Source: Lutibacter sp. HS1-25
GTDB lineage: Bacteria; Bacteroidota; Bacteroidia; Flavobacteriales; Flavobacteriaceae
Direction of reading: 5' to 3'
NCBI RefSeq assembly: GCF_004121075.1
Contig: NZ_RHLN01000018.1
Location: 1-64,000, forward strand
Length of the DNA stretch: 64,000 nt
The notes beneath the pieces are model-generated. The model saw only the letters and a program-made list of their open reading frames with translations, did not search any database and was not told where the DNA came from. Shown in pieces: positions 1-64,000 of the stretch (position 1 is the stretch's first letter; each line of letters opens with the position of its first letter). The translations under genes were made by a program, and so were the position numbers.

Positions 1-2
1 AC

Positions 3-563
3 GTACAAAAACTTGCACTGGAAGCACTTCAGGATATAAGAATCAAGCATAGATGGGACGCTATAGAACTAGAGAATGAACAGATAAAACTAGCAAAAGC
101 AAAGAACAGCACATGCTCTCCCAAAGAGTTTAGCAACGGAGACACAAGAAAACAACTTTTGGCTAGAAGTAGGTACTTGCTATACAAAGCCCCCTCAAAT
201 TGGACAGAAAGCCAATACAGTAGAAGCAAAATATTGTTCGATCAATATCCTGATATAAAAATCGCTTTTGATCTTACTCAAGGACTAAGGAACATATTCA
301 ATACAGCCAAAACTATAGAAGTAGCATATACAAAGCTAGCACATTGGTATAAAGATGTAGAAAATACAGGTTTTAAAGCGTTCAACACAATTGCAAATAC
401 GATAACACTCAATTATAGGTCAATCCTAAACTATTTTATAAATAGAAGCACTAATGCTTCAGCTGAATCATTCAATGCTAAAATAAAAGCGTTTAGAGCT
501 CAATTTAGAGGAGTTAGAAACGTTGAGTTCTTCCTTTTTAGATTAACAACAATATTTGCATAA
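3..563 (+). mobile_element. ISL3-family (ISAon1-like) transposase, 3' part
   Basis: The frame is open from base 3 and ends at TAA 561-563, so the gene enters from outside the window and only about 186 C-terminal residues are seen. The end carries the ASAESFNAKIKAFRAQFRG block followed by VEFFLFRLTTIFA, which I recognise as the C-terminal signature of Bacteroidota ISL3/ISAon1 DDE transposases; the E in SAESFN is probably the last catalytic acid. A TTG-initiated 134-residue reading from 159 is only part of this longer frame. The terminal inverted repeat cannot be defined because the left end is missing. Family call is from memory of the motif. Confidence 0.75.
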
Positions 564-613
564 ACACAACAATTGTTATTGATTCAACACTAGGCTCACA
601 AACAAAAACGCAT

Positions 614-643
614 AAAAAAAGCCTTCTCAATGAGAAGGCTTTT
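614..643 (-). terminator. Intrinsic terminator of tRNA-Asp
   Basis: Stem GCCTTCTCA / TGAGAAGGC (621-629 with 631-639, extended by A/T pairs) followed on the minus strand by a T7 run. It lies immediately downstream of the tRNA 3' end and closes that short transcript before the transposase. Confidence 0.85.
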
Positions 644-644
644 G

Positions 645-718
645 CGGTCTGGACGGGACTCGAACCCGCGACCCCCTGCGTGACAGGCAGGTATTCTAAC
701 CAGCTGAACTACCAGACC
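645..718 (-). tRNA. tRNA-Asp (GTC)
   Basis: On the minus strand the acceptor stem GGTCTGG pairs with CCAGACC, with discriminator G. The anticodon arm is CCTGC-CTGTCAC-GCAGG, giving anticodon GTC (Asp). The T arm GCGGG-TTCGAGT-CCCGT is intact. The length is 74 nt and CCA is not encoded. A -7 promoter box lies just upstream and a terminator just downstream, so it is a single-gene transcript. Confidence 0.95.
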
Positions 719-735
719 GTTGCTGTTAGCGGTTG

Positions 736-743
736 CAAATATA
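736..743 (-). promoter_or_regulatory. Promoter -7 box for tRNA-Asp
   Basis: TATATTTG on the minus strand, an exact TAnnTTTG match, with a TTG 19 nt upstream. It lies 17 nt before the tRNA 5' end. Confidence 0.6.
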
Positions 744-783
744 CATCTGTTTTTGACTTCTGCAAAACTTTTTTTCAATTATT

Positions 784-1707
784 TTAAAAATATTTTTTTC
801 TACTTACTAAATACGAAATAAGAACCTGATCAAACCCCTTATGAATATCAACAGGAACATAATCTATCTTATACTGCATACACTTCAATTTCAATTCATT
901 AAAATATTTTTCAACTTCAATTTTGTATTTTTCTTGAACTTCTGAAGCATATAAATTAATTTCTTCACCCGTTTCAACATCAACAAATTTTTTCGGAGAA
1001 TTTTCAAAATCGAAGTCTAATTCCAACTTTCCATCATAAGTATGAAACAAAACTACCTCATGTTTGTTGTATTTTAAATGTCGTAACGCTTCAAAAAGAG
1101 CCATTTCATTTTTATCAGACTGAAACATATCTGTAAATAAAAATATCAAAGACCTTCTGTGTATCTTTTCCGAAATTTCATGCAATGCTTTATACGTATC
1201 TGTTTTTTTGGTCGATGTGTTTTTTAAAAGTAAATCCAATTGCGCCAATAACATCCTTCTGTGTCGTTCTCCTCCCTTTGAAGGCGCGTAATACTCATTA
1301 ACATCACTATAAACACTTAAACCAACTGCATCTCTCTGACGCTTTAAAATCTCCATCAAAGCTGCTGATGCAACTGTTGAAAATGCAATTTTCGATAATT
1401 TTTGTAACGATAGGGTTTTAACTTCAGGAAAATGCATAGATGCAGAATTGTCTATAATTAAATGACATCGCAAATTTGTTTCCTCTTCATACCGTTTTAC
1501 AAATAGTTTTTTTGTTTTGGCAAATAATTTCCAATCTATATGTCTGGTGCTTTCACCTGCATTGTACAATCTATGCTCTGCAAATTCAACCGAAAAACCA
1601 TGAAACGGACTCTTATGCATACCCGTAATAAACCCTTCTACAACCTGACTTGCTAACAATTCAAGGTTGCTCAATTCGGATATATGTTGTATTGATAAAT
1701 CGCTCAT
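784..1707 (-). CDS. DUF58 domain-containing protein
   Basis: A 307-residue soluble protein. Its N-terminal third carries the DUF58 hallmark (GESTRHIDWKLFAKTKKLFVK, about residues 52-72) followed by a von Willebrand A-like fold with a partial MIDAS signature, DNSASM, near residue 86. DUF58 proteins usually accompany MoxR-type AAA ATPases and are thought to act in complex assembly or metal insertion. No MoxR gene is adjacent here; trxA lies upstream behind its own terminator, so this is probably a lone gene. The ATG at 1707 fits the family start. Molecular function is not established. Confidence 0.85.
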   Translation of the reverse strand: MSDLSIQHISELSNLELLASQVVEGFITGMHKSPFHGFSVEFAEHRLYNAGESTRHIDWKLFAKTKKLFVKRYEEETNLRCHLIIDNSASMHFPEVKTLSLQKLSKIAFSTVASAALMEILKRQRDAVGLSVYSDVNEYYAPSKGGERHRRMLLAQLDLLLKNTSTKKTDTYKALHEISEKIHRRSLIFLFTDMFQSDKNEMALFEALRHLKYNKHEVVLFHTYDGKLELDFDFENSPKKFVDVETGEEINLYASEVQEKYKIEVEKYFNELKLKCMQYKIDYVPVDIHKGFDQVLISYLVSRKKYF

Positions 1708-1740
1708 TAAAAATTATTAATCATTGTAAATATAGCATTT

Positions 1741-1772
1741 AAAAAGAAAAAGCCCGACAAATTTGTCGGGCT
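1741..1772 (-). terminator. Terminator of trxA
   Basis: A perfect 22-nt palindrome, AGCCCGACAAA/TTTGTCGGGCT (1751-1772), followed on the minus strand by TTTTCTTTTT. It separates trxA from the DUF58 gene. Confidence 0.85.
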
Positions 1773-1801
1773 TTCCATAAATTATATATTAAAATTACAT
1801 T

Positions 1802-2119
1802 TTATAAATGCGCATTTAATTTTTCAGCATAAGTAGCTTTTGGTGCAACACCAACTTGTTTTTCAACAACTTCACCACCTTTAAAAACCAATACAGTAGG
1901 TATATTACGCACACCATATTTTGATGCAAATTCTTGATTTGCATCAACATCTACTTTTGTAATTACAGCCTTACCATCAAATTCTGATGTTAAGTCATCC
2001 ATAATTGGAGCGACCATTCTACAAGGACCACACCAAGCTGCCCAAAAATCAACCATTACTGGCTTTTCCGATTTTAACACTATTTCATCAAAAGTTGCAT
2101 CTGTTACTTCTATTGCCAT
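1802..2119 (-). CDS. trxA: Thioredoxin
   Basis: A 105-residue protein, the usual length of a cytoplasmic thioredoxin, with the redox site WCGPC near residues 30-34, the cis-proline segment RNIPTV near 72-77 and no signal peptide. It reduces protein disulfides and is a hydrogen donor for PAPS reductase, relevant here because cysH is about 42 kb away. It is transcribed alone: a terminator follows, and a -7 box TACTTTTG with a TTG 19 nt upstream precedes it (2149-2156). High certainty. Confidence 0.96.
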   Translation of the reverse strand: MAIEVTDATFDEIVLKSEKPVMVDFWAAWCGPCRMVAPIMDDLTSEFDGKAVITKVDVDANQEFASKYGVRNIPTVLVFKGGEVVEKQVGVAPKATYAEKLNAHL

Positions 2120-2148
2120 GATATATATATTTTAATATTTGTCTATTA

Positions 2149-2156
2149 CAAAAGTA
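2149..2156 (-). promoter_or_regulatory. Promoter -7 box for trxA
   Basis: TACTTTTG on the minus strand matches TAnnTTTG, with a TTG 19 nt upstream. It lies about 30 nt before the trxA ATG. Confidence 0.6.
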
Positions 2157-2236
2157 CACAATTATTTCACCTAACCAATCGCTCTATAATTTCTTTTATC
2201 TATAAAGCTATTAACAAAACTGATTTTAACAATTCT

Positions 2237-3193
2237 TTAAAATATTTCTTTTGCAATTGCTTTGATATTATCCGATTTTCCCATCGAATAAAAATGAACA
2301 ACGGGCGCTCCATGAGCCATCAATTCTTTAGATTGTTGTATCGCCCATTCAATACCAACCTGTCTAACTTGCACATTGTCTTTACAACCTTCAATGGCCG
2401 AAATTAAATCCTCAGGCATATCCAACCTAAAAATCTGTGGCAATATTTGCTGATGTCTTTTAACTGCTACTGGCTTAATTCCTGGTATAATAGGTACGGT
2501 AATTCCTATTTTACGTGCCTTTTCTACAAAATTAAAATATTTCGAATTGTCAAAAAACATTTGCGTAACCACATAATCTGCTCCAGCATCTACTTTTTCT
2601 TTCAATCTTCGCAAATCGGCATCCATACTTGGCGACTCTAAATGCTTTTCCGGATAACCAGCAACACCAATACAAAAATCGGGTCTATTAGTTGTTTCAA
2701 TAATATTGTGCAAATATTTACCTTGATTCAATTCACGTATTTGATCTACCAAATCAACCGCATATTCATTACCTCCTGGTGTTGGCACAAAATAAGGCTC
2801 GTGTTTCATGGCATCACCGCGCAAAGCCATAATGTTATCCAAACCTAAATAATGACAATCAACCAAAACATACTCTGTTTCTTCTTTGGTAAAACCTCCA
2901 CACAGCACATGCGGTATGGCATCTACATCGTATTTATACTTTAAAGCCGCGCAAATACCAACTGTTCCCGGACGCATACGAGTCATTTTTTGCTCCAATA
3001 AACCGTTTTCCTTTTTAATATAAACATACTCTTCTCTTGATGTTGTTACATCAATAAAAGGCGGTTTAAACTCCATTAACGGATCAACATTATTGTATAA
3101 ATCCTGAATATTTTGTCCCTTTTGTGGCGGAACAATCTCAAACGAAAACAATGTTTTTCCGTTCGCATTTTTAATATGCTCTGTTACTTTCAT
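2237..3193 (-). CDS. metF: 5,10-methylenetetrahydrofolate reductase
   Basis: 318 residues, the length of the bacterial MetF type (no C-terminal regulatory half). It opens with the substrate/flavin region FSFEIVPPQKG (about 16-26) and carries the barrel segments ALRGD (about 143-147) and YVVTQMFFD (about 206-214). It reduces 5,10-CH2-THF to 5-CH3-THF, the methyl donor for MetH encoded just upstream. The 330-bp gap to metH2 holds a BIME-like repeat pair whose last unit ends at the metF ATG. It may still be co-transcribed with metH1-metH2 under the SAM riboswitch. Confidence 0.95.
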   Translation of the reverse strand: MKVTEHIKNANGKTLFSFEIVPPQKGQNIQDLYNNVDPLMEFKPPFIDVTTSREEYVYIKKENGLLEQKMTRMRPGTVGICAALKYKYDVDAIPHVLCGGFTKEETEYVLVDCHYLGLDNIMALRGDAMKHEPYFVPTPGGNEYAVDLVDQIRELNQGKYLHNIIETTNRPDFCIGVAGYPEKHLESPSMDADLRRLKEKVDAGADYVVTQMFFDNSKYFNFVEKARKIGITVPIIPGIKPVAVKRHQQILPQIFRLDMPEDLISAIEGCKDNVQVRQVGIEWAIQQSKELMAHGAPVVHFYSMGKSDNIKAIAKEIF

Positions 3194-3320
3194 TTTATCC
3201 CATCCTTAATCCTTCCCTAAGAGAAGGAAATTGCTACTATTTTAATTCTTATTCCTAAATCCTCAAAACAACGCTCTAACCTTGAACTTTTAAACCATTC
3301 AACCTTTAAACTTAATTTTA

Positions 3321-3418
3321 AGGGCGTTACCCACAAGGGGTCGGGCTATACGCTATATCTTTTTTACAATTCCACTGCGTTACATTGTAAAAAAGGATGC
3401 CGCTGCTATCCCTAACGC
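3321..3418. repeat. Palindromic intergenic repeat
   Basis: Outer arms GCGTTA (3324-3329) and TAACGC (3413-3418) enclose an inner hairpin TTTTTTACAAT / ATTGTAAAAAA (3360-3370 with 3383-3393). GC content (ACAAGGGGTCGGGC) is above that of the surroundings. It resembles intergenic palindromes I have seen in other flavobacterial genomes, but only one copy is in this window. Confidence 0.6.
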
Positions 3419-3420
3419 AA

Positions 3421-3448
3421 ATCAATTATCAATTATCAATTATCAATT
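3421..3448. repeat. Tandem repeat, four copies of ATCAATT
   Basis: Four exact direct copies of the 7-mer ATCAATT in the metH2-metF gap. Related AT-rich strings occur near 51905-51935. No function is apparent. Confidence 0.85.
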
Positions 3449-3523
3449 ACTAATGAATATTTTTTCAACCATTCAACCCTTCAACTGTTAAACCCCAAAA
3501 TTCCCCCTTTGAGGGTTAGGGGA

Positions 3524-6202
3524 TTAAACCAAATTCGGATTCAACCATTTTTTAGCCGTTTCTAAATCCATATTTTTTCTTACAGCAAAATCTTTTACCT
3601 GTTCTTCGGTAATTTTACCCAAACCAAAGTATTTTGCTTTTTCATTTCCAAAATAATATCCCGAAACCGATGCCGCTGGCCACATAGCCAAACTATCTGT
3701 CAACTCAACACCAATGGTTTCTTTTACACTTAACAAATCCCAAATAGTCCATTTTTCAGTATGATCCGGACAAGCAGGATATCCCGGTGCTGGTCTTATT
3801 CCTTTATAATCTTCCTTTATCAATTCTTCATTCGATAAATTTTCAGCGTTTGCATAACCCCAATATTCTTTACGAACCTTTTTGTGTAAATACTCAGCAA
3901 AAGCTTCCGCCAATCTATCTGCCAAGGCTTTGATCATAATCGAATTATAATCGTCGTGGTCTTTTTCAAATTCAGCAGCCAATTCAGCAGTTCCAAATCC
4001 GGTCGACACACAAAATGCACCCATATAATCGTTTATACCTGTTTGTTTAGGCGCCACAAAATCTGCCAAGGCAATATTTGGAATGCCATCTTTCTTTTTT
4101 GCCTGCTGACGCAAAGTTACAAATTGCACATTTACCTTATTTCTTTCAGCATCAGCATAAATCTCAATATCATCATCATTCACCGTATTTGCAGGAAAAA
4201 TTCCAAACACCGCTTTTGCTGTAAGCAATTTTTCATCCAAAACTTTTGCCAACATTATTTTAGCATCTTTAAATAAATTTGATGCCGCTTCACCTACAAC
4301 CTCATCAGTTAAAATAGCAGGAAATTTACCTGCCAATTCCCAAGTTCTAAAAAACGGACTCCAATCTATATAATCAACCAACTTGGTTAAATCAAATTCT
4401 TCAAAAACCTGCGTACCAATAAAATTAGGCGCTTTAATTTCTGTAGAATTCCAATCTATTTTAAATTTATTTTTACGAGCATCAGACAAAGAAACATACT
4501 CTTTATTATTTGACCTGTTTTCAAAACCTTCACGCACTTTTACATAATCAGCTTTAATATCGCTAATGTACTTTTGATTGGTTCTTTTATTTAACAAATC
4601 ACCAACCACAGTTACTGCTCTTGAAGCATCATGAACGTGAACAACTGCATTTTTATATTGAGGATCAATTTTTACAGCTGTATGTGCTTTTGAAGTAGTT
4701 GCGCCACCAATTAACAAAGGCACTTCAAAATTTTGACGCTCCATTTCTTTGGCCAAATACACCATTTCATCTAAACTTGGCGTTATCAATCCGCTTAAAC
4801 CAATGGCATCAACATTTTGATCTTTAGCCGCCTGAATAATTTTTTCAGGAGCAACCATTACCCCTAAATCTACAATATCATAATTGTTACAACCCAAAAC
4901 AACACCCACAATATTTTTACCAATATCGTGCACATCACCTTTTACGGTAGCCAATAAAATTTTTCCATTTGATTGGTTTGCACCATCTTTATCAAGCTCA
5001 ATAAAAGGCAATAAATACGCTACCGCTTTTTTCATTACACGCGCAGATTTTACCACCTGAGGTAAAAACATTTTACCCGATCCAAATAAATCTCCAACTA
5101 CATTCATCCCAATCATTAAGTTACCTTCAATAACCTGAATGGGTTTTTCAGCTTCTAATCTTGCTGTTTCAATATCTTCAATAATATATTCATCTAAACC
5201 TTTTACCAACGAATGTGTAATTCTGTCTTGTAAAGGTTTTTCACGCCAAGACAAATCAACTTTACGCTCTTTGGTTGTGCTAATAACACTTTCTGCAAAA
5301 TCTAACAAACGTTCTGTTGCATCTTCTCTTCTATCTAAAATAACATCTTCAACACGTTCTAATAAATCTTTCGGAATTTCATCGTAAACTTCTAACATTG
5401 TTGGGTTTACAATTCCAATATTCATCCCTGCTTTGATGGCGTGATATAAAAATACCGAATGCATAGCTTCACGAACCGCATCATTTCCACGGAAAGAAAA
5501 CGACACATTACTTACACCTCCACTAACATTTACATTTGGCAGGTTTTCACGAACCCAACGCGTAGCTTCAATAAAATCTATGGCATTTCTTTTGTGCTCA
5601 TCCATTCCTGTGGCAACAGGAAAAATGTTTAAATCGAAAATAATATCTTCCGAAGGAAAACCAACTTTATCAACCAAAACATCATAAGAACGTTTGGCTA
5701 TTTCAATTCTTCTATCGTAATTATCGGCTTGACCAACTTCATCAAAAGCCATTACAATAATGGCAGCACCATACATTTTAATTTTTTTGGCTTGCACTAT
5801 AAAATTTGCTTCACCTTCTTTTAAACTGATTGAATTTACCACACATTTACCTTGAGCAACTTGCAAACCAGCTTCAATAATTTCCCATTTAGAACTATCA
5901 ATCATAATAGGTACACGAGCAATATCTGGTTCTGCAGCAATTAAATTCATAAAACGAACCATTGCTTCTTTACCATCTAACAAACCATCATCCATATTAA
6001 TGTCGATAATTTGCGCTCCACCATCAACCTGATGACGTGCAATAGCTAAAGCTTCATCAAACTTTTCTTCTTTTATCAGTCGTAAAAATTTACGAGAACC
6101 CGCAACATTGGTACGTTCACCAACATTTATAAAATTACTTTCTGGCGTAATTACTAAAGGTTCAAGTCCTGATAACCTTAAATATTTTTTTTCTTTATTC
6201 AT
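3524..6202 (-). CDS. metH: Methionine synthase, pterin/cobalamin/reactivation part (split MetH)
   Basis: 892 residues with the C-terminal three modules of cobalamin-dependent MetH. They are the pterin-binding barrel ([14 protein letters not shown] from about 26), the cobalamin cap and Rossmann domains with the B12-ligand motif DVHDIGKN near 419-426, and the AdoMet reactivation domain to the C-terminus ([12 protein letters not shown] near 805). The homocysteine-binding module is encoded separately by the upstream gene, 71 bp away. Together they transfer the methyl group from CH3-THF to homocysteine. The split form is common in Bacteroidota. Expected to be under the SAM-I riboswitch ahead of metH1. 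Confidence 0.95.
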
Positions 6203-6273
6203 TTTATTCTGATGTGATTCTGAAACAAGTTCAAAATGACGTATAAATTCAATTTGTACTAATTAACCAACAG

Positions 6274-7272
6274 CTAACAACTAGTAACCACTCTTGGTTT
6301 ATAATCTTTTACCATATCAGCTATTGCTTTGATATGCGCAGGTGTTGTTCCGCAACAACCTCCAATAATATTGATTAAGTTTTTATCTAAATATTCTTTA
6401 ATTTGATTTGCCATCATTTCTGGCGTTTCATCATATTCACCAAAAGCATTTGGCAATCCTGCATTTGGATGTGCCGAAATACCCAAATCTGATTTTTGTG
6501 CCAACACTTCTAAATGCGGTGTTAATTGACTGGCTCCTAAAGCGCAGTTGAAACCAACAGATAACAATGGGATATGTGATACTGAAATTAAAAAAGCTTC
6601 AGCTGTTTGTCCAGACAATGTTCTTCCACTAGCATCGGTAATTGTACCACTTAACATAATTGGAATATCAATATTTCTTTCAGCTTTTATTTCTTCAATA
6701 GCAAACAAGGCTGCTTTGGCATTTAAGGTATCAAAAACAGTTTCAACCAACAACACATCAACACCACCGTCAATCAAAGCTTCGGCTTGTTGTTTGTAAG
6801 CAACTCTTAAATCTTCAAAAGTTACTGCTCTAAAACCAGGATCATTTACATCGGGAGACATACTTGCAGTACGGTTTGTTGGACCTATAGAACCTGCTAC
6901 AAAACGAGGTTTATCAGGATTTTTAGCCGTAAATTCATCAGCAACTTCTTTGGCAATTTTAGCCGATTGGTAATTTAACTCATATACATAATCTTCCATT
7001 TCATAGTCGGCCATAGCAATGGTTGTACTGCTAAAAGTGTTTGTTTCAATAATATCAGCACCGGCTTCTAAATATTTTTTATGAATTTCTTTGATAGCTT
7101 CAGGTTGGGTAATAGAAAGCATATCGTTATTTCCTTTTACTGAAATTTTAAAATCTTTAAATTGCTCACCTCTATAATCTTCTTCAGTAAATTTATACTG
7201 TTGAATCATAGTTCCCATAGCGCCATCAAGCACCAAAATTTTATCTTGTATTATTTTCTGAATATTTTCCAT
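6274..7272 (-). CDS. Homocysteine S-methyltransferase module of split methionine synthase
   Basis: 332 residues corresponding to the N-terminal Hcy-binding barrel of MetH. It has LDGAMGTMIQ near 15-24, ETNTFSST near 76-83, and the zinc ligands in GFNCALG (about 240) and GGCCGTTP (about 304-311). It lacks folate and B12 modules and must work with the 892-residue protein encoded just downstream. It is the first gene after the SAM-I riboswitch, which fits repression of methionine synthesis by S-adenosylmethionine. The ATG at 7272 begins a normal N-terminus. Confidence 0.94.
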   Translation of the reverse strand: MENIQKIIQDKILVLDGAMGTMIQQYKFTEEDYRGEQFKDFKISVKGNNDMLSITQPEAIKEIHKKYLEAGADIIETNTFSSTTIAMADYEMEDYVYELNYQSAKIAKEVADEFTAKNPDKPRFVAGSIGPTNRTASMSPDVNDPGFRAVTFEDLRVAYKQQAEALIDGGVDVLLVETVFDTLNAKAALFAIEEIKAERNIDIPIMLSGTITDASGRTLSGQTAEAFLISVSHIPLLSVGFNCALGASQLTPHLEVLAQKSDLGISAHPNAGLPNAFGEYDETPEMMANQIKEYLDKNLINIIGGCCGTTPAHIKAIADMVKDYKPRVVTSC

Positions 7273-7353
7273 AATTATGTATTCGTATAAACTTTTATAT
7301 GAATTTTGATAGTTATTAAATTAAAGAATTTCCTTTTTATGAAGTTTTCTTAT

Positions 7354-7454
7354 GTTATCTTCCCACAAAATTGAGGTAGAATGTAGCACCTTCTTTATGT
7401 ATAAAGGGTTGCCAAGGCTTCATAAGGTCTATTCCCTCTGCCTTTCTTAATAAC
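7354..7454 (-). ncRNA. SAM-I (S-box) riboswitch upstream of metH1
   Basis: On the minus strand the P1 stem GTTATT...AAGATAAC closes an element with the S-box core: AAAGGCAGAGGGAATAGACC, then GAAGCCTTGGCAACCC, then AAGAAGGTGCTA. Gene context is metH1-metH2-metF. I see no clear hairpin with a T tract between 7354 and the ATG at 7272, so the expression platform is unclear and control may be translational. Recognition is by eye from conserved S-box strings. Confidence 0.9.
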
Positions 7455-7483
7455 TAATTTCAATGCGTTTATGAACTTGCGTG

Positions 7484-7491
7484 CAAATATA
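7484..7491 (-). promoter_or_regulatory. Promoter -7 box for the metH operon
   Basis: TATATTTG on the minus strand, an exact TAnnTTTG match, 29 nt upstream of the riboswitch P1 stem. It is well placed to start the riboswitch leader. The -33 element is weak (TTTC rather than TTTG). Confidence 0.55.
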
Positions 7492-7529
7492 GGACATTCC
7501 ATTTTGAAAATGAAACCTTGATAGTTTTT

Positions 7530-9353
7530 TTATGAATTTGGCAGATTTATATTAATTGTAATACGAGTTCCATTATTTTTTGAAGTATTAATAAAAATCC
7601 TACCATTTATATAATGAATGCGCTCTCTCATAAAAAATAACCCCATTCCTGTCTCATTTTTTGTTTCTACCAATTTTTCAGGATCAAACCCTTTTCCGTC
7701 ATCGTCAATTACAATACTTAATACCTGAGCAGAATGACTAATTGAAATTAAAATAAAGTTAGATTCGGCATACTTTAAAGAGTTATTTACAGCCTCTTGA
7801 ACAACACGGTACAAATTGGTTTCGACCAAAGAATCGAATCTGCCTTTAAAATTGGTTTTGTTTTCAAAAAATATTTTTTTTCCTGTGAAATCTGAAAGTC
7901 GATCTGCCAATTTTTGAATGGTAGGCACAATGCCATAATCAACCAATTCTGGTGGTGTTAAATTAAACGTTACTGCACGAACTTCTTTAATTAAAGTACC
8001 CAACAAATCTTTTAATCTTCCAACTTTTACTTCCGTATTTTCAATATTTGAAGCATTTATAGACTCTATATTAAATTTTAAAGCCGTTAACATTTGCCCA
8101 ATCCCGTCGTGGATATCTTTGGCGATTCTTTTTCGTTCTTCCTCCTGAGCCTCAACAATTTGACTTGCCTGAATTTTTTGCAAATTCACTTGTTCTTTAA
8201 AGCGTTGCTCATTCAATTCATCAATTTGCTTTTGCGAATTTTTTCGTTTTGTAATATCATTACACAAAATTAAAACACGCTGATTATCATTCAAATGATT
8301 CATTGGAATAATTGACATTTCCAACCACAATTTCTCGTTATTTTTGGTTGCAACCTGTAATTCTCCAACCCAAATAGAATGTCTTTTTCCTTTTAATAAT
8401 TCTTTAATAGTTTGCTGCTCACCTATTTCAATTTGCAACAATTCTTCAAATTTTACTTGCGTATCCCTACTTTCAACCCCCAATAAATGATTGAATTTTT
8501 TACTCATATGCACAATGGTACCTTCACGCGTTACACTGGCAAACAAAGCTGCATTGTCTAATGCATAATTTAAATGTTGTAGCTCTTGTAATGAAGCTTC
8601 TTTAGCAATATAAAGTTCCTCAATTTTTTGCGCCTTTTCTTGCGCTTCTCCTTTGGAAATCATTAAATCAGCTATTACCTTTTTTATATGAATTGAAATA
8701 GGTTTGAATAAAAATAGAATTTCAAACAATAAAATAAGGAAGGAAATTAGCAGTAAAACATACTCTATCTGCTTAAGATTTGCTACTTTTTGTTGACTTA
8801 CAGCATCATACTTAAACACTATCTCGTCCATTTTTCTTAAAAAACGACCTTCAACATGCGCTAATTCATTCAACCTTTTGCTTAGCAACACCTCTGAATC
8901 TTGCGAATTTTCAACTACAATATTGTAAACATTGCTACAAATAGTAATAATTTGATGATGATCTTCTTCAATTTGCGCAAAAAGCAGCCTAAATTCTTGA
9001 CTTGTACGAATTAAATTTCGAAGTTCACTAAATTCGTTTTGAAAACCAATATGCGCATTTAAAAAAGTTTCGTTGTCCTTTTTTATAATTTCAGCATGAG
9101 CCAAACGATCATCAACGGTTTTAGCATTGTTTAAATACAACACTTCTTTCACCAACTTTTGACTTAACATACGCTGTCTTCCTGCAATGTTTACAATTCG
9201 AGAATCGTTTAATTGAGAATTTAGATGTTTTTGAATCAATATTTGCGCAATAACAATACTTGCGGCAATCAACAAAAAAGCCAATAAATACAACCTTCTT
9301 AGCTTAAGAAAGGTCGAATTATCTATTGAAATGCTATCGCCTTCTTTTGTCAT
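7530..9353 (-). CDS. Sensor histidine kinase, nitrate/nitrite sensor-like (NarX/NarQ type)
   Basis: 607 residues. TM1 is near 21-41 and TM2 near 197-218, enclosing a periplasmic PilJ-type helical sensor that starts with RIVNIAGRQRMLSQK (52-66). This matches the P-box of nitrate sensors, where the conserved Arg binds the anion. A coiled linker, a PAS domain (about 258-370), a HisKA_3 domain with phospho-acceptor His in KDIHDGIGQ (about 415) and a HATPase_c with DDDGKGFD follow. It sits 18 bp after the DUF4202 gene at the end of the nirBD operon. Its likely partner is the NarL-type regulator at 22343. Ligand identity is inferred. Confidence 0.88.
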   Translation of the reverse strand: MTKEGDSISIDNSTFLKLRRLYLLAFLLIAASIVIAQILIQKHLNSQLNDSRIVNIAGRQRMLSQKLVKEVLYLNNAKTVDDRLAHAEIIKKDNETFLNAHIGFQNEFSELRNLIRTSQEFRLLFAQIEEDHHQIITICSNVYNIVVENSQDSEVLLSKRLNELAHVEGRFLRKMDEIVFKYDAVSQQKVANLKQIEYVLLLISFLILLFEILFLFKPISIHIKKVIADLMISKGEAQEKAQKIEELYIAKEASLQELQHLNYALDNAALFASVTREGTIVHMSKKFNHLLGVESRDTQVKFEELLQIEIGEQQTIKELLKGKRHSIWVGELQVATKNNEKLWLEMSIIPMNHLNDNQRVLILCNDITKRKNSQKQIDELNEQRFKEQVNLQKIQASQIVEAQEEERKRIAKDIHDGIGQMLTALKFNIESINASNIENTEVKVGRLKDLLGTLIKEVRAVTFNLTPPELVDYGIVPTIQKLADRLSDFTGKKIFFENKTNFKGRFDSLVETNLYRVVQEAVNNSLKYAESNFILISISHSAQVLSIVIDDDGKGFDPEKLVETKNETGMGLFFMRERIHYINGRIFINTSKNNGTRITININLPNS

Positions 9354-9371
9354 TTGAAGAAAAATATTGAA

Positions 9372-9956
9372 TTAACTAAGTGCTTTTGTGATTAATGCCA
9401 ATGCTGAAGCTGGTAAATTTAATTCCAAAGCAGCTTTATGACCTTTATCCGACATTTTTTTCCACGTTTTTTGAACAATGTCTATCAGTTTTTCTTCGGA
9501 ATATTTTTCAGAAAATTTTAAAAAGTAAAATTCTAAAAACACCAAACAAATTACATCTTCTAAAGTTTGGGTATCTGCATTCTTTTTCAATTGTTTTTTC
9601 AACAGTAAAAATGCAACATCATCAATAACCTCATCATCGTAACCAACGCTTTTTAATATTTCTGAAGCTTTTTTAGCGTGAAAATCTTTTAAATCTTTTC
9701 GCCAGTTAAGATAACCAACACGATTCATTTCGTAAGAATCTCTTGGTATTTCCCAGCGACAAATATGTTGGCAACGCACTGTAAGTTGTAATGCTTCAGA
9801 AGAATTAGGAGCAAACTTATTCAGTTGCTCCGTCATTCTCATTGCGTATAATAATTCCTTCGGAAATTCCTTTCCTTCAAAAATTTCTGTATTTGGATCT
9901 GATGAATTTGCTTCATCAAATAATTGTATTGCTTTGTTAAATTTTTCTGATTGCAT
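9372..9956 (-). CDS. DUF4202 domain-containing protein
   Basis: About 194 residues from the ATG at 9956 (MQSEKF). An in-frame ATG at 9977 directly after nirD would add seven residues and cannot be excluded. It is a soluble, mostly helical protein with conserved-looking TVRCQHICRWEIPRDSY and YLNWRKDLKDFHA segments. I recognise it as DUF4202, a family that often accompanies nitrite reductase genes. It lies between nirD and the sensor kinase in one operon. The His/Cys-rich core (RCQHICRW) could bind a metal, but this is speculative; no reaction is known. Confidence 0.8.
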   Translation of the reverse strand: MQSEKFNKAIQLFDEANSSDPNTEIFEGKEFPKELLYAMRMTEQLNKFAPNSSEALQLTVRCQHICRWEIPRDSYEMNRVGYLNWRKDLKDFHAKKASEILKSVGYDDEVIDDVAFLLLKKQLKKNADTQTLEDVICLVFLEFYFLKFSEKYSEEKLIDIVQKTWKKMSDKGHKAALELNLPASALALITKALS

Positions 9957-9979
9957 GATGGTTGAATAAAAAACCAAAG

Positions 9980-10357
9980 CTATTCAGAAAATCCGATATA
10001 CACAAAGTTGTCTTCAATTTTAACCGGATATGTTGCAATTGCATCCAAATCACCGTTTAAATTTTCACCTGTTTCTAACGAAAATGTTTTTTTGTGCATT
10101 GGACAAGCCACTTTTGGCATCCCTTTATCGTCGCCTATCATACCGCGAGACAACACCATTTCCATTTTATGCGGACATACATTTTGGCACGCATACCAAG
10201 CATTGTTTAATTGAAAATTAAAAACTGCTATTTGTTTTTCTTTATATTTTACACACACACCTCCATCAATTGGAAAGTCTTTTACTGGTGCTGCTTTAAA
10301 CCAAACTTTAACATCATTTAAAGCTACTGTTTCGTATTGTGATAAAATTGCTTCCAT
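9980..10357 (-). CDS. nirD: Nitrite reductase (NADH) small subunit, Rieske-like
   Basis: 125 residues forming a Rieske-like [2Fe-2S] fold. Candidate ligands are C-x-H in CPHKMEM (about 62-68) and C-x2-H in ACPMHKKTF (about 85-93), so both pairs are present. It forms the assimilatory NADH-nitrite reductase with NirB, encoded 11 bp upstream, reducing nitrite to ammonium in the cytoplasm. Expression follows the nirB promoter with its TACGTA boxes. Confidence 0.94.
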   Translation of the reverse strand: MEAILSQYETVALNDVKVWFKAAPVKDFPIDGGVCVKYKEKQIAVFNFQLNNAWYACQNVCPHKMEMVLSRGMIGDDKGMPKVACPMHKKTFSLETGENLNGDLDAIATYPVKIEDNFVYIGFSE

Positions 10358-10368
10358 ATTTTAATTTT

Positions 10369-12888
10369 TTAATTTTCCCAAGATTTTGGCATTTTTTGAT
10401 CTCTCATTGGTACAAAAACCAAGTTATCATCCGATTCGTCTGAATTCACAAAATGCTTGAATTTACTTTTAACTTCTTCGTTTTCAATCGCTTCTTTCCA
10501 CTCACATTGGTAAGCATCAACCAGTGATTGCATTTCAATTTCTAATTCTTCAGCAATGTTAAAAATATCATCGATTACTATTTTTTTCAATTGCTCAATA
10601 CCACCTTCTAATTTTTCTAACCAAGTTGCAGTTCTCATTAAAGGCGCTGCAGTTCGTATATAATACATTAAAAATCGGTCTAGATATTTAATTGCAGTTG
10701 CATTGTCAATTTGCTCGGCCAACAATAACGCATGTTTAGGAGTTGCGCCACCATTACCACCAACATATAAATTCCAACCACCATCAACAGCAATTACACC
10801 AAAATCTTTCCCACGCGCTTCTGCACATTCGCGAATACAACCAGAAACGCCACCTTTAATTTTATGAGGCGAACGCAATCCTTTGTACCTGTTTTCTAAA
10901 TCAATGGCAAAACCAACACTTTCATCCATACCGTAACGACACCAAGAAGAACCAACACAACTTTTTACAGTTCTCAATGATTTTCCGTAAGCGTGACCAC
11001 TTTCAAAACCAGCATCTATCAACTCTTTCCAAATAGCAGGCAAATCATTTAATTGCGCACCAAACAAGTCAATTCGCTGACCACCAGTAATTTTAGTGTA
11101 CAAATCGTATTTTTTACCAACCAAACCAATAGCAATTAATTTGTCTGGCGTAATTTCACCTCCAGGAATACGTGGCACCACTGAATACGTTCCGTTACGC
11201 TGAATATTGGCTAAAAACTTATCATTTGAATCTTGAATTACAGCTTCTTTATTTGCAGTATCATTGTATAAACTTGCAAAAATTGAAGCTACTAAAGGCT
11301 TACAAGTTTCACAACCTTTTCCTTTTCCACAAGTTGAAAGTGCTTCATTAAATGTGGTTACTTTTTTAATTTTTAAAATTCCGTATAACTCCTGACGCGT
11401 ATATTCAAAATGCTCACAAATGGTTTCTTTAACTTCTTTTCCTAATGATTTTAAGGTTTCATTTACCAAATCAACCACCATAGGTTTACAACCTCCACAA
11501 CCAGTTGTTACTTTTGTTTTGGCAATTACATCGGCCAAATTATTACAACTTCCATCTTTTATTGAATTACAAATAGTTCCTTTTGTAACACTTTCACAAG
11601 AACAAACTTGCGCAGCATCAGGAATATCCATAGCGCTGCCAAACGATTTTCCACCTTCACCCCTACTTCCAATAATCAATTCTTCAGCATCTTCAGGAAT
11701 TGGCAATCCGTTTAAATATATTTGATGAAACATATTATAATCAGAAGCATCGCCAATTAAAATACCACCTAAAAGTTTTTTTCCGTCGTGACTAACATTG
11801 ATTCTTTTATATAAATCCTTCGTTTTATTTTCAAATAAAATAGAATATCCTTTTTCAACAGGCATAAAAGGCTCACCAAAACTAGCAACATCAACACCAA
11901 TTAATTTTAATTTGGTAGACATATCAATATCTGCAGCCATTAAAGTTTCCGTTTTACCTAAAATTTGATCAGCAGCAACATCGGCCATTTCATAACCAGG
12001 CGCAACCAAACCGTAAATCATATTGTTATACAGGGCAACTTCACCAATCGCAAAAATCGATTCGTCGTTGGTTTGCATTTTATTGTTTACCACAATTCCA
12101 CCACGAACACCCATTGCCAAATCACAAGTTTTAGCCAACTCGTCACGCGGCTTTATCCCAGCAGAAACCACCAACATTTCTACATTAATTTTATCGTATT
12201 CACCAAACTCCATACCCGTAATAGCATCATCACCCAAAATTTTATTGGTAGCTTTAGACATGTGAATATGAATACCCATAGTTTCTAATTTGTTTTTCAA
12301 CACATTACTACCACGCGTATCCAATTGTCTTGGCATCAATTTAGGTGCAAACTCAACAACATGAGGTTCTAAACCCATATCCATTACCGCTTTTGCAGCT
12401 TCCAACCCCAACAATCCACCACCTAAAACAGCCGCTTTAGCTTCTGGGTTACGTTTTTTAAGCGCATCAGCATACGCCATCATCCCTTCCAAATCTTCAA
12501 TAGTTCGATATACAAACACCCCTTTTTTCTCAATCCCTTTAATGGCAGGCACAAAAGGAGAAGAACCTGTAGCCAACACTAAATAATCATAAGTATAGGT
12601 CTTATCACTAATTGTTGAAATTGTTTTTGTGGCTCTATGAATATCTGTAACACGCTCATTGGTAATTAACTCAATATTATGTTCTTCGTACCAAGACCTT
12701 GGAGCCATCTCCAATGCCTTTGCATCCCCATTTTCAAAAAAAGAACTCAAATGCACCCTATCATAAGCTGGCCTTGGCTCTTCACCAAAAACAGTGATTT
12801 TAAATTTCTCAGCACCTTCTTTTGCTACAAATTTTTCACAAAATTTATAACCAACCATTCCATTACCTATTACTAAAATTGATTTCAT
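10369..12888 (-). CDS. nirB: Nitrite reductase (NADH) large subunit
   Basis: 839 residues, normal NirB length. The N-terminal FAD/NAD module begins MKSILVIGNGMVGYKF. A BFD-type [2Fe-2S] domain lies near 423-465 (CSCESV...CGGCKP) and a second, shorter Cys-rich BFD-like segment near 505-525 (CGKGKGCETCKP). The C-terminal siroheme/[4Fe-4S] half has SCVGSSWCRYG and SGCIRECAEARG. It catalyses six-electron reduction of nitrite to ammonium. It is divergent from the SUMT gene, which supplies siroheme precursor; the shared 189-bp region carries three TACGTA boxes. First gene of nirB-nirD-DUF4202-kinase. Confidence 0.96.
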   Translation of the reverse strand: MKSILVIGNGMVGYKFCEKFVAKEGAEKFKITVFGEEPRPAYDRVHLSSFFENGDAKALEMAPRSWYEEHNIELITNERVTDIHRATKTISTISDKTYTYDYLVLATGSSPFVPAIKGIEKKGVFVYRTIEDLEGMMAYADALKKRNPEAKAAVLGGGLLGLEAAKAVMDMGLEPHVVEFAPKLMPRQLDTRGSNVLKNKLETMGIHIHMSKATNKILGDDAITGMEFGEYDKINVEMLVVSAGIKPRDELAKTCDLAMGVRGGIVVNNKMQTNDESIFAIGEVALYNNMIYGLVAPGYEMADVAADQILGKTETLMAADIDMSTKLKLIGVDVASFGEPFMPVEKGYSILFENKTKDLYKRINVSHDGKKLLGGILIGDASDYNMFHQIYLNGLPIPEDAEELIIGSRGEGGKSFGSAMDIPDAAQVCSCESVTKGTICNSIKDGSCNNLADVIAKTKVTTGCGGCKPMVVDLVNETLKSLGKEVKETICEHFEYTRQELYGILKIKKVTTFNEALSTCGKGKGCETCKPLVASIFASLYNDTANKEAVIQDSNDKFLANIQRNGTYSVVPRIPGGEITPDKLIAIGLVGKKYDLYTKITGGQRIDLFGAQLNDLPAIWKELIDAGFESGHAYGKSLRTVKSCVGSSWCRYGMDESVGFAIDLENRYKGLRSPHKIKGGVSGCIRECAEARGKDFGVIAVDGGWNLYVGGNGGATPKHALLLAEQIDNATAIKYLDRFLMYYIRTAAPLMRTATWLEKLEGGIEQLKKIVIDDIFNIAEELEIEMQSLVDAYQCEWKEAIENEEVKSKFKHFVNSDESDDNLVFVPMRDQKMPKSWEN

Positions 12889-12982
12889 CTGTTTGTATTT
12901 TATTGCGTTAATTTGTAAAATGAAATTTGTTTAAAATTGAATTACACAACTTTCATTTTATACTATTTTAAGTATCACAGGA

Positions 12983-12990
12983 CAAAACTA
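12983..12990 (-). promoter_or_regulatory. Putative promoter -7 box for nirB, overlapping a TACGTA box
   Basis: TAGTTTTG on the minus strand matches TAnnTTTG. It overlaps the TACGTA box at 12989-12994 (reads TACGTAGTTTTG) and lies about 95 nt before the nirB ATG. Confidence 0.5.
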
Positions 12991-13037
12991 CGTATTTTTA
13001 CTTAATAAAACTACGTATTTTAAAAATATTTTACGTA
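12989..13037. promoter_or_regulatory. Three TACGTA boxes between nirB and SUMT genes
   Basis: TACGTA occurs at 12989-12994, 13012-13017 and 13032-13037 (spacings 23 and 20 bp), each followed by T-rich sequence. The outer boxes overlap the putative -7 boxes of nirB (minus) and of the SUMT gene (plus; TATTTTTG at 13036-13043). They are candidate operators for the island regulator. Confidence 0.6.
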
Positions 13038-13077
13038 TTTTTGCTGTATCATAATTTAAGTACTTAAAAAACAAGGC

Positions 13078-13854
13078 ATGAAAACAAAAAAAAACAATCC
13101 AAAAGTTACCTTAGTTGGTGCAGGACCAGGAGATAAAGACTTAATTACATTAAAAGCAGTTAAAGCCATTGAGCAAGCTGATTTTATTTTATATGATGCA
13201 CTTGTAAATCCTGAAATATTGGCCTACGCAAAAAAAAGCACCCCTACTTTATATGTAGGAAAAAGATTTAACAACCACGCCTTTAGTCAAGATGAAATCA
13301 ATCAGTTATTGGTAAATAAAGCCTTTGAATACGGACATGTTGTGCGTTTAAAAGGAGGAGACTCTTTTGTTTTTGGAAGAGGAAGTGAAGAAATTGACTT
13401 TATAGAATCATACGCTATTGAAACCGCAATTGTACCAGGAATAAGCAGTGCTTTGGCAGTACCTGCATTGCAGGGAATTCCGTTAACAAAAAGAAATGTA
13501 AACGAAAGCTTTTGGGTAATTACAGGAACCACTTCTAATGGAGAAATTTCAAAAGACATTACTTTAGGTGCACAATCATCTGCTACCTTGGTTATATTAA
13601 TGGGACTACGTAATTTTTCGTTAATTGCTGAAGAAATAAAAAAATTCAGACATAAATACACCCCTTTTGCCATTATTCAAAATGGATCACTTCCTAATGA
13701 AACCATTACTATTGAAACTATTAACAATTACAAAAATACAATTGATAAAATAGATTATAAATCACCTGGAATTATTGTTATTGGCGATGTTGTTACTGAA
13801 CACAGCGCCTTTTTAGATGAAGAAATTCAACGAGTTTTAAGCGCTTCTTTTTAA
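13078..13854 (+). CDS. cobA: Uroporphyrinogen-III C-methyltransferase (copy 1, nitrite branch)
   Basis: 258 residues of the SAM-dependent tetrapyrrole methylase fold. It has VTLVGAGPGDKDLIT near 10-24, the glycine-rich RLKGGDSFVFGRGSEE near 85-100, and VPGISSALAVPA near 119-130. It methylates uroporphyrinogen III to precorrin-2 for siroheme. It is divergent from nirB, a siroheme enzyme, which fits a nitrite-specific supply. A paralogue sits in the sulfate operon at 38534. The downstream palindrome with a T tract probably terminates this transcript. Confidence 0.93.
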   Translation: MKTKKNNPKVTLVGAGPGDKDLITLKAVKAIEQADFILYDALVNPEILAYAKKSTPTLYVGKRFNNHAFSQDEINQLLVNKAFEYGHVVRLKGGDSFVFGRGSEEIDFIESYAIETAIVPGISSALAVPALQGIPLTKRNVNESFWVITGTTSNGEISKDITLGAQSSATLVILMGLRNFSLIAEEIKKFRHKYTPFAIIQNGSLPNETITIETINNYKNTIDKIDYKSPGIIVIGDVVTEHSAFLDEEIQRVLSASF

Positions 13855-13929
13855 AATTACGAATTTTAATAATTAAAAATCATCTTTTTAAATTATTCAA
13901 AATAGATTTCTTAAAAATATATATTATTC

Positions 13930-13964
13930 ACAAAACTACGTAAATTACGTAGTTTTGTTTTTTA
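13930..13964 (+). terminator. Perfect 29-nt palindrome with T tract: terminator and/or operator before narK
   Basis: ACAAAACTACGTAA (13930-13943), one A, then TTACGTAGTTTTGT (13945-13958), followed by TTTTTT. As RNA it forms an intrinsic terminator for the SUMT gene. As DNA it carries two TACGTA boxes (13937 and 13946) ahead of narK. A third box at 13968-13973 is 22 bp further on. Confidence 0.7.
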
Positions 13965-13967
13965 TAT

Positions 13968-13989
13968 TACGTATTTATACTTATTTTCG
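13968..13989 (+). promoter_or_regulatory. TACGTA box and putative -7 box of narK
   Basis: TACGTA at 13968-13973 is followed by TATTTTCG at 13982-13989, a one-base variant of TAnnTTTG, about 20 nt before the narK ATG. Confidence 0.45.
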
Positions 13990-14008
13990 CCACGTAAAAT
14001 ATTAGAAT

Positions 14009-15424
14009 ATGAAAACAATCAAACTTGAAAAATCGACCAAATTAGAGTTATTAAATTTTAAAAGCATTGCCACAAGAACATTTTGGATTACATCCATTGC
14101 GTTTTTTCTTTGCTTTTTTGCCTGGTTCGGAATTGTTCCTTTTATGCCAGATGTTGTTAGGGATTTAGGCTTAACACCTGATCAAAAATGGAATTCTATT
14201 ATTTTAGCAGTATCAGGAACTGTTTTTGCACGTTTGCTAATTGGTAAACTTTGCGACAAATACGGACCAAGATTATGCTACACCTGGTTATTAATGTTAG
14301 GAGCTATTCCTGTAATATTAATAGGATTTGTTCAAACACCTTTACAGTTTTTAATTTGCAGATTGTTTATTGGGTTTATTGGCGCTTCATTTGTAATTAC
14401 GCAAGTACATACCTCTATTATGTTTGCACCAAATATTGTTGGAACCGCAAATGCAACATCAGCAGGATGGGGAAATTTAGGAGGTGGAGCCAACCGATTA
14501 GGTATGCCAATAATTGCTGCAGCCGTTGTAAGTTTTGGAATTGCAGAAGTTGACGCTTGGAGATTTTCAATGATTATTGCAGGTGTTGTTTGTTTTTTAA
14601 TGGGTATTGTCTACTTTTTATTTACAAAAGACACCCCAAACGGAAACTTTAAAGAATTAAAAGAAAAAGGTGAACTTTCAATCTCTAAAAAAGACCAAGT
14701 TGGTTTTACCAAAGTATTAAAAGACTACAGAGTTTGGATTTTATTTTTAGTTTACGCAGCTTGTTTTGGAATTGAATTAACAGTTTACGGAACAATGGAT
14801 GATTATTTACAAAACACTTTTCAAATTGAAAGAGTTACCGCTGGTAATATTGTACTTTCTTTTGCTTTGATGAATATTTTTGCAAGAACATTGGGAGGAT
14901 TTTTTGGAGATCGATTCGGGAAAAAATTTGGATTAAGAGGACGTGTATTATTTTTAGCAACCATACTTGCTGTTGAAGGAATTATGTTAGCTACTTTTTC
15001 AAGCATCACCTTATTACCATTAGCCATCATATTTTTAGTAGCATTTAGTTTAAGCGTTCAAATGGCCGAAGGCGCAACATTTTCTGTAGTACCATTTATC
15101 AACAAAAAAGCAATTGGCTCAATCTCTGGTATTGTGGGCGCAGGTGGAAATGTTGGCGCATTTTTAGCAGCAATGTTATTAAAATCTAAATCTGCCGTAG
15201 CCGAAAAAGCAGCCATTGCAGCCAATGAAGGATTGGGAGCAGAAGTTATTCAGGCAGCACAATCTGCAGCATCAGCAACAGCAGTTTCAACCAGCTTTTT
15301 TATTATTGGTGGTTTAATTGTAATTACTTCAGCAATAACATTGGCGATTAAATTTTCTACTGAAGACGAAACCGAAAATGCTGTAACAAACAACGAACCT
15401 AAATTAGCTTTAGCCGATAAATAA
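14009..15424 (+). CDS. Nitrate/nitrite MFS transporter (NarK/NasA type)
   Basis: 471 residues with about 12 membrane segments. It carries the NNP-family signature AGWGNLGGGANRLGMP (about 151-166) and a second glycine-rich motif GIVGAGGNVGAFLAAML (about 375-391). Both are nitrate-signature regions in helices 5 and 11. It imports nitrate across the inner membrane. It is followed after 8 bp by an FNR-like regulator gene, so the two probably form an operon. The C-terminal tail is acidic and cytoplasmic. Transport of nitrate rather than nitrite is inferred from the neighbouring nitrate reductase. Confidence 0.92.
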   Translation: MKTIKLEKSTKLELLNFKSIATRTFWITSIAFFLCFFAWFGIVPFMPDVVRDLGLTPDQKWNSIILAVSGTVFARLLIGKLCDKYGPRLCYTWLLMLGAIPVILIGFVQTPLQFLICRLFIGFIGASFVITQVHTSIMFAPNIVGTANATSAGWGNLGGGANRLGMPIIAAAVVSFGIAEVDAWRFSMIIAGVVCFLMGIVYFLFTKDTPNGNFKELKEKGELSISKKDQVGFTKVLKDYRVWILFLVYAACFGIELTVYGTMDDYLQNTFQIERVTAGNIVLSFALMNIFARTLGGFFGDRFGKKFGLRGRVLFLATILAVEGIMLATFSSITLLPLAIIFLVAFSLSVQMAEGATFSVVPFINKKAIGSISGIVGAGGNVGAFLAAMLLKSKSAVAEKAAIAANEGLGAEVIQAAQSAASATAVSTSFFIIGGLIVITSAITLAIKFSTEDETENAVTNNEPKLALADK

Positions 15425-15432
15425 AATAATAT

Positions 15433-16152
15433 ATGGTATTAAAATCTAAAATAGATTGCAACGCTTGTACAAATACAGATTGCTTAATTAAGAGAAATCT
15501 TTCTTCAGCAATTATGCAAAAAATGATACAACTAAAAAACACCGTTAAGTGTAAAAAAAATCAGCAATTTATTTTAGAAGGCGCACCAGTTAATGGACTT
15601 TACTTTATTCAACAAGGAAAAGCCAAAGTTTTAAAAACAGGTATTTATGGCAAAGAGCAAATTCTTAGATTTGTAAAAGATGGTGAAATAATTGGCCATA
15701 GAGGATTTGGAATTGGAAAAAACTACACCATTAGCGCCACTTCCATTGAAGATACCATACTTTGTAATTTTACCAATGAAGTTTTAAATGAAATGCTTCA
15801 AAAAATACCAAGCCTTACTTATGAATTTATGCTTTTTTATGCTGAAGAATTAAATCGTTCAGAAAATAAAGTGAAAAGCATAGCTCAAATGACGGTTCGC
15901 GAAAAAGTTATTGACACCATTTTATATTTATACAGAAAGTTTGGCGAAAATCAAAAAGGTTTTTTAAACATCAATTTAAGTCGACAAGAAATTGCAGATT
16001 TTGCAGGAACAACAGACGAGCAAGTAATTAGAACCATTTCATCATTAAAAAAAGAAAATCTATTAATTTCTCAAGGAAAAAAAATAGGCATCAAAAATGT
16101 TAGCGACTTAAAAAAAGAAATTTCAGAACACAACTATTTTTTAAATAGCTAA
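15433..16152 (+). CDS. Crp/Fnr-family regulator with FNR-like cysteine pattern
   Basis: 239 residues: an N-terminal Cys cluster, a cNMP-type sensor barrel (about 45-130), a dimer helix, and a winged HTH (about 185-225) with recognition helix TTDEQVIRTISSLK containing the E-xxx-R core. Cysteines at 9, 12, 17 and 111 mimic E. coli FNR (20, 23, 29, 122), suggesting an oxygen- or NO-sensitive [4Fe-4S] cluster. It is co-transcribed with narK (8-bp gap). It may bind the TACGTA boxes of this island. The Fe-S cluster and target are inferred. Confidence 0.88.
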   Translation: MVLKSKIDCNACTNTDCLIKRNLSSAIMQKMIQLKNTVKCKKNQQFILEGAPVNGLYFIQQGKAKVLKTGIYGKEQILRFVKDGEIIGHRGFGIGKNYTISATSIEDTILCNFTNEVLNEMLQKIPSLTYEFMLFYAEELNRSENKVKSIAQMTVREKVIDTILYLYRKFGENQKGFLNINLSRQEIADFAGTTDEQVIRTISSLKKENLLISQGKKIGIKNVSDLKKEISEHNYFLNS

Positions 16153-16175
16153 ACACATTTCAACCAAAAAAATAA

Positions 16176-16210
16176 AAATACGTAGCTCATTAATTTGGAC
16201 TACGTATTTT
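16176..16210. promoter_or_regulatory. Inverted repeat with two TACGTA boxes 22 bp apart
   Basis: AAAATACGTAG (16175-16185) and CTACGTATTTT (16200-16210) are exact inverted copies separated by 14 nt. It could terminate narK-fnr as an RNA hairpin, but no strong T tract follows. It could also be an operator for nrtA. Confidence 0.55.
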
Positions 16211-16321
16211 CTTATTCAACTAATTTACTTCACTTTAAATTAATTAACTGTTTTTACACAGGTTTTATACTGCTTAAAAATACATTTAAACAGGGTATAT
16301 TTCATCTTTTCTTTTAAAACA

Positions 16322-16335
16322 TACGTATATATTTG
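16322..16335 (+). promoter_or_regulatory. nrtA promoter: TACGTA box abutting TATATTTG
   Basis: TACGTA (16322-16327) is followed immediately by TATATTTG (16328-16335), an exact -7 box, 60 nt before the nrtA ATG. Confidence 0.6.
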
Positions 16336-16394
16336 CAGTGTAACTAAGTATTTATACTTAAATAAAAACAAAGAACAACTATAAAATCAATATT

Positions 16395-17777
16395 ATGAAA
16401 ACAACTTTATTAAAAACAATGACACTGCTTATAGCCCTAACACTTGGCGCTTGCGGTGGTTCAACAGCTAAAAAAGAAACAGCCGAAGCAACAACTGATG
16501 CTGCTAAAAGCACAACAGAAAAATTGGCAATAGAAAAACCACAATTGACTTTTGGTTTTATAAAACTAACAGATATGGCTCCATTAGCCATTGCAAAAGA
16601 AAAAGGTTTTTTTGAAGATGAAGGTTTATTTGTTTCTGTTGAAGCGCAATCTAACTGGAAAAACATTTTAGACCGCGTAATTGACGGTCAATTAGACGGT
16701 GCACATATGTTGGCCGGACAACCAATTGCAGCTGGAGCTGGGTTTGGTAGACAAGCTGAATTGGTTACTGCATACTCAATGGACTTAAACGGAAACGCTA
16801 TCACAGTTTCTAACGATGTTTGGAGCAAAATGAAACCAAATGTACCTGTAGACAGCGAAGGGAAATCAATTCACCCAATTACTGCCGAAGCTCTAAAACC
16901 AGTTATTAAAGAATACAAAAAAGAAGGAAAATCTTTTAAAATGGGAATGGTTTTTCCTGTATCAACACACAATTATGAAATTAGATATTGGTTAGCAGCA
17001 GCCGGAATCAATCCTGGAATGTACACAAAAGAAAATATTCAAGGTCAAATTGATGCTGATGTTTTACTATCTGTAACACCTCCACCACAAATGCCAGCTA
17101 CTTTAGAAGCAGGAACAATTTACGGTTATTGCGTAGGAGAACCTTGGAACCAACAAGCTGTATTTAAAGGTATTGGAGTGCCAGTTGTAACCAACTATGA
17201 TATTTGGAAAAACAATCCAGAAAAGGTATTTGTAATGACAAAATCTTTTGTAGAACAAAATCCAAACACAGCAATTGCAGTTACAAAAGCATTGATTAGA
17301 GCAGGTCAATGGTTAGATGCTCCTGGAAATAGAGCTGAAGCTGTAAAAATATTATCAATGTCTCAATATGTTGGTGCAGACGAAGTAGTATTGGCAAACT
17401 CAATGACAGGTACTTTTGAATACGAAAAAGGAGATAAAAGAGCCATGCCAGACTTCAACGTTTTTTACCGTTACAATGCAACTTACCCATTTTACTCAGA
17501 CGGTATTTGGTTTTTAACACAAATGAGACGTTGGGGACAAATTCCTGAAGCAAAACCAGCAGATTGGTACGCTAGTAAAATCAAAGATATTTACAGACCT
17601 GATATTTGGAAAAAAGCTGCTGAATTATTAGTTGCAGAAGGAAAAATACCAGCAACTGATATTCCTGAAACAGACGGATACAAACCTGCAACAAGCGATT
17701 TTATTGACGGTACAACATTTGACGCTAAAGACCCTATTGGCTATATCAATAGCTTTAAAATAGGAAATAAAAATTAG
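16395..17777 (+). CDS. nrtA: ABC transporter substrate-binding lipoprotein, nitrate type (NrtA)
   Basis: 460 residues. Residues 1-20 form a lipoprotein signal peptide with lipobox LGAC-GG, then a Ser/Thr/Ala-rich linker. The body is NrtA/SsuA-like, with [24 protein letters not shown] (written in two parts: [12 protein letters not shown] and [12 protein letters not shown], about 55-78) and [13 protein letters not shown] (about 249-261). It captures nitrate (possibly nitrite or cyanate) in the periplasm for NrtBCD. A 16-bp hairpin follows the stop and probably protects the mRNA or limits read-through, giving more binding protein than permease. Confidence 0.92.
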
Positions 17778-17782
17778 CAAAA

Positions 17783-17826
17783 AATTGACTCTCTAAAACA
17801 ACTTTAAAAATTTTAGAGAGTCAATT
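17783..17826 (+). terminator. 16-bp hairpin between nrtA and nrtB
   Basis: AATTGACTCTCTAAAA (17783-17798) pairs perfectly with TTTTAGAGAGTCAATT (17811-17826) around a 12-nt loop. There is no long T tract. It is likely a 3' stabiliser or partial attenuator after the binding-protein gene. Confidence 0.6.
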
Positions 17827-17867
17827 AAACAACACCAAAGAACAATTAATTAAGAAATACTTTAAAA

Positions 17868-18959
17868 ATGAGCGATCGATTAATAACCATTGTTAGATTT
17901 ATTGGACTAGGCTTTTTAGAACCAGTTATCAGATTGGCAAGAGGCGAAGAAGCTAAAAAAAACTTGACAGAAATCCTTAAAAAAATTGTAGCACCAATTG
18001 CTTCAATTTTAATTTTTCTCTTCATTTGGCAAACAGGATCTACTGCTCTTTACAACAAAGAAGCAGCCCACAGAATTGAAAAAGCATTTAATGAACAAGG
18101 ACAAGAAGGTGCAGATGCTATGGCCTTATGTATTGAATCTGGCAACGTAAGCTGCCGACCAAATACATTGCCTTCACCAACACAAGTAAAAGCTTCATTT
18201 TTGTCGTTATTAAAAGATCACAAAATCATTAAAGCCGATAAAAAAGCTTTTAAAGAAAAAACTGCGGAAATAAATAAAAAACGTGCAGAAGCAGGCGAAA
18301 CACTTATTGTTTACACAGGAAGACCTTCGTTTGTAGACCAAATAACAACAAGTTTAAAAACGGTTTTTGCCGGATTTTTATTAGCTATTTTTATAGCAGT
18401 TCCTATTGGTATTGCACTTGGATTAAGCGAAACATTAAAAAGCTCACTTAACTGGTTAATTCAAATATTTAAACCTGTATCTCCCGTAGTTTGGTTACTA
18501 CTTGTTTTTATGATTGTAAAAACATTGAATAAAAATTCAGATACAGACAGCTCATTTTTAATTTCATTTATAAGCGTAGGTCTTTGTTCAATGTGGGCTA
18601 CTTTGGTAAATACCATTATGGGGGTTTCTACAGTAGACAAAGATATTTTAAACGTTGCAAAAGTTTTAAAATTAGGACCACTTCAAAAAGTATTTAAAGT
18701 GATTTTACCATCATCTTTACCTTTAATTTTTACAGGATTACGCATCACTTTATCAGTTGCCTGGATGGTATTAATTGCCATTGAATTATTAGCACAAAGC
18801 CCGGGATTAGGTTCATTTGTTTGGGAAGAATTTCAAAATGGAGCAAACGACTCAAATTCAAAAATAATTGTTGCCATGTTTGTAATTGGCATCATAGGAT
18901 TTTTATTAGACCGAATTATGTTAACCATCCAAAATTTTGTTTCATTCAACAAAAATTAA
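17868..18959 (+). CDS. nrtB: Nitrate ABC transporter permease (NrtB)
   Basis: 363 residues. TM1 is near 43-58, followed by a long extracytoplasmic stretch with a Cys pair ([14 protein letters not shown], about 85-98) and a permease core of about 5 helices. The EAA-loop region is around 245-290 ([21 protein letters not shown]), where the ATPases dock. It forms the channel for NrtA-delivered anion. The N-terminal extension before the core is longer than in SsuC-type permeases. NrtC begins 20 bp downstream. Confidence 0.92.
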
Positions 18960-18979
18960 GGAACTTAAAACTAAAAATT

Positions 18980-19816
18980 ATGGCCTATTTAGAATTAAAT
19001 AACATTTATAAAACCTACGGAAAAGGCACAAATGCTACCGAAGTACTTTCAAATATCAACCTTCATATTGAAGAAGGAGAATTTGTAGCCATTGTAGGAT
19101 TTTCAGGAAGCGGCAAAACAACTTTGGTAAACCTTATAAACGGCTTATTAAAACCTACAAGCGGTGAAGTTTTATTTAAAGGACAACCAGTTATTGACAC
19201 TAGCCATGAAAGAGGTGTTATTTTTCAAAATTATTCGCTTTTACCTTGGTTAACAGTCTACCAAAACATCAGCGTTGCAGTAAAAGAAACTTTCCCAAAA
19301 GAATCGAAACAATTTAGAGACACACGTGTAAAAAAATACATTGAAATGGTAAATCTAACTCCCGCAATACATAAAAGACCCGGAGAATTATCGGGTGGTA
19401 TGCGCCAAAGAGTCTCTATTGCACGTGCCTTAGCTATGGATCCAGAAATGATTATTATGGACGAACCTTTAGGCGCTTTAGATGCATTAACAAGAGGAAA
19501 TTTACAAGATGAAATTTTATCTATTTGGGACGAAAATAAACGCACAGCACTTTTAATTACAAATGATGTTGATGAAGGAATTTACATGGCAGACCGAATT
19601 ATTCCGTTACGCCCAGGACCAAATGCAACATTAGGTCCAGAATTTAAAATAAACATTGACAGACCAAGAGACAAAACTTTGCTAAATGACGATCCTGAAT
19701 TTAAAAAAACAAGAAACGATATTATTGAGTATCTAATGGAAATTGGGCAAGAACGCACAACAACCTCAGCAACCGAATATATTTTACCAGAATTAGAGCC
19801 TAGACACTTTGATTAA
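18980..19816 (+). CDS. nrtC: Nitrate ABC transporter ATP-binding protein (NrtC-type, short)
   Basis: 278 residues from the ATG at 18980 ([14 protein letters not shown]). An in-frame ATG at 18821 lies inside nrtB and is rejected. It has Walker [10 protein letters not shown] near 43-51, signature LSGGMRQR near 137-144, Walker B MIIMDEP near 157-163, and, unusually, ND instead of HD after LLIT (the switch position normally His). Cyanobacterial NrtC has a fused NrtA-like domain; this one does not. It pairs with the next gene as a heterodimeric ATPase. Confidence 0.92.
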
Positions 19817-19840
19817 AAGTTTAACTAAAAAAACAAAAAA

Positions 19841-20671
19841 ATGAGAACAAAAGTTAAAACTAAAAGATCAGATATTGTTATTGAAAACGGTATTGAATAC
19901 ACTTCAAAAGTAATGCTCGATTTGCAAAACTTAAAAAAAGTGTACCCAACACCAAAAGGCGATTATGTGGTACTTGAAGATTTAAATCTTCAAATAATGA
20001 AGGAAGAATTTGTAACCATTATTGGTCATTCAGGATGTGGAAAAACCACAATGCTTTCTATGATTGCAGGTTTAAACCCAATTTCAGACGGAAGAATCTC
20101 AGTTTTAGGAAACCCTATAAAAGGACCTGGACCAGACAGAGGTGTTATTTTTCAATCACCAAGTTTAATGCCTTGGCTTACCACTTTAGAAAATGTAATG
20201 TTGGGTGTACGACAAGTTTTTCCGCAGGCTAAAAAGAAAGAACGAATTGATATTTGCAAATACTATTTAAGCAAAGTTGGCTTAGAAGGTTCGTTTGACA
20301 AAAAAGCTTCAGAACTTTCTCAAGGCATGCAACAACGCGTAGGAATTGCCAGAGCCTTTGCCATAAAACCAAAAGTACTTTTATTAGATGAACCCTTTGG
20401 AATGCTAGATTCTTTAACTCGTGGTGAGCTACAAGATGTACTTATTGAAATTTGGAATAAAGAAAAAATTACAGCAGTTATGATTACACACGACGTAGAT
20501 GAAGCTATTTTTTTAGCAGACAGAGTTGTGATGATGACCAGCGGACCAAGTGCTAAAATTGGTGATATTTTAAATATTGAATTTGAAAGACCAAGAACAC
20601 GAAAAGCAATTATTGAACACAACGATTATTATAAATACAGAAAACACTTAATCGATTTTCTTGAACATTAA
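19841..20671 (+). CDS. nrtD: Nitrate ABC transporter ATP-binding protein (NrtD)
   Basis: 276 residues with Walker [10 protein letters not shown] (about 61-69), a signature region [14 protein letters not shown] (about 158-171, with LSQGM in place of LSGGM), Walker B VLLLDEP and switch ITHDVDEA (canonical His). It is the second ATPase of the nrtABCD set. It retains the catalytic His that the partner lacks, while its signature is variant, suggesting one active and one degenerate ATP site. It lies 24 bp after nrtC and 32 bp before the porin gene. Confidence 0.92.
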
Positions 20672-20703
20672 ACAATAACAATTAACTATTAAATCAACAA
20701 AAA

Positions 20704-21969
20704 ATGAAATTAAAACTAACACTTTTAACATTACTGGCTTTTATATCAATAACCAGTAACGCTCAGTTTTCTATAGATGGGCAATTGAGACCACGAACTG
20801 AATACCGCCATGGTTTTGGAAACCTTATTACCAAAGATGCCGAACCTGGTTTTGGTTTTTCAACCAGAGCCCGTGTAAATTTTGACTATAAAGCCGAAAC
20901 TTATGAAGTTTACATAAGTATGCAAGATGTACTTGTTTGGGGAGAAAATCGTCAAATAGACCCAAAAGACGCAAACAATTCATTTGCTATTTTTGAAGCT
21001 TGGGCAAACATAAAATTAGGCGAAAAAACAAAAACAAAAATTGGTAGACAAGTACTTTCATACGACGACCAACGAATAATGGGCGGATTAGATTGGGCAC
21101 AACAAGGCAGAAACCATGATGCTATTTTATTTAAATACGCTAAAGAAAAATCAGCACTTGATGTTGGATTTGCCTACAACCAAGATTATGATAATATTTC
21201 AGGATTTGTATCGACTGGAAACGCTTACAATACAACAGGATTTTTCTCTTATAAAACAATGCAATATGCTCACTTCCAAAAAGATTGGAGTTCATTTTCA
21301 GGAAGTTTGTTGTTCTTAAACAATGGTTTTCAAAACTTCACAACACTTAACGAACAAGATGGCATTAGCAATTTACAAACATTTGGAGCTCACTTAAACT
21401 ATAAAGTAAAAGGCTTAGGATTAGCAGCTAACTTGTTTATGCAAACAGGAGAAAGACAAGGTGAAGTTAAAGTAAAAAACGCTTCATTATTAAGCTTAGA
21501 GGCAAAATATAAATTTAACGTTCCTTTTACTTTGGGTGCAGGAGTTGAAGTAATTAGCGGTAACAATGCATCAGCAGGTGAAACCAGCGCATTTTTCCCA
21601 CTATACGGAACCAACCATAAATTTAATGGATATATGGATTATTTCTACGTAGGAAATCATGCAAACTCAGTTGGTTTGGTAGACATACACATTACTGCAA
21701 ACTATCAATTTAATGAAAAATCAGGTTTATCTGCACAAGTTTTAAATTTCTCTAGTCAAAAAGCACTGCCTAGTGGCGAAAAATCGTTAGGAACTGAAGT
21801 TGATCTTGTTTACACTCAAAAACTAAAAGGATTTACTTTACAAGCAGGATACTCTCAAATGTTTGCTACAGATGGTATGTATGAATTAAAAAATACTGCA
21901 GAAAGTGTAGCTGCTACAACACAAAACTGGGCTTGGGTAATGCTAGTTTTTAAACCAAAATTTTTATAA
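20704..21969 (+). CDS. Alginate-export-family outer-membrane porin
   Basis: 421 residues. Signal peptide at 1-20 with cleavage after SNA. The body is rich in alternating beta-strand segments with aromatic girdles, including GRQVLSYDDQRIMGGLDW (about 117-134), typical of the alginate-export/OprB-like barrel family. It ends VFKPKFL with a terminal hydrophobic residue, although not Phe. It closes the nrtABCD operon, so it probably lets nitrate across the outer membrane; alginate is an unlikely substrate here. A 16-bp hairpin follows the stop. Confidence 0.82.
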   Translation: MKLKLTLLTLLAFISITSNAQFSIDGQLRPRTEYRHGFGNLITKDAEPGFGFSTRARVNFDYKAETYEVYISMQDVLVWGENRQIDPKDANNSFAIFEAWANIKLGEKTKTKIGRQVLSYDDQRIMGGLDWAQQGRNHDAILFKYAKEKSALDVGFAYNQDYDNISGFVSTGNAYNTTGFFSYKTMQYAHFQKDWSSFSGSLLFLNNGFQNFTTLNEQDGISNLQTFGAHLNYKVKGLGLAANLFMQTGERQGEVKVKNASLLSLEAKYKFNVPFTLGAGVEVISGNNASAGETSAFFPLYGTNHKFNGYMDYFYVGNHANSVGLVDIHITANYQFNEKSGLSAQVLNFSSQKALPSGEKSLGTEVDLVYTQKLKGFTLQAGYSQMFATDGMYELKNTAESVAATTQNWAWVMLVFKPKFL

Positions 21970-22342
21970 AACACCTTAGTTTGAATGATTTTCATTTGTA
22001 ACAAATTTAAAAATCATTCAAACTAACCATAAATTCTCATTCAATTTTTTAAAAACAATCCGTTACTGCAATAAGTTTATAACAAAGCAATCTGTTAATT
22101 GAGATTCTAAATTGTTCTTTCCAATTAATTAAAAAGATTGTTACTGTTTTTATTTTTCACATCGCTTCAAAAGCTTCATTGTAGTAACGGTTATTTTAAA
22201 AATTCTATCACCCAAATCCTCAAAATCAAACTTTTTTAAAAACCGAATTTGATTTTTTTTAGCTTTCAAAAAACACTTTTCTACGTATATTTTAAAATTA
22301 CGTAATTTTACCGTACTTTCGTATTTACTAAAAAACCAAACC
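21970..22342. other. Non-coding stretch: hairpin, TACGTA boxes and promoter before the response regulator
   Basis: The 373-bp gap has no credible gene. At 21976-22026 a 16-bp perfect inverted repeat, TTAGTTTGAATGATTT / AAATCATTCAAACTAA, probably ends the nrt operon. At the right end TACGTA boxes at 22282-22287 and 22299-22304 precede TACTTTCG (22314-22321), a variant -7 box. The middle (about 22030-22260) is AT-rich without recognisable structure. Confidence 0.6.
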
Positions 22343-23017
22343 TTGAAAAATCAAATTAGCATAGTTTTAGTTGACGACCATACAATTGTCAGAGATGGTA
22401 TTAAATATTTATTAGAAGAAGACGAATCACTAAAAGTTATTGGTGAAGGATCTAACGGTCTTGAAGCCATTGAGCTGGTAAAAAAACTACAACCAGACCT
22501 GCTAATTATTGATGTTAGAATGCCCGAAATGAATGGTATTGAAGCTGTTAAAAGAATCAATTCAACACCAAACACTACAAAATCCATTGTACTTTCTATG
22601 CATGATTCTGAAGAATATATTTTAGAATCTATCAACGCAAATGCTATGGGTTACTTATTAAAAGACGCAAGCAAGGCCGAAGTTTTAAAAGCAATACACA
22701 CTGTTTACAATGGCGGAAAGTATTTTAGTGGCGATATTAGCACCATTATTGTAAATAATTTACAAAAAAAAGCAAGTGATCACACGCCTAGCAATACAAT
22801 TACTTCTGAAGAAAGTGAAAACGACTACAATCTTACCAAAAAAGAAATTGAAATTTTACAATTGGTTTTATTAGGAAAAACAAACAAAGAAATTTCAGAA
22901 GAATTAAACAAAAGCAAAAGAACTATTGAAACTCATCGTTTTAACTTAATGAAAAAAATGGATGTGAAAAATTTAATAGAACTTTCAAGCAAAGCAAAAG
23001 AGCAAGGCTTCATTTAA
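22343..23017 (+). CDS. NarL/FixJ-type response regulator
   Basis: 224 residues starting at TTG (22343); no in-frame ATG lies nearby upstream, and the TTG gives the normal start KNQISIVLVDDHTIVRDG. The receiver (1-120) has the acidic pair DD near 11-12 and the phospho-acceptor Asp in IIDVRMPEMNG near 55. The LuxR-type HTH (about 165-215) has LTKKEIEILQLVLLGKTNKE. It is probably the partner of the nitrate-sensor-like kinase at 7530, each lying at opposite sides of the island. TACGTA boxes in its own promoter suggest autoregulation. Confidence 0.92.
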   Translation: MKNQISIVLVDDHTIVRDGIKYLLEEDESLKVIGEGSNGLEAIELVKKLQPDLLIIDVRMPEMNGIEAVKRINSTPNTTKSIVLSMHDSEEYILESINANAMGYLLKDASKAEVLKAIHTVYNGGKYFSGDISTIIVNNLQKKASDHTPSNTITSEESENDYNLTKKEIEILQLVLLGKTNKEISEELNKSKRTIETHRFNLMKKMDVKNLIELSSKAKEQGFI

Positions 23018-23060
23018 AAACGAACCATTTTTACCTTACTTTATTTTAATTTTAAAAAAT

Positions 23061-23102
23061 TACGTATTTTATTACGTATTTATACGTAAATTACTATATT
23101 TG
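23061..23102 (+). promoter_or_regulatory. Nitrate reductase promoter with three TACGTA boxes
   Basis: TACGTA at 23061, 23073 and 23083 (outer boxes 22 bp apart), then the exact -7 box TATATTTG at 23095-23102, about 34 nt before the ATG at 23136. Confidence 0.65.
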
Positions 23103-23135
23103 CCTTACACTTATGAATCTTAAAAAAGTAAAGGC

Positions 23136-26100
23136 ATGTTAAAATCAAAATCGCACAAAACCATTTGCTCTTATTGCGGAGTTGGTTGTGGAATTTTAGT
23201 GAATCAAGATTCAAACGGAAAAATTACTGTAAAAGGAGATCCAGATTATCCTGTAAACAAAGGAATGCTTTGTACAAAAGGTATGAATTTGAATTATGTG
23301 GCTCAAGAAACTTCAGACAGAATTTTATATCCTGAAATGCGTTGGAGCAAAAATCACCCAATGCAACGTGTTACTTGGGACGATGCTTTAGACAGAGCAG
23401 CTGCCGTTTTTAAAAGTATTATTGAAAAACACGGACCAGACAGTGTAGGTTTTTATGTTTCAGGACAATGCTTAACTGAAGAATACTACTTAATAAATAA
23501 ATTAACCAAAGGTTTTTTAGGTACCAATAATATAGACACCAACTCGCGACTTTGTATGAGTTCAGCAGTTGTTGGGTATAAAAAATCGTTGGGAGATGAC
23601 AATGTTCCAATTTCATATGAAGATATTGAATTGGCAGATACCTTTTTAATTGCAGGAGCAAATCCAGCTTGGTGCCACCCTATTCTTTTTAGAAGATTAG
23701 AACAACACAAACAAGCCAATCCCAATATAAAAATTGTAGTTGTTGACCCACGCAAAACACAAACAGCCTCTATAGCCGATTTACATTTGCAAATTACACC
23801 GGGTACCGATGTGGTTTTGTACAATGCCATAGCACGCAGGTTATTTGAACAAAAAAAAATCAATAATTACTTTATAAAACACCACACTACTGGTATTGAA
23901 GACTACAAAAATCTAGTACTTCAAACTTCATTTAAAGAAGCTGCAAACATTTGTGGCGTTTCAGTTAGTGACATAAAAAAAGCTGCAGGCTACATTGCAA
24001 AAGCAACAGGATTTATCAACATGTGGACAATGGGCTTAAATCAAAGTGTTATTGGCGTTGATAAAAATATAGCACTTATCAACCTTTCATTAATGACAGG
24101 TCATGTGGGTAAACCGGGCTCTGGACCATTTTCTTTAACAGGTCAACCAAACGCCATGGGTGGTCGTGAGGTTGGCGGTATGGCTAATTTATTGGCTGCT
24201 CATAAAAATTTATTAAGCGAACAAGATCGAATTGAAGTTGCCAATTTTTGGGGAAGTAATCCAATTTCTCCAAAACCAGGATTAACCGCTACAGAAATGT
24301 TTGACGCTTTGGATAGCGGAAAATTAAAAGCAATTTGGATTGTTTGTACCAACCCAGTTGTAAGTTTACCCGATGCTAAAAAAGTAGAACGAGCGCTTGA
24401 AAAAGCCAACTTTGTAGTGGTACAAGAAATTTCACACAATTCGGAAACAACACAATATGCTGATTTAATTTTACCTGCAGCAGGCTGGATTGAAAAAGAA
24501 GGAACAATGACCAATTCTGAACGTAGAATTAGTTATTTACCAAAAGTAATTGACGCTCCTGGTGAAGCACTTCCGGATGCTGAAATTATTTGGAAATTTG
24601 CTCAAAAAATGAATTTTCAAGGATTTGACTACGAAAATGTTGGTCAGGTTTACGACGAACATTGCGCCTTAACAAAAGGTACCAACATAGACATCTCGGG
24701 CTTATCGCACAAACGATTGATTGAAGAAGGCAGCTTTCAATGGCCTGTACCACACTCGGCTCACCCAGGAACTCCTCGACTTTTTGAAGATCGTCAGTTT
24801 GAAACTGCAGATAAAAAAGCGCATTTTAACACTCCAAAACACATTTTAAATAAGTCGGAAAAAATTTCTGCTGAATTTCCGTTGATATTAACAACAGGTC
24901 GCATTAGAGACCAATGGCACACCAGAACCAAAACAGGAAAAGTGAATCGTTTAACCACACATATTCCTTCACCTTATTTAGAAATGAACACCATTGATGC
25001 CATGGAACGCAATATCAAAAACAACGATATTGTTAAGATTTATAACAATCGTGGTTGTGTTAACGTAAAAGTTAAATTGAATTTCGACATAAAAGAAGGT
25101 GTTGTATTTTTACCAATGCATTGGGGTAAAATTCGCGGAAACGATTTTGGTAGAGCCAACAATTTAACCAACAATTTGGTTGACCCAACTTCAAAAGAAC
25201 CAGATTTTAAATTTTCAGCTGTTCAAGTTGTAAAACATAAAAAAGAAAAAGAGAAAATTTGTATTATTGGCGCAGGCGCAGCAGCATACAGATTTGTTCA
25301 AACATACAGAAGCTTCAATGAAACAGATGAAATTTCCATTTTTTCAAAAGAGGAAAATCCGTTTTACAACAGGGTTTTACTACCTGAATACGTAAGCGAA
25401 GACCTCACTTGGGAGCAACTTCAAAAATTAAAAAAAGGAGAAGTTGAAAAATTAAAGTTAGATCTACACACCAATGTTTCTGTTACTAAAATCAATTCCC
25501 AAGAAAAGTTTATTGTAGATAGCAACAACCAAAAACACAATTACGACATATTAATTATGGCAACTGGTAGCCGTGCATTTGTACCAAATGATGTGCCTTT
25601 ACATTTACCAGGCCGATTTACAATGCGCACAAAAGCTGATGCCGACAATTTAAGAAACTACTTAAAAAGCACCAATCTACCTGAAAACGAACAACATGTA
25701 GCAATTGTAGGTGGCGGATTATTGGGATTAGAATTGGCAGCTTCATTAAAAAAGAAAGATGTTAATGTTACTATTATTCAGCGAGCACCAAGATTAATGG
25801 AACGACAATTAGATAGAGTTGCTAGTACTTTGCTGGGTGAAAACGTACAAGAAAGAGGCATTCAAATTTATTTTGACAACGAAGTAAGTACTGTTTTTGA
25901 AGATGAGTTTACACCAAACAAACTTTCTATTTCATTAAAAACAGGTAAAATTATAAATGCAAATGCCATTGTTTATGCCATAGGAACATTGCCAAATATA
26001 GAATTGGCAAAAGGTTGTAATATTGAACACCGAAGAGGTGTAATTGTAAACCAATACTTACAAACAAGCGATCCAAAAATATTTGCTTTGGGTGAAATTG

Positions 26101-26654
26101 CTGAATTTGAAAACTCACTTTTCGGAATTACTTCTGCCGCAGAACAACAAGCAGACATTGCTGCTAAATTTATTTTAGGCGATTTAAATAGCATTTACAA
26201 AGGTTCGGTTTTAATGAATATTTTAAAATTTGAAGACCTTGACTTATGCAGTATTGGCATGGTTGTTACACCAAAAAACGACCCATCATATGAAGAAATT
26301 ATTTTGAAAGATATCAACCAACATTTTTACAAAAAGTGTATTGTAAAAAACGATTTATTGGTTGGTGCTATTTTAATGGGCGATAAAAATGAATTTGCAG
26401 AGTTTAAGCGTTTTATTGAAGATAAAATTGAACTTTCAGAAAAAAGAACAGAATTATTGAGAGGTAAAACAGAATCAAAACCTGTAATTGGAAAACTGAT
26501 TTGCTCTTGTAGTCAAGTAGGCGAAGGAAACTTAACAGCAGCAATCAATGCTGGCTGCAAGGATTTTAACGAACTATGCTCCAAAACAGGTGCTGGATTG
26601 GGCTGCGGAAGCTGCAAACCAGAAATAAACGATATTTTACTAAAGGCTAAATAA
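23136..26654 (+). CDS. Assimilatory nitrate reductase fused to an FAD oxidoreductase and BFD domain
   Basis: 1172 residues. The N-terminal [4Fe-4S] site has Cys11, 14, 18 and 46. The molybdopterin catalytic region spans about 50-690, with the likely Mo ligand Cys140 in NSRLCMSSAV. An FAD/NAD(P)-disulfide-reductase-like module begins KICIIGAGAAAYRFV near 705 and runs to about 1100. The C-terminal BFD [2Fe-2S] domain has CSCSQV...CGCGSCKP-type cysteines near 1126-1162. It reduces nitrate to nitrite. The fused flavoprotein resembles the NirB N-terminus and suggests direct electron input from NAD(P)H, replacing a separate NasB. First gene of a two-gene operon with the rubredoxin protein. Confidence 0.93.
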   Translation: MLKSKSHKTICSYCGVGCGILVNQDSNGKITVKGDPDYPVNKGMLCTKGMNLNYVAQETSDRILYPEMRWSKNHPMQRVTWDDALDRAAAVFKSIIEKHGPDSVGFYVSGQCLTEEYYLINKLTKGFLGTNNIDTNSRLCMSSAVVGYKKSLGDDNVPISYEDIELADTFLIAGANPAWCHPILFRRLEQHKQANPNIKIVVVDPRKTQTASIADLHLQITPGTDVVLYNAIARRLFEQKKINNYFIKHHTTGIEDYKNLVLQTSFKEAANICGVSVSDIKKAAGYIAKATGFINMWTMGLNQSVIGVDKNIALINLSLMTGHVGKPGSGPFSLTGQPNAMGGREVGGMANLLAAHKNLLSEQDRIEVANFWGSNPISPKPGLTATEMFDALDSGKLKAIWIVCTNPVVSLPDAKKVERALEKANFVVVQEISHNSETTQYADLILPAAGWIEKEGTMTNSERRISYLPKVIDAPGEALPDAEIIWKFAQKMNFQGFDYENVGQVYDEHCALTKGTNIDISGLSHKRLIEEGSFQWPVPHSAHPGTPRLFEDRQFETADKKAHFNTPKHILNKSEKISAEFPLILTTGRIRDQWHTRTKTGKVNRLTTHIPSPYLEMNTIDAMERNIKNNDIVKIYNNRGCVNVKVKLNFDIKEGVVFLPMHWGKIRGNDFGRANNLTNNLVDPTSKEPDFKFSAVQVVKHKKEKEKICIIGAGAAAYRFVQTYRSFNETDEISIFSKEENPFYNRVLLPEYVSEDLTWEQLQKLKKGEVEKLKLDLHTNVSVTKINSQEKFIVDSNNQKHNYDILIMATGSRAFVPNDVPLHLPGRFTMRTKADADNLRNYLKSTNLPENEQHVAIVGGGLLGLELAASLKKKDVNVTIIQRAPRLMERQLDRVASTLLGENVQERGIQIYFDNEVSTVFEDEFTPNKLSISLKTGKIINANAIVYAIGTLPNIELAKGCNIEHRRGVIVNQYLQTSDPKIFALGEIAEFENSLFGITSAAEQQADIAAKFILGDLNSIYKGSVLMNILKFEDLDLCSIGMVVTPKNDPSYEEIILKDINQHFYKKCIVKNDLLVGAILMGDKNEFAEFKRFIEDKIELSEKRTELLRGKTESKPVIGKLICSCSQVGEGNLTAAINAGCKDFNELCSKTGAGLGCGSCKPEINDILLKAK

Positions 26655-26661
26655 TAAAGTT

Positions 26662-28086
26662 ATGAGAAGTAAATTACAACGTATTTTTACAAAAGGAGGC
26701 GTTTTATCTCCAGGCGAATTAAAACAAATCATTAAAATGGCCGAAAGTTTGGGATTTTCAACCATAAAATTTGGCTCTAGACAAGATATTTTATTTCCTT
26801 ACAACCCAGCAAATAAAGAAATTATAGAGCAATACCCAAATTTAAACATTGACAGTAGCGCAAAACGAAATTTCCAAAACATTGTTTGCTCCTATGTTTC
26901 TGCTGATATTTTTCCTTCAACACCTTGGTTAAAAGGCTCAACCTACTTGTATATTTTAGAAGAATTTAAATACAATCCTACCCTAAAAATTAACATTACC
27001 GACCCAAAACAACAATTAGTTCCTCTATTTAGCGGACAAATAAATTTTATTGCTTCGGAAAATGAAGATTACTGGCACTTAAATTTAAAATTACCAAATT
27101 GGGAAAGTGAAGTAGAATACCCTGTTTTAATATACAGCTGGGATATTCCTAAAATTGCAGCAGCTATTGAAGAATTTTACGAAGAAACAACCGATATTAA
27201 TTTACTATTCAATTTAATAAATGAAAAAATTGAAACCAACAATAGAACTATTGAACACAAATTAGAAGTTCCATTTCACCCATTCCCATATTATGAAGGA
27301 ATGAATAAAATGAGTGATAACGATTACTGGCTAGGTTTATATTGGAGAAACAACGAATATGATTTATCATTTTTAAAAGATTTTTGTGAATTTTGTTTAG
27401 ATAGCAATGTTGGTAAAATTTGCATCACTCCGTGGAAATCTTTTATCATAAAAGGATTACACAGAAATCACAAATTGAGTTTAGAAAAATTATTAGGAAA
27501 ACGCGGTATCAACGTAAGACATTCTTCATTAGAATTAAACTGGCATTTACCTGTTGATGATACAGAGGCTTTGGAACTCAAAAAATTTATTGTCCGTAAT
27601 TTTGATCAAAATGATATTAGCACCTATGGTTTAAACTTTGGCGTTAGTGATAGCGCGTTGAAAGACACTTATTTCACTTCAACAGTTATTGAAAAAAACC
27701 AATCTCCAACCATTATCAAAGATTTTAAAATAAGACCTACTTACAATGTACTTTATTGTAAAAACTTCAACCCAAACACACGCGAATATTTAATGTACGC
27801 ACAAGATGTTGATAAAATGGAACTACCAGGTTTATTAATGGAATTAAGCAAATTGTATTTTGAAAATTTAGGCAAAGAAGACGAAATAAAATCTAATAAT
27901 GAATTAGAACACAAACCTGAAAAAGAAGTATATCAATGTACTGAATGCCTCACTGTTTACGATACCGACTTTGGCGACAAAAAAGCAAATATTGCACCAG
28001 GAACTACTTTTAACGAACTTCCTTTAGATTATAGCTGTTCAGTTTGCGAATCTTCAAAAAATACCTATAAATTAGTTACAATTTAA
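26662..28086 (+). CDS. Sulfite/nitrite-reductase-like protein with C-terminal rubredoxin domain
   Basis: 474 residues, 7 bp after the nitrate reductase gene. The N-terminal about 400 residues resemble ferredoxin-like halves of siroheme reductases (KGGVLSPGELKQIIKMAES near 11-29), but I find no C-x5-C/C-x3-C siroheme-[4Fe-4S] motif, so catalysis is doubtful. The last 55 residues are a rubredoxin, with YQCTECLTVYD and YSCSVCESS forming the Fe(Cys)4 site. It may carry electrons to the nitrate reductase or NirB. Function is inferred from position only. Confidence 0.75.
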   Translation: MRSKLQRIFTKGGVLSPGELKQIIKMAESLGFSTIKFGSRQDILFPYNPANKEIIEQYPNLNIDSSAKRNFQNIVCSYVSADIFPSTPWLKGSTYLYILEEFKYNPTLKINITDPKQQLVPLFSGQINFIASENEDYWHLNLKLPNWESEVEYPVLIYSWDIPKIAAAIEEFYEETTDINLLFNLINEKIETNNRTIEHKLEVPFHPFPYYEGMNKMSDNDYWLGLYWRNNEYDLSFLKDFCEFCLDSNVGKICITPWKSFIIKGLHRNHKLSLEKLLGKRGINVRHSSLELNWHLPVDDTEALELKKFIVRNFDQNDISTYGLNFGVSDSALKDTYFTSTVIEKNQSPTIIKDFKIRPTYNVLYCKNFNPNTREYLMYAQDVDKMELPGLLMELSKLYFENLGKEDEIKSNNELEHKPEKEVYQCTECLTVYDTDFGDKKANIAPGTTFNELPLDYSCSVCESSKNTYKLVTI

Positions 28087-28106
28087 GCTTTAAAAACCCT
28101 TTTTTT

Positions 28107-28140
28107 AAAAGCACCCTATTAAAAAAAAGGTGCTTTTTTT
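28107..28140 (+). terminator. Terminator after the nitrate reductase operon
   Basis: AAAAGCACC (28107-28115) pairs with GGTGCTTTT (28129-28137), followed by a T run. Confidence 0.85.
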
Positions 28141-28306
28141 ACCTTAAAACCAAACCCCATACTATTTAAATTACACAAATTACATTATTTGCAATGTTTT
28201 TAAATATTTAATGTATTATATTTATTAGTACATTTATTTTATAAAATTATAATCATTATTTAGCCTGTTTTTATAAATTATTTATACATTTATAAAAATT
28301 TGAAAT

Positions 28307-29770
28307 TTGAAAAACACAATTGAACTTCCGCTATTCTCTGCATATAAATTTGATTCAAATTTTTATGACGAACTCTTTAATAAAAACAAAGAGATTAGAG
28401 ATATTTACAAAACATTATTTAAATTATTTAGCCAATATTCGGTTACAGAATTTAATGCATTAAATGAAAGAGCAAAAGAATCCTTTTTCAACCTTGGAAT
28501 TACGTTTCAGGTGTATGGAGAAAACTCTGTTCAAGAAAAAATATTTCCTTTTGATTTGTTTCCTAGAATTATTGAACAAAAAGAATGGGACACTATTGAA
28601 AAAGGTGTTTTACAAAGAAGCAAAGCGCTAAACCTTTTTTTATGGGATGTTTATCATGACCAAAAAATTATAAAACAAGGCATAGTCCCTATAGAACTGA
28701 TAAGTTCTTCTGAAAATTTTATAACCAAAATGAAGGGTTTAGATCCGCCTGAAGGTGTTTACAACCACATTTCAGGAACCGATTTAATCAAACACGCAGA
28801 CGGAAATTATTACGTACTTGAAGACAACATTAGATGCCCATCGGGCGTAAGTTATGTAATTGGAAACAGAACTGCCGTAAAACATGCATTATTTGGTGTA
28901 TTTAACAAATACAATACGCATAGAGTGGTTGATTACGGAGCCAATTTATTAGAAATTATGGAATCTGTAAAACCAAAAGGCGTTGACAATCCTGTTTGTG
29001 TAATTATTACACCAGGCGTTTACAATTCGGCTTATTACGAGCATTCTTTTTTAGCAAAACAAATGGGAATTGATTTGGTTGAAGGAAGAGATTTATTTGT
29101 TGAAAATGATTTTGTTTATAAACGCACAATTTACGGCCCTCAAAAGGTCGATGTTATCTACCGAAGAATTGATGATTTATTTATTGATCCTTTGGCATTT
29201 AAACCCGAATCTGTTTTAGGTGTTCCTGGACTTTTTTCAGCATATCAAAAAGGAAATGTTTGCTTGGTAAATGCTCCTGGAACTGGTGTTGCAGACGACA
29301 AAGCAATTTACACCTACATGCCCGAAATTATTAAATACTATTTGGATGAAGATCAAATTTTAAGCAATGTTCATACTTACCACTGCAGTAGAGAAAAAGA
29401 GATGAGTTATGTGCTTGAAAACATAGATAAATTAGTAGTAAAACCTGTTGATGAATCTGGTGGTTATGGAATCTCCATAGGTAATAAATTAACAAAAGAA
29501 GAAATTCAAAAAGTTAAAGATACAATAAAGGCAAATCCACGAAAATATATTGCCCAGCCAATTATGTCACTATCAACACATCCAACATACATTGAAGAAA
29601 CTGAATCGTTTGAACCAAGACATGTGGATTTAAGAACATTTACTTTGCTAGGAAAAGACAAAGAATATGTTTTAAAAGGCGGACTCTCAAGAGTTGCGTT
29701 AAGAAGAGGAAATTTAGTAGTAAACTCATCTCAAGGTGGTGGTTCAAAAGATACCTGGGTATTAAAATAG
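28307..29770 (+). CDS. Circularly permuted type 2 ATP-grasp protein (stand-alone copy)
   Basis: 487 residues starting at TTG (28307); no ATG lies in frame until well inside the domain. Family blocks include HADGNYYVLEDNIRCPSGVSY (split: HADGNYYVLEDN and IRCPSGVSY, about 162-182), KVDVIYRRIDDLFIDPL (about 280-296) and VVKPVDESGGYGIS (about 381-394). ATP-grasp folds ligate carboxylates to amines, and this permuted family is predicted to build or tag peptides. The alpha-E gene follows after 7 bp, and a fused ATP-grasp/alpha-E protein is encoded on the other strand. Substrate unknown. Confidence 0.9.
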   Translation: MKNTIELPLFSAYKFDSNFYDELFNKNKEIRDIYKTLFKLFSQYSVTEFNALNERAKESFFNLGITFQVYGENSVQEKIFPFDLFPRIIEQKEWDTIEKGVLQRSKALNLFLWDVYHDQKIIKQGIVPIELISSSENFITKMKGLDPPEGVYNHISGTDLIKHADGNYYVLEDNIRCPSGVSYVIGNRTAVKHALFGVFNKYNTHRVVDYGANLLEIMESVKPKGVDNPVCVIITPGVYNSAYYEHSFLAKQMGIDLVEGRDLFVENDFVYKRTIYGPQKVDVIYRRIDDLFIDPLAFKPESVLGVPGLFSAYQKGNVCLVNAPGTGVADDKAIYTYMPEIIKYYLDEDQILSNVHTYHCSREKEMSYVLENIDKLVVKPVDESGGYGISIGNKLTKEEIQKVKDTIKANPRKYIAQPIMSLSTHPTYIEETESFEPRHVDLRTFTLLGKDKEYVLKGGLSRVALRRGNLVVNSSQGGGSKDTWVLK

Positions 29771-29777
29771 TAAATAT

Positions 29778-30779
29778 ATGTTAGCAAGAGTAGCAAATAA
29801 CTTATTTTGGATGGGACGTTATATAGAACGTTCGGAGCATTTGGCAAGATATTTAAATGTAAATTATTTTTCATCATTAGATGCACCAAACGAACTGTCA
29901 CAATCCAGAGATTTTGTGTTAAGATCAATTATGTACATGGTTAATGATGAAATAATTGAATCCGATATCAAATTAAAAGAAGAAGAAGTATTATTTAATG
30001 TTGGTTTAAATACTGAAAAACCATACTCTATTATAACCTCTTTTAACTCGGCTTATGAAAATGCAAGAAGCTCTAGAGATTTAATTTCAACCGAACTTTT
30101 TGAATCTATAAACAGAATCAATCATAGCATAAAAAACTACAACCCAGATACTTTTGTAAAAAATGGATTGTACGACTTTACATCTATGATTACAAAATCT
30201 ACTGCTGAAATTAGAAGTAAAATTAAGGGAACTATTTTACATGATGAAGCCTATGCGATTATAATGCTTGGAATTTATTTAGAAAGAGCCTTGCAAGTTA
30301 CCCGTATCATCAATTCAAAATGCAGTGATGCCGCTGTTGAAAAAAGTAAATATAAAGATACTGTTATAGATGACAGCCACCAATGGTCTACCTTATTAAA
30401 ATGTGTTTTTTCATATGATATGATGCGTAGATTCTACAAAAAAACACCTACCAAAAAAACAACATTAGAATTTTTAATTTTAAATTCAGACTGTCCTAGA
30501 TCTATCAAAAGTAGTCTTTTTCTAATTAAAAAATACATTCAAAAACTTGCGGTAAATCAAAAGGGGTCCACTAATTCTGCATCCTTTTTAATAGGAAAAC
30601 TACACTGCGAATTTGAATATAAATTAATAGAAGATATTGAAAAAGATACTGAAGGTTTTATAAGAGACCTTATCAATAAATTAATAATTATTGGTTTAAA
30701 ATTAGACGATAACTATTTTAAAATACCCGAAGCTCCTGTTTCAAAAACAAACAACATATCATCAACACAAAAGCAATAA
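29778..30779 (+). CDS. Alpha-E domain-containing protein (stand-alone copy)
   Basis: 333 residues, almost entirely helical, starting MLARVANNLFWMGRYIERSEHLAR, here split as MLARVANNLFWM and GRYIERSEHLAR. This is the alpha-E signature at the N-terminus. A second helix block carries the conserved-looking DEAYAIIMLGIYLERALQV (about 157-175). Alpha-E proteins have no known activity and always travel with permuted ATP-grasps and transglutaminase-like proteins. It lies 7 bp after the ATP-grasp gene and is convergent with the transglutaminase-like gene at 30792. Confidence 0.9.
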   Translation: MLARVANNLFWMGRYIERSEHLARYLNVNYFSSLDAPNELSQSRDFVLRSIMYMVNDEIIESDIKLKEEEVLFNVGLNTEKPYSIITSFNSAYENARSSRDLISTELFESINRINHSIKNYNPDTFVKNGLYDFTSMITKSTAEIRSKIKGTILHDEAYAIIMLGIYLERALQVTRIINSKCSDAAVEKSKYKDTVIDDSHQWSTLLKCVFSYDMMRRFYKKTPTKKTTLEFLILNSDCPRSIKSSLFLIKKYIQKLAVNQKGSTNSASFLIGKLHCEFEYKLIEDIEKDTEGFIRDLINKLIIIGLKLDDNYFKIPEAPVSKTNNISSTQKQ

Positions 30780-30811
30780 AAAAAGTCAATCTTATTGCTG
30801 AGATTGACTTT
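30774..30811 (-). terminator. Convergent terminator, mainly for the minus-strand cassette
   Basis: AAAGTCAATCT (30782-30792) pairs with AGATTGACTTT (30801-30811). On the minus strand a T7 tract follows. The stem overlaps the last codons of the 315-residue transglutaminase-like gene. Confidence 0.75.
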
Positions 30812-31739
30812 GAGCTTGTATTTGTGTTTGATTTTGATTTTGAAACTGCACTAAACTTGGTCTAATATCAACAGAGACTTCCAACACATTTTTACCTGAA
30901 CTATAGGTAACTCCCTTTAAAGGCGGCACATCAAGATAGTCACGCCCATACGCTACTACGATGTGCTGATTTTTAGGAATTTGGTTATTGGTTGGATCAA
31001 AATCTACCCAACCAAAAGTAGGTATATAAACACCAAACCAAGCGTGTGAAGCATCTGTACCCACTAATTTTTCTTTACCTTCTGGAGGCAATGTTTCAAT
31101 ATAACCACTTACATATCTGGCAGGTAACCCAACCGATCGAACACATGCTATAGCTATTTGTGCAAAATCTTGGCAAACACCTTTTTTTTCTTTCATTACC
31201 ACATCTAAAGGCGTTGCAATAGTGGTAAAACCCGACACAAAATCAAAGTCGTTAAAAATACGCTCCATCAAATCAAAAGAAGCTTCATATAAAGATCGTT
31301 TTGGTTTAAAAGATATTTTAGCATACGCTTTAATTTCTTTTGAAATACTAGAAATAAGAGGCGATTTTAAAGTAAACTGCTTAGCATCAATTAACTCTTC
31401 AGTGCAACCAATTAATAATTCTTTAGCCTCTTTTACAGTTATTTTTTTAGCCTTTTCAACATCAAAATCTAATAATTGTACAGCAAAATCTCTTAACACT
31501 TTACTTTTTGCTGTTACTTCTAATTCCTTATGAAATTCTTGAATAGAAAATCGCGTAATTGTATTGCCAAAAAAATCCAATCTTTCAGAAATATCATTCG
31601 GCGTTGGGCTGATAAACAAATTATATTCCAAAACTGTTTGCCCTGGAATATTTTTAGGCTTTAACGTGGCAAGATTGTGACAAAAAGAAGCACCATCTTC
31701 ATATTTGTATTTTGTAGTATGAATTATGTCAAAAACCAT
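30792..31739 (-). CDS. Transglutaminase-like protein, short form
   Basis: 315 residues. The N-terminal beta region (about 1-85, 'bacterial transglutaminase-like N-terminal') is followed by a papain-like fold with catalytic Cys in KKGVCQDFAQ (about 187), His in DASHAWFGVY (about 235) and Asp in WVDFDPTNNQ (about 250). The C-terminal 20 residues are Gln/Ser/Asn-rich. No signal peptide, so probably cytoplasmic. The family may cleave or form isopeptide bonds in peptides made by the ATP-grasp partner. Third gene of the minus cassette, 10 bp after the fused gene. Confidence 0.9.
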   Translation of the reverse strand: MVFDIIHTTKYKYEDGASFCHNLATLKPKNIPGQTVLEYNLFISPTPNDISERLDFFGNTITRFSIQEFHKELEVTAKSKVLRDFAVQLLDFDVEKAKKITVKEAKELLIGCTEELIDAKQFTLKSPLISSISKEIKAYAKISFKPKRSLYEASFDLMERIFNDFDFVSGFTTIATPLDVVMKEKKGVCQDFAQIAIACVRSVGLPARYVSGYIETLPPEGKEKLVGTDASHAWFGVYIPTFGWVDFDPTNNQIPKNQHIVVAYGRDYLDVPPLKGVTYSSGKNVLEVSVDIRPSLVQFQNQNQTQIQAQSQSQQ

Positions 31740-31749
31740 TTTTTTAATT

Positions 31750-34296
31750 TTATAAAGTTGTGTTTACCAATTGCGTTTGTTGGTAAGTATGATTAAAATA
31801 TGTATTTGAAATTGACAAATTTGTTGAATGTAATAAATCGCTCAATTCTTCTAATAATTCATCCAATTGCAATCTCATATTTGACTCTTCATCAACTTTT
31901 ATTAGATCTTCAACTGTTAAACTTTTAATTTTATCAAGCGCTTTTGAAATGTTTTTTTGGCACTCTGTAAACTCTTGATTGTTGTTATTTGGCAATCGAT
32001 TGATATCTTTCTTCAATCTTTTTATTTGAAAAGTAAGCGATTTTGCATAATCCTTATCTAGCAAAACCAAATTGAGGACTTTTTCTATACTTAAATAAGA
32101 TTTATAACTATACCTGTAAATATTTAAACTTTCATGGCTATTTAATAACGATTCTAAAATCTCATATTCCAGATCTTCCTTATGTTGCACTATTATTAAC
32201 GACCTAAATTTAGCTATGGTTGTAAATGCCTGCTCCATTTGCAACCCAATAAAATACAACAACAAACCCTGTTTTACCAAAATACTTTCTTCGGTAAGCG
32301 ACATAAAAGCAATGAGTCTTGTTATAATTCTATCAAAAAATTTAACTAGCACAGGAATCGTAATATTTTTTTCTGACTTCAAATTTTGCCATAAACTTTG
32401 AATGCTGTCAAAAACACGCCACATATCTCGTGACCATAAATTTCTAAGATTGTAATATGAATAATTGAAACTTGAAATGGTTTGCGCAAAACTTCCATCT
32501 CTTTTCTCATCTAAAATTATAGATTCAATTTCTTTTAAGGGGTTTTGCATGGCTTGTTCTTCATTTTTTCCCGTAAAACCAGGAAAAGTTGAAGTTATAT
32601 TGGTAACCGATTGAAAAAGAATTCTTAAACTTTCAGAATCTGATTTTCTATGGTTAAACTGAACATTTGCCATTTGATTTAAAACCATTCTTAAATAACG
32701 AGCTGTTACAATGGTTCTACCCAAATACCTACCAGACCAAAATAAATTTTCAGCAGCATCACTAGGAACATCATCAATTCCTACAAACGGATTGGCTTTT
32801 GTTTTTTGCCAAGAATAATGCTGAATATTGTATTGTTTTTTATCACTTACCACCCAAAAATCTTTACTTGTTCCTCCTTTTTGATTGGAAACTAACAATT
32901 CTTCTCTTTCAGCAGCAACACGTACCAAACCTCCAGGCATTACACTATACCCATTATCTTTGGCTACAGAAAAAGTACGACAAACTATTTTACGAGGCTC
33001 TAAATGCCCTTCAACAAAATTTGGAGCTGTAGAAAAATTAATATTTTCCTGAGCTACAAATTGGTATGGGGCTTTTAAAATTTCAATTTTAAGATTTTTT
33101 AATTGTGTTTTTGTTAAAAATTCACAAAAATAGATATGTTCTCTATGCGTGCGATCAATTCTTTTTACCACATATTTTGAAAGATTTTCCAACACATGTT
33201 TTCTTTCTTTCTCTTGCCCACACCACCACGAAGCAATTTGTGGCAATATTAAATCTTCATTTAAAAAATACTTACAAATACCATTCATAAATGGTATCAA
33301 GCCTGGGTTTTCAAGAATTCCACTACCTACTGGGTTTACAATTGCAACATTTTGAAGTCTTACCACCTCCATTAAACCTGCAACTCCCAAATAAGAATCT
33401 TCACGCAATTCTAAAGGATCTACAAAAACATCATCAACCCTTCTTAAAACAACATCAACCTGCTTCAATCCTTTCAACGATTTCATCCATAATTTACCAC
33501 TCCTAACAACCAAGTCATTACCTTTTACCAAGGGATATCCTAAAAAAGACGACAAATAAGAATGCTCAAAATAAGTTTCGTTGTGAGGTCCTGGTGTTAA
33601 AATTACAACTGTAGGATTTTCTCTATTTGAAGGCGCTGCTTTTAACAATAACTCGTTAAAATCTTTAAAAAAAGCAGATGGCTGCTCAACACTAATATCT
33701 CCAAATATTTCTGGCATTACTTTATTTATAGACAATCTATTTTCTAAAGCATACCCCATACCAGATGGTGCTTGGGTTCTATCATTTACCACCCACATGC
33801 GGCCGTCTGGACCTCTTGCCAAATCAGCCGAATGAATTAATAATTGTTTTGCCGTTTTATATTGAATTTGATCACAAGCCCTTAAAAAACCTCTATGTGA
33901 AAATATAACTTCAAAAGGAACAATCCCTTTTTTGATTAATTCACGTTTCCCATAAATATCTTTCAATAAAAGATTCAATACTTCAGATCGTTGTGCTATT
34001 CCTTTTTCAATGGTTTTCCATTCATTTTTTTGAATTATAAACGGAACAACATTTAATTTCCAAGGACGATTTAAGCCTTTAGGATCATTATAAACATTGT
34101 AAGTAACGCCATTTTCAGCCAACAACCAATCAACCTCTAACTGTCTATCTATTAATTTATTAGCACCTAAATCTGAAAGATTATCTAGTAATTTATCCCA
34201 ATTTTTATCGATTCCTAAATCAGAAGTAAAAACCTCATCGTAGCCTTTGAAATCTTTAAAATAATCTTTAAATAAACTGTTTGTACTAATTGACAT
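31750..34296 (-). CDS. Fused circularly permuted ATP-grasp / alpha-E protein
   Basis: 848 residues combining both functions encoded separately at 28307 and 29778. ATP-grasp is about 1-490, with WVVNDRTQAPSGMGYALENR (about 167-186), KQVDVVLRRVDDVFVDPLEL (about 278-297) and YVVKRIDRTHREH. Alpha-E is about 515-830, beginning DAAENLFWSGRYLGRTIVTAR, split here as DAAENLFWSGRY and LGRTIVTAR. The glycine loop of the ATP-binding region (VKPVDESGGYG in the separate copy) is replaced by VKRIDRTHREH, so this copy may be catalytically different or inactive. It lies between two transglutaminase-like genes with gaps of 8-10 bp. Confidence 0.9.
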   Translation of the reverse strand: MSISTNSLFKDYFKDFKGYDEVFTSDLGIDKNWDKLLDNLSDLGANKLIDRQLEVDWLLAENGVTYNVYNDPKGLNRPWKLNVVPFIIQKNEWKTIEKGIAQRSEVLNLLLKDIYGKRELIKKGIVPFEVIFSHRGFLRACDQIQYKTAKQLLIHSADLARGPDGRMWVVNDRTQAPSGMGYALENRLSINKVMPEIFGDISVEQPSAFFKDFNELLLKAAPSNRENPTVVILTPGPHNETYFEHSYLSSFLGYPLVKGNDLVVRSGKLWMKSLKGLKQVDVVLRRVDDVFVDPLELREDSYLGVAGLMEVVRLQNVAIVNPVGSGILENPGLIPFMNGICKYFLNEDLILPQIASWWCGQEKERKHVLENLSKYVVKRIDRTHREHIYFCEFLTKTQLKNLKIEILKAPYQFVAQENINFSTAPNFVEGHLEPRKIVCRTFSVAKDNGYSVMPGGLVRVAAEREELLVSNQKGGTSKDFWVVSDKKQYNIQHYSWQKTKANPFVGIDDVPSDAAENLFWSGRYLGRTIVTARYLRMVLNQMANVQFNHRKSDSESLRILFQSVTNITSTFPGFTGKNEEQAMQNPLKEIESIILDEKRDGSFAQTISSFNYSYYNLRNLWSRDMWRVFDSIQSLWQNLKSEKNITIPVLVKFFDRIITRLIAFMSLTEESILVKQGLLLYFIGLQMEQAFTTIAKFRSLIIVQHKEDLEYEILESLLNSHESLNIYRYSYKSYLSIEKVLNLVLLDKDYAKSLTFQIKRLKKDINRLPNNNNQEFTECQKNISKALDKIKSLTVEDLIKVDEESNMRLQLDELLEELSDLLHSTNLSISNTYFNHTYQQTQLVNTTL

Positions 34297-34304
34297 TATG
34301 GTTA

Positions 34305-37300
34305 TTATTTTTTTCTTAAATCCAGCGTATGCGGAAATTCAAAATTAATCGGAATTTCTTTATAACTGAATTTTTTTGAACTTTCTTTTTCTTGAACGCT
34401 TCTAGCCGAATTATCATCGTCTTGAATTGTTTCTTCAACTGGTTCAATTTCACCTTGAGTATGTCCAAATTCCCAGAAACGATTGATTCTTCGAGATTCA
34501 GCCTCGTAACTATTTACTGGGTAAGTATCATAAGATCTACCTCCTGGATGTGCAACAAAATAGGTGCAACCACCAATAGAACGCCTATTCCAAGTATCAA
34601 CAATGTCAAAAACCAACGGCGTATCTACCCCAATTGTTGGGTGCAATGCCGAATATGGATCCCAAGCTTTGTATCTAATTCCTGCCACATATTCTCCTTT
34701 TACAGTGGTACTATTTAGCTGAACTTTTACACCATTACAAGTTAAAACATATCTTTCATGGTTAAAATCAGCTACTTTAACCTGAATACGCTCTAAAGAA
34801 GAATCTACATATCTGGCAGTTCCTCCACCGGTCATTTCTTCACCCAATACATTCCAAGGTTCAATGGCTGAACGCAATTCAATATGAATATTGTTGATAT
34901 CCACCATTCCGTGCAACGGAAATCTAAACTCAAAAAACGGATTGAACCAATCTTCTTTAAATTTATATCCTGCCCTATTTAACTGCTCAACAACATCTTT
35001 TATATCTTCACGTACATAATGTTCAATTAAAAACTTATCGTGTAATTCAGTACCCCAACGTACCAAATCGTGTTCGTAGGGTTTTTTCCAAAACCAAGCA
35101 ACCAACGTTCTTACCAACAACATTTGCATTAAGCTCATTTGTGGATGTGGCGGCATATCAAAACCTCTCAACTCTAAAATTCCCAATCTTCCTGAAGAAG
35201 AATCTGGAGAATACAACTTATCTATACAAAATTCTGCACGATGTGTATTTCCGGTTAAATCGGTTAATAAATGTCTAAATAAACGGTCTGTTAACCAAAA
35301 AGGCACTTCTCCATCTTTAGGAATTTGACTAAAAGCTATTTCAAGTTCATATAAATTTTCTAAACGAGCTTCATCAATTCTTGGCGCCTGACTTGTTGGA
35401 CCAACAAATGCTCCTGAAAACAAATATGAAAGTCCTGGATGATGTTGCCAAAAAGTTAACAAACTTCTTAACAAACTTGGTTTTCTTAACAACGGGCTGT
35501 CGGCTGGAGTTGTACCACCTAAAGTAACATGATTTCCACCACCAGTACCAGTATGTTTACCATCTAACATGAACTTTTCAGTTCCTAACCTTGCTAATTT
35601 TGCTTGTTCGTAAATGGTAAAAGTATTTTCTGTAAGCTCTTTCCAATTGTGAGTAGGATGCACATTTACTTCAATTACTCCAGGATCTGGTGTAATTTTC
35701 ATAGATTCTAACCTGTGATCTTTTGGTGGCTCGTAACCTTCTAAAACAACAGGGATTTTTAAATCGCGCGCAGTTAATTCAATAGATGCAATTAAATCTA
35801 AAAATATTTCGGCACTATCTAAAGGCGGTAAAAACAAATACAATTTACCTTCTCTAACTTCAGCACACAATCCGGTTCTAACAAAATAATTATGCTTGTT
35901 TTCTAAAATACCATCACTTAAAAAAGCTTTATGTCTTATCAAAGCAAGTCGTTTATAACTTGGCAGTTTTTTCTTTTTCGAAAAATTATCAGGTTCGTAC
36001 CTTGGAAATTCATTACCTGAATTCTGAATCAACGAATCTAACGGCAATCTTAATCCTACGGGTGAATTTCCTGGAATTAAAAACACATGTTGCCTCCTAA
36101 ATTCCCATTTATTGGTATACCATTGCCCGTCTGAATTATTCAAAGGCAACACATAACCAACAACATTTGAAGTTCCGTTTTCTAAAATTTCATTTAATTT
36201 TTTTCGAACCAAAGAAGCATCTTTATCTTTAGAAGGATCAACATCAACTGGCAATTTACCTTGTTCCCATAAAAAATAAAAAGCATCTTCATAGGCAGGA
36301 ATAATATGTTGATTTGAAATTCTTAAATAATTTGTAAGTTTCTCTAAGAATTTAATATCTGCATTTTCAGGCAATTCAACTTTGGGCGAAAATTCAGCCA
36401 ATAATTTTTCGTTATGCCAAATAGGTTTCCCATCTTTTCTCCAACACAATTCAAATTGCCAACGAGGCAATGGCTCACCTGGATACCATTTTCCCTGTGC
36501 TTGATGTAAAACAGCACCTTTCGCAAATTTATCGTATAATCTTTTTGTAAGATTTGAAGCTAACCTTCTTTTATTTGGTCCATCTGCATCGGTATTCCAT
36601 TCTGCAGATTCCATATCGTCAATAGAAACAAAAGTAGGTTCACCTCCCATAGTTAGGCGAACATCCCCTTTTTCTAATTGCTTTTCAACTTTAAAACCAA
36701 GTTTATAAATTTCATTCCACTGCTCATCTGTATATGGTTTTGTAACGCGTGGCGATTCAAAAATACGTTTTACTGAATTTTTAAAAAAGAACTCGGTTTC
36801 ACAAATATCTGTCATCCCTTCAACCGGCGCAGCACTTTCAAAGCTAGGCGTACAAGCTAATGGAATATGACCTTCACCTGCTAACAAGCCCGAAGTTGCA
36901 TCAAAACCAATCCAACCCGCACCTGGTAAATAAACCTCAGCCCACGCATGTAAATCGGTAAAATCTTCTTCAGGACCAGATGGCCCATCCAATGATTTTT
37001 CATCGGATTTCAACTGCACTAAATATCCTGAAACAAAACGTGCTCCAAAACCTAAATGACGTAATGTTTGTACAAACAACCAAGCGTAATCTCTACACGA
37101 GCCACTTTTTAATTTTAAAGATTCTTCACAAGTTTGAACTCCTGGATCTAATCGAATATTGTAATTTAAATATTCATAAATTTTTCTATTGATATCAATT
37201 AAAAAATAGATGGTTTTACGCGGTGTATAATCTATGGTTTTTAAGAAATCTTGTAAAAGTTTTCCATTTTCTCTAATTTCTAAATAAGGTATTAGCTCTT

Positions 37301-37634
37301 TTTTAATGGTTTCAGAATATTCAAACGGATATTCTTCTGCAGCTTCTTCAACAAAAAAATCAAATGGATTGATGGTTTTTAAATCGGCAATAATTTCAAC
37401 ATCAACAGACAATTCTTTTGTTTTTTCAGGAAAAATAAGGCGCGCCATATAATTTCCAAAAGGATCTTGCTGCCAATTTAAGAATTGATTTTCAGGCTTA
37501 ATTTTTATGGAATATGATTCAATTGGAGTTCTGCAATGCGGTGCAGGCCTTAACCTGAAAATATGCGGAGACAAGGAAACCGCACGATCATATTTATAAG
37601 TTGTTTTATGAGAAATTACAATTTTTAGCGCCAT
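34305..37634 (-). CDS. Large transglutaminase-like protein with DUF2126 domain
   Basis: 1109 residues. The N-terminal transglutaminase-like region (1-290) has Cys in KSGSCRDYAWLF (about 174), His in DLHAWAEVYLPG (about 228) and Asp in WIGFDATSG (about 243). From about 325 it is DUF2126, opening LTMGGEPTFVSIDDMESAEW and including GTGGGNHVTLGG near 700, possibly a glutamine-synthetase/amidoligase-like fold according to published analysis of this family. It is the first gene of the minus cassette; 8 bp separate it from the fused gene. Acidic C-terminal linker near 1070-1090. Substrate unknown. Confidence 0.9.
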   Translation of the reverse strand: MALKIVISHKTTYKYDRAVSLSPHIFRLRPAPHCRTPIESYSIKIKPENQFLNWQQDPFGNYMARLIFPEKTKELSVDVEIIADLKTINPFDFFVEEAAEEYPFEYSETIKKELIPYLEIRENGKLLQDFLKTIDYTPRKTIYFLIDINRKIYEYLNYNIRLDPGVQTCEESLKLKSGSCRDYAWLFVQTLRHLGFGARFVSGYLVQLKSDEKSLDGPSGPEEDFTDLHAWAEVYLPGAGWIGFDATSGLLAGEGHIPLACTPSFESAAPVEGMTDICETEFFFKNSVKRIFESPRVTKPYTDEQWNEIYKLGFKVEKQLEKGDVRLTMGGEPTFVSIDDMESAEWNTDADGPNKRRLASNLTKRLYDKFAKGAVLHQAQGKWYPGEPLPRWQFELCWRKDGKPIWHNEKLLAEFSPKVELPENADIKFLEKLTNYLRISNQHIIPAYEDAFYFLWEQGKLPVDVDPSKDKDASLVRKKLNEILENGTSNVVGYVLPLNNSDGQWYTNKWEFRRQHVFLIPGNSPVGLRLPLDSLIQNSGNEFPRYEPDNFSKKKKLPSYKRLALIRHKAFLSDGILENKHNYFVRTGLCAEVREGKLYLFLPPLDSAEIFLDLIASIELTARDLKIPVVLEGYEPPKDHRLESMKITPDPGVIEVNVHPTHNWKELTENTFTIYEQAKLARLGTEKFMLDGKHTGTGGGNHVTLGGTTPADSPLLRKPSLLRSLLTFWQHHPGLSYLFSGAFVGPTSQAPRIDEARLENLYELEIAFSQIPKDGEVPFWLTDRLFRHLLTDLTGNTHRAEFCIDKLYSPDSSSGRLGILELRGFDMPPHPQMSLMQMLLVRTLVAWFWKKPYEHDLVRWGTELHDKFLIEHYVREDIKDVVEQLNRAGYKFKEDWFNPFFEFRFPLHGMVDINNIHIELRSAIEPWNVLGEEMTGGGTARYVDSSLERIQVKVADFNHERYVLTCNGVKVQLNSTTVKGEYVAGIRYKAWDPYSALHPTIGVDTPLVFDIVDTWNRRSIGGCTYFVAHPGGRSYDTYPVNSYEAESRRINRFWEFGHTQGEIEPVEETIQDDDNSARSVQEKESSKKFSYKEIPINFEFPHTLDLRKK

Positions 37635-37879
37635 AAGATAATTTTAAAATAAATGATTTTTTTATAAAAAATACAATGAAATACATTTTACAATCAAAAG
37701 CTAAATTTAGTAATATTTCAAAGAAAACTGATTTTTACTAAAAATAATATTTCATTATTAATAAAAACCAATAAAAACATCAACTTAATCGTTAAAAAAG
37801 TACAAAATGTTAATTTTACTTCTCAAAAATTGAAGTAACTATAAAACGTTGTAAAATACTTTTTTAAATAACGAGAAAA

Positions 37880-38461
37880 TTACTCCTTTTTATGAACAAT
37901 ACCTTTGGTTAATTCATTCAAAGAATCTACTTTTTGCTGAAAATCACCTTTAATTGTTTTTCTGAAGGCATTTAAATTTTCAGCCAATTCGTCTATATTT
38001 TCTGGAATTACTTCTTCAAAAAACTGACGTAAACGTTTTGCTAAAGTAGGTGATTTACCATTGGTAGAAATGGCAATTTTAATATTTCCTTTGGTTACAA
38101 TTCCACCCATATAAAAATCGCAATACGGCGGATTGTCTGCCACATTTACCAATATGCTTTTACTTTTACAATCATGATAAACTTGCACATTTACATCAAT
38201 ATTATCTGTTGTAGCAACAACCATATGTTTGCAATCTAAAAACGAAGGATTGTAAGAACTTTCAACAAGCATTACATCATGTTTTTTAGCCAATGCAACC
38301 AAATCTGGATGAAAATTAATTGAAACGATTGTTACTTTAGCATTTGGACTAGACTTTAACAAAAATGTTAGTTTTTCTAAACCAACATTTCCGCCACCAA
38401 CAATCAACACATTTAATTGGCTGACTTTTAAAAATACAGGATATAATTCGTTTTGGCTCAT
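37880..38461 (-). CDS. Precorrin-2 dehydrogenase / sirohydrochlorin ferrochelatase (CysG N-terminal type)
   Basis: 193 residues of the Met8/SirC/CysG-N type. The NAD-binding Rossmann motif VLIVGGGNVGLEK is near 15-27, and NPPYCDFYMGGIV near 110-122 and KIAISTNGKSPTLAKRLR near 127-144 are the conserved active-site segments. It oxidises precorrin-2 to sirohydrochlorin and may insert Fe to make siroheme. The upstream SUMT (38534) makes its substrate, and sulfite reductase (39291) uses the product. Last gene of the sulfate operon. Confidence 0.93.
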   Translation of the reverse strand: MSQNELYPVFLKVSQLNVLIVGGGNVGLEKLTFLLKSSPNAKVTIVSINFHPDLVALAKKHDVMLVESSYNPSFLDCKHMVVATTDNIDVNVQVYHDCKSKSILVNVADNPPYCDFYMGGIVTKGNIKIAISTNGKSPTLAKRLRQFFEEVIPENIDELAENLNAFRKTIKGDFQQKVDSLNELTKGIVHKKE

Positions 38462-38533
38462 TTTATAAATTCAATTTAAGAAAACTGGTTATAAGCAATA
38501 AAACTATTTTTTAATTATAACCCAAAATATGTA

Positions 38534-39304
38534 TTACAAATTTTCAATTGCAATACGCTCGTAAAACTGGCGCAATTTACTACTTTCTTTAACAACTTCA
38601 CCAATAACAATAATTGCTGGTGACGCTAATTTTTTTTGCGCCACTACTTCTAAAATTGAATCTATAGTACCAACACCAATTTTTTCACTGGCTGTTGTAC
38701 CATTTTGAATAATAGCAGTAGGCACATTACCTTTGTTGAATTTATTAAAAATAGCGACAATTTCTGGCAACTTACTCATTCCCATTAAAACAACAACAGT
38801 TGCTGTTGATTGCGCTGCCAGGTAAATATCATTTGACAATTTTTTGCTTGAAGTTGTACCTGTTATAACCCAAAAACTTTCAGAAACACCTCTTGAAGTC
38901 ATAGGAATACCAACACTTGCAGGCACTGCCATTGAAGAAGAAATACCCGAAATAACTTCGGTTTCAATACCAAAAGATTCTATATAATCAATCTCTTCAG
39001 AACCTCGTCCAAAAACAAAAGGATCTCCTCCTTTCAAACGTACAACATTACCATATTGAAAGGCACTGCTTACAATTAATTGATTGATTTTATCTTGAGA
39101 AAAACTATGCATTCCTTTACGTTTTCCAACAAAAATATGAGTCGCATTGGGCGCATGCTTCAATAAATTTTGGTTTATTAAGGCATCATATAAAACAACA
39201 GTTGCTTTAGACAATGCCTTAACACCCTTAACCGTAATTAAATCTGGATCACCAGGACCAGCACCAATTAAAGTTACTTTTATATTTTTATTAAGCTTCA
39301 TCAA
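38534..39304 (-). CDS. cobA: Uroporphyrinogen-III C-methyltransferase (copy 2, sulfite branch)
   Basis: 256 residues, with VTLIGAGPGDPDLITVKG near 10-27, RLKGGDPFVFGRGSEE near 86-101, and VISGISSSMAVPA near 119-131. It is a paralogue of the protein at 13078. The start is ATG 39304 or 39301; either overlaps the end of the sulfite reductase gene by 11-14 bp, implying translational coupling. It makes precorrin-2 for the siroheme of sulfite reductase. Confidence 0.93.
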   Translation of the reverse strand: MMKLNKNIKVTLIGAGPGDPDLITVKGVKALSKATVVLYDALINQNLLKHAPNATHIFVGKRKGMHSFSQDKINQLIVSSAFQYGNVVRLKGGDPFVFGRGSEEIDYIESFGIETEVISGISSSMAVPASVGIPMTSRGVSESFWVITGTTSSKKLSNDIYLAAQSTATVVVLMGMSKLPEIVAIFNKFNKGNVPTAIIQNGTTASEKIGVGTIDSILEVVAQKKLASPAIIVIGEVVKESSKLRQFYERIAIENL

Positions 39305-41390
39305 CTAAAGTACTCGCTCTAAATTCGTCTGCTTTTTTATAAAACAATTGAGCATCGGCCAAATATTTTTGAGCAAATTCTAAACTTGGCTCATTGTTTT
39401 GTAATTGATAAATAAACGCTGAAAAAGGTTTGTCTAAATCTATTTTTGAAGCAAAAGTAGTTTCAAAATCTGCAATAATACCAGCGTGTGTATTTGTTTT
39501 TACATCTTCAGCCAATAACAATGCTTTGGCTGTATTTACCATACTTAAATAAGAATAATAAATACTATCTGAATATTGATTTAACTCTAAAGACCCTACT
39601 GCATTTTCTAATTTTTCTTCGCTTTCAAATAACAAAGTTGCAATTAAATCAATAACAACACCAGCACATTCACCAACACCAACAGCCATTTCAAACTGCT
39701 CTTCAGAACCCCAATCTATAAAATCACTTTGTACTAAATTTGTAGTATCACTTAAAGGTTTTAACAATTCGTAAAAATAAATTTCACCCTGACGGTCGTA
39801 ATAATCTAAAAACGATTCTCCAACAATTACATTATCTTGGTAATTATTTAAGATTGTTCTTAAAGCTTCCGGGCCACGTTTACTTGGAATTTTAATTACT
39901 TTATTAGCAACTCTTCCGGCTCCATTTCCTAAAACTCCACCACCTAACAATACTTGCAACGCTGGTGCAACTAATTTTCCAGACTTCACAGTCATACCCT
40001 GAAAACCGATGTGCGCCATTGAATGTTGCCCACAACTATTCATACAACCACTAATTTTTATGGCAATTTCTTTGTTGTTTGCATATTGAGGAAACTCACT
40101 TTTTAATACTTTTTCTAACTCTGCAGAAATACCTGTACTACTTGCAATACCTAAATTACAAGTATCAGTTCCTGGACAAGATGTGATATCTAAAGCACTT
40201 TCGTAACCCGCTTCAACAAAACCTAATTTTTGTAATTCGACATAGAAAAAAGGCAATAACTCATTTTTTACATGACGAATTAATATATTTTGACGCAATG
40301 ACAAACGGATTTCATTACCCGCATATTTTTTGATTAAATCGGCCAATAAACGTGCTTTGTCTGTATAAAAATCACCCAAATGCACTTTAATACCAATAGC
40401 ACTAAAACCAGCTTGTTTTTGTTCAATAACGTTTGTAGATTTCCATAAATCATAAGCAACATTGTCTGTAATTTCTACAGCAGGCACTTCAATTGCTGGA
40501 ACAATTATTTCTGAATCAAATTTTGAAGTATCTATTGGAAAAGATTGTGTAGACAATGCTTTTTGCTCTTCTTCAACCAATTTAACAAAAGCATCCAATC
40601 CAATATCCTTAATTAAGAATTTTAAACGCGCTTTGGCTCTTTTTGAACGCTCACCATACCTATCAAACACACGTAAAACAGCTTCTGTTACCGGAATAAT
40701 TTTATCAGCTTCAATAAAATCAAACAATGTATCAGCCAAACGAGCTTGAGAACCCAATCCGCCACCAATCATTATTTTAAAACCAACAACATTGTTTTCA
40801 ATTTTGGCAATAAAACCTAAATCGTGCATAAAACTCAATGCGGTATCTTTATCTGTTCCTGAGAAAGAAATTTTAAATTTTCGACCTAATTCCTGACAAA
40901 TAGGATTACGTAAAAAGAATTCGAAAACTGCGTGAGCATAAGGCGAAACATCAAAAGGTTCATTTTTATCAATACCAGCAGTTTCACTAGCAGTAACATT
41001 TCTTACAGCATTTCCACAAGCTTCACGCAAGGTAATATCATCTTTTTCCAATTCAGCCCAAAGCTCAGGAGTTCTATCTAAACTTACATGGTGAATTTGA
41101 ATATCCTGACGCGTAGTAATGTGCAATCTTCCCCTAGAATATTCGTCAGAAACATTGGCAATTCTATGCAATTGTTCGCTAGTTAATTTACCGTAAGGCA
41201 ATTTAATACGAATCATTTGAACACCAAACTGACGTTGCCCATAAACACCACGAGCCAAACGCAAACTTCTAAAACGTTCTTCATCAATTTTACCTTCGTA
41301 AAACAGTTGAATTTTTTTATCTAATTCAATAATATCTTTTGCAACGATCGGATTTTCGATCTCGGTTCTAAAACTTTGCATTGTTTTCAA
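39291..41390 (-). CDS. Siroheme sulfite reductase with C-terminal HEPN-like domain
   Basis: 699 residues. Two NIR/SIR repeats occupy about 1-530, with the siroheme-[4Fe-4S] ligands in TSCPGTDTCNLG (about 398-409) and ISGCMNSCGQHS (about 445-456). Residues about 550-690 are a helical HEPN-like domain including SYLSMVNTAKALLLAEDV and NTHAGIIADFE. It reduces sulfite to sulfide. No flavoprotein CysJ is adjacent, so the donor is probably ferredoxin or another flavoprotein. The family is sometimes annotated only as HEPN. Operon context with cysN and SUMT supports the sulfite role over nitrite. Confidence 0.9.
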   Translation of the reverse strand: MKTMQSFRTEIENPIVAKDIIELDKKIQLFYEGKIDEERFRSLRLARGVYGQRQFGVQMIRIKLPYGKLTSEQLHRIANVSDEYSRGRLHITTRQDIQIHHVSLDRTPELWAELEKDDITLREACGNAVRNVTASETAGIDKNEPFDVSPYAHAVFEFFLRNPICQELGRKFKISFSGTDKDTALSFMHDLGFIAKIENNVVGFKIMIGGGLGSQARLADTLFDFIEADKIIPVTEAVLRVFDRYGERSKRAKARLKFLIKDIGLDAFVKLVEEEQKALSTQSFPIDTSKFDSEIIVPAIEVPAVEITDNVAYDLWKSTNVIEQKQAGFSAIGIKVHLGDFYTDKARLLADLIKKYAGNEIRLSLRQNILIRHVKNELLPFFYVELQKLGFVEAGYESALDITSCPGTDTCNLGIASSTGISAELEKVLKSEFPQYANNKEIAIKISGCMNSCGQHSMAHIGFQGMTVKSGKLVAPALQVLLGGGVLGNGAGRVANKVIKIPSKRGPEALRTILNNYQDNVIVGESFLDYYDRQGEIYFYELLKPLSDTTNLVQSDFIDWGSEEQFEMAVGVGECAGVVIDLIATLLFESEEKLENAVGSLELNQYSDSIYYSYLSMVNTAKALLLAEDVKTNTHAGIIADFETTFASKIDLDKPFSAFIYQLQNNEPSLEFAQKYLADAQLFYKKADEFRASTLVDEA

Positions 41391-41477
41391 TTTTTTTAGT
41401 TAGTAATAATAAGGTTCCTAATCCATAATAAATTATGAACCAAAAAAATATATGTTTTTGATTTTTAAATGATTAGA

Positions 41478-42725
41478 TTAATCAATAAAACCTACCCCTA
41501 CGGTATTATTGCTTTGTGTATCTATTAAAATAAAAGCACCATTTGTTCTATGTTCTTTAAAAGCATCAAAAAATATTGGCTTGTTAAGTTGAAATGAAAC
41601 AGAAGCAATATCATTTACGTTTAAACCAGCTACATCGGTTTCTATTCCTGAATAATCTGGATGAATTTTATGATGAATCGCTGTTACTTTTGCCAATACT
41701 TTATTAACCCCATGTTGTAAAACATATTTAGAACCTGATGTTAATTGCTTGGTATCCATCCACGAAACAGTAGCTGTTAATTGCTTTTTAACTGTTGGCA
41801 ATTCACCAACTTTAACAACCATGTCACCTCTACTAACATTTACATCATTTTCTAAAGTAATTGTAACTGATGATCTACGAGTAGCTTTTTCAATTTTCTT
41901 ATCGTAAAAATAAATCTCTTTAATTTTAGATTTTGTTTCAGAAGGCAATACAACAATCTCATCACCAACATTTAATTCACCGCCATAAACTTTACCAGCA
42001 TACCCTCTATAATCGTGGTATTCTTCTGTTTTTGGACGAATTACATATTGCACTGGAAAACGAGGTTTCCCTGTATTGTAAATATCTTTAGTATCTAATT
42101 GCTCTAAATGTTCTAACAAAGTTTGACCTTTGTACCAAGGCATTTTTTCAGACCCATCAACTACATTATCACCTTTTAAAGCACTTACTGGAATAAAAGT
42201 AATGTGTTGATCTTCATAATCACTTTTGTCAACTAATTTTTGAAAATCAGCTTTAATTTTGTTGTATCTTTCTTCAGAAAAATCAACCAAATCCATTTTA
42301 TTTATGGCAACAATAACATCTTTAATTCTTAATAAATTATTGATAAAAAAGTGACGATATGTTTGCTCTATTACACCGTGACGTGCATCAATTAAAATAA
42401 TGGCTACTTGAGAAGTTGAAGCTCCGGTTACCATGTTTCTTGTATATTCAACGTGACCCGGAGTATCTGCAATAATATAACTACGTGTTGCTGTTGAAAA
42501 ATAAATATGAGCTACGTCAATTGTGATTCCTTGTTCACGTTCGGCAACTAAACCATCTGTGGCTAAAGAAAAATCTAAATAATCGTACCCTTTTTGTTTA
42601 CTACTGCGCTCAATTGCTTCTAATTTATCGTCAGTCAATGATTTTGTATCATACAATAATCTTCCAATTAAAGTACTTTTTCCATCATCTACACTACCTG
42701 CTGTTGCTATTTTTAAAACTTCCAT
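41478..42725 (-). CDS. cysN: Sulfate adenylyltransferase subunit 1 (GTPase)
   Basis: 415 residues, the stand-alone CysN length with no fused APS kinase. G1 GSVDDGKST (about 10-18), G3 DTPGH (about 87-91) and G4 NKMD (about 142-145) are present; domains 2-3 follow. It couples GTP hydrolysis to APS formation with CysD. The ATG is directly adjacent to a REP unit whose hairpin GGGGAGG/CCTCCCC and following AGGAGGGG lie just before the start codon. The REP pair fills the whole 101-bp cysD-cysN gap. Confidence 0.95.
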   Translation of the reverse strand: MEVLKIATAGSVDDGKSTLIGRLLYDTKSLTDDKLEAIERSSKQKGYDYLDFSLATDGLVAEREQGITIDVAHIYFSTATRSYIIADTPGHVEYTRNMVTGASTSQVAIILIDARHGVIEQTYRHFFINNLLRIKDVIVAINKMDLVDFSEERYNKIKADFQKLVDKSDYEDQHITFIPVSALKGDNVVDGSEKMPWYKGQTLLEHLEQLDTKDIYNTGKPRFPVQYVIRPKTEEYHDYRGYAGKVYGGELNVGDEIVVLPSETKSKIKEIYFYDKKIEKATRRSSVTITLENDVNVSRGDMVVKVGELPTVKKQLTATVSWMDTKQLTSGSKYVLQHGVNKVLAKVTAIHHKIHPDYSGIETDVAGLNVNDIASVSFQLNKPIFFDAFKEHRTNGAFILIDTQSNNTVGVGFID

Positions 42726-42829
42726 AATCCCCTCCTAACCTCCCCCAAGGGGAGGAATATTTTTTTTAATTTATGTTATTTATATTTTCACAATCTCCTT
42801 ATTACCCCCTTTGGGGGCTAGGGGGATTA
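42726..42829. repeat. BIME-like inverted REP pair between cysD and cysN
   Basis: One unit, AATCCCCTCCTAACC plus hairpin CTCCCC/GGGGAG (42726-42755), and an inverted unit, CCCCCTTTGGGGG plus CTAGGGGGATTAA (42803-42831), occupy both ends of the gap. The terminal AATCCCC is shared in inverted orientation. The cysD stop codon falls within the end of the second unit. Confidence 0.7.
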
Positions 42830-43726
42830 AAAGTACCCTTGTTGTTTACGTTTTTCCATTGCTGCTTCAGATCTTTTATCATCAATTCGAGCTCCACGTT
42901 CAGAGATACTTGAATCTCTAATTTCAGCAACCACTTCGCTAATTGTTGCCGCATGAGAAGCAACCGCAGCTGTACAACTCATATCTCCAACAGTTCTAAA
43001 ACGCACAATACGTTCTTTTACTTCTTCTTCTTCATCTCTATAAACGTGCTCTGAAGCAGTCCAAATTAACCCATCACGTACAAATGTTAAACGTGGGTGA
43101 GAGAAATAAATAGAAGGAATTTCTAAATTTTCTTTTTCAATATAAGTCCAAACATCTAATTCTGTCCAGTTAGAAATTGGAAAAACACGTACATTTTGAC
43201 CCAATTCAATTTGACCATTTAACATGTCAAATAATTCAGGGCGTTGATTTTTTTCATCCCATTGTCCAAAATCGTCACGTACAGAAAAAATACGTTCTTT
43301 TGCTCTTGCTTTTTCTTCATCTCTACGCGCACCACCAATACAAGCATCAAACTTAAACTCTTCAATAGCGTCTAATAAAGTGGTAGTTTGCAACATATTA
43401 CGACTAGAATATCTTCCAGATTCTTCTTTTACTTTTCCTTCATCAATAGAATCCTGAACATTACGAACAATTAATTCCAATCCTAATTCTTCAACCAAAC
43501 GATCTCTAAACTCAATTGTTTCAGGAAAGTTATGACCTGTATCAATGTGCATTAAAGGAAAAGGAATTTTAGCTGGATAAAAAGCTTTTTGAGCCAATCT
43601 AACCAATGTTATAGAGTCTTTTCCTCCAGAAAATAATAATACTGGCCTTTCAAACTGAGCAGCAACTTCTCTAAAAATATAAATTGCTTCACTCTCTAAT
43701 GCGCTTATTTGTAACGTATCTGTCAT
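42827..43726 (-). CDS. cysD: Sulfate adenylyltransferase subunit 2
   Basis: 299 residues from ATG 43726 (MTDTLQISALESEAI). A longer frame from 43831 overlaps cysH and is rejected. The PP-loop motif LLFSGGKDSITL is near 30-41, and RRDEEKARAKERIFS near 130-144 is the CysD signature. It catalyses ATP + sulfate to APS with CysN. It starts 10 bp after cysH. C-terminal GYF is typical of the family. Confidence 0.95.
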   Translation of the reverse strand: MTDTLQISALESEAIYIFREVAAQFERPVLLFSGGKDSITLVRLAQKAFYPAKIPFPLMHIDTGHNFPETIEFRDRLVEELGLELIVRNVQDSIDEGKVKEESGRYSSRNMLQTTTLLDAIEEFKFDACIGGARRDEEKARAKERIFSVRDDFGQWDEKNQRPELFDMLNGQIELGQNVRVFPISNWTELDVWTYIEKENLEIPSIYFSHPRLTFVRDGLIWTASEHVYRDEEEEVKERIVRFRTVGDMSCTAAVASHAATISEVVAEIRDSSISERGARIDDKRSEAAMEKRKQQGYF

Positions 43727-43736
43727 TTTTATTTTT

Positions 43737-44354
43737 TTATGAATGCAATCCACATTCTCTATTCGATAATACTTTTGTTGGGTCAAAATACTTGAACTCA
43801 TTTGGTAAATTATTTTCTTCCAAATAAGCATCTAATTTTTCATCTGACCAATGATAAAAAGGGCTCACTTTTAAAACGCCATCTTTACTTAACGAAACAA
43901 TATCTATACTATTTCTAAAAGCAGTTTGCCCACTTCTTAAATTTGTAAACCAAACAGCTGGTTTGTGCTCAGCCATTGCTCTACTAAAAGGCTCTAACTT
44001 TACTTGCTCTGTAAAAATAACATGGTTTGGATCTTCAATTTGAGGAATTCCCATCATTGCATCTCTGTAAGCCGAAGTTTGTTTAGGCACATACAAATGT
44101 ACATTTAAACCCAATGAATGTATCACCTCATTTGCATGCTTATAAGTTTGAGGTGTATTGTACCCTGTATCACACCAAATAACTTTCATATCAGCATCAA
44201 CCTGCGAACAAGCATGTAAAATTGCTACTTCATAAGGCCTAAAATTAGTTGTTACAACTGCATTGTTATCAAGCGTTAAAGCCCAAGCAATTATTTCAGC
44301 AGGTGTTTTACCCTGTAAATCTTTATTGATTTTATCTATATCTAAATTTCTCAT
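43737..44354 (-). CDS. cysH: Phosphoadenylyl-sulfate reductase (CysH)
   Basis: 205 residues from ATG 44354, whose ATG overlaps the TGA of the preceding gene (ATGA). The in-frame ATG at 44381 is inside that gene and is less likely. It has the PAPS-reductase fold with TTNFRPYE (PP-loop region near 34-41), and the catalytic Cys near the C-terminus in NRECGLHS. The CC...CxxC cysteines of [4Fe-4S] APS reductases are absent, so it probably uses PAPS and thioredoxin. It would then require an APS kinase, which is not encoded in this window. Confidence 0.9.
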   Translation of the reverse strand: MRNLDIDKINKDLQGKTPAEIIAWALTLDNNAVVTTNFRPYEVAILHACSQVDADMKVIWCDTGYNTPQTYKHANEVIHSLGLNVHLYVPKQTSAYRDAMMGIPQIEDPNHVIFTEQVKLEPFSRAMAEHKPAVWFTNLRSGQTAFRNSIDIVSLSKDGVLKVSPFYHWSDEKLDAYLEENNLPNEFKYFDPTKVLSNRECGLHS

Positions 44355-44620
44355 TTTTTTCCCCATTTTATAACATTCCAAGCTCTTTCGTGAAAAAAGT
44401 ACAAGGCCATTTTTGTTACAACCTCAACCATACCTATAGACAATGCCATGGTAATTTCACCAGTAATAAAATACGAAATAACAATGGTATCTATAGTACC
44501 TACAACTCTCCAGCTTATTGCTTTAACAATACTTCTAGCTGCTTTTTCAGAGTTTTTAACCTCCTGAAAACTTTTTTCAGAATTATGTTTATTATGAGTC
44601 AAAACTTGATCTATTATCAT
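44351..44620 (-). CDS. DUF2061 small membrane protein
   Basis: 89 residues. A polar N-terminus (1-25) is followed by the DUF2061 core AISWRVVGTIDTIVISYFITGE (split: AISWRVVGTIDT and IVISYFITGE, about 34-55) and two membrane segments, ending in FFHERAWNVIKWG. It overlaps cysH by four bases (ATGA). It is the first gene of the sulfate assimilation operon, a position I associate with this family in Bacteroidota. Role is unknown; a link to sulfate uptake is only a guess. Confidence 0.85.
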   Translation of the reverse strand: MIIDQVLTHNKHNSEKSFQEVKNSEKAARSIVKAISWRVVGTIDTIVISYFITGEITMALSIGMVEVVTKMALYFFHERAWNVIKWGKK

Positions 44621-44650
44621 TAGTTATAATATTATTCTTTATTTGCGATG

Positions 44651-44681
44651 CAAACATACATGATATTTAATAGTCTACCAA
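44651..44681 (-). promoter_or_regulatory. Promoter of the sulfate assimilation operon
   Basis: On the minus strand the -7 box TATGTTTG (44651-44658) matches TAnnTTTG, with TTG (44679-44681) 20 nt upstream. It lies 30 nt before the DUF2061 ATG. Confidence 0.65.
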
Positions 44682-44694
44682 CTTAGTAGACTAT
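44670..44694. promoter_or_regulatory. 9-bp inverted repeat over the -33 element (candidate operator)
   Basis: ATAGTCTAC (44670-44678), 7-nt spacer, GTAGACTAT (44686-44694). The spacer contains the -33 TTG of the sulfate operon promoter, a position suited to a repressor. Size and symmetry would fit an Rrf2-type dimer, but the regulator is not identified. Confidence 0.55.
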
Positions 44695-44747
44695 AAAAAT
44701 TTAAAAAAATGAATTTTTATCATATTCTTAAAAAAATCTATAAATTT

Positions 44748-45914
44748 TTAACTATTTAAAGCCTGAACAACATCTTCAAGAATATCATTCACATGTTCTA
44801 AACCAACTGAAATTCGCACCAAGCCCGGTGTTATACCTGCCGCCAAGCGTTCCTCTTCACTTAATTTGCTATGCGTTGTAGAAGCTGGATGCGTTACAAT
44901 GGTACGTGTATCACCTAAATTTGCAGACAATGAACACATTTTTATGGCGTTTAAAAATTTTCGACCTGCTTCAATTCCTCCTTTTACTTCAATAGCAATA
45001 ATATTACCACCTAACTTCATTTGCTTTTTTGCAATTTCATATTGTGGATGCGACTTTAAAAAGGGATATTTAACTTTTGAAACTGCCGAATGACTTTCTA
45101 ATGCTTTAGCTATTGCAAAAGCACTTTCACAATGTCTATCAACTCTTACAGCCAATGTTTCTAAACTTTTACTTAAAACCCAAGCATTAAAAGGTGCTAA
45201 TGCAGGACCTGTATTACGTGAAAATAAATAAATTTCTCTGATTAATTCTGATTTTCCAACCACAATACCTCCTAAAACACGCCCTTGACCATCCATTAAT
45301 TTTGTTGCCGAATGAACAACCAAATCTGCTCCATATTTAATTGGTTGTTGAATATAAGGTGTTGCAAAACAATTGTCTATAATTAATAAGATATTGTGTT
45401 TTTTAGCAATTTTACCTAACAACTCTAAATCTATAATATCTACACCTGGGTTGGTTGGTGATTCTGCATATAATATTTTTGTTGAAGGTTGAATTAAACT
45501 TTCAATTTCACTTGGATTGTTGATATCAAAATACGAAGTTTCTATATTCCACTTTGGAAAATATTGCGTAAACAAAGTATGTGTTGATCCAAAAATTGAA
45601 CGTGCTGAAACAATATGATCGCCACTACTTAACAAAGCCGCAAAAGTTGAATAAATAGCTGCCATACCAGTAGCAAAAGCAAATCCATCTTCTGCACCTT
45701 CCATTTGCATTACTTTTTGAATAAACTCGGTATTGTTTGGATTGCTGTAACGAGAATAAATATTTTTAATTTTCTCTTCAGTAAATGACGCTCTCATATC
45801 TTCTGCATCATCAAAAACAAAACTTGAAGTCACATACATTGGTGTGGTATGCTCTTGAAATTGAGATCTTTCTATTTGATTTCTTATTGCTTCTGTTTCA
45901 AAATGTTTACTCAT
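44748..45914 (-). CDS. O-succinylhomoserine sulfhydrylase / cystathionine gamma-synthase-like (MetZ type)
   Basis: 388 residues from ATG 45914 (MSKHFETEAIRNQ). A frame from 45953 enters the upstream repeat and is rejected. It is a Cys/Met PLP enzyme with NPTNPGV-like substrate motif ESPTNPGVDI (about 151-160), PLP lysine in HSATKLMDGQG (about 205), and SLGDTRT-like ANLGDTRTIVTHPAST (about 338-353). It converts an activated homoserine to homocysteine (with sulfide) or to cystathionine. It follows the MetX-AK-HSD gene across a REP pair. Exact substrate is uncertain, since MetY is also present. Confidence 0.87.
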   Translation of the reverse strand: MSKHFETEAIRNQIERSQFQEHTTPMYVTSSFVFDDAEDMRASFTEEKIKNIYSRYSNPNNTEFIQKVMQMEGAEDGFAFATGMAAIYSTFAALLSSGDHIVSARSIFGSTHTLFTQYFPKWNIETSYFDINNPSEIESLIQPSTKILYAESPTNPGVDIIDLELLGKIAKKHNILLIIDNCFATPYIQQPIKYGADLVVHSATKLMDGQGRVLGGIVVGKSELIREIYLFSRNTGPALAPFNAWVLSKSLETLAVRVDRHCESAFAIAKALESHSAVSKVKYPFLKSHPQYEIAKKQMKLGGNIIAIEVKGGIEAGRKFLNAIKMCSLSANLGDTRTIVTHPASTTHSKLSEEERLAAGITPGLVRISVGLEHVNDILEDVVQALNS

Positions 45915-45925
45915 AATTATATCTA

Positions 45926-46009
45926 TTTTTATCCCATCCATAATCCTTCCCAAAGGGAAGGAAACTTTTACAACTAATATTTCCCCCTTTGGGGGTTAGG
46001 GGGAATTTA
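45926..46009. repeat. BIME-like inverted REP pair between thrA and metZ-like gene
   Basis: The left unit, ATCCCATCCATAATCC plus hairpin CTTCCC/GGGAAG (45931-45963), closely matches the unit before metF. The right unit, TTCCCCCTTTGGGGGTTAGG plus GGGAATT (45981-46007), matches the units at 3492 and 42803. The thrA stop codon abuts the right unit. Confidence 0.7.
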
Positions 46010-49000
46010 ATGTTTCTCTGCCAATCTTAATATATCACCAAAAACACCTCTGGCTGTTACAGCTGCTCCTGCTCCTGCACCCTGAATTACGATTGGTTTT
46101 TCGCCATAAGACTCTGTAAATACTTCAAAAATAGCATCCGCTCCTTGTATTTGTCCTAAAGCACTATTTGCAGGTACTGAAATTAATTTAACTTCCAACA
46201 CCCCTTTGTCTTTTTGCAAATCACCAGACAAATCTCCAATATATCTCAATACATGACCTGCTTCCTGATTGTCTTTAATTTTTTGGTAATATGCATCCAT
46301 TTCTTCTAATTTACCCAAAAATTCTTGCGCAGAACCTTCACGTAAATTTTCTGGAATTAAATTTTGAATAATAACATCTTTAAACTCGTTTTGCAAATCT
46401 AACTCTCGCGCTAAAATCAACAATTTTCTTCCAACATCATTTCCACATAAATCTTCACGAGGATCTGGTTCTGTATAACCATTTTCAATAGCTTCTTTTA
46501 AAACTTGACTAAAAGGCCTGTCTTGTACAGAAAAATTATTGAATAAATAACTTAACGAACCTGAAAACACACCTCTAATACCTGTGATATTTTCACCAGA
46601 ATCGTGTAATAATTTAATGGTATCAATTAAAGGCAAACCTGCACCAACATTGGTTTCGTACAAATATGCTTTTTTATTTTCTTTTAATTTTTGACGTAAT
46701 TCTTTATAAAAACCATAATCTAAAGTATTGGCAATTTTGTTTGAAGAAACCAAATCAAAACCACTTTCAACCAAATCGATATAATTTTTAACAAACTCGC
46801 TACTTGCTGTATTGTCAACTGCAATTAAATTTTCTAAATGATACTTATTTACATAATCAATAATGGTTTCAACATTGTTATTATCGTTACTTAAAGCCAA
46901 ATCTTCTTTCCAATTTTCTGTAACCCCATCCTTATTTAACAATACTTTTGATGAATTGGCTACTGCAAAAATATTTAAGTTGATATTTTTACGTTTTAAA
47001 ATATTTTCTTTGCTTTTTAATATTTGATCTACCAAAGTACCACCTACCAAACCTTTGCCAAATATGGCGATGTTGATGTTTTTAGAAACCCCAAAAATTT
47101 CTCCATGTATTACGTTAACCGCTTTCTTTAAATCGGTTTTCTTAACAACCAAACAAACATTTTCACCGGTAACCGTATTGTTAATTAAAATTGGTGTGAT
47201 GTGATTTTTAATTAATGCGCTATATGGCTGATTGAAAGAATGCAAACTTTGACCGATAATTGAAATTACCGAAACATTTTCATTGATATAAATCTGACTT
47301 ACATCTTTACTTTGAAATTCTGTTTGAAACTCTTCTTCTAAAACTTTTTTGGCTTTATAACCATTTTTACCATCAACAATAAATCCGATTCCTCTTTCTG
47401 AAGAACCTTGAGAGATGATACTAACACTAATATTTTCTTTTCCTAAAGCACCAAAAATTCGTCCGTCAACACCAACTTTACCCAACAAACCACGACCAAT
47501 TAAATTAACCAAAGCTACATTTTGATCAACTGATAATGATTTTATACCACCACGCTCAGTTTCAGAACCAATTAAAGTTCCATTGCTATCTGCATTGAAT
47601 GTATTTAAAATTCGTAAAGGAATATTTTTTTCGATTAACGGAATAATGGTTTTTGCGTGTAAAATATTGGCGCCAAAATTTGCCATTTCATTGGCTTCCT
47701 GATAAGATAATTTTTCAATTTTCTTTGAATTTTCAACCAATTCAGGATTTGCTGTGTAAATCCCATCAACATGTGTGTAGTTTTGAAATTCTTCAGCATT
47801 TAAAAAATTAGCAATTAAAGAAGCTGTATAATTACTTCCATTTCTTCCTAAAGTTGTGGTTTCACCTTGTAAAGTTGAACCTATAAAACCTGTAATAATT
47901 TGCGTAGTATCAACCGGTTGGGTTCTAAAAAACTCAACCACATTGTCTTCTGAAACACTTTCAAAAGGTTGTGCACTACCAAACTGATTGTTGGTTTTTA
48001 TCAATTTTCTAGAATCTACAAAATTGGCTTTTAAACCTCTTTTTTTCAACAAGTGTACAATCACTTTTCCAGATAAAATTTCACCTTGTGCCAACACTTG
48101 ATCTTTTACTTTTGGACTGTAATCGCCCAATAAGTTTACACCTCTAAAAATCTCGTCTAACAATTGAAATTCAGCAGCAACATCAACAGTGTTATCAATT
48201 TCTAATTGGTAATTTTTAACTTTCTCAAATTCTTCTAAATACGGCAAATTGTTTTTTGCTTTTTCTAAAATAGAATCTAAATGATCGGTTGTTTTACCAC
48301 GTGCAGAAATTACCACTGCAATACTTTCTCCGTTGTTAATTTTAGTTTCTATAATATCCAATACACAATCTAACCCTTTTCCGTTGGCCAAAGATTGTCC
48401 TCCAAATTTTACTACTTTCATTGTATTTTTTTTTGAACTTTGATTAAAAATAGGTTCAATTATTTTTCCTAACTGTTTGTATTCCATTAAAAACGCATCG
48501 TGCCCGTGAACCGAATTTATTTCGTTATAGGTTACGTTTGGATGTGTTAATGCCAATTGTTTGTGTGTTTCTTTATTTTCTTCAGCAGTAAAAAACAAAT
48601 CAGAATCTACCCCAATAATATGAATATTGGCTTGGATAGAATCTAAAATACTTTCGTCTCTACCTTTAGTAACATCAATAGATCTTAACAACTGATTCAT
48701 TAATTTATAAGCCGATAATTGAAAACGTTCCTGCAATTTTTTACCGTGATGCAACAACCAACTTTCTACATTAAAAATCTCTAAATCTTTGTTTTTTGAA
48801 CGTTGAAAACGTGCTTTAAAAGATTCGGGTGTTCTATAACACAACATTGCGTGCATACGCGCATCGTGAACTGGATTGCACGAATTGACTAAAAACTGTT
48901 CTTGAATTTGACAATTGGCAATTAACCAGTCTGTTGATTTCCAGTCGGTAGCAATTACAATTAAATTTTTTGTAATCACAGGGTTAATTACTGCCATTTC

Positions 49001-49396
49001 CCAAGCAATTCCGCCACCTAAGGACCCCCCAATTAAAGCAAAAAGCTGCTCAATTTTAAGTTCTTTTAAACCCAATAAAAAGATATTTGCAATATCACGC
49101 GCTTCAAAATCTTTGTAATTTTCAATTACAAATCCGTCGTAACCATTCCCTGGAATGTTGAACGATAAAACCGTGTACTGATTGGTATCAATTACCCTGT
49201 TTTCACCCACCAAATCAATCCACCAACCGTTTTCACCAGCAACATTGCTATTGCCCGTTAAAGCGTGATTGACTAAAATAATTGGAGCCGTATGCAGTGC
49301 TTTCCCAAAAACTTCATAAGAAAGTTGAATACGCTCACTTTTTATTCCTTTTTCAGAAATAAAATTAGTGAGCGATATATGTTGTAATTGATTCAT
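46007..49396 (-). CDS. Fusion of MetX-like acyltransferase, aspartate kinase and homoserine dehydrogenase
   Basis: 1129 residues. About 1-320 is an alpha/beta-hydrolase of the homoserine O-acetyltransferase type, with VNHALTGNSNVAG near 42-54, nucleophile Ser in LIGGSLGGGIAWE near 128, and HGHDAF near 299. From Met326 (MKVVKFGGQSLANG) it is aspartate kinase with ACT domains, then homoserine dehydrogenase from about 795 (NIAIFGKGLVGG) to the end. The joint supplies homoserine and activates it for MetY/MetZ. The codons just before Met326 contain an A9 run; with A8 the first part would end at a TGA overlapping that ATG. Under a SAM-I riboswitch. Confidence 0.9.
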   Translation of the reverse strand: MNQLQHISLTNFISEKGIKSERIQLSYEVFGKALHTAPIILVNHALTGNSNVAGENGWWIDLVGENRVIDTNQYTVLSFNIPGNGYDGFVIENYKDFEARDIANIFLLGLKELKIEQLFALIGGSLGGGIAWEMAVINPVITKNLIVIATDWKSTDWLIANCQIQEQFLVNSCNPVHDARMHAMLCYRTPESFKARFQRSKNKDLEIFNVESWLLHHGKKLQERFQLSAYKLMNQLLRSIDVTKGRDESILDSIQANIHIIGVDSDLFFTAEENKETHKQLALTHPNVTYNEINSVHGHDAFLMEYKQLGKIIEPIFNQSSKKNTMKVVKFGGQSLANGKGLDCVLDIIETKINNGESIAVVISARGKTTDHLDSILEKAKNNLPYLEEFEKVKNYQLEIDNTVDVAAEFQLLDEIFRGVNLLGDYSPKVKDQVLAQGEILSGKVIVHLLKKRGLKANFVDSRKLIKTNNQFGSAQPFESVSEDNVVEFFRTQPVDTTQIITGFIGSTLQGETTTLGRNGSNYTASLIANFLNAEEFQNYTHVDGIYTANPELVENSKKIEKLSYQEANEMANFGANILHAKTIIPLIEKNIPLRILNTFNADSNGTLIGSETERGGIKSLSVDQNVALVNLIGRGLLGKVGVDGRIFGALGKENISVSIISQGSSERGIGFIVDGKNGYKAKKVLEEEFQTEFQSKDVSQIYINENVSVISIIGQSLHSFNQPYSALIKNHITPILINNTVTGENVCLVVKKTDLKKAVNVIHGEIFGVSKNINIAIFGKGLVGGTLVDQILKSKENILKRKNINLNIFAVANSSKVLLNKDGVTENWKEDLALSNDNNNVETIIDYVNKYHLENLIAVDNTASSEFVKNYIDLVESGFDLVSSNKIANTLDYGFYKELRQKLKENKKAYLYETNVGAGLPLIDTIKLLHDSGENITGIRGVFSGSLSYLFNNFSVQDRPFSQVLKEAIENGYTEPDPREDLCGNDVGRKLLILARELDLQNEFKDVIIQNLIPENLREGSAQEFLGKLEEMDAYYQKIKDNQEAGHVLRYIGDLSGDLQKDKGVLEVKLISVPANSALGQIQGADAIFEVFTESYGEKPIVIQGAGAGAAVTARGVFGDILRLAEKH

Positions 49397-49498
49397 TACT
49401 ATTTCATTAAAAAATATAAAACGTACAATTTTTGCCGTTTGCTACTTATAAATTATTGTTGTGAGAAATGCTTAAATTACGAAGGTAATTACGTAAAA

Positions 49499-49596
49499 GT
49501 TATCTATCCAAATTGGGTAGAATTTAGCACCTTCTTTATTATGTAAAGGGTTGCTAAGGCTTCAACGGGTCTATTCCCTCTGCCTTTCTTGATAAC
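49499..49596 (-). ncRNA. SAM-I (S-box) riboswitch upstream of the metX-thrA fusion
   Basis: On the minus strand the P1 stem is GTTATC...GATAAC. The core has AAAGGCAGAGGGAATAGACC, GAAGCCTTAGCAACCC and AAGAAGGTGCTAAATT, nearly identical to the element at 7354-7454. Between it and the ATG at 49396 there is no convincing terminator, so the expression platform is unresolved. It controls metX-thrA and probably the metZ-like gene. Confidence 0.9.
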
Positions 49597-49625
49597 AATA
49601 GTCAATAAGTTTATGAACTAAGCCG

Positions 49626-49633
49626 CAAATTAA
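49626..49633 (-). promoter_or_regulatory. Putative promoter -7 box for the metX-thrA riboswitch leader
   Basis: TTAATTTG on the minus strand is one base off TAnnTTTG, with TTTTTG 20 nt upstream and the riboswitch starting 30 nt downstream. Confidence 0.45.
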
Positions 49634-49670
49634 CGCAATAAATTGTTCTCACACAAAAATTTAAGTCAAA

Positions 49671-50960
49671 TTATTTTGATTGTTCAGCTGCCTTAGCAAA
49701 AGCTTCTTTTAAATCATTTTTTAAATCTTCAATATCCTCAAGACCAACTGATAAACGAATTAAATCTTGTGTAACACCCGATGCAATTTGCTGATCTTCA
49801 GTTAATTGCTGATGCGTTGTGCTTGCAGGATGAATAATCAACGATTTGGTATCTCCAATATTTGCCAATAACGAAAATAATTGAGTTGCATCTGTAACTG
49901 CTTTGGCTGCTTCAAAACCACCTTTTAAACCAAAAGTAACCAATCCACTTTGTCCGTTTGGTAAATATTTTTTAGCCAAATCGTAGTATTTGCTACTTTC
50001 TAAACCTGGATAATTTACCCAAGCAACTTCTTCTCTATCCTCTAACCATTTTGCCAATTCCAATGCATTTGCACTGTGTTGCTTAATACGAACTGGTAAA
50101 GTTTCCAATCCTTGGATAATTTGAAAAGCGTTAAACGGACTCAAAGCACCACCAAAATCACGTAAACCTTCTAAAATTAATTTAAATGTAAATGCTGCTG
50201 CACCTAAAGCTTCGCTATAAACCAATCCGTGGTATCCGGCTGATGGCTCTGTAAATTCTGGAAATTTTCCGTTAGTCCAATCAAAAGTACCAGCATCAAT
50301 AATAGCACCTCCTAATGAGTTTCCTTGCCCGCCAATATATTTTGTTAATGAGTGAATAACCAAATTAGCTCCATGTTTAATAGGGTTTAACAATGCCGGA
50401 CTTGCAACTGTATTGTCTACAATAAAAGGTACTCCTGCAGCTTGCGATTCTTTAGCAATGGCTTCTAAATCTAACACATCTAATTTTGGATTTCCTAAAG
50501 ATTCAACAAAAAATGCTCTTGTATTTTCTTGAACTGCTTTTTTAAAGTTTTCTGGATTTGAAGCATCAACAAAAGTTGTTGTAATACCCAATCTTGGTAA
50601 GGTAACATTTAGCAATGTAAACGTACCACCATACAAACTGCTTGAAGCTACAATATGATCGCCTGCTCTTAACAATGTTAACAATCCTGTTGAAATTGCT
50701 GATGTACCTGAAGCAAATACTACTGCTCCTACACCACCTTCAATAGCAGCTAATCGTTGTTGTAAAATATCGTTTGTTGGATTGTTTAAACGTGTGTAAA
50801 TAAATCCTAATTCTTTTAATGAAAATAAATTTGCAGCATGTTCTGTATCATCAAAAACATATGATGAAGTTTGGTAAATAGGCACCGCTCTGGTTCCTGA
50901 AGTATTGTCTGTATTGTGTCCTGCGTGTAATGCTTGTGTTGATAATTTTTGAGTGCTCAT
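49671..50960 (-). CDS. metY: O-acetylhomoserine (thiol)-lyase
   Basis: 429 residues, the length of the MetY class of Cys/Met PLP enzymes. ALHAGHNTDNTSGTRAVPIYQ is split here as ALHAGHNTDNTSG and TRAVPIYQ (about 10-30). PLP lysine lies in HSLTKYIGGQG (about 210), with NIGDTKSLIIHPAST near 371-385. It makes homocysteine from O-acetylhomoserine and sulfide, linking the sulfate operon to methionine. Its 5' region holds two leader peptides and two terminators (51001-51324), predicted to sense charged tRNA-Met/Cys. It ends just upstream of the SAM riboswitch promoter. Confidence 0.94.
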   Translation of the reverse strand: MSTQKLSTQALHAGHNTDNTSGTRAVPIYQTSSYVFDDTEHAANLFSLKELGFIYTRLNNPTNDILQQRLAAIEGGVGAVVFASGTSAISTGLLTLLRAGDHIVASSSLYGGTFTLLNVTLPRLGITTTFVDASNPENFKKAVQENTRAFFVESLGNPKLDVLDLEAIAKESQAAGVPFIVDNTVASPALLNPIKHGANLVIHSLTKYIGGQGNSLGGAIIDAGTFDWTNGKFPEFTEPSAGYHGLVYSEALGAAAFTFKLILEGLRDFGGALSPFNAFQIIQGLETLPVRIKQHSANALELAKWLEDREEVAWVNYPGLESSKYYDLAKKYLPNGQSGLVTFGLKGGFEAAKAVTDATQLFSLLANIGDTKSLIIHPASTTHQQLTEDQQIASGVTQDLIRLSVGLEDIEDLKNDLKEAFAKAAEQSK

Positions 50961-51000
50961 AATTCTATTTTTTTATATTTTATTTAATTTTTAAAAATAA

Positions 51001-51036
51001 AAGTCCCTTTGGTTTTAGGTATTACCAAAGGGACTT
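51001..51036 (-). terminator. Attenuator terminator 2 upstream of metY
   Basis: AAGTCCCTTTGGT / ACCAAAGGGACTT is a 13-bp perfect stem (51001-51013 with 51024-51036), followed on the minus strand by TTATTTTT. A rival 12-bp pairing uses GGTATTGCCAAA at the end of leader ORF 2 with TTTGGTAATACC in the 5' arm and loop. Confidence 0.85.
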
Positions 51037-51063
51037 AAATCTATATTGATTTTATTTTTCCAT

Positions 51064-51156
51064 TTATTTTTGGCAATACCATATCATTGTGTTACGCATC
51101 ATTTGCATACACATTGTTAATTGGTTTGACATGTTTTTTTGGAAATTTAAATTCAT
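51064..51156 (-). CDS. Methionine-rich leader peptide 2 (attenuator ORF for metY)
   Basis: 30 residues, ATG 51156 to TAA 51064-51066. Met lies at 1, 9, 15, 17, 19, 20 and 24 (MCMQMM at 15-20), and Cys at 16 and 28. The last codons (TGG TAT TGC CAA A) form the antiterminator strand for terminator 2. Stalling at Met codons would leave this strand free; completion of translation would cover it and let the terminator form. Too short for family detection; called from composition and architecture. Confidence 0.75.
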   Translation of the reverse strand: MNLNFQKNMSNQLTMCMQMMRNTMIWYCQK

Positions 51157-51177
51157 TTTCTGCTTATTTTAAAATAA

Positions 51178-51203
51178 AAAACCTCTGATTGCTCAGAGGT
51201 TTT
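51178..51203 (-). terminator. Attenuator terminator 1 upstream of metY
   Basis: AAAACCTCTGA / TCAGAGGTTTT (51178-51188 with 51193-51203) is an 11-bp stem closed by a GCAA tetraloop on the minus strand and followed by TTATTTT. Confidence 0.85.
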
Positions 51204-51227
51204 ACATTGTTTTATATTTAAAAAGTT

Positions 51228-51296
51228 TTAAACAATAGGTGCCTCTGCGTAAATTTTACACATCATACAACGCATTTTGTTAAACTTAATTATCAT
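51228..51296 (-). CDS. Met/Cys-rich leader peptide 1 (attenuator ORF for metY)
   Basis: 22 residues, ATG 51296 to TAA 51228-51230, with MRCMMC at positions 8-13. CAGAGG near the end of the ORF (51242-51247) pairs with CCTCTG of terminator 1, and ATTGTTT at the last codons pairs with AAACAAT before the terminator, giving a two-part antiterminator. A strong promoter lies 20 nt upstream of the ATG. Predicted to respond to charged tRNA-Met and/or tRNA-Cys. Confidence 0.75.
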   Translation of the reverse strand: MIIKFNKMRCMMCKIYAEAPIV

Positions 51297-51316
51297 TTTT
51301 TTCTTTTTTGATGTCA

Positions 51317-51345
51317 CAAATGTAATCACAAAATTTTAATATGCA
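51317..51345 (-). promoter_or_regulatory. Promoter of the metY attenuator leader
   Basis: TACATTTG (51317-51324) on the minus strand matches TAnnTTTG, with TTG 19 nt upstream (51344-51346). A transcript would start about 10-15 nt before leader ORF 1. Confidence 0.65.
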
Positions 51346-51358
51346 ATAAAATTTTATG

Positions 51359-51796
51359 TTAATTTAAAATTGCGTATCCAAAACTTACCGAAAAATCTAC
51401 ACACCAAACATTCACATATTTGTATTTTTTTAAATCGGTATTTTCAGGAATTACGTATGTAAAATCGCCAGAAATCCCTTTCAAATCACCCAAATCTACA
51501 TACTCTGTTGATTTAATATCAGTAGATAAATACAGTAATAACTTTGGACCTGAATCGGTTTTAAAATTAGACAATGTAAGTTGTGTATTTTTATCATCCA
51601 CAACAGCTTTTCCTGAGGTTGGATGCGCACCTGAAATAAAATCGCCCATAACAACAGCTGTTAGTGTTTCAATTACAACTTCTTCTTCCATTTCCATTGC
51701 TGTTTCTGTTGAAGTTTCAAGCACCATATCATCATCATTTCCTGAACAACTTACAAATAAAATGGTCAAACAATAAAAGGTAAATATTTTTTTCAT
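51359..51796 (-). CDS. DM13-domain lipoprotein
   Basis: 145 residues. Lipoprotein signal peptide 1-16 with lipobox LFVSC-SG, then an acidic linker of about 30 residues (many Glu/Asp, Thr). The DM13 domain covers about 48-145, with GDFISGAHPTSGKAV near 49-63, LYLSTDI near 88-94, and the conserved Cys in VNVWCVDFSVSFG near 132. DM13 domains are proposed redox/electron-transfer modules. The mature protein is probably anchored to a membrane and faces the periplasm or outside. Monocistronic as far as can be seen. Confidence 0.88.
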   Translation of the reverse strand: MKKIFTFYCLTILFVSCSGNDDDMVLETSTETAMEMEEEVVIETLTAVVMGDFISGAHPTSGKAVVDDKNTQLTLSNFKTDSGPKLLLYLSTDIKSTEYVDLGDLKGISGDFTYVIPENTDLKKYKYVNVWCVDFSVSFGYAILN

Positions 51797-51864
51797 ATCT
51801 AAATAGTTTCTAATTAGGTCGAAACAAAAATATGTTACTTACAATTTTATTCGTTTTTTTTCAA

Positions 51865-51900
51865 AAAAAATGCCCCTGATACAAATCAGAGACATTTTTT
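51865..51900 (-). terminator. Terminator of fabD
   Basis: AAATGCCCCTGAT (51868-51880) pairs with ATCAGAGACATTT (51885-51897) with G-U wobbles, followed on the minus strand by T8. Confidence 0.75.
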
Positions 51901-51932
51901 ATTGTTAATTGATAATTGTCAATTGATAATTA

Positions 51933-52820
51933 TTAACTCTTAAATTCAGCGCCACTTGCAGCAACATTTCTGTCTATACTACGCATCAAACCTTGTAAAA
52001 CTTTACCCGGACCAACTTCAATAAACTCAGTTCCTCCATCTGCAATCATTTGCTGAATAGATTGTGTCCAACGTACAGGAGCCGTTAATTGCGCTCTTAA
52101 ATTCTCTTTAATTTCAGTAGGTTCTGTCACTGCTTTTGCTACCACATTTTGGTAAACAGGACAAATTGGATTGCTAAAAGTAGTTGCTTCAATAGCAGCA
52201 GCTAACTCTTCGCGAGCAGGCTCCATTAATGGCGAATGAAATGCGCCACCTACAGGTAATTTCAATGCACGTTTTGCACCTTTTTCTTTTAAAATTTCAC
52301 AAGCCGTATCAATAGCAGCAATTTCACCAGAAATTACCAATTGACCCGGACAGTTATAATTTGCTGCAACTACAACTCCATCTATACTTGCACAAACTTC
52401 TTCAACAATAGCATCGTCTAAAGCCAATACTGCAGCCATCGTAGATTCTTGCGCTTCACAAGCTTTTTGCATAGCCAAAGCTCTTTTAGAAACCAATGTT
52501 AAACCATCTTCAAAAGTTAAAACCCCATTTGCTACCAATGCAGATAGTTCACCTAAAGAGTGACCCGCAACCATTTCTGGTTTAAAATCTTCACCCAAAG
52601 TTTTAGCTAAAATTACTGAATGTAAAAATATGGCTGGTTGTGTTACTTTTGTTTGTTTTAACTCTTCAGCAGTACCTTCAAACATAATTTTTGTGATTTC
52701 AAATCCTAAAATTTCGTTTGCTTTGTCAAAAAGTTCTTTTGCCAATGGCGAGTTGTTGTATAAATCTAATCCCATTCCTGAGAATTGTGCTCCTTGACCT
52801 GGAAAAATATATGCTTTCAT
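51933..52820 (-). CDS. fabD: Malonyl-CoA:ACP transacylase
   Basis: 295 residues. FPGQGAQFSGMG is near 6-17, nucleophile Ser in GHSLGE near 89, and active-site His in GGAFHSPLM near 197. It transfers malonyl from CoA to acyl carrier protein in fatty acid synthesis. It is not beside other fab genes here. Divergent from the queuosine transporter gene; a -7 box TATTTTTG (52855-52862) lies in the shared region. High certainty. Confidence 0.95.
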   Translation of the reverse strand: MKAYIFPGQGAQFSGMGLDLYNNSPLAKELFDKANEILGFEITKIMFEGTAEELKQTKVTQPAIFLHSVILAKTLGEDFKPEMVAGHSLGELSALVANGVLTFEDGLTLVSKRALAMQKACEAQESTMAAVLALDDAIVEEVCASIDGVVVAANYNCPGQLVISGEIAAIDTACEILKEKGAKRALKLPVGGAFHSPLMEPAREELAAAIEATTFSNPICPVYQNVVAKAVTEPTEIKENLRAQLTAPVRWTQSIQQMIADGGTEFIEVGPGKVLQGLMRSIDRNVAASGAEFKS

Positions 52821-52854
52821 TATAATATTATTTTATCGAATTTATTTGAAAATG

Positions 52855-52862
52855 CAAAAATA
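52855..52862 (-). promoter_or_regulatory. Promoter -7 box for fabD
   Basis: TATTTTTG on the minus strand, matching TAnnTTTG, 34 nt before the fabD ATG. Confidence 0.5.
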
Positions 52863-52898
52863 GTAATAATTTACTATATTCGTATCAATACACTAACA

Positions 52899-53591
52899 AT
52901 GAATTCAAATCTAAAATCTGAAGCATTTACTATTTATCTTATTTTAGCTTCCATGTTTATTGCTGCATTGGTAGCTTCAAATTTAATATTTCAGAAATTT
53001 TTTTACTGGAATCCGTTTGGCTGGTTTCGATTTGAGTTGTCGGTTGGCATTTTACCTTACCCAATTACTTTTTTAATAACCGATATTATTTCAGAAATAT
53101 ATGGTAAAAAGAAAGCCAATCAGGTTGTAATTGCTGGTATTTTTGCCTCCTTTTTTGCTATGTTTATTGTTTTATTGGCCAACTACACACCCGCTATTGA
53201 AGGTTCTCCAATTAATAACACCTTATTTTCAAAGGTATTTGGATTGTCGCCAATTGCCGTTTTAGCCTCTATGTTGGCGTATTTATTTGCGCAATTTATA
53301 GACATACGGATATTTCATTTTTGGAAAAGAAAAACCAACGGAAAACACCTTTGGCTGCGCAACAACTTCTCTACTTTTTCTTCACAATTTATTGATACAC
53401 TTACAGTTGTAACATTACTTTCAATTTTTAAAGTGTTGCCTTGGAGTTTGTTTACAACCTTGGTAATTAGTGGTTTTTTATTTAAAATAATTATTGCATT
53501 GCTAGACACACCTGTTCTTTATTTTATAGTGTATTTATTTAAAAGAAGATTTCATTTAAAAGATGGCGAAGAGATTGAGTTGTTTGATTAG
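52899..53591 (+). CDS. Queuosine precursor transporter (YhhQ/VUT family)
   Basis: 230 residues from ATG 52899 (MNSNLKSEAFTIYL). A longer frame from 52785 overlaps fabD and is rejected. Six or so membrane segments, with the family's ITDIISEIYGKKKANQVV (about 65-82) and RNNFSTFSSQFIDTLTV (about 150-166, the NxxSQxxDT block). It imports a 7-deazaguanine precursor for queuosine. queA is about 6 kb away in the same window. A -7-like TATATTCG lies at 52875-52882. Confidence 0.92.
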   Translation: MNSNLKSEAFTIYLILASMFIAALVASNLIFQKFFYWNPFGWFRFELSVGILPYPITFLITDIISEIYGKKKANQVVIAGIFASFFAMFIVLLANYTPAIEGSPINNTLFSKVFGLSPIAVLASMLAYLFAQFIDIRIFHFWKRKTNGKHLWLRNNFSTFSSQFIDTLTVVTLLSIFKVLPWSLFTTLVISGFLFKIIIALLDTPVLYFIVYLFKRRFHLKDGEEIELFD

Positions 53592-53599
53592 GTTTTATA

Positions 53600-53785
53600 A
53601 TGAATGATGAAAAATTAAGAATGAAAAATTCAAAAGTTAAACTACAAACACAGTCAACTCTGCTTTCTTTGTGTAAAACTTGGTGAACTTTGTGGTTGGA
53701 AAAAATAAAAAAGACTTCTATTAGCGTACATCTAACTTTTCAACCTTTATAATTATCACTTCGACTCCGCTCAGCGACCAATAAC
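53600..53785. repeat. Intergenic stretch with dispersed-repeat-like strings
   Basis: Between two convergent genes. CACTTCGACTCCGCTCAGCG near 53759-53778 resembles a short repeat (its complement GCTGAGCGGAGTCGAAG) that I have seen scattered in many bacterial genomes. TTGTGTAAAACTTGGTGAAC near 53670 is also repeat-like. Only single copies are here. Confidence 0.45.
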
Positions 53786-53808
53786 TTTCAAACTTTCGAC
53801 TTTCAAAC

Positions 53809-54774
53809 TTATTTCAGCGGACGTTTTTTAATCATACCACCTTTTGTGTCTTTAATGCTATTCATAATAATAAAAGCATTTTCGTCAATTTTATCAATTT
53901 CAGTTTTTAAATTGGCAATTTCCAATCGGGTAACAATGGTATAAATAATATCATATTCCGTTAAAGACATATCTGATTTTTCAAATCCGCCTTTACCTTT
54001 ATAAACCGTAACACCTCGTCTTAATTTTTCAGTAATCATAGATCTAATCATTTCGCTCTTTACCGAAATAATGGTAATTCCGGTGTACTCTTCAACACCT
54101 TCAATAATAAAATCTACTGTTTTTGCAGCTGCCATATAAGTTAACATGGCGTATAAAGCCACTTCAACCGACAAAATATAAGCGCCAAATGAAAATATAA
54201 TTATGTTAAAAAGTAAAATAATATCTCCAATTGTTAAACCCGTTTTTTTACTTAAATAAATAGCCAACACCTCAGTACCATCAATTACAGCACCACCTCT
54301 AATAGACAATCCTATACCGCCTCCCAGAAAAAATCCACCAAAAACGGCTATCAATAATTTATCTGATGTCACCACAGGATACGGAATAAAGTGCACCGTT
54401 AATGCCAAACCAACAATGGCTAAAATACTTTTAAAAGCAAATTGTTTTCCTAGGTTTGAATAGCCCAAAATAATGAACGGAAAATTGACAATTACAATTA
54501 GCAACGATAATGAATAGGCTGTAACTTCCGAAATTAAAAGTGAAATTCCCATAGCGCCACCATCAATAAAAGAGTTTGGCAGCAAAAAACCTTTTAACCC
54601 AAAACCTGCCGAAATAACACCAATAACAATAAAAAACACATCGTGAATTATATGCGAAATACTTACTTCTAAAATTTTAACCTCTTCAGAAAGTCGTCTG
54701 CGTTTTACATCTCTATTTTTTTTGAATCTGCGTTTTACAGTTTCAGCAATTATATTGTGAAAATATCTATTCAT
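53809..54774 (-). CDS. YitT family membrane protein with DUF2179 domain
   Basis: 321 residues. A basic N-terminus (about 1-35) is followed by about 6 membrane helices with the YitT motifs GGAMGISLLIS (about 72-82) and GLSIRGGAVIDGTEVLA (about 155-171). A C-terminal cytoplasmic DUF2179 domain (about 235-305) has ITEKLRRGVTVYKGKGGF. Family members are integral inner-membrane proteins of unknown transport role. Likely co-transcribed with the DUF2797 gene 15 bp upstream. Confidence 0.88.
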   Translation of the reverse strand: MNRYFHNIIAETVKRRFKKNRDVKRRRLSEEVKILEVSISHIIHDVFFIVIGVISAGFGLKGFLLPNSFIDGGAMGISLLISEVTAYSLSLLIVIVNFPFIILGYSNLGKQFAFKSILAIVGLALTVHFIPYPVVTSDKLLIAVFGGFFLGGGIGLSIRGGAVIDGTEVLAIYLSKKTGLTIGDIILLFNIIIFSFGAYILSVEVALYAMLTYMAAAKTVDFIIEGVEEYTGITIISVKSEMIRSMITEKLRRGVTVYKGKGGFEKSDMSLTEYDIIYTIVTRLEIANLKTEIDKIDENAFIIMNSIKDTKGGMIKKRPLK

Positions 54775-54789
54775 ACTTGTCCTAACCTG

Positions 54790-55587
54790 CTATTTTATAT
54801 TAATTATTACTTTATAACCTTCACTATTACGAACGTTGAAAACCGTATTGTCTTCAAAAATTAAATATTGACCTTTTACACCTTTTAATTTACCAACATA
54901 ATGCTGACTTTTTTCTAAATTTAAAGTTTTAATTTTTTTTGGATATTGCAAAACCGGATATTCAATTTCAGTAACTTTTCCGTTGTTTGCTAAAAAATAA
55001 GGTTGTGCTTCCGCAGGAATATATTTTTTTAATTTTTCACGTTCTTCAAACAAATCAGCATCTAACACCTCATTTTTCAACATTTTTTGCCAACTTGTTT
55101 TATCAGCAACATAATCTTTTAATGCAACCTCCGTAATACCTGCCAAATACCTGTTTGGTACTTCAACAATTTCAATGGCTTTTGTAGCGCCTTGATCTAT
55201 CCAGCGAGTTGGCACCTGTGTTTTGCGTGTTACCCCCACTTTTACATTGCTAGACAATGCTAAATAAACAATATGCGGTTTTAATTGCACGTTTTTTTCG
55301 AACTCTAAATCGCGATCTTCAATACCTAAATGCGCCTTACTTAATTCGGGTTTCATCACCCAATCTCCTACTGAAGCACTTTCATAAAAACAATCGTAAC
55401 AAAAACCTTGTCTAAAAATTTTCTTTTCTTTACCGCAGTTTAAACATTGATAACCTTCAAAACTAATTTCAATTTCACGGTCCAATAATTGATTCATATT
55501 TAAGAAATCTGTTTCAACATCTAAATAATAGTGAACAACTTTATTTAGTTCTGTCATCATTTTTTTCAATACAGTTTGATATTGCAT
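54790..55587 (-). CDS. DUF2797 domain-containing protein
   Basis: 265 residues. A probable zinc site is CLNCGKEKKIFRQGFCYDCF, with C-x2-C and C-x2-C spaced 14 residues (about 55-74). The core has HIVYLALSSNVKVGVTRKTQ (about 108-127), a GIY-YIG-like start typical of DUF2797, and RWIDQGATKAIEI follows. No signal peptide. Function unknown. Ends in a short beta segment. First gene ahead of the YitT gene; the GH3 gene diverges 45 bp away. Confidence 0.85.
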   Translation of the reverse strand: MQYQTVLKKMMTELNKVVHYYLDVETDFLNMNQLLDREIEISFEGYQCLNCGKEKKIFRQGFCYDCFYESASVGDWVMKPELSKAHLGIEDRDLEFEKNVQLKPHIVYLALSSNVKVGVTRKTQVPTRWIDQGATKAIEIVEVPNRYLAGITEVALKDYVADKTSWQKMLKNEVLDADLFEEREKLKKYIPAEAQPYFLANNGKVTEIEYPVLQYPKKIKTLNLEKSQHYVGKLKGVKGQYLIFEDNTVFNVRNSEGYKVIINIK

Positions 55588-55632
55588 AAAAGTTTTTCTT
55601 ATTTTTAACAGGTTAAAGATACTTAATAAAAT

Positions 55633-57159
55633 ATGCCATTTACAATAGTAAACTCGATAATTTCTTGGTTTTTAAAAAAACGCAAACACCAAATGGAGTT
55701 ATTTTTAAAATATCCAATTGATGTTCAGCATGAATTACTCTTTAATTTACTTAGCAAAGCAGAATTAACAGAAATAGGACAAAAATACCAATTTTCTGCT
55801 ATAAAAAACTATACAGATTTTGCCAATAAAGTACCTATTCAGCAGTACGAATCTATAGAACCTTTGATAGAATCTACTCGCAAAGGCAAACAAAATGTAT
55901 TTTGGCCAACGCCTATTAGATGGTTTGCAAAATCAAGTGGCACTACCAATTCTAAAAGTAAATTTATCCCTGTTAGCGATGAAGCTTTAGAAGATTGCCA
56001 TTTTGAAGCCGGAAAAGACATGCTTTGCCTGTACATTAACAACAACCCAGATACCGAACTTTTCTCTGGAAAAGGATTGCGTTTAGGGGGTAGTAGCGCC
56101 GTTTATGAAGATAACGAAACTTTTTTTGGCGATTTATCGGCTATTATTATTGAAAATATGCCTTTTTGGGCAGATTTTAGCAGCTCGCCAAAACAAGAAA
56201 TTGCTTTAATGGGCGAATGGGAAAGTAAAATGAAAGCCATTGTTGAAGAAACCATTCACGAAGACATTACAAGCTTGGTGGGTGTACCGTCTTGGATGTT
56301 GGTACTTTTAAATAAAGTTTTAGAGCGAACAGGAAAAGAAAACATTTTAGAGGTTTGGCCAAATTTAGAAGTCTATTTTCACGGAGGTGTAAATTTTAAC
56401 CCATACCGTGAGCAGTTTAAAAAATTAATTCCAAAAAAAGACTTTAAATATTTTGAAATTTACAATGCTTCGGAAGGCTTTTTTGCACTACAAGACCAAA
56501 ACGATTCGCAAGATTTATTGTTGATGTTAGATTATGGCATTTTTTATGAATTTATTCCAATGAATGAGTTTAATGGCGAGAATTCAAATGCAATTCCGCT
56601 ACAAAAAGTGCAACTCAACATCAATTATGCTATTGTAATTACAACCAACGGTGGTTTGTGGCGCTATTTAATTGGGGATACTGTTAAATTTACTTCATTA
56701 GAACCATACAGAATAAGAGTTACTGGCAGAACCAAACATTTTATCAATGTTTTTGGTGAAGAATTAATTATTGAAAATACAGAAGAAGCACTTCATATAG
56801 CGTGTTTAAAAACGGGTGCCGAAGTGTCTGAATATACTGTTGCACCAATTTTTATGACTGATGAAAAAAGTGGTGCGCATGAATGGTTAATTGAATTTAA
56901 AACTGAACCTAAATGTTTAAATACATTTGCCACAATACTAGACAATACCTTAAAAGAAATCAATTCTGATTACGAAGCCAAACGTTATTTAAATATGACT
57001 TTGACCGAACCAAAAATAAATTTGGCTAAAAAAGGACTGTTTTATAAATGGCTAAAAAAACAAGGAAAATTAGGTGGACAACATAAAATTCCCCGCTTGT
57101 CTAATTCGCGTAAACACCTAGATGAATTGTTAGAAATGGAATTTGCTGTTGGTTGTTAA
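55633..57159 (+). CDS. GH3-family acyl-adenylating protein
   Basis: 508 residues, full-length for bacterial GH3 proteins. FAKSSGTTNSKSKFIPVSDE is the ATP/phosphate-binding motif near 97-116; YNASEGFFALQD near 277-288 and GLWRYLIGDTVKF near 335-347 are the adenylation and substrate motifs. GH3 enzymes adenylate carboxylic acids and couple them to amino acids in plants; bacterial roles are mostly unknown. No partner gene is nearby to suggest the substrate. Confidence 0.9.
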   Translation: MPFTIVNSIISWFLKKRKHQMELFLKYPIDVQHELLFNLLSKAELTEIGQKYQFSAIKNYTDFANKVPIQQYESIEPLIESTRKGKQNVFWPTPIRWFAKSSGTTNSKSKFIPVSDEALEDCHFEAGKDMLCLYINNNPDTELFSGKGLRLGGSSAVYEDNETFFGDLSAIIIENMPFWADFSSSPKQEIALMGEWESKMKAIVEETIHEDITSLVGVPSWMLVLLNKVLERTGKENILEVWPNLEVYFHGGVNFNPYREQFKKLIPKKDFKYFEIYNASEGFFALQDQNDSQDLLLMLDYGIFYEFIPMNEFNGENSNAIPLQKVQLNINYAIVITTNGGLWRYLIGDTVKFTSLEPYRIRVTGRTKHFINVFGEELIIENTEEALHIACLKTGAEVSEYTVAPIFMTDEKSGAHEWLIEFKTEPKCLNTFATILDNTLKEINSDYEAKRYLNMTLTEPKINLAKKGLFYKWLKKQGKLGGQHKIPRLSNSRKHLDELLEMEFAVGC

Positions 57160-57197
57160 TTTTTATTAAATAGTAAGTTTAAAATAGACTCTAATTA

Positions 57198-58175
57198 CTA
57201 TATCTTACGCTCAATAACATAGTTAACCATTGTTAATAAAGAGTCTTTGTATGGTGAGTCTGGGTAGCTATTTAAAATTTCTAAGGCTTGTGATTGGTAT
57301 GCCTTCATTTTGGCGGTAGTGTACTCAATACCTCCTTTTTCTTTTACAAAAGCTATAATTTCTTTGACTCTTTTTTTGTCTTTGTTGTATTTTTTTACCG
57401 AATTCAACAACCATTTACGTTCAGAATCTGAACTGGTATTTAAAGCGTGAATTAAAGGCAATGTCATTTTTTGTTCTTTAATATCAATGCCTGTTGGCTT
57501 TCCAATTTTAGCATCGGTATAATCAAACAAATCGTCTTTTATTTGAAACGCAATTCCTATCAGCTCTCCAAATTTTCTCATTTTTTGAATTTCCTCCTCA
57601 GAACTTCCAACAGATGCGGCACCAATACCACAACAAGCTGAAATTAAAGTAGCTGTTTTTTGACGAATGATTTCAAAATAAACATCTTCTGTAATGTCTA
57701 ATTTTCGTGCTTTTTCAATCTGCAACAATTCACCTTCACTCATTTCACGAACAGCAATAGATATTAATTTTAAAATATCAAAATCGTTGTTATCTATAGA
57801 AAGTAGTAAACCCTTCGACAATAAAAAATCACCTACTAAAACTGCAATTTTATTTTTCCACAGCGCGTTGATGGAGAAAAAACCTCTTCTACGGTTGCTG
57901 TCGTCTACTACATCATCATGTACTAACGTTGCAGTATGAATCAATTCTATAACTGAAGCACCACGATACGTTCTATCTTCAAATTTACCACCAGAAACCA
58001 TTTTAGCCACCAAAAAAACAAACATTGGTCGCATTTGTTTTCCTTTTCTTCTAACTATATAATGGGTAATTCTGTTCAACAGTGGAACATTGGTAATCAT
58101 AGCCTCTCTGAATTTACTTTCAAAGAGTTCCATTTCTTGTAGTATGGGTTGTTTTATTTGTTCTACTGGCTTCAT
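57198..58175 (-). CDS. Polyprenyl diphosphate synthase
   Basis: 325 residues of the trans-isoprenyl synthase family. The first Asp-rich motif is HDDVVDDSNRRRG (about 93-105), the second FQIKDDLFDYTD (about 212-223), and RGKQMRPM near 43-50 binds IPP. It elongates allylic diphosphates, probably to the quinone (menaquinone) side chain; chain length cannot be read from the motif alone. rlmN lies 37 bp upstream, so they may share a transcript. Confidence 0.93.
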   Translation of the reverse strand: MKPVEQIKQPILQEMELFESKFREAMITNVPLLNRITHYIVRRKGKQMRPMFVFLVAKMVSGGKFEDRTYRGASVIELIHTATLVHDDVVDDSNRRRGFFSINALWKNKIAVLVGDFLLSKGLLLSIDNNDFDILKLISIAVREMSEGELLQIEKARKLDITEDVYFEIIRQKTATLISACCGIGAASVGSSEEEIQKMRKFGELIGIAFQIKDDLFDYTDAKIGKPTGIDIKEQKMTLPLIHALNTSSDSERKWLLNSVKKYNKDKKRVKEIIAFVKEKGGIEYTTAKMKAYQSQALEILNSYPDSPYKDSLLTMVNYVIERKI

Positions 58176-58212
58176 TAAGAAATCAAAAATAAGAAAAAAA
58201 CAAAGGCAAAAA

Positions 58213-59250
58213 TTAACTTTTATTAGCTAATTGTCCGCAAGCTGCATCAATATCTTTTCCTCTACTTCTTCGCACATTTACAATAATGTCGTTCATTTCT
58301 AAATTGCTGATATAATTGTTAATTGTATCAGGATTTGCCTGTTGAAATTCCCCATCATCAATTGGATTGTATTCTATCAAATTTACCTTACAAGGCACGT
58401 ATTTACAGAATTTCACCAACGCTGAAATAGCTTCTTTAGTGTCGTTTATACCATCCCAAACAACATACTCGTAAGTTACCCTACTCTGCGTTTTTTCGTA
58501 CCAATACTCCAAAGATTCTTTTAAATCTTCTAAAGGAAAAGCTTTGCTAAAAGGCATTATTTTTGAACGAACCTCGTCAATTGCCGAATGTAATGATACA
58601 GCCAAGTTGAATTTTACATCGTCATCAGCCAATTTTTTAATCATTTTTGGCAATCCTGAAGTAGAAACTGTGATTCGTTTTGGAGACATTCCCAAACCTT
58701 CTGGCGAAGTAATTTTTTCAATAGATTTTAACACATTGTTATAATTCATCAATGGTTCACCCATTCCCATAAAAACAATGTTTGAAAGTTTGCGATTGTA
58801 AGTTTCTATACTTTCTTTATTGATGGCTGCAACCTGATCGTAAATTTCATCGGGATTTAGATTTCTCATTTTTTTTAAACGTGCAGTGGCACAAAAATTA
58901 CAGTCTAAACTACACCCAACCTGACTAGAAACACAAGCAGTAGTTCTGCTTCCGGTTGGAATTAAAACCGATTCTACAATTAAACCATCGTGAAGACGAA
59001 CAGCATTTTTAACGGTTCCGTCTGAACTGCGTTGCTTGCTATCAACTTCAATATGATTGATTACAAAATTTTGCTCTAATATTGAACGTGTTTCTTTTGA
59101 TACATTGGTCATATCATCAAAAGCATGTGCACCTTTACTCCAAAGCCATTCAAATACCTGATTACCACGAAAAGCTTTGTCGCCATTTTCAACAAAAAAA
59201 TCACGCAATTGTTCTTTGGTTAAAGACCGTATATCTTTCTTTTCGCTCAT
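58213..59250 (-). CDS. rlmN: 23S rRNA/tRNA adenine-C2 methyltransferase RlmN
   Basis: 345 residues, normal length. The radical-SAM motif C-x3-C-x2-C is in GCSLDCNFCATA (about 112-123), VCVSSQVG-like ACVSSQVG precedes it, and the methyl-accepting C-terminal Cys is in DAACGQLA near 337. It methylates A2503 of 23S rRNA and A37 of some tRNAs. A strong hairpin terminator separates it from queA upstream. Confidence 0.95.
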   Translation of the reverse strand: MSEKKDIRSLTKEQLRDFFVENGDKAFRGNQVFEWLWSKGAHAFDDMTNVSKETRSILEQNFVINHIEVDSKQRSSDGTVKNAVRLHDGLIVESVLIPTGSRTTACVSSQVGCSLDCNFCATARLKKMRNLNPDEIYDQVAAINKESIETYNRKLSNIVFMGMGEPLMNYNNVLKSIEKITSPEGLGMSPKRITVSTSGLPKMIKKLADDDVKFNLAVSLHSAIDEVRSKIMPFSKAFPLEDLKESLEYWYEKTQSRVTYEYVVWDGINDTKEAISALVKFCKYVPCKVNLIEYNPIDDGEFQQANPDTINNYISNLEMNDIIVNVRRSRGKDIDAACGQLANKS

Positions 59251-59264
59251 ATCAAATATGTTTA

Positions 59265-59302
59265 TAAAAAAATTGTCTGAAAATTCACTTTTCAGACAAT
59301 TT
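59265..59302 (-). terminator. Terminator of queA
   Basis: AAATTGTCTGAAAA (59270-59283) pairs with TTTTCAGACAATTT (59289-59302), loop of 5 nt, followed on the minus strand by a T-rich run. Confidence 0.85.
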
Positions 59303-59323
59303 CCTTTATTAAAAAATCATTTA

Positions 59324-60373
59324 TTAGATAATTAACATCGCATCACCGTACGAATAGAATTTGTATTTTTCTTTCACAGCTTCTTCATACGCTTCCATTA
59401 AAAAGTCGTAACCAGCAAATGCAGCTACCATCATCATTAAAGTAGATTTTGGTGTGTGAAAATTGGTAATCATACAGTTTGCAATACTAAAATCGTATGG
59501 CGGAAAAATAAATTTATTGGTCCAAGAATCAAATTCATTTAAACGACCGTTAGACGAAACTGAGCTTTCTACAGCACGCATTACAGTAGTTCCAACAGCA
59601 CAAACTCTTTTTTTATGGTCAATTGCATTGTTTACAATTTTAGTAGTAGCTTCATTGATAACACACTGTTCTGAATCCATTTTATGTTTAGATAAATCTT
59701 CAACTTCAACAGCACTAAAAGTACCCAAACCAACGTGTAATGTTACTTCAGCAAAGTCTACACCTTTAATTTCTAAACGTTTCATCAAATGTTTTGAAAA
59801 ATGCAATCCAGCAGTTGGTGCTGCAACAGCTCCTTCTTCTTTAGCGTAAATAGTTTGGTAACGATCTTCATCTTCTGGCTCAACCGCTCTTTTTATGTAT
59901 TTTGGAAGTGGAGTTTCACCTAGTTCTTCTAGTTTTTTTCTAAATTCTTCATAAGAACCATCATATAAAAAACGTAAAGTTCTACCTCTTGATGTTGTAT
60001 TGTCAATTACCTCAGCAACTAAACTTTCATCATCACCAAAAAACAATTTATTACCAATTCTTATTTTACGAGCTGGATCTACCAATACATCCCACAATCT
60101 ACTTTCAGCATTTAATTCTCTTAACAAAAACACTTCGATTCTTGCTCCTGTTTTTTCTTTTTCGCCGTACATACGAGCAGGAAAAACTTTGGTATTGTTC
60201 AAAATCATTAAATCACCTTCATCAAAATAGTTGATTAGGTCTTTAAATAACTTATGTTCAATTGTTTTTGTTTTTCTGTTTAATACCATTAAACGAGACT
60301 CATCTCTGTGTTCCGCTGGGTATTCTGCTAATAATTCTTCAGGCAATTCGAATTTAAAATGTGATAATTTCAT
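59324..60373 (-). CDS. queA: S-adenosylmethionine:tRNA ribosyltransferase-isomerase
   Basis: 349 residues, typical of Que[21 protein letters not shown] is the family start, [12 protein letters not shown] is near 98-109, and [10 protein letters not shown] near 186-195 is the QueA signature. It adds the epoxycyclopentanediol precursor to preQ1-tRNA in queuosine synthesis. Monocistronic: a TATATTTG promoter upstream and a terminator downstream. Functionally linked to the YhhQ-type transporter at 52899. Confidence 0.95.
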
Positions 60374-60484
60374 GTGATTTTTAGTGTTTTTTTTATGATT
60401 ACATTTAAAAAGCCAATACTAATTTCTTCAAAAAAAGATAGATTCACGACTTAAATCAATGTATCATTTTTTAATGAACGAGCG

Positions 60485-60492
60485 CAAATATA
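60485..60492 (-). promoter_or_regulatory. Promoter -7 box for queA
   Basis: TATATTTG on the minus strand, an exact TAnnTTTG match with a TTG 21 nt upstream. The leader to the ATG would be about 105 nt. Confidence 0.55.
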
Positions 60493-60549
60493 CAACATCG
60501 GCATAGGCGTTGTCAAGTGATTTCCAATAAATCTTTGTTAAAGAGTTTA

Positions 60550-61767
60550 TTAGCGTGTAACTTTGCTAAAATCGTCCCAAAAAGTTGGATAAGATTTTGA
60601 TACCACATTTGCATCTTCAATTTCCAAAGCAACCTTAATTGCCAAAGGTGCAAAAGCCATAGCCATCCTATGATCGTCGTATGTGGCAATGCTAATATTT
60701 TGTTTAAATATGGTTGAAGGTTTTAAGTGCAAGGTCTCATTGGTAATCTCAACTTCACCACCTAATTTTTCTATTTCATTTTTTAAAGCCACCAAACGAT
60801 CTGTTTCTTTAATTTTTAAGGTATGAAGTCCGCTTAAAAAACATTCCATTCCCAAACCAAAACAAGTCACAGCAATAGTTTGCGCAATATCTGGTGCACT
60901 TTTTAAATCTAGCGTTAATGGTTGTTGATTGTTGATTGCTGTTTGTTGGTTAGCAATAATTATTGCGTTTTCTTTAAAAGTTGTTTGAACTCCAAAATGC
61001 TCGTAAATTTTAGCCAAAACAGCATCACCTTGCAAACTTGTTTTTTTATATGAAGACAAAGTAACTTGCGAATTTGGACTTAAAGCTACCAAACTAAAAT
61101 AATAAGAAGCGGAACTCCAGTCAGATTCTACAACTACCGTTGCATTTTCAATAACAGGTTTTGGCGCTATTGAAATCACATTGTTTTCCCAAGTATAAGA
61201 AATTCCTAATTCGGCCAATAATTGCAATGTCATTTTAATGTATGGAACAGAAGTTACTTCGCCTTTAAATTGCAATTGCAATCCTTTTTCTAAAGTTGGC
61301 GCAATTAATAACAAAGCTGAAATATACTGACTGCTAATATGCCCATCGATTTCAACAAAATTGTTGGTTAATTTTTTTCCTGAAATTTTTAACGGTGGAA
61401 AACCTTCTTTTTCTACATATTGTATATCTGCACCCAAAGCAGTTAATGCTTCAACCAAAATTTTAATAGGTCGGTCTTTCATTCGTCCAGAACCTGTTAA
61501 AATAATTTCCGAATTTTCTTTTACAGCAAAAAAAGCAGTTAAAAAACGCATTGCAGTACCAGCGTGACCAATATTAATTTCGTTTGAAGTACTTGCCAAT
61601 GCTTTTTGCATTAATACCGAATCATCTGAATTTGAAACATTTTCAATTTTCAAATTTTTATAAAATTGTTGTAAAATTAACAATCTATTAGTTTCACTTT
61701 TTGAACCTGTAATTTGAATTGTTCCGTTTACAGTTTTATTTATTTTATTGATTTTCAACGATTCCAT
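60550..61767 (-). CDS. aroA: 3-phosphoshikimate 1-carboxyvinyltransferase (EPSP synthase)
   Basis: 405 residues, slightly shorter than E. coli AroA (427). ITGSKSETNRLLIL near 19-32 is the N-terminal substrate motif, GHAGTAMRFLTAFFA near 72-86 binds PEP, GRMKDRPI near 102-109 follows, and ETDRLVALKNEIEKLGG and DDHRMAMAFAPLA are in the C-terminal half. It makes EPSP in the shikimate pathway. A TAACTTTG box with TTG 19 nt upstream (61820-61827) is a likely promoter. Confidence 0.94.
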   Translation of the reverse strand: MESLKINKINKTVNGTIQITGSKSETNRLLILQQFYKNLKIENVSNSDDSVLMQKALASTSNEINIGHAGTAMRFLTAFFAVKENSEIILTGSGRMKDRPIKILVEALTALGADIQYVEKEGFPPLKISGKKLTNNFVEIDGHISSQYISALLLIAPTLEKGLQLQFKGEVTSVPYIKMTLQLLAELGISYTWENNVISIAPKPVIENATVVVESDWSSASYYFSLVALSPNSQVTLSSYKKTSLQGDAVLAKIYEHFGVQTTFKENAIIIANQQTAINNQQPLTLDLKSAPDIAQTIAVTCFGLGMECFLSGLHTLKIKETDRLVALKNEIEKLGGEVEITNETLHLKPSTIFKQNISIATYDDHRMAMAFAPLAIKVALEIEDANVVSKSYPTFWDDFSKVTR

Positions 61768-61819
61768 ATTAAAGCAGCTATTTTGAAGCCATCAAAAGCT
61801 TCATTTATATTTCAGCGCA

Positions 61820-61827
61820 CAAAGTTA
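61820..61827 (-). promoter_or_regulatory. Promoter -7 box for aroA
   Basis: TAACTTTG on the minus strand matches TAnnTTTG, with TTG 19 nt upstream, about 53 nt before the aroA ATG. Confidence 0.5.
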
Positions 61828-61933
61828 ACGCACAAAAAATAGTATCCAAATTTAGATACGAATTTTTGAAGCTAAAGTACTGTAAATGATATTTTGAGTT
61901 TTTGAGATACAATTTTATTTAAAAAAACTGAAT

Positions 61934-62176
61934 CTATTTCTTTTTAATAAACTTGTAATAACCCGCCATAAACAAACCGTAAATAGAAGACATAACCAAT
62001 TGAATTACAACAAATTTTTGCCAAGTCTCTGGAGAAAAATATTCATTAACCATTCCTTGAATAGAACCTGTATTAAAAATGGACATCACAATTTTTATAA
62101 TTGAAACCACAACTAAAAATACAAGCCCAAAGCGCAGAGCTAATTTTAAAAAAGACTGATTTTTATATGGATCCAT
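61934..62176 (-). CDS. Small hypothetical membrane protein
   Basis: 80 residues with two predicted membrane segments (about 9-28 LKLALRFGLVFLVVVSIIKI and about 52-71), a short polar N-terminus and a Lys-rich C-terminus (KFIKKK). I do not recognise a family. Its ATG overlaps the stop of the MazG-like gene by one base (TAATG), so the pair is translationally coupled. A role linked to nucleotide housekeeping is only positional. Confidence 0.7.
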   Translation of the reverse strand: MDPYKNQSFLKLALRFGLVFLVVVSIIKIVMSIFNTGSIQGMVNEYFSPETWQKFVVIQLVMSSIYGLFMAGYYKFIKKK

Positions 62177-62502
62177 TATTGCAGTTTTTCATTATTATGA
62201 TGACGATCGTGATCACGTTTGGTTTTAACATCCATTTTTTTATCAAAAGCAGCTTGCAAGTCAATTCCTGTTTGGTTTGCCAAACACAAAACTACAAAAA
62301 CAACATCGGCCAATTCTTCACCTAAATCTTTGTTTTTATCACTTTCTTTTTCGCTTTGCTCACCATAACGACGGGCAATAATTCGGGCTACTTCACCAAC
62401 TTCTTCAGTTAATTGCGCCATATTTGTTAATTCATTAAAATAACGAACCCCATGTTCTTTTATCCAATTATCAACTACTAACTGTCCATTTTTTAAATCC
62501 AT
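62176..62502 (-). CDS. MazG-like nucleotide pyrophosphohydrolase
   Basis: 108 residues, a single MazG-type four-helix domain. Metal-binding acidic residues lie in QLTEEVGEVAR (about 30-40) and DLGEELADVVF (about 61-71), the EExxE...ExxD pattern of all-alpha NTP pyrophosphohydrolases. It probably removes non-canonical dNTPs. C-terminal His-rich tail DHDRHHNN. Co-transcribed with the small membrane protein downstream. Confidence 0.88.
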   Translation of the reverse strand: MDLKNGQLVVDNWIKEHGVRYFNELTNMAQLTEEVGEVARIIARRYGEQSEKESDKNKDLGEELADVVFVVLCLANQTGIDLQAAFDKKMDVKTKRDHDRHHNNEKLQ

Positions 62503-62547
62503 TTTTACTATTTTTTAAAGTTCAAATATAACTAACTTACTATTAAA

Positions 62548-63186
62548 CTACACTTTATTTAAATAATTGATAAAGCTATCTCGAGAAATTTCTTTGGCTC
62601 CCAAACTTGCCAAATGATTGTTATACACCTGACAATCAATTAACTTATAATTTTCTTTTTCTAGTTTTTGAACCAAGTAAATAAATGCCATTTTTGAAGC
62701 ATTGCTCACTTTGCTAAACATACTTTCGCCGCAAAAAACATGGCCTAAATCTATACCATACAAACCACCTACTAAGCTATTATTTTGCCAAACTTCAACA
62801 GATTTTGCAATTCCTTTTTTATGCAATTCTATATAAGCTTGCTCCATTTCATCAGTTATCCAAGTACCGCCCTGACCTGGTCTGTACATTTGTTTGCAGT
62901 TTGATATCACTTCTTTAAAATGCCGATTAAAAGTAATGGAAAATGTGCCTTTTCTAATAATCTGCCTCATACTTTTTGAAATTTTTAATTCATTTGGAAA
63001 CAAAACCATTCGCTGACTTGGACTGTACCAAATAATTGGTTCGCCTTGATTAAACCACGGAAAAATACCGCTATTATAAGCCAAGATCAATCTTTCAACA
63101 GACAAATCACCTCCAATTGCCAACAAGCCATCATCATCAGCTTCAGTAACAGGAGGAAAAATTAAGGCTTTTGAAAGTAAATACAT
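62548..63186 (-). CDS. aat: Leucyl/phenylalanyl-tRNA-protein transferase
   Basis: 212 residues, typical Aat length. FPPVTEADDDGLLAIGGDLS near 11-30, YNSGIFPWFNQGEPIIWYSP near 37-56 and GGLYGIDLGHVFCGESMFS near 139-157 are family hallmarks. It adds Leu/Phe to N-terminal Lys/Arg of proteins in the N-degron pathway. A TATATTTG box (63199-63206) lies only 12 nt before the ATG, suggesting a very short 5' leader. Confidence 0.95.
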   Translation of the reverse strand: MYLLSKALIFPPVTEADDDGLLAIGGDLSVERLILAYNSGIFPWFNQGEPIIWYSPSQRMVLFPNELKISKSMRQIIRKGTFSITFNRHFKEVISNCKQMYRPGQGGTWITDEMEQAYIELHKKGIAKSVEVWQNNSLVGGLYGIDLGHVFCGESMFSKVSNASKMAFIYLVQKLEKENYKLIDCQVYNNHLASLGAKEISRDSFINYLNKV

Positions 63187-63218
63187 TGATTTTTTTTACA
63201 AATATAAGGAAACAAAAA

Positions 63219-63242
63219 AGAGAAAATCTTTCGATTTTCTCT
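63219..63242 (-). terminator. Terminator of the DUF3127 gene
   Basis: AGAGAAAATC / GATTTTCTCT (63219-63228 with 63233-63242), GAAA tetraloop on the minus strand, followed by T6. Confidence 0.85.
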
Positions 63243-63266
63243 TCATAAAATATCTATATAACTTAC

Positions 63267-63635
63267 TTAAAAAGGTAAATCATCTGGTTCACTATCATCA
63301 CTAACAGCAGCCGTTGTTTCAAAATTTCCTGCTGGTGGAGTTGATGGACTTCCTGCAGCTTGTTCAGCTTCAATTCTCCATCCTTGGATTGTATTAAAAT
63401 ATACAGCTTCACCTTGTGGATTAATCCATTCTCTACCTCTTAAGTTGACAGAAACTTTAACTTCTTGATCAACTTTAAAGTTATTTAGCAAATCACATTT
63501 ATCTTGAACAAATTGAATCAATATCATTTGAGGATATTGCTCATTTGTAGTAACTACCATTTCTCTAATCTTAAAACCACTTGCACCAACAGTTTTAGTT
63601 TCGTCAATTTTTTTAATTTTTCCTGTAACTTCCAT
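63267..63635 (-). CDS. DUF3127 OB-fold protein with SSB-like acidic tail
   Basis: 122 residues from ATG 63635 (MEVTGKIKKIDETKT). A frame from 63671 is possible, but the shorter start fits the family. The N-terminal about 85 residues are the DUF3127 OB-fold (SVNLRGREWINPQGEAVYFN near 70-89). A Pro/Thr/Ser-rich linker follows, and the protein ends DDLPF, closely resembling the SSB C-terminal tip that recruits repair proteins. It may bind single-stranded nucleic acid, but this is inferred. A TACATTTG box is at 63707-63714. Confidence 0.85.
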   Translation of the reverse strand: MEVTGKIKKIDETKTVGASGFKIREMVVTTNEQYPQMILIQFVQDKCDLLNNFKVDQEVKVSVNLRGREWINPQGEAVYFNTIQGWRIEAEQAAGSPSTPPAGNFETTAAVSDDSEPDDLPF

Positions 63636-63706
63636 TTTTCTAATTATTTCATTAAAAGCATTCTTCAACACTTATTACAATACTTTTTATTCAAAAAAAG
63701 CTTTCG

Positions 63707-63714
63707 CAAATGTA
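63707..63714 (-). promoter_or_regulatory. Promoter -7 box for the DUF3127 gene
   Basis: TACATTTG on the minus strand, matching TAnnTTTG, about 70 nt before the chosen ATG. Confidence 0.45.
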
Positions 63715-63850
63715 ATTTTTTTAAGATATTAATTCCAAAATATTCAATATCATATTTTGTAAACTTATCAACATTAAAATAAAAATATCAATTAGAAATA
63801 ATATCAACCCTATTTTTTAGTTATTACAACATAAATTCTATATTTGGATA

Positions 63851-64000
63851 ATGGCTTCATATAAAAAAACGCAATTTATTAGGTGGATAGTAATACTAAC
63901 CTCTTTTGTTATTGTAGCTCTTATTTTATGGAATACTTATAGTTTTTTTATAAAATTTAAAAATGAAGAAAGGGCAAAAATGGTGGTGCTTGCCAAAGCC
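63851..64000 (+). CDS. Start of a membrane protein, possibly a sensor histidine kinase (partial)
   Basis: The frame is open from ATG 63851 to the window end (50 codons). It has a short basic N-terminus (MASYKKTQFIRW), one membrane segment near 12-31, then a charged segment FIKFKNEERAKM. A sensor kinase is plausible from memory of flavobacterial gene order, but the seen part does not prove it. The -7 box TATATTTG (63839-63846) lies only 4 nt before the ATG. Confidence 0.5.
   Translation, partial: MASYKKTQFIRWIVILTSFVIVALILWNTYSFFIKFKNEERAKMVVLAKA

Follow-up and report, generated by a model that had tools for sequence, protein, structure and literature searches.

Two like leader-peptide attenuators in series as the probable control of metY in Lutibacter and other Flavobacteriaceae

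In Lutibacter sp. HS1-25, two ribosome-mediated transcription attenuators in series very probably control metY, the gene for O-acetylhomoserine sulfhydrylase. An earlier reading of the DNA without database searches (the sequence-only reading) had proposed attenuation used twice in series, and the proposal is strongly supported by conservation, compensatory pairing, and codon placement across loci. Four features by which such attenuators are recognized were found: leader ORFs with pathway codons, intrinsic terminators, antiterminators at the ORF ends (with only partial exclusion by overlap in unit 2), and an ordered placement of the control codons. The pair most likely multiplies one signal, which would give a low leak and a steeper response, and is not an AND of two signals.

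We studied a stretch of 64,000 nucleotides from this genome (contig NZ_RHLN01000018.1), referred to below as the window. Every element of the proposed layout, from a promoter through two alternating leader ORFs and terminators to metY, is present on the minus strand at 51346-51001, and the three proposed pairings (CAGAGG with CCTCTG, ATTGTTT with AAACAAT, and a 12-bp pairing with one G-U) were all located in the sequence (Table 1).

Table 1. Elements of the metY leader and the controlled gene in the window
Feature	Position	Strand	Description
Promoter	51317..51346	minus	TTG 51346-51344, 19 nt spacer, TACATTTG 51324-51317; seen in sequence
Leader ORF1	51228..51296	minus	MIIKFNKMRCMMCKIYAEAPIV, 22 aa, contains MRCMMC; kept in 47 tandem loci
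Antiterminator 1, 5' strand CAGAGG	51242..51247	minus	Inside ORF1; partner CCTCTG 51199-51194
Antiterminator 1, second half	51206..51236	minus	ATTGTTT 51236-51230 (includes the start of the ORF1 stop codon) with AAACAAT 51212-51206
Terminator 1	51178..51203	minus	11-bp stem and U-tract
Leader ORF2	51064..51156	minus	MNLNFQKNMSNQLTMCMQMMRNTMIWYCQK, 30 aa; seven Met (start included) and two Cys
Antiterminator 2, 5' strand GGTATTGCCAAA	51069..51080	minus	End of ORF2; partner TTTGGTAATACC 51029-51018; one G-U in the pairing
Linker	51037..51061	minus	GGA 51061-51059, can pair with UCC 51033-51031 of terminator 2
Small hairpin in linker		minus	AAATC 51052-51048 with GATTT 51041-51037; model fold
Terminator 2	51001..51036	minus	12-bp stem; U-rich tail 51000-50993
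metY (O-acetylhomoserine sulfhydrylase)	49671..50960	minus	Controlled gene; TIGR01326 631.8 bits, above cut-off

The promoter is of a kind that we take to be the Bacteroidota type. The motif TAnnTTTG was found no more than 75 nt upstream of ORF1 in 43 of the 47 tandem loci described below, and the full pattern TTG-N16..22-TAnnTTTG in the same 75 nt in 41 of them. When the Met and Cys content of the leader ORFs was compared with that of eight proteins from the window, the enrichment was significant for both ORF1 (P = 1e-4) and ORF2 (P = 2e-7). A generic terminator scan reported terminator 1; terminator 2 was absent from its output, probably because its 12-nt loop exceeds the limit of the scan, which is 8. 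T-box models are included in Rfam, as is SAM-I (RF00162). As no Rfam family reached its gathering score in 51001-51346, SAM-I included, a T-box in the metY leader was rejected. A-rich stretches precede both leader ORFs, in agreement with the reported lack of Shine-Dalgarno sequences in Bacteroidetes (PMC6847099).

From the anatomy, its conservation, the compensatory changes in the pairings, and the placement of the codons, we infer the following dynamics. When charged Met-tRNA (or Cys-tRNA) is ample, the ribosome would reach the end of the leader ORF and mask the 5' strand of the antiterminator, and with this strand masked the terminator would form and transcription would stop. When charged tRNA is scarce, the ribosome would come to a halt within the stretch of Met and Cys codons, whose end in unit 1 is about four codons short of the antiterminator strand. 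That strand would then be left free to pair with the 5' arm of the terminator, and RNA polymerase would read through. To reach metY, the polymerase would have to get past both units.

The Lutibacter set comprised the loci from this genome and 27 other genomes of the genus (L001-L028); a partial metY match (G004) was set aside, and 8 of 36 same-genus genomes gave no metY match. Both units were present in all 27 Lutibacter loci with complete upstream DNA, L008 being excluded as its contig ends within unit 2, and in 20 loci of other Flavobacteriaceae, Christiangramia and several Flavobacterium among them. The tandem counts are given without L008 and without L030, L067, L121, and L259, where the upstream DNA is cut; the 47 tandem loci are also without L139 and L150, in which the second terminator is weak, and the alignments are without L101. 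L122 is a repeat of L098, and L027 is a repeat of L025 in unit 2. Leader ORFs, Met and Cys codons, and pairings are conserved over many genera, close relatives included; the lack of conservation that the sequence-only reading had named as grounds for refutation was not observed.

Some leaders show additional elements. L110 has a promoter-like sequence between the two units. In five Flavobacterium-type loci (L099, L102, L110, L134, and L187), terminator 2 and metY are separated by a small ORF, some 50-60 aa in length, and in L021, L022, and L023, about 250 bp of repeat-rich DNA with GGGGC/GCCCC palindromes is inserted at the same place. In L092 and L094, what comes after the unit of terminator 1 is a short ORF with Cys (MKIAIYNPRRCCRMCS) that lacks a terminator of its own and may represent unit 2 in decay.

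The structures were scored on sequence-only alignments made with MAFFT. As the loci share ancestry, the resulting conservation counts are strong but not independent. Terminator 1 was paired in 98.8% of the alignment cells, with 41 cells carrying two-sided changes, and terminator 2 in 99.6%, with seven pairs showing two-sided changes. The core of antiterminator 1, CAGAGG with CCTCTG, was paired in 92.4% of cells; one of its pairs is AU in 33 loci, CG in 8, and GU in 5, and the eight loci with CGCTGC in terminator 1 carry GCAGCG in ORF1. In L009 and L012, antiterminator 1 pairs poorly. For antiterminator 2, 92.1% of cells were paired, 27 of them with two-sided changes, and one pair occurs as GC in 16, CG in 12, AU in 11, and GU in 2 of the 45 loci. 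Register-slid controls were far lower, at 17.5-54.3% for this structure, a comparison in which the scored structures, being taken from the window sequence, are somewhat favoured. The second half of antiterminator 1 was weak: ATTGTTT with AAACAAT was paired in only 54-65% of cells in the alignment, where its spacing varies, and a spacing-free swap test gave P = 0.002. Of the antiterminator 1 pairing as originally proposed, the core is thus well founded and the second half is not to the same degree.

In the window, pairing of the ORF end with the terminator arm was stronger than that of shuffled ORF ends (z = -2.6 for unit 1 and -4.2 for unit 2). In a duplex swap among 22 representatives, the cognate partner was the best one in five cases for unit 1 and four for unit 2, and the mean energies for cognate and foreign partners were -12.6 vs -10.7 kcal/mol and -14.5 vs -11.5 kcal/mol, respectively; in the case of unit 1 of the window, all 21 foreign arms outscored its own arm.

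Folding predictions indicated that the antiterminator is the best fold before the 3' arm of the terminator is made (-11.9 kcal/mol in unit 1 and -17.0 kcal/mol in unit 2), and that the terminator is favoured once the 3' arm is made (-13.3 vs -11.9 kcal/mol in unit 1, -22.9 vs -17.2 kcal/mol in unit 2). The predicted energetics of both units are the usual kinetic arrangement. The layout had been called a textbook one, which holds for unit 1 and does not for unit 2, where antiterminator 2 pairs mainly with the loop of the terminator and the top of its stem: the overlap is with 5 of the 12 stem pairs in this genome, and with about two in L090. Because the pairing is mostly with the loop, exclusion in unit 2 would be less complete than in the textbook case unless a further pairing, of GGA in the linker with UCC in terminator 2, is real. 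A GGA:UCC-type match was found in 33 of the 45 loci, compared with a mean of 8.2 in shuffled linkers. It is suggestive only, but such a match may extend antiterminator 2 into the lower arm and close the exclusion gap. A candidate protector (1:2) pairing in unit 2, of a kind that would favour termination when the leader is untranslated, joins TTTCCA near the start of ORF2 with TGGAAA; it was paired in 69.6% of cells (24 two-sided) and competes with GGA:UCC for the same bases.

The position of antiterminator 2 on the loop and stem top could also mean that unit 2 works as a pseudoknot: the loop of terminator 2 would be bound by antiterminator 2 with the lower stem still in place, so that termination is modulated and not excluded. 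For the lower stem by itself (7 bp), the predicted energy is -7.4 kcal/mol. However, the lower arm could be sequestered by the GGA:UCC extension in those 33 loci, and the forced antiterminator 2 fold is predicted to be stable alone (-17.2 kcal/mol). We regard the pseudoknot as unlikely.

The placement of the control codons agrees with attenuation by a stalled ribosome. In ORF1, the Met and Cys codons concentrate at -30 to -13 before antiterminator 1; they occupy -21..-19 in 43, -18..-16 in all, and -15..-13 in 34 of 46 loci, and none of the 184 cells at -12..-1 holds one. A ribosome whose A site is at the last control codon would cover about 12 further bases, and the empty stretch in ORF1 is what this ruler predicts. 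ORF2 has a similar edge, with Met or Cys at -21..-19 in 43 of 45 loci and at -12..-10 in two of 45. The exception is a Met at -9..-7 (51087-51085 in the window), which is kept in 33 of the 45 loci; stalling at this codon would leave part of antiterminator 2 under the ribosome.

Codon counts in Lutibacter point to Met first of all. In ORF1, ATG occurs in frame in 98 of 586 codons and in the other frames in 6 and 0 of 586; in ORF2, the values are 145 of 780 in frame, and 0 and 12 of 780 out of frame. Cys codons in unit 1 number 45 in frame and 60 of 586 in the +1 frame, the latter count being high because ATG followed by T gives TGT. In ORF2, a TGC inside antiterminator 2 adds to the Cys count in 32 of the 45 loci. 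As in-frame Cys codons do not exceed those of the +1 frame in unit 1 and the count in ORF2 includes this TGC, Met sensing is firmer than Cys sensing. Synthesis of Cys solely via homocysteine was considered as an explanation for the Cys codons and found unsupported, as the genome has a cysE-like gene (scoring below the cut-off of that model) adjoining a PALP-family gene.

The two attenuators might answer different signals, either as an AND gate of Met and Cys supply or as two unrelated signals in the manner of Salmonella mgtCBR, a known two-signal tandem (PMC3641672). Both kinds of codon do occur, and runs of Cys (CCC, for example) are found in some unit-2 ORFs of Flavobacterium. Nevertheless, the ratio of Met to Cys codons is about the same in the two units, both in Lutibacter (98:45 in unit 1, 145:67 in unit 2) and in the other genera (80:45 and 142:86), and we consider different signals quite unlikely. 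AND-type logic, one of the two possibilities raised by the sequence-only reading, is therefore unsupported; the other, a steeper response, fits better with two like sensors in series. From the equal ratios, the most likely role of the pair is to multiply a single signal.

A covariance model restricted to unit 2 was built from 45 loci and run on 299 genomes of the family. It gave 16 matches below 1e-10, 11 at loci used for the model and 5 at new loci, and although the model held unit 2 only, unit 1 was found upstream in all five. Four of the new loci stand before metY and one (L284) before metX. The metX of L284 scored 181.6 bits with TIGR01392, which is below the cut-off, as is the score of the window's own MetX (172.2); the L284 genome was not among the genomes with a metY match at 1e-150. 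The antiterminators form again in these held-out loci, for example TATGGCCAAAA in L288 and ATGTATTACC in L286. The pairing of unit 1 in L284 was weak in the automatic test (z = -0.6), and terminator 2 of L286 has an interrupted stem and was absent from the output of the terminator scan. On the genome of the window itself, the unit-2 model (R1) gave one strong match, at metY (5.3e-28); as for reuse of unit 2 elsewhere in this genome, the next match (0.003) was the metY site on the opposite strand, and all others were at 0.04 or above.

The weaker matches in the family (1e-10 to 1e-3) were inspected at L289-L296 and four further places. Seven of L289-L296 were without a met gene by eye; the eighth, L290 (5.8e-8), is a tandem too. 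At L290:1080-2269, a transposase-like ORF comes after the complete leader, close to where the contig ends; the metY of this genome is found at the start of another contig, and leader and metY may have been parted by an insertion. By their position, the weak matches in G084 and G311 belong to the leaders of L139 and L150, 35 nt from metY on its upstream side, and second matches in G324 and G075 land on unit 1 of leaders already matched.

That one unit alone regulates metY, the other being a decayed or constitutive terminator, is very unlikely: single units do stand before metY (unit 1-like alone in six loci and unit 2-like alone in three), but codon placement and compensatory pairing are kept in both units over the 47 tandem loci, and both units recur in the newly found loci. 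It is highly improbable that the leader ORFs encode functional Met/Cys-rich peptides, for example metal-binding or metal-sensing ones, with stalling that answers metal and not tRNA charging, since CxMMC-like, CC, and MxxM patterns do resemble metal ligands but the peptides vary widely outside the Met/Cys positions and pairing segments, the distance to the antiterminator sets the positions of Met and Cys, and all 16 model matches below 1e-10 stand before metY or metX.

Doubled attenuation by tRNA charging at metY is our preferred reading, and similar leaders may serve further genes. At one weak match (L303), two terminators and a Met/Cys ORF precede metX; this site lies downstream of metY in G185 (L303:520-1599) and is perhaps a second tandem within one genome. 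At another (L304:90-540, G169), the gene encodes a nitrite/sulfite reductase and has a terminator and a CYMCMC-containing leader ORF in front of it; G169 has a tandem at metY besides this leader. A Met/Cys ORF was also found before a gene without a family match (L306), and no leader-like elements were found at the weak-match site L305. L303 and L304, both weak matches, suggest that Met/Cys leaders serve further sulfur genes too.

We then compared the tandem with the SAM-I riboswitch (RF00162) as alternative leaders of metY. Of the distinct regions upstream of metY, 236 in all, SAM-I stands in 167 and the tandem in 46, and two more have a tandem with a weak second terminator. The remaining regions are unit-1-like only (6), unit-2-like only (3), neither (6), or cut short (5), and one from another family (L029) has a single Met-rich leader. 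SAM-I and the tandem were never found together in any of the 236 regions. SAM-I was called by a sequence pattern, and Rfam confirmed it in all 13 pattern-positive loci tested and added 11 that the pattern had missed; the leaders of 20 tandem loci gave no match to an Rfam family. In L084, labelled an uncultured Lutibacter, the pattern found SAM-I, and a tandem was not seen within the 355 upstream bases. In many loci (L090, L107, L110, L213, and others), the opposite strand carries a SAM-II riboswitch upstream of metY, and the gene at this riboswitch resembles metK by eye.

The neighbouring Met operons of the window had been said to use SAM riboswitches, and this was borne out by Rfam, which placed SAM-I before metX-aspartokinase/homoserine dehydrogenase (49497-49598) and before metH (7352-7456). 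The window's metH is split into two genes (3524-7272), with SAM-I upstream of the first. A Flavo-1 RNA match (57.3 bits) lies on the minus strand at 3335-3423.

As related genera have SAM-I at metY, the sensed signal probably changed between tRNA charging and SAM during the evolution of the family. In a quick tree of MetY (119 labelled rows, without the proteins of L059 and L288), the leader label changes at least five times, and three of these changes are forced by well-supported branches. The ten Lutibacter MetY proteins in the tree (loci from L001-L028) sit in three separate places, and their tandem leaders are closely similar. This suggests, as a lead, that the coding region was exchanged beneath a fixed leader in Lutibacter. 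Taken together, we think it rather likely that the tandem is a family-wide double sensor, two independent ribosome-stall sensors of Met (and Cys) tRNA charging with the same signal in both units, which is exchangeable with SAM-I, has spread to metX in some genomes and perhaps to other sulfur genes, and was kept as a unit while the metY coding sequence was replaced. If so, a central step of methionine synthesis would be under classical attenuation, used twice, across many genera of a large family without Shine-Dalgarno sequences. Sister genera would then allow sensing of tRNA charging and of SAM to be compared at one gene, and the tandem would be a natural system in which to ask how a second attenuator of the same kind affects leak, threshold, or steepness.

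Leader-peptide attenuation is already known, and within the literature searched the same-signal tandem at metY is new. The matches listed in our searches, mostly titles and abstract openings, included no report of metY in Bacteroidota being controlled by a Met/Cys leader-peptide attenuator, whether alone or in tandem. The statement that no such design had been described in Bacteroidota can thus be kept for the metY tandem; it fails for leader-peptide attenuation in general, as clues for it have been reported at amino-acid operons of Flavobacterium psychrophilum (PMC9723704). That report also concerns amino-acid biosynthesis operons in Flavobacteriaceae, but its main text never names metY or methionine. 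Exchanges between riboswitch, leader peptide, and T-box have been described, as has a tandem terminator at rimP (PMC2965389). SAM-I resembles the tandem in standing before metY; unlike the tandem, it binds SAM directly and has no leader ORF, and it was not found in the tandem leaders tested. The cysteine leader peptides of Actinobacteria are likewise ORFs with Cys runs upstream of sulfur amino acid genes, but they are reported without conserved terminators, and the same report found no conserved RNA structures upstream of methionine operons (PMC1262725). In Salmonella mgtCBR, too, one leader contains a pair of short ORFs, each of which controls whether the coding region is transcribed; there, mgtM answers ATP and mgtP proline (PMC3641672), whereas the metY tandem has the same codons in both units and precedes a biosynthetic gene.

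The classical ribosome-mediated attenuators are the trp, his, leu, and thr leaders of enterobacteria. The metY tandem shares with them a leader ORF with codons for an amino acid of the pathway, an intrinsic terminator, and an antiterminator that overlaps the ORF end; it differs from them in its Met/Cys codons, in having two full units in series, in its occurrence in Bacteroidota, and, in unit 2, in an antiterminator that mostly pairs with the terminator loop.
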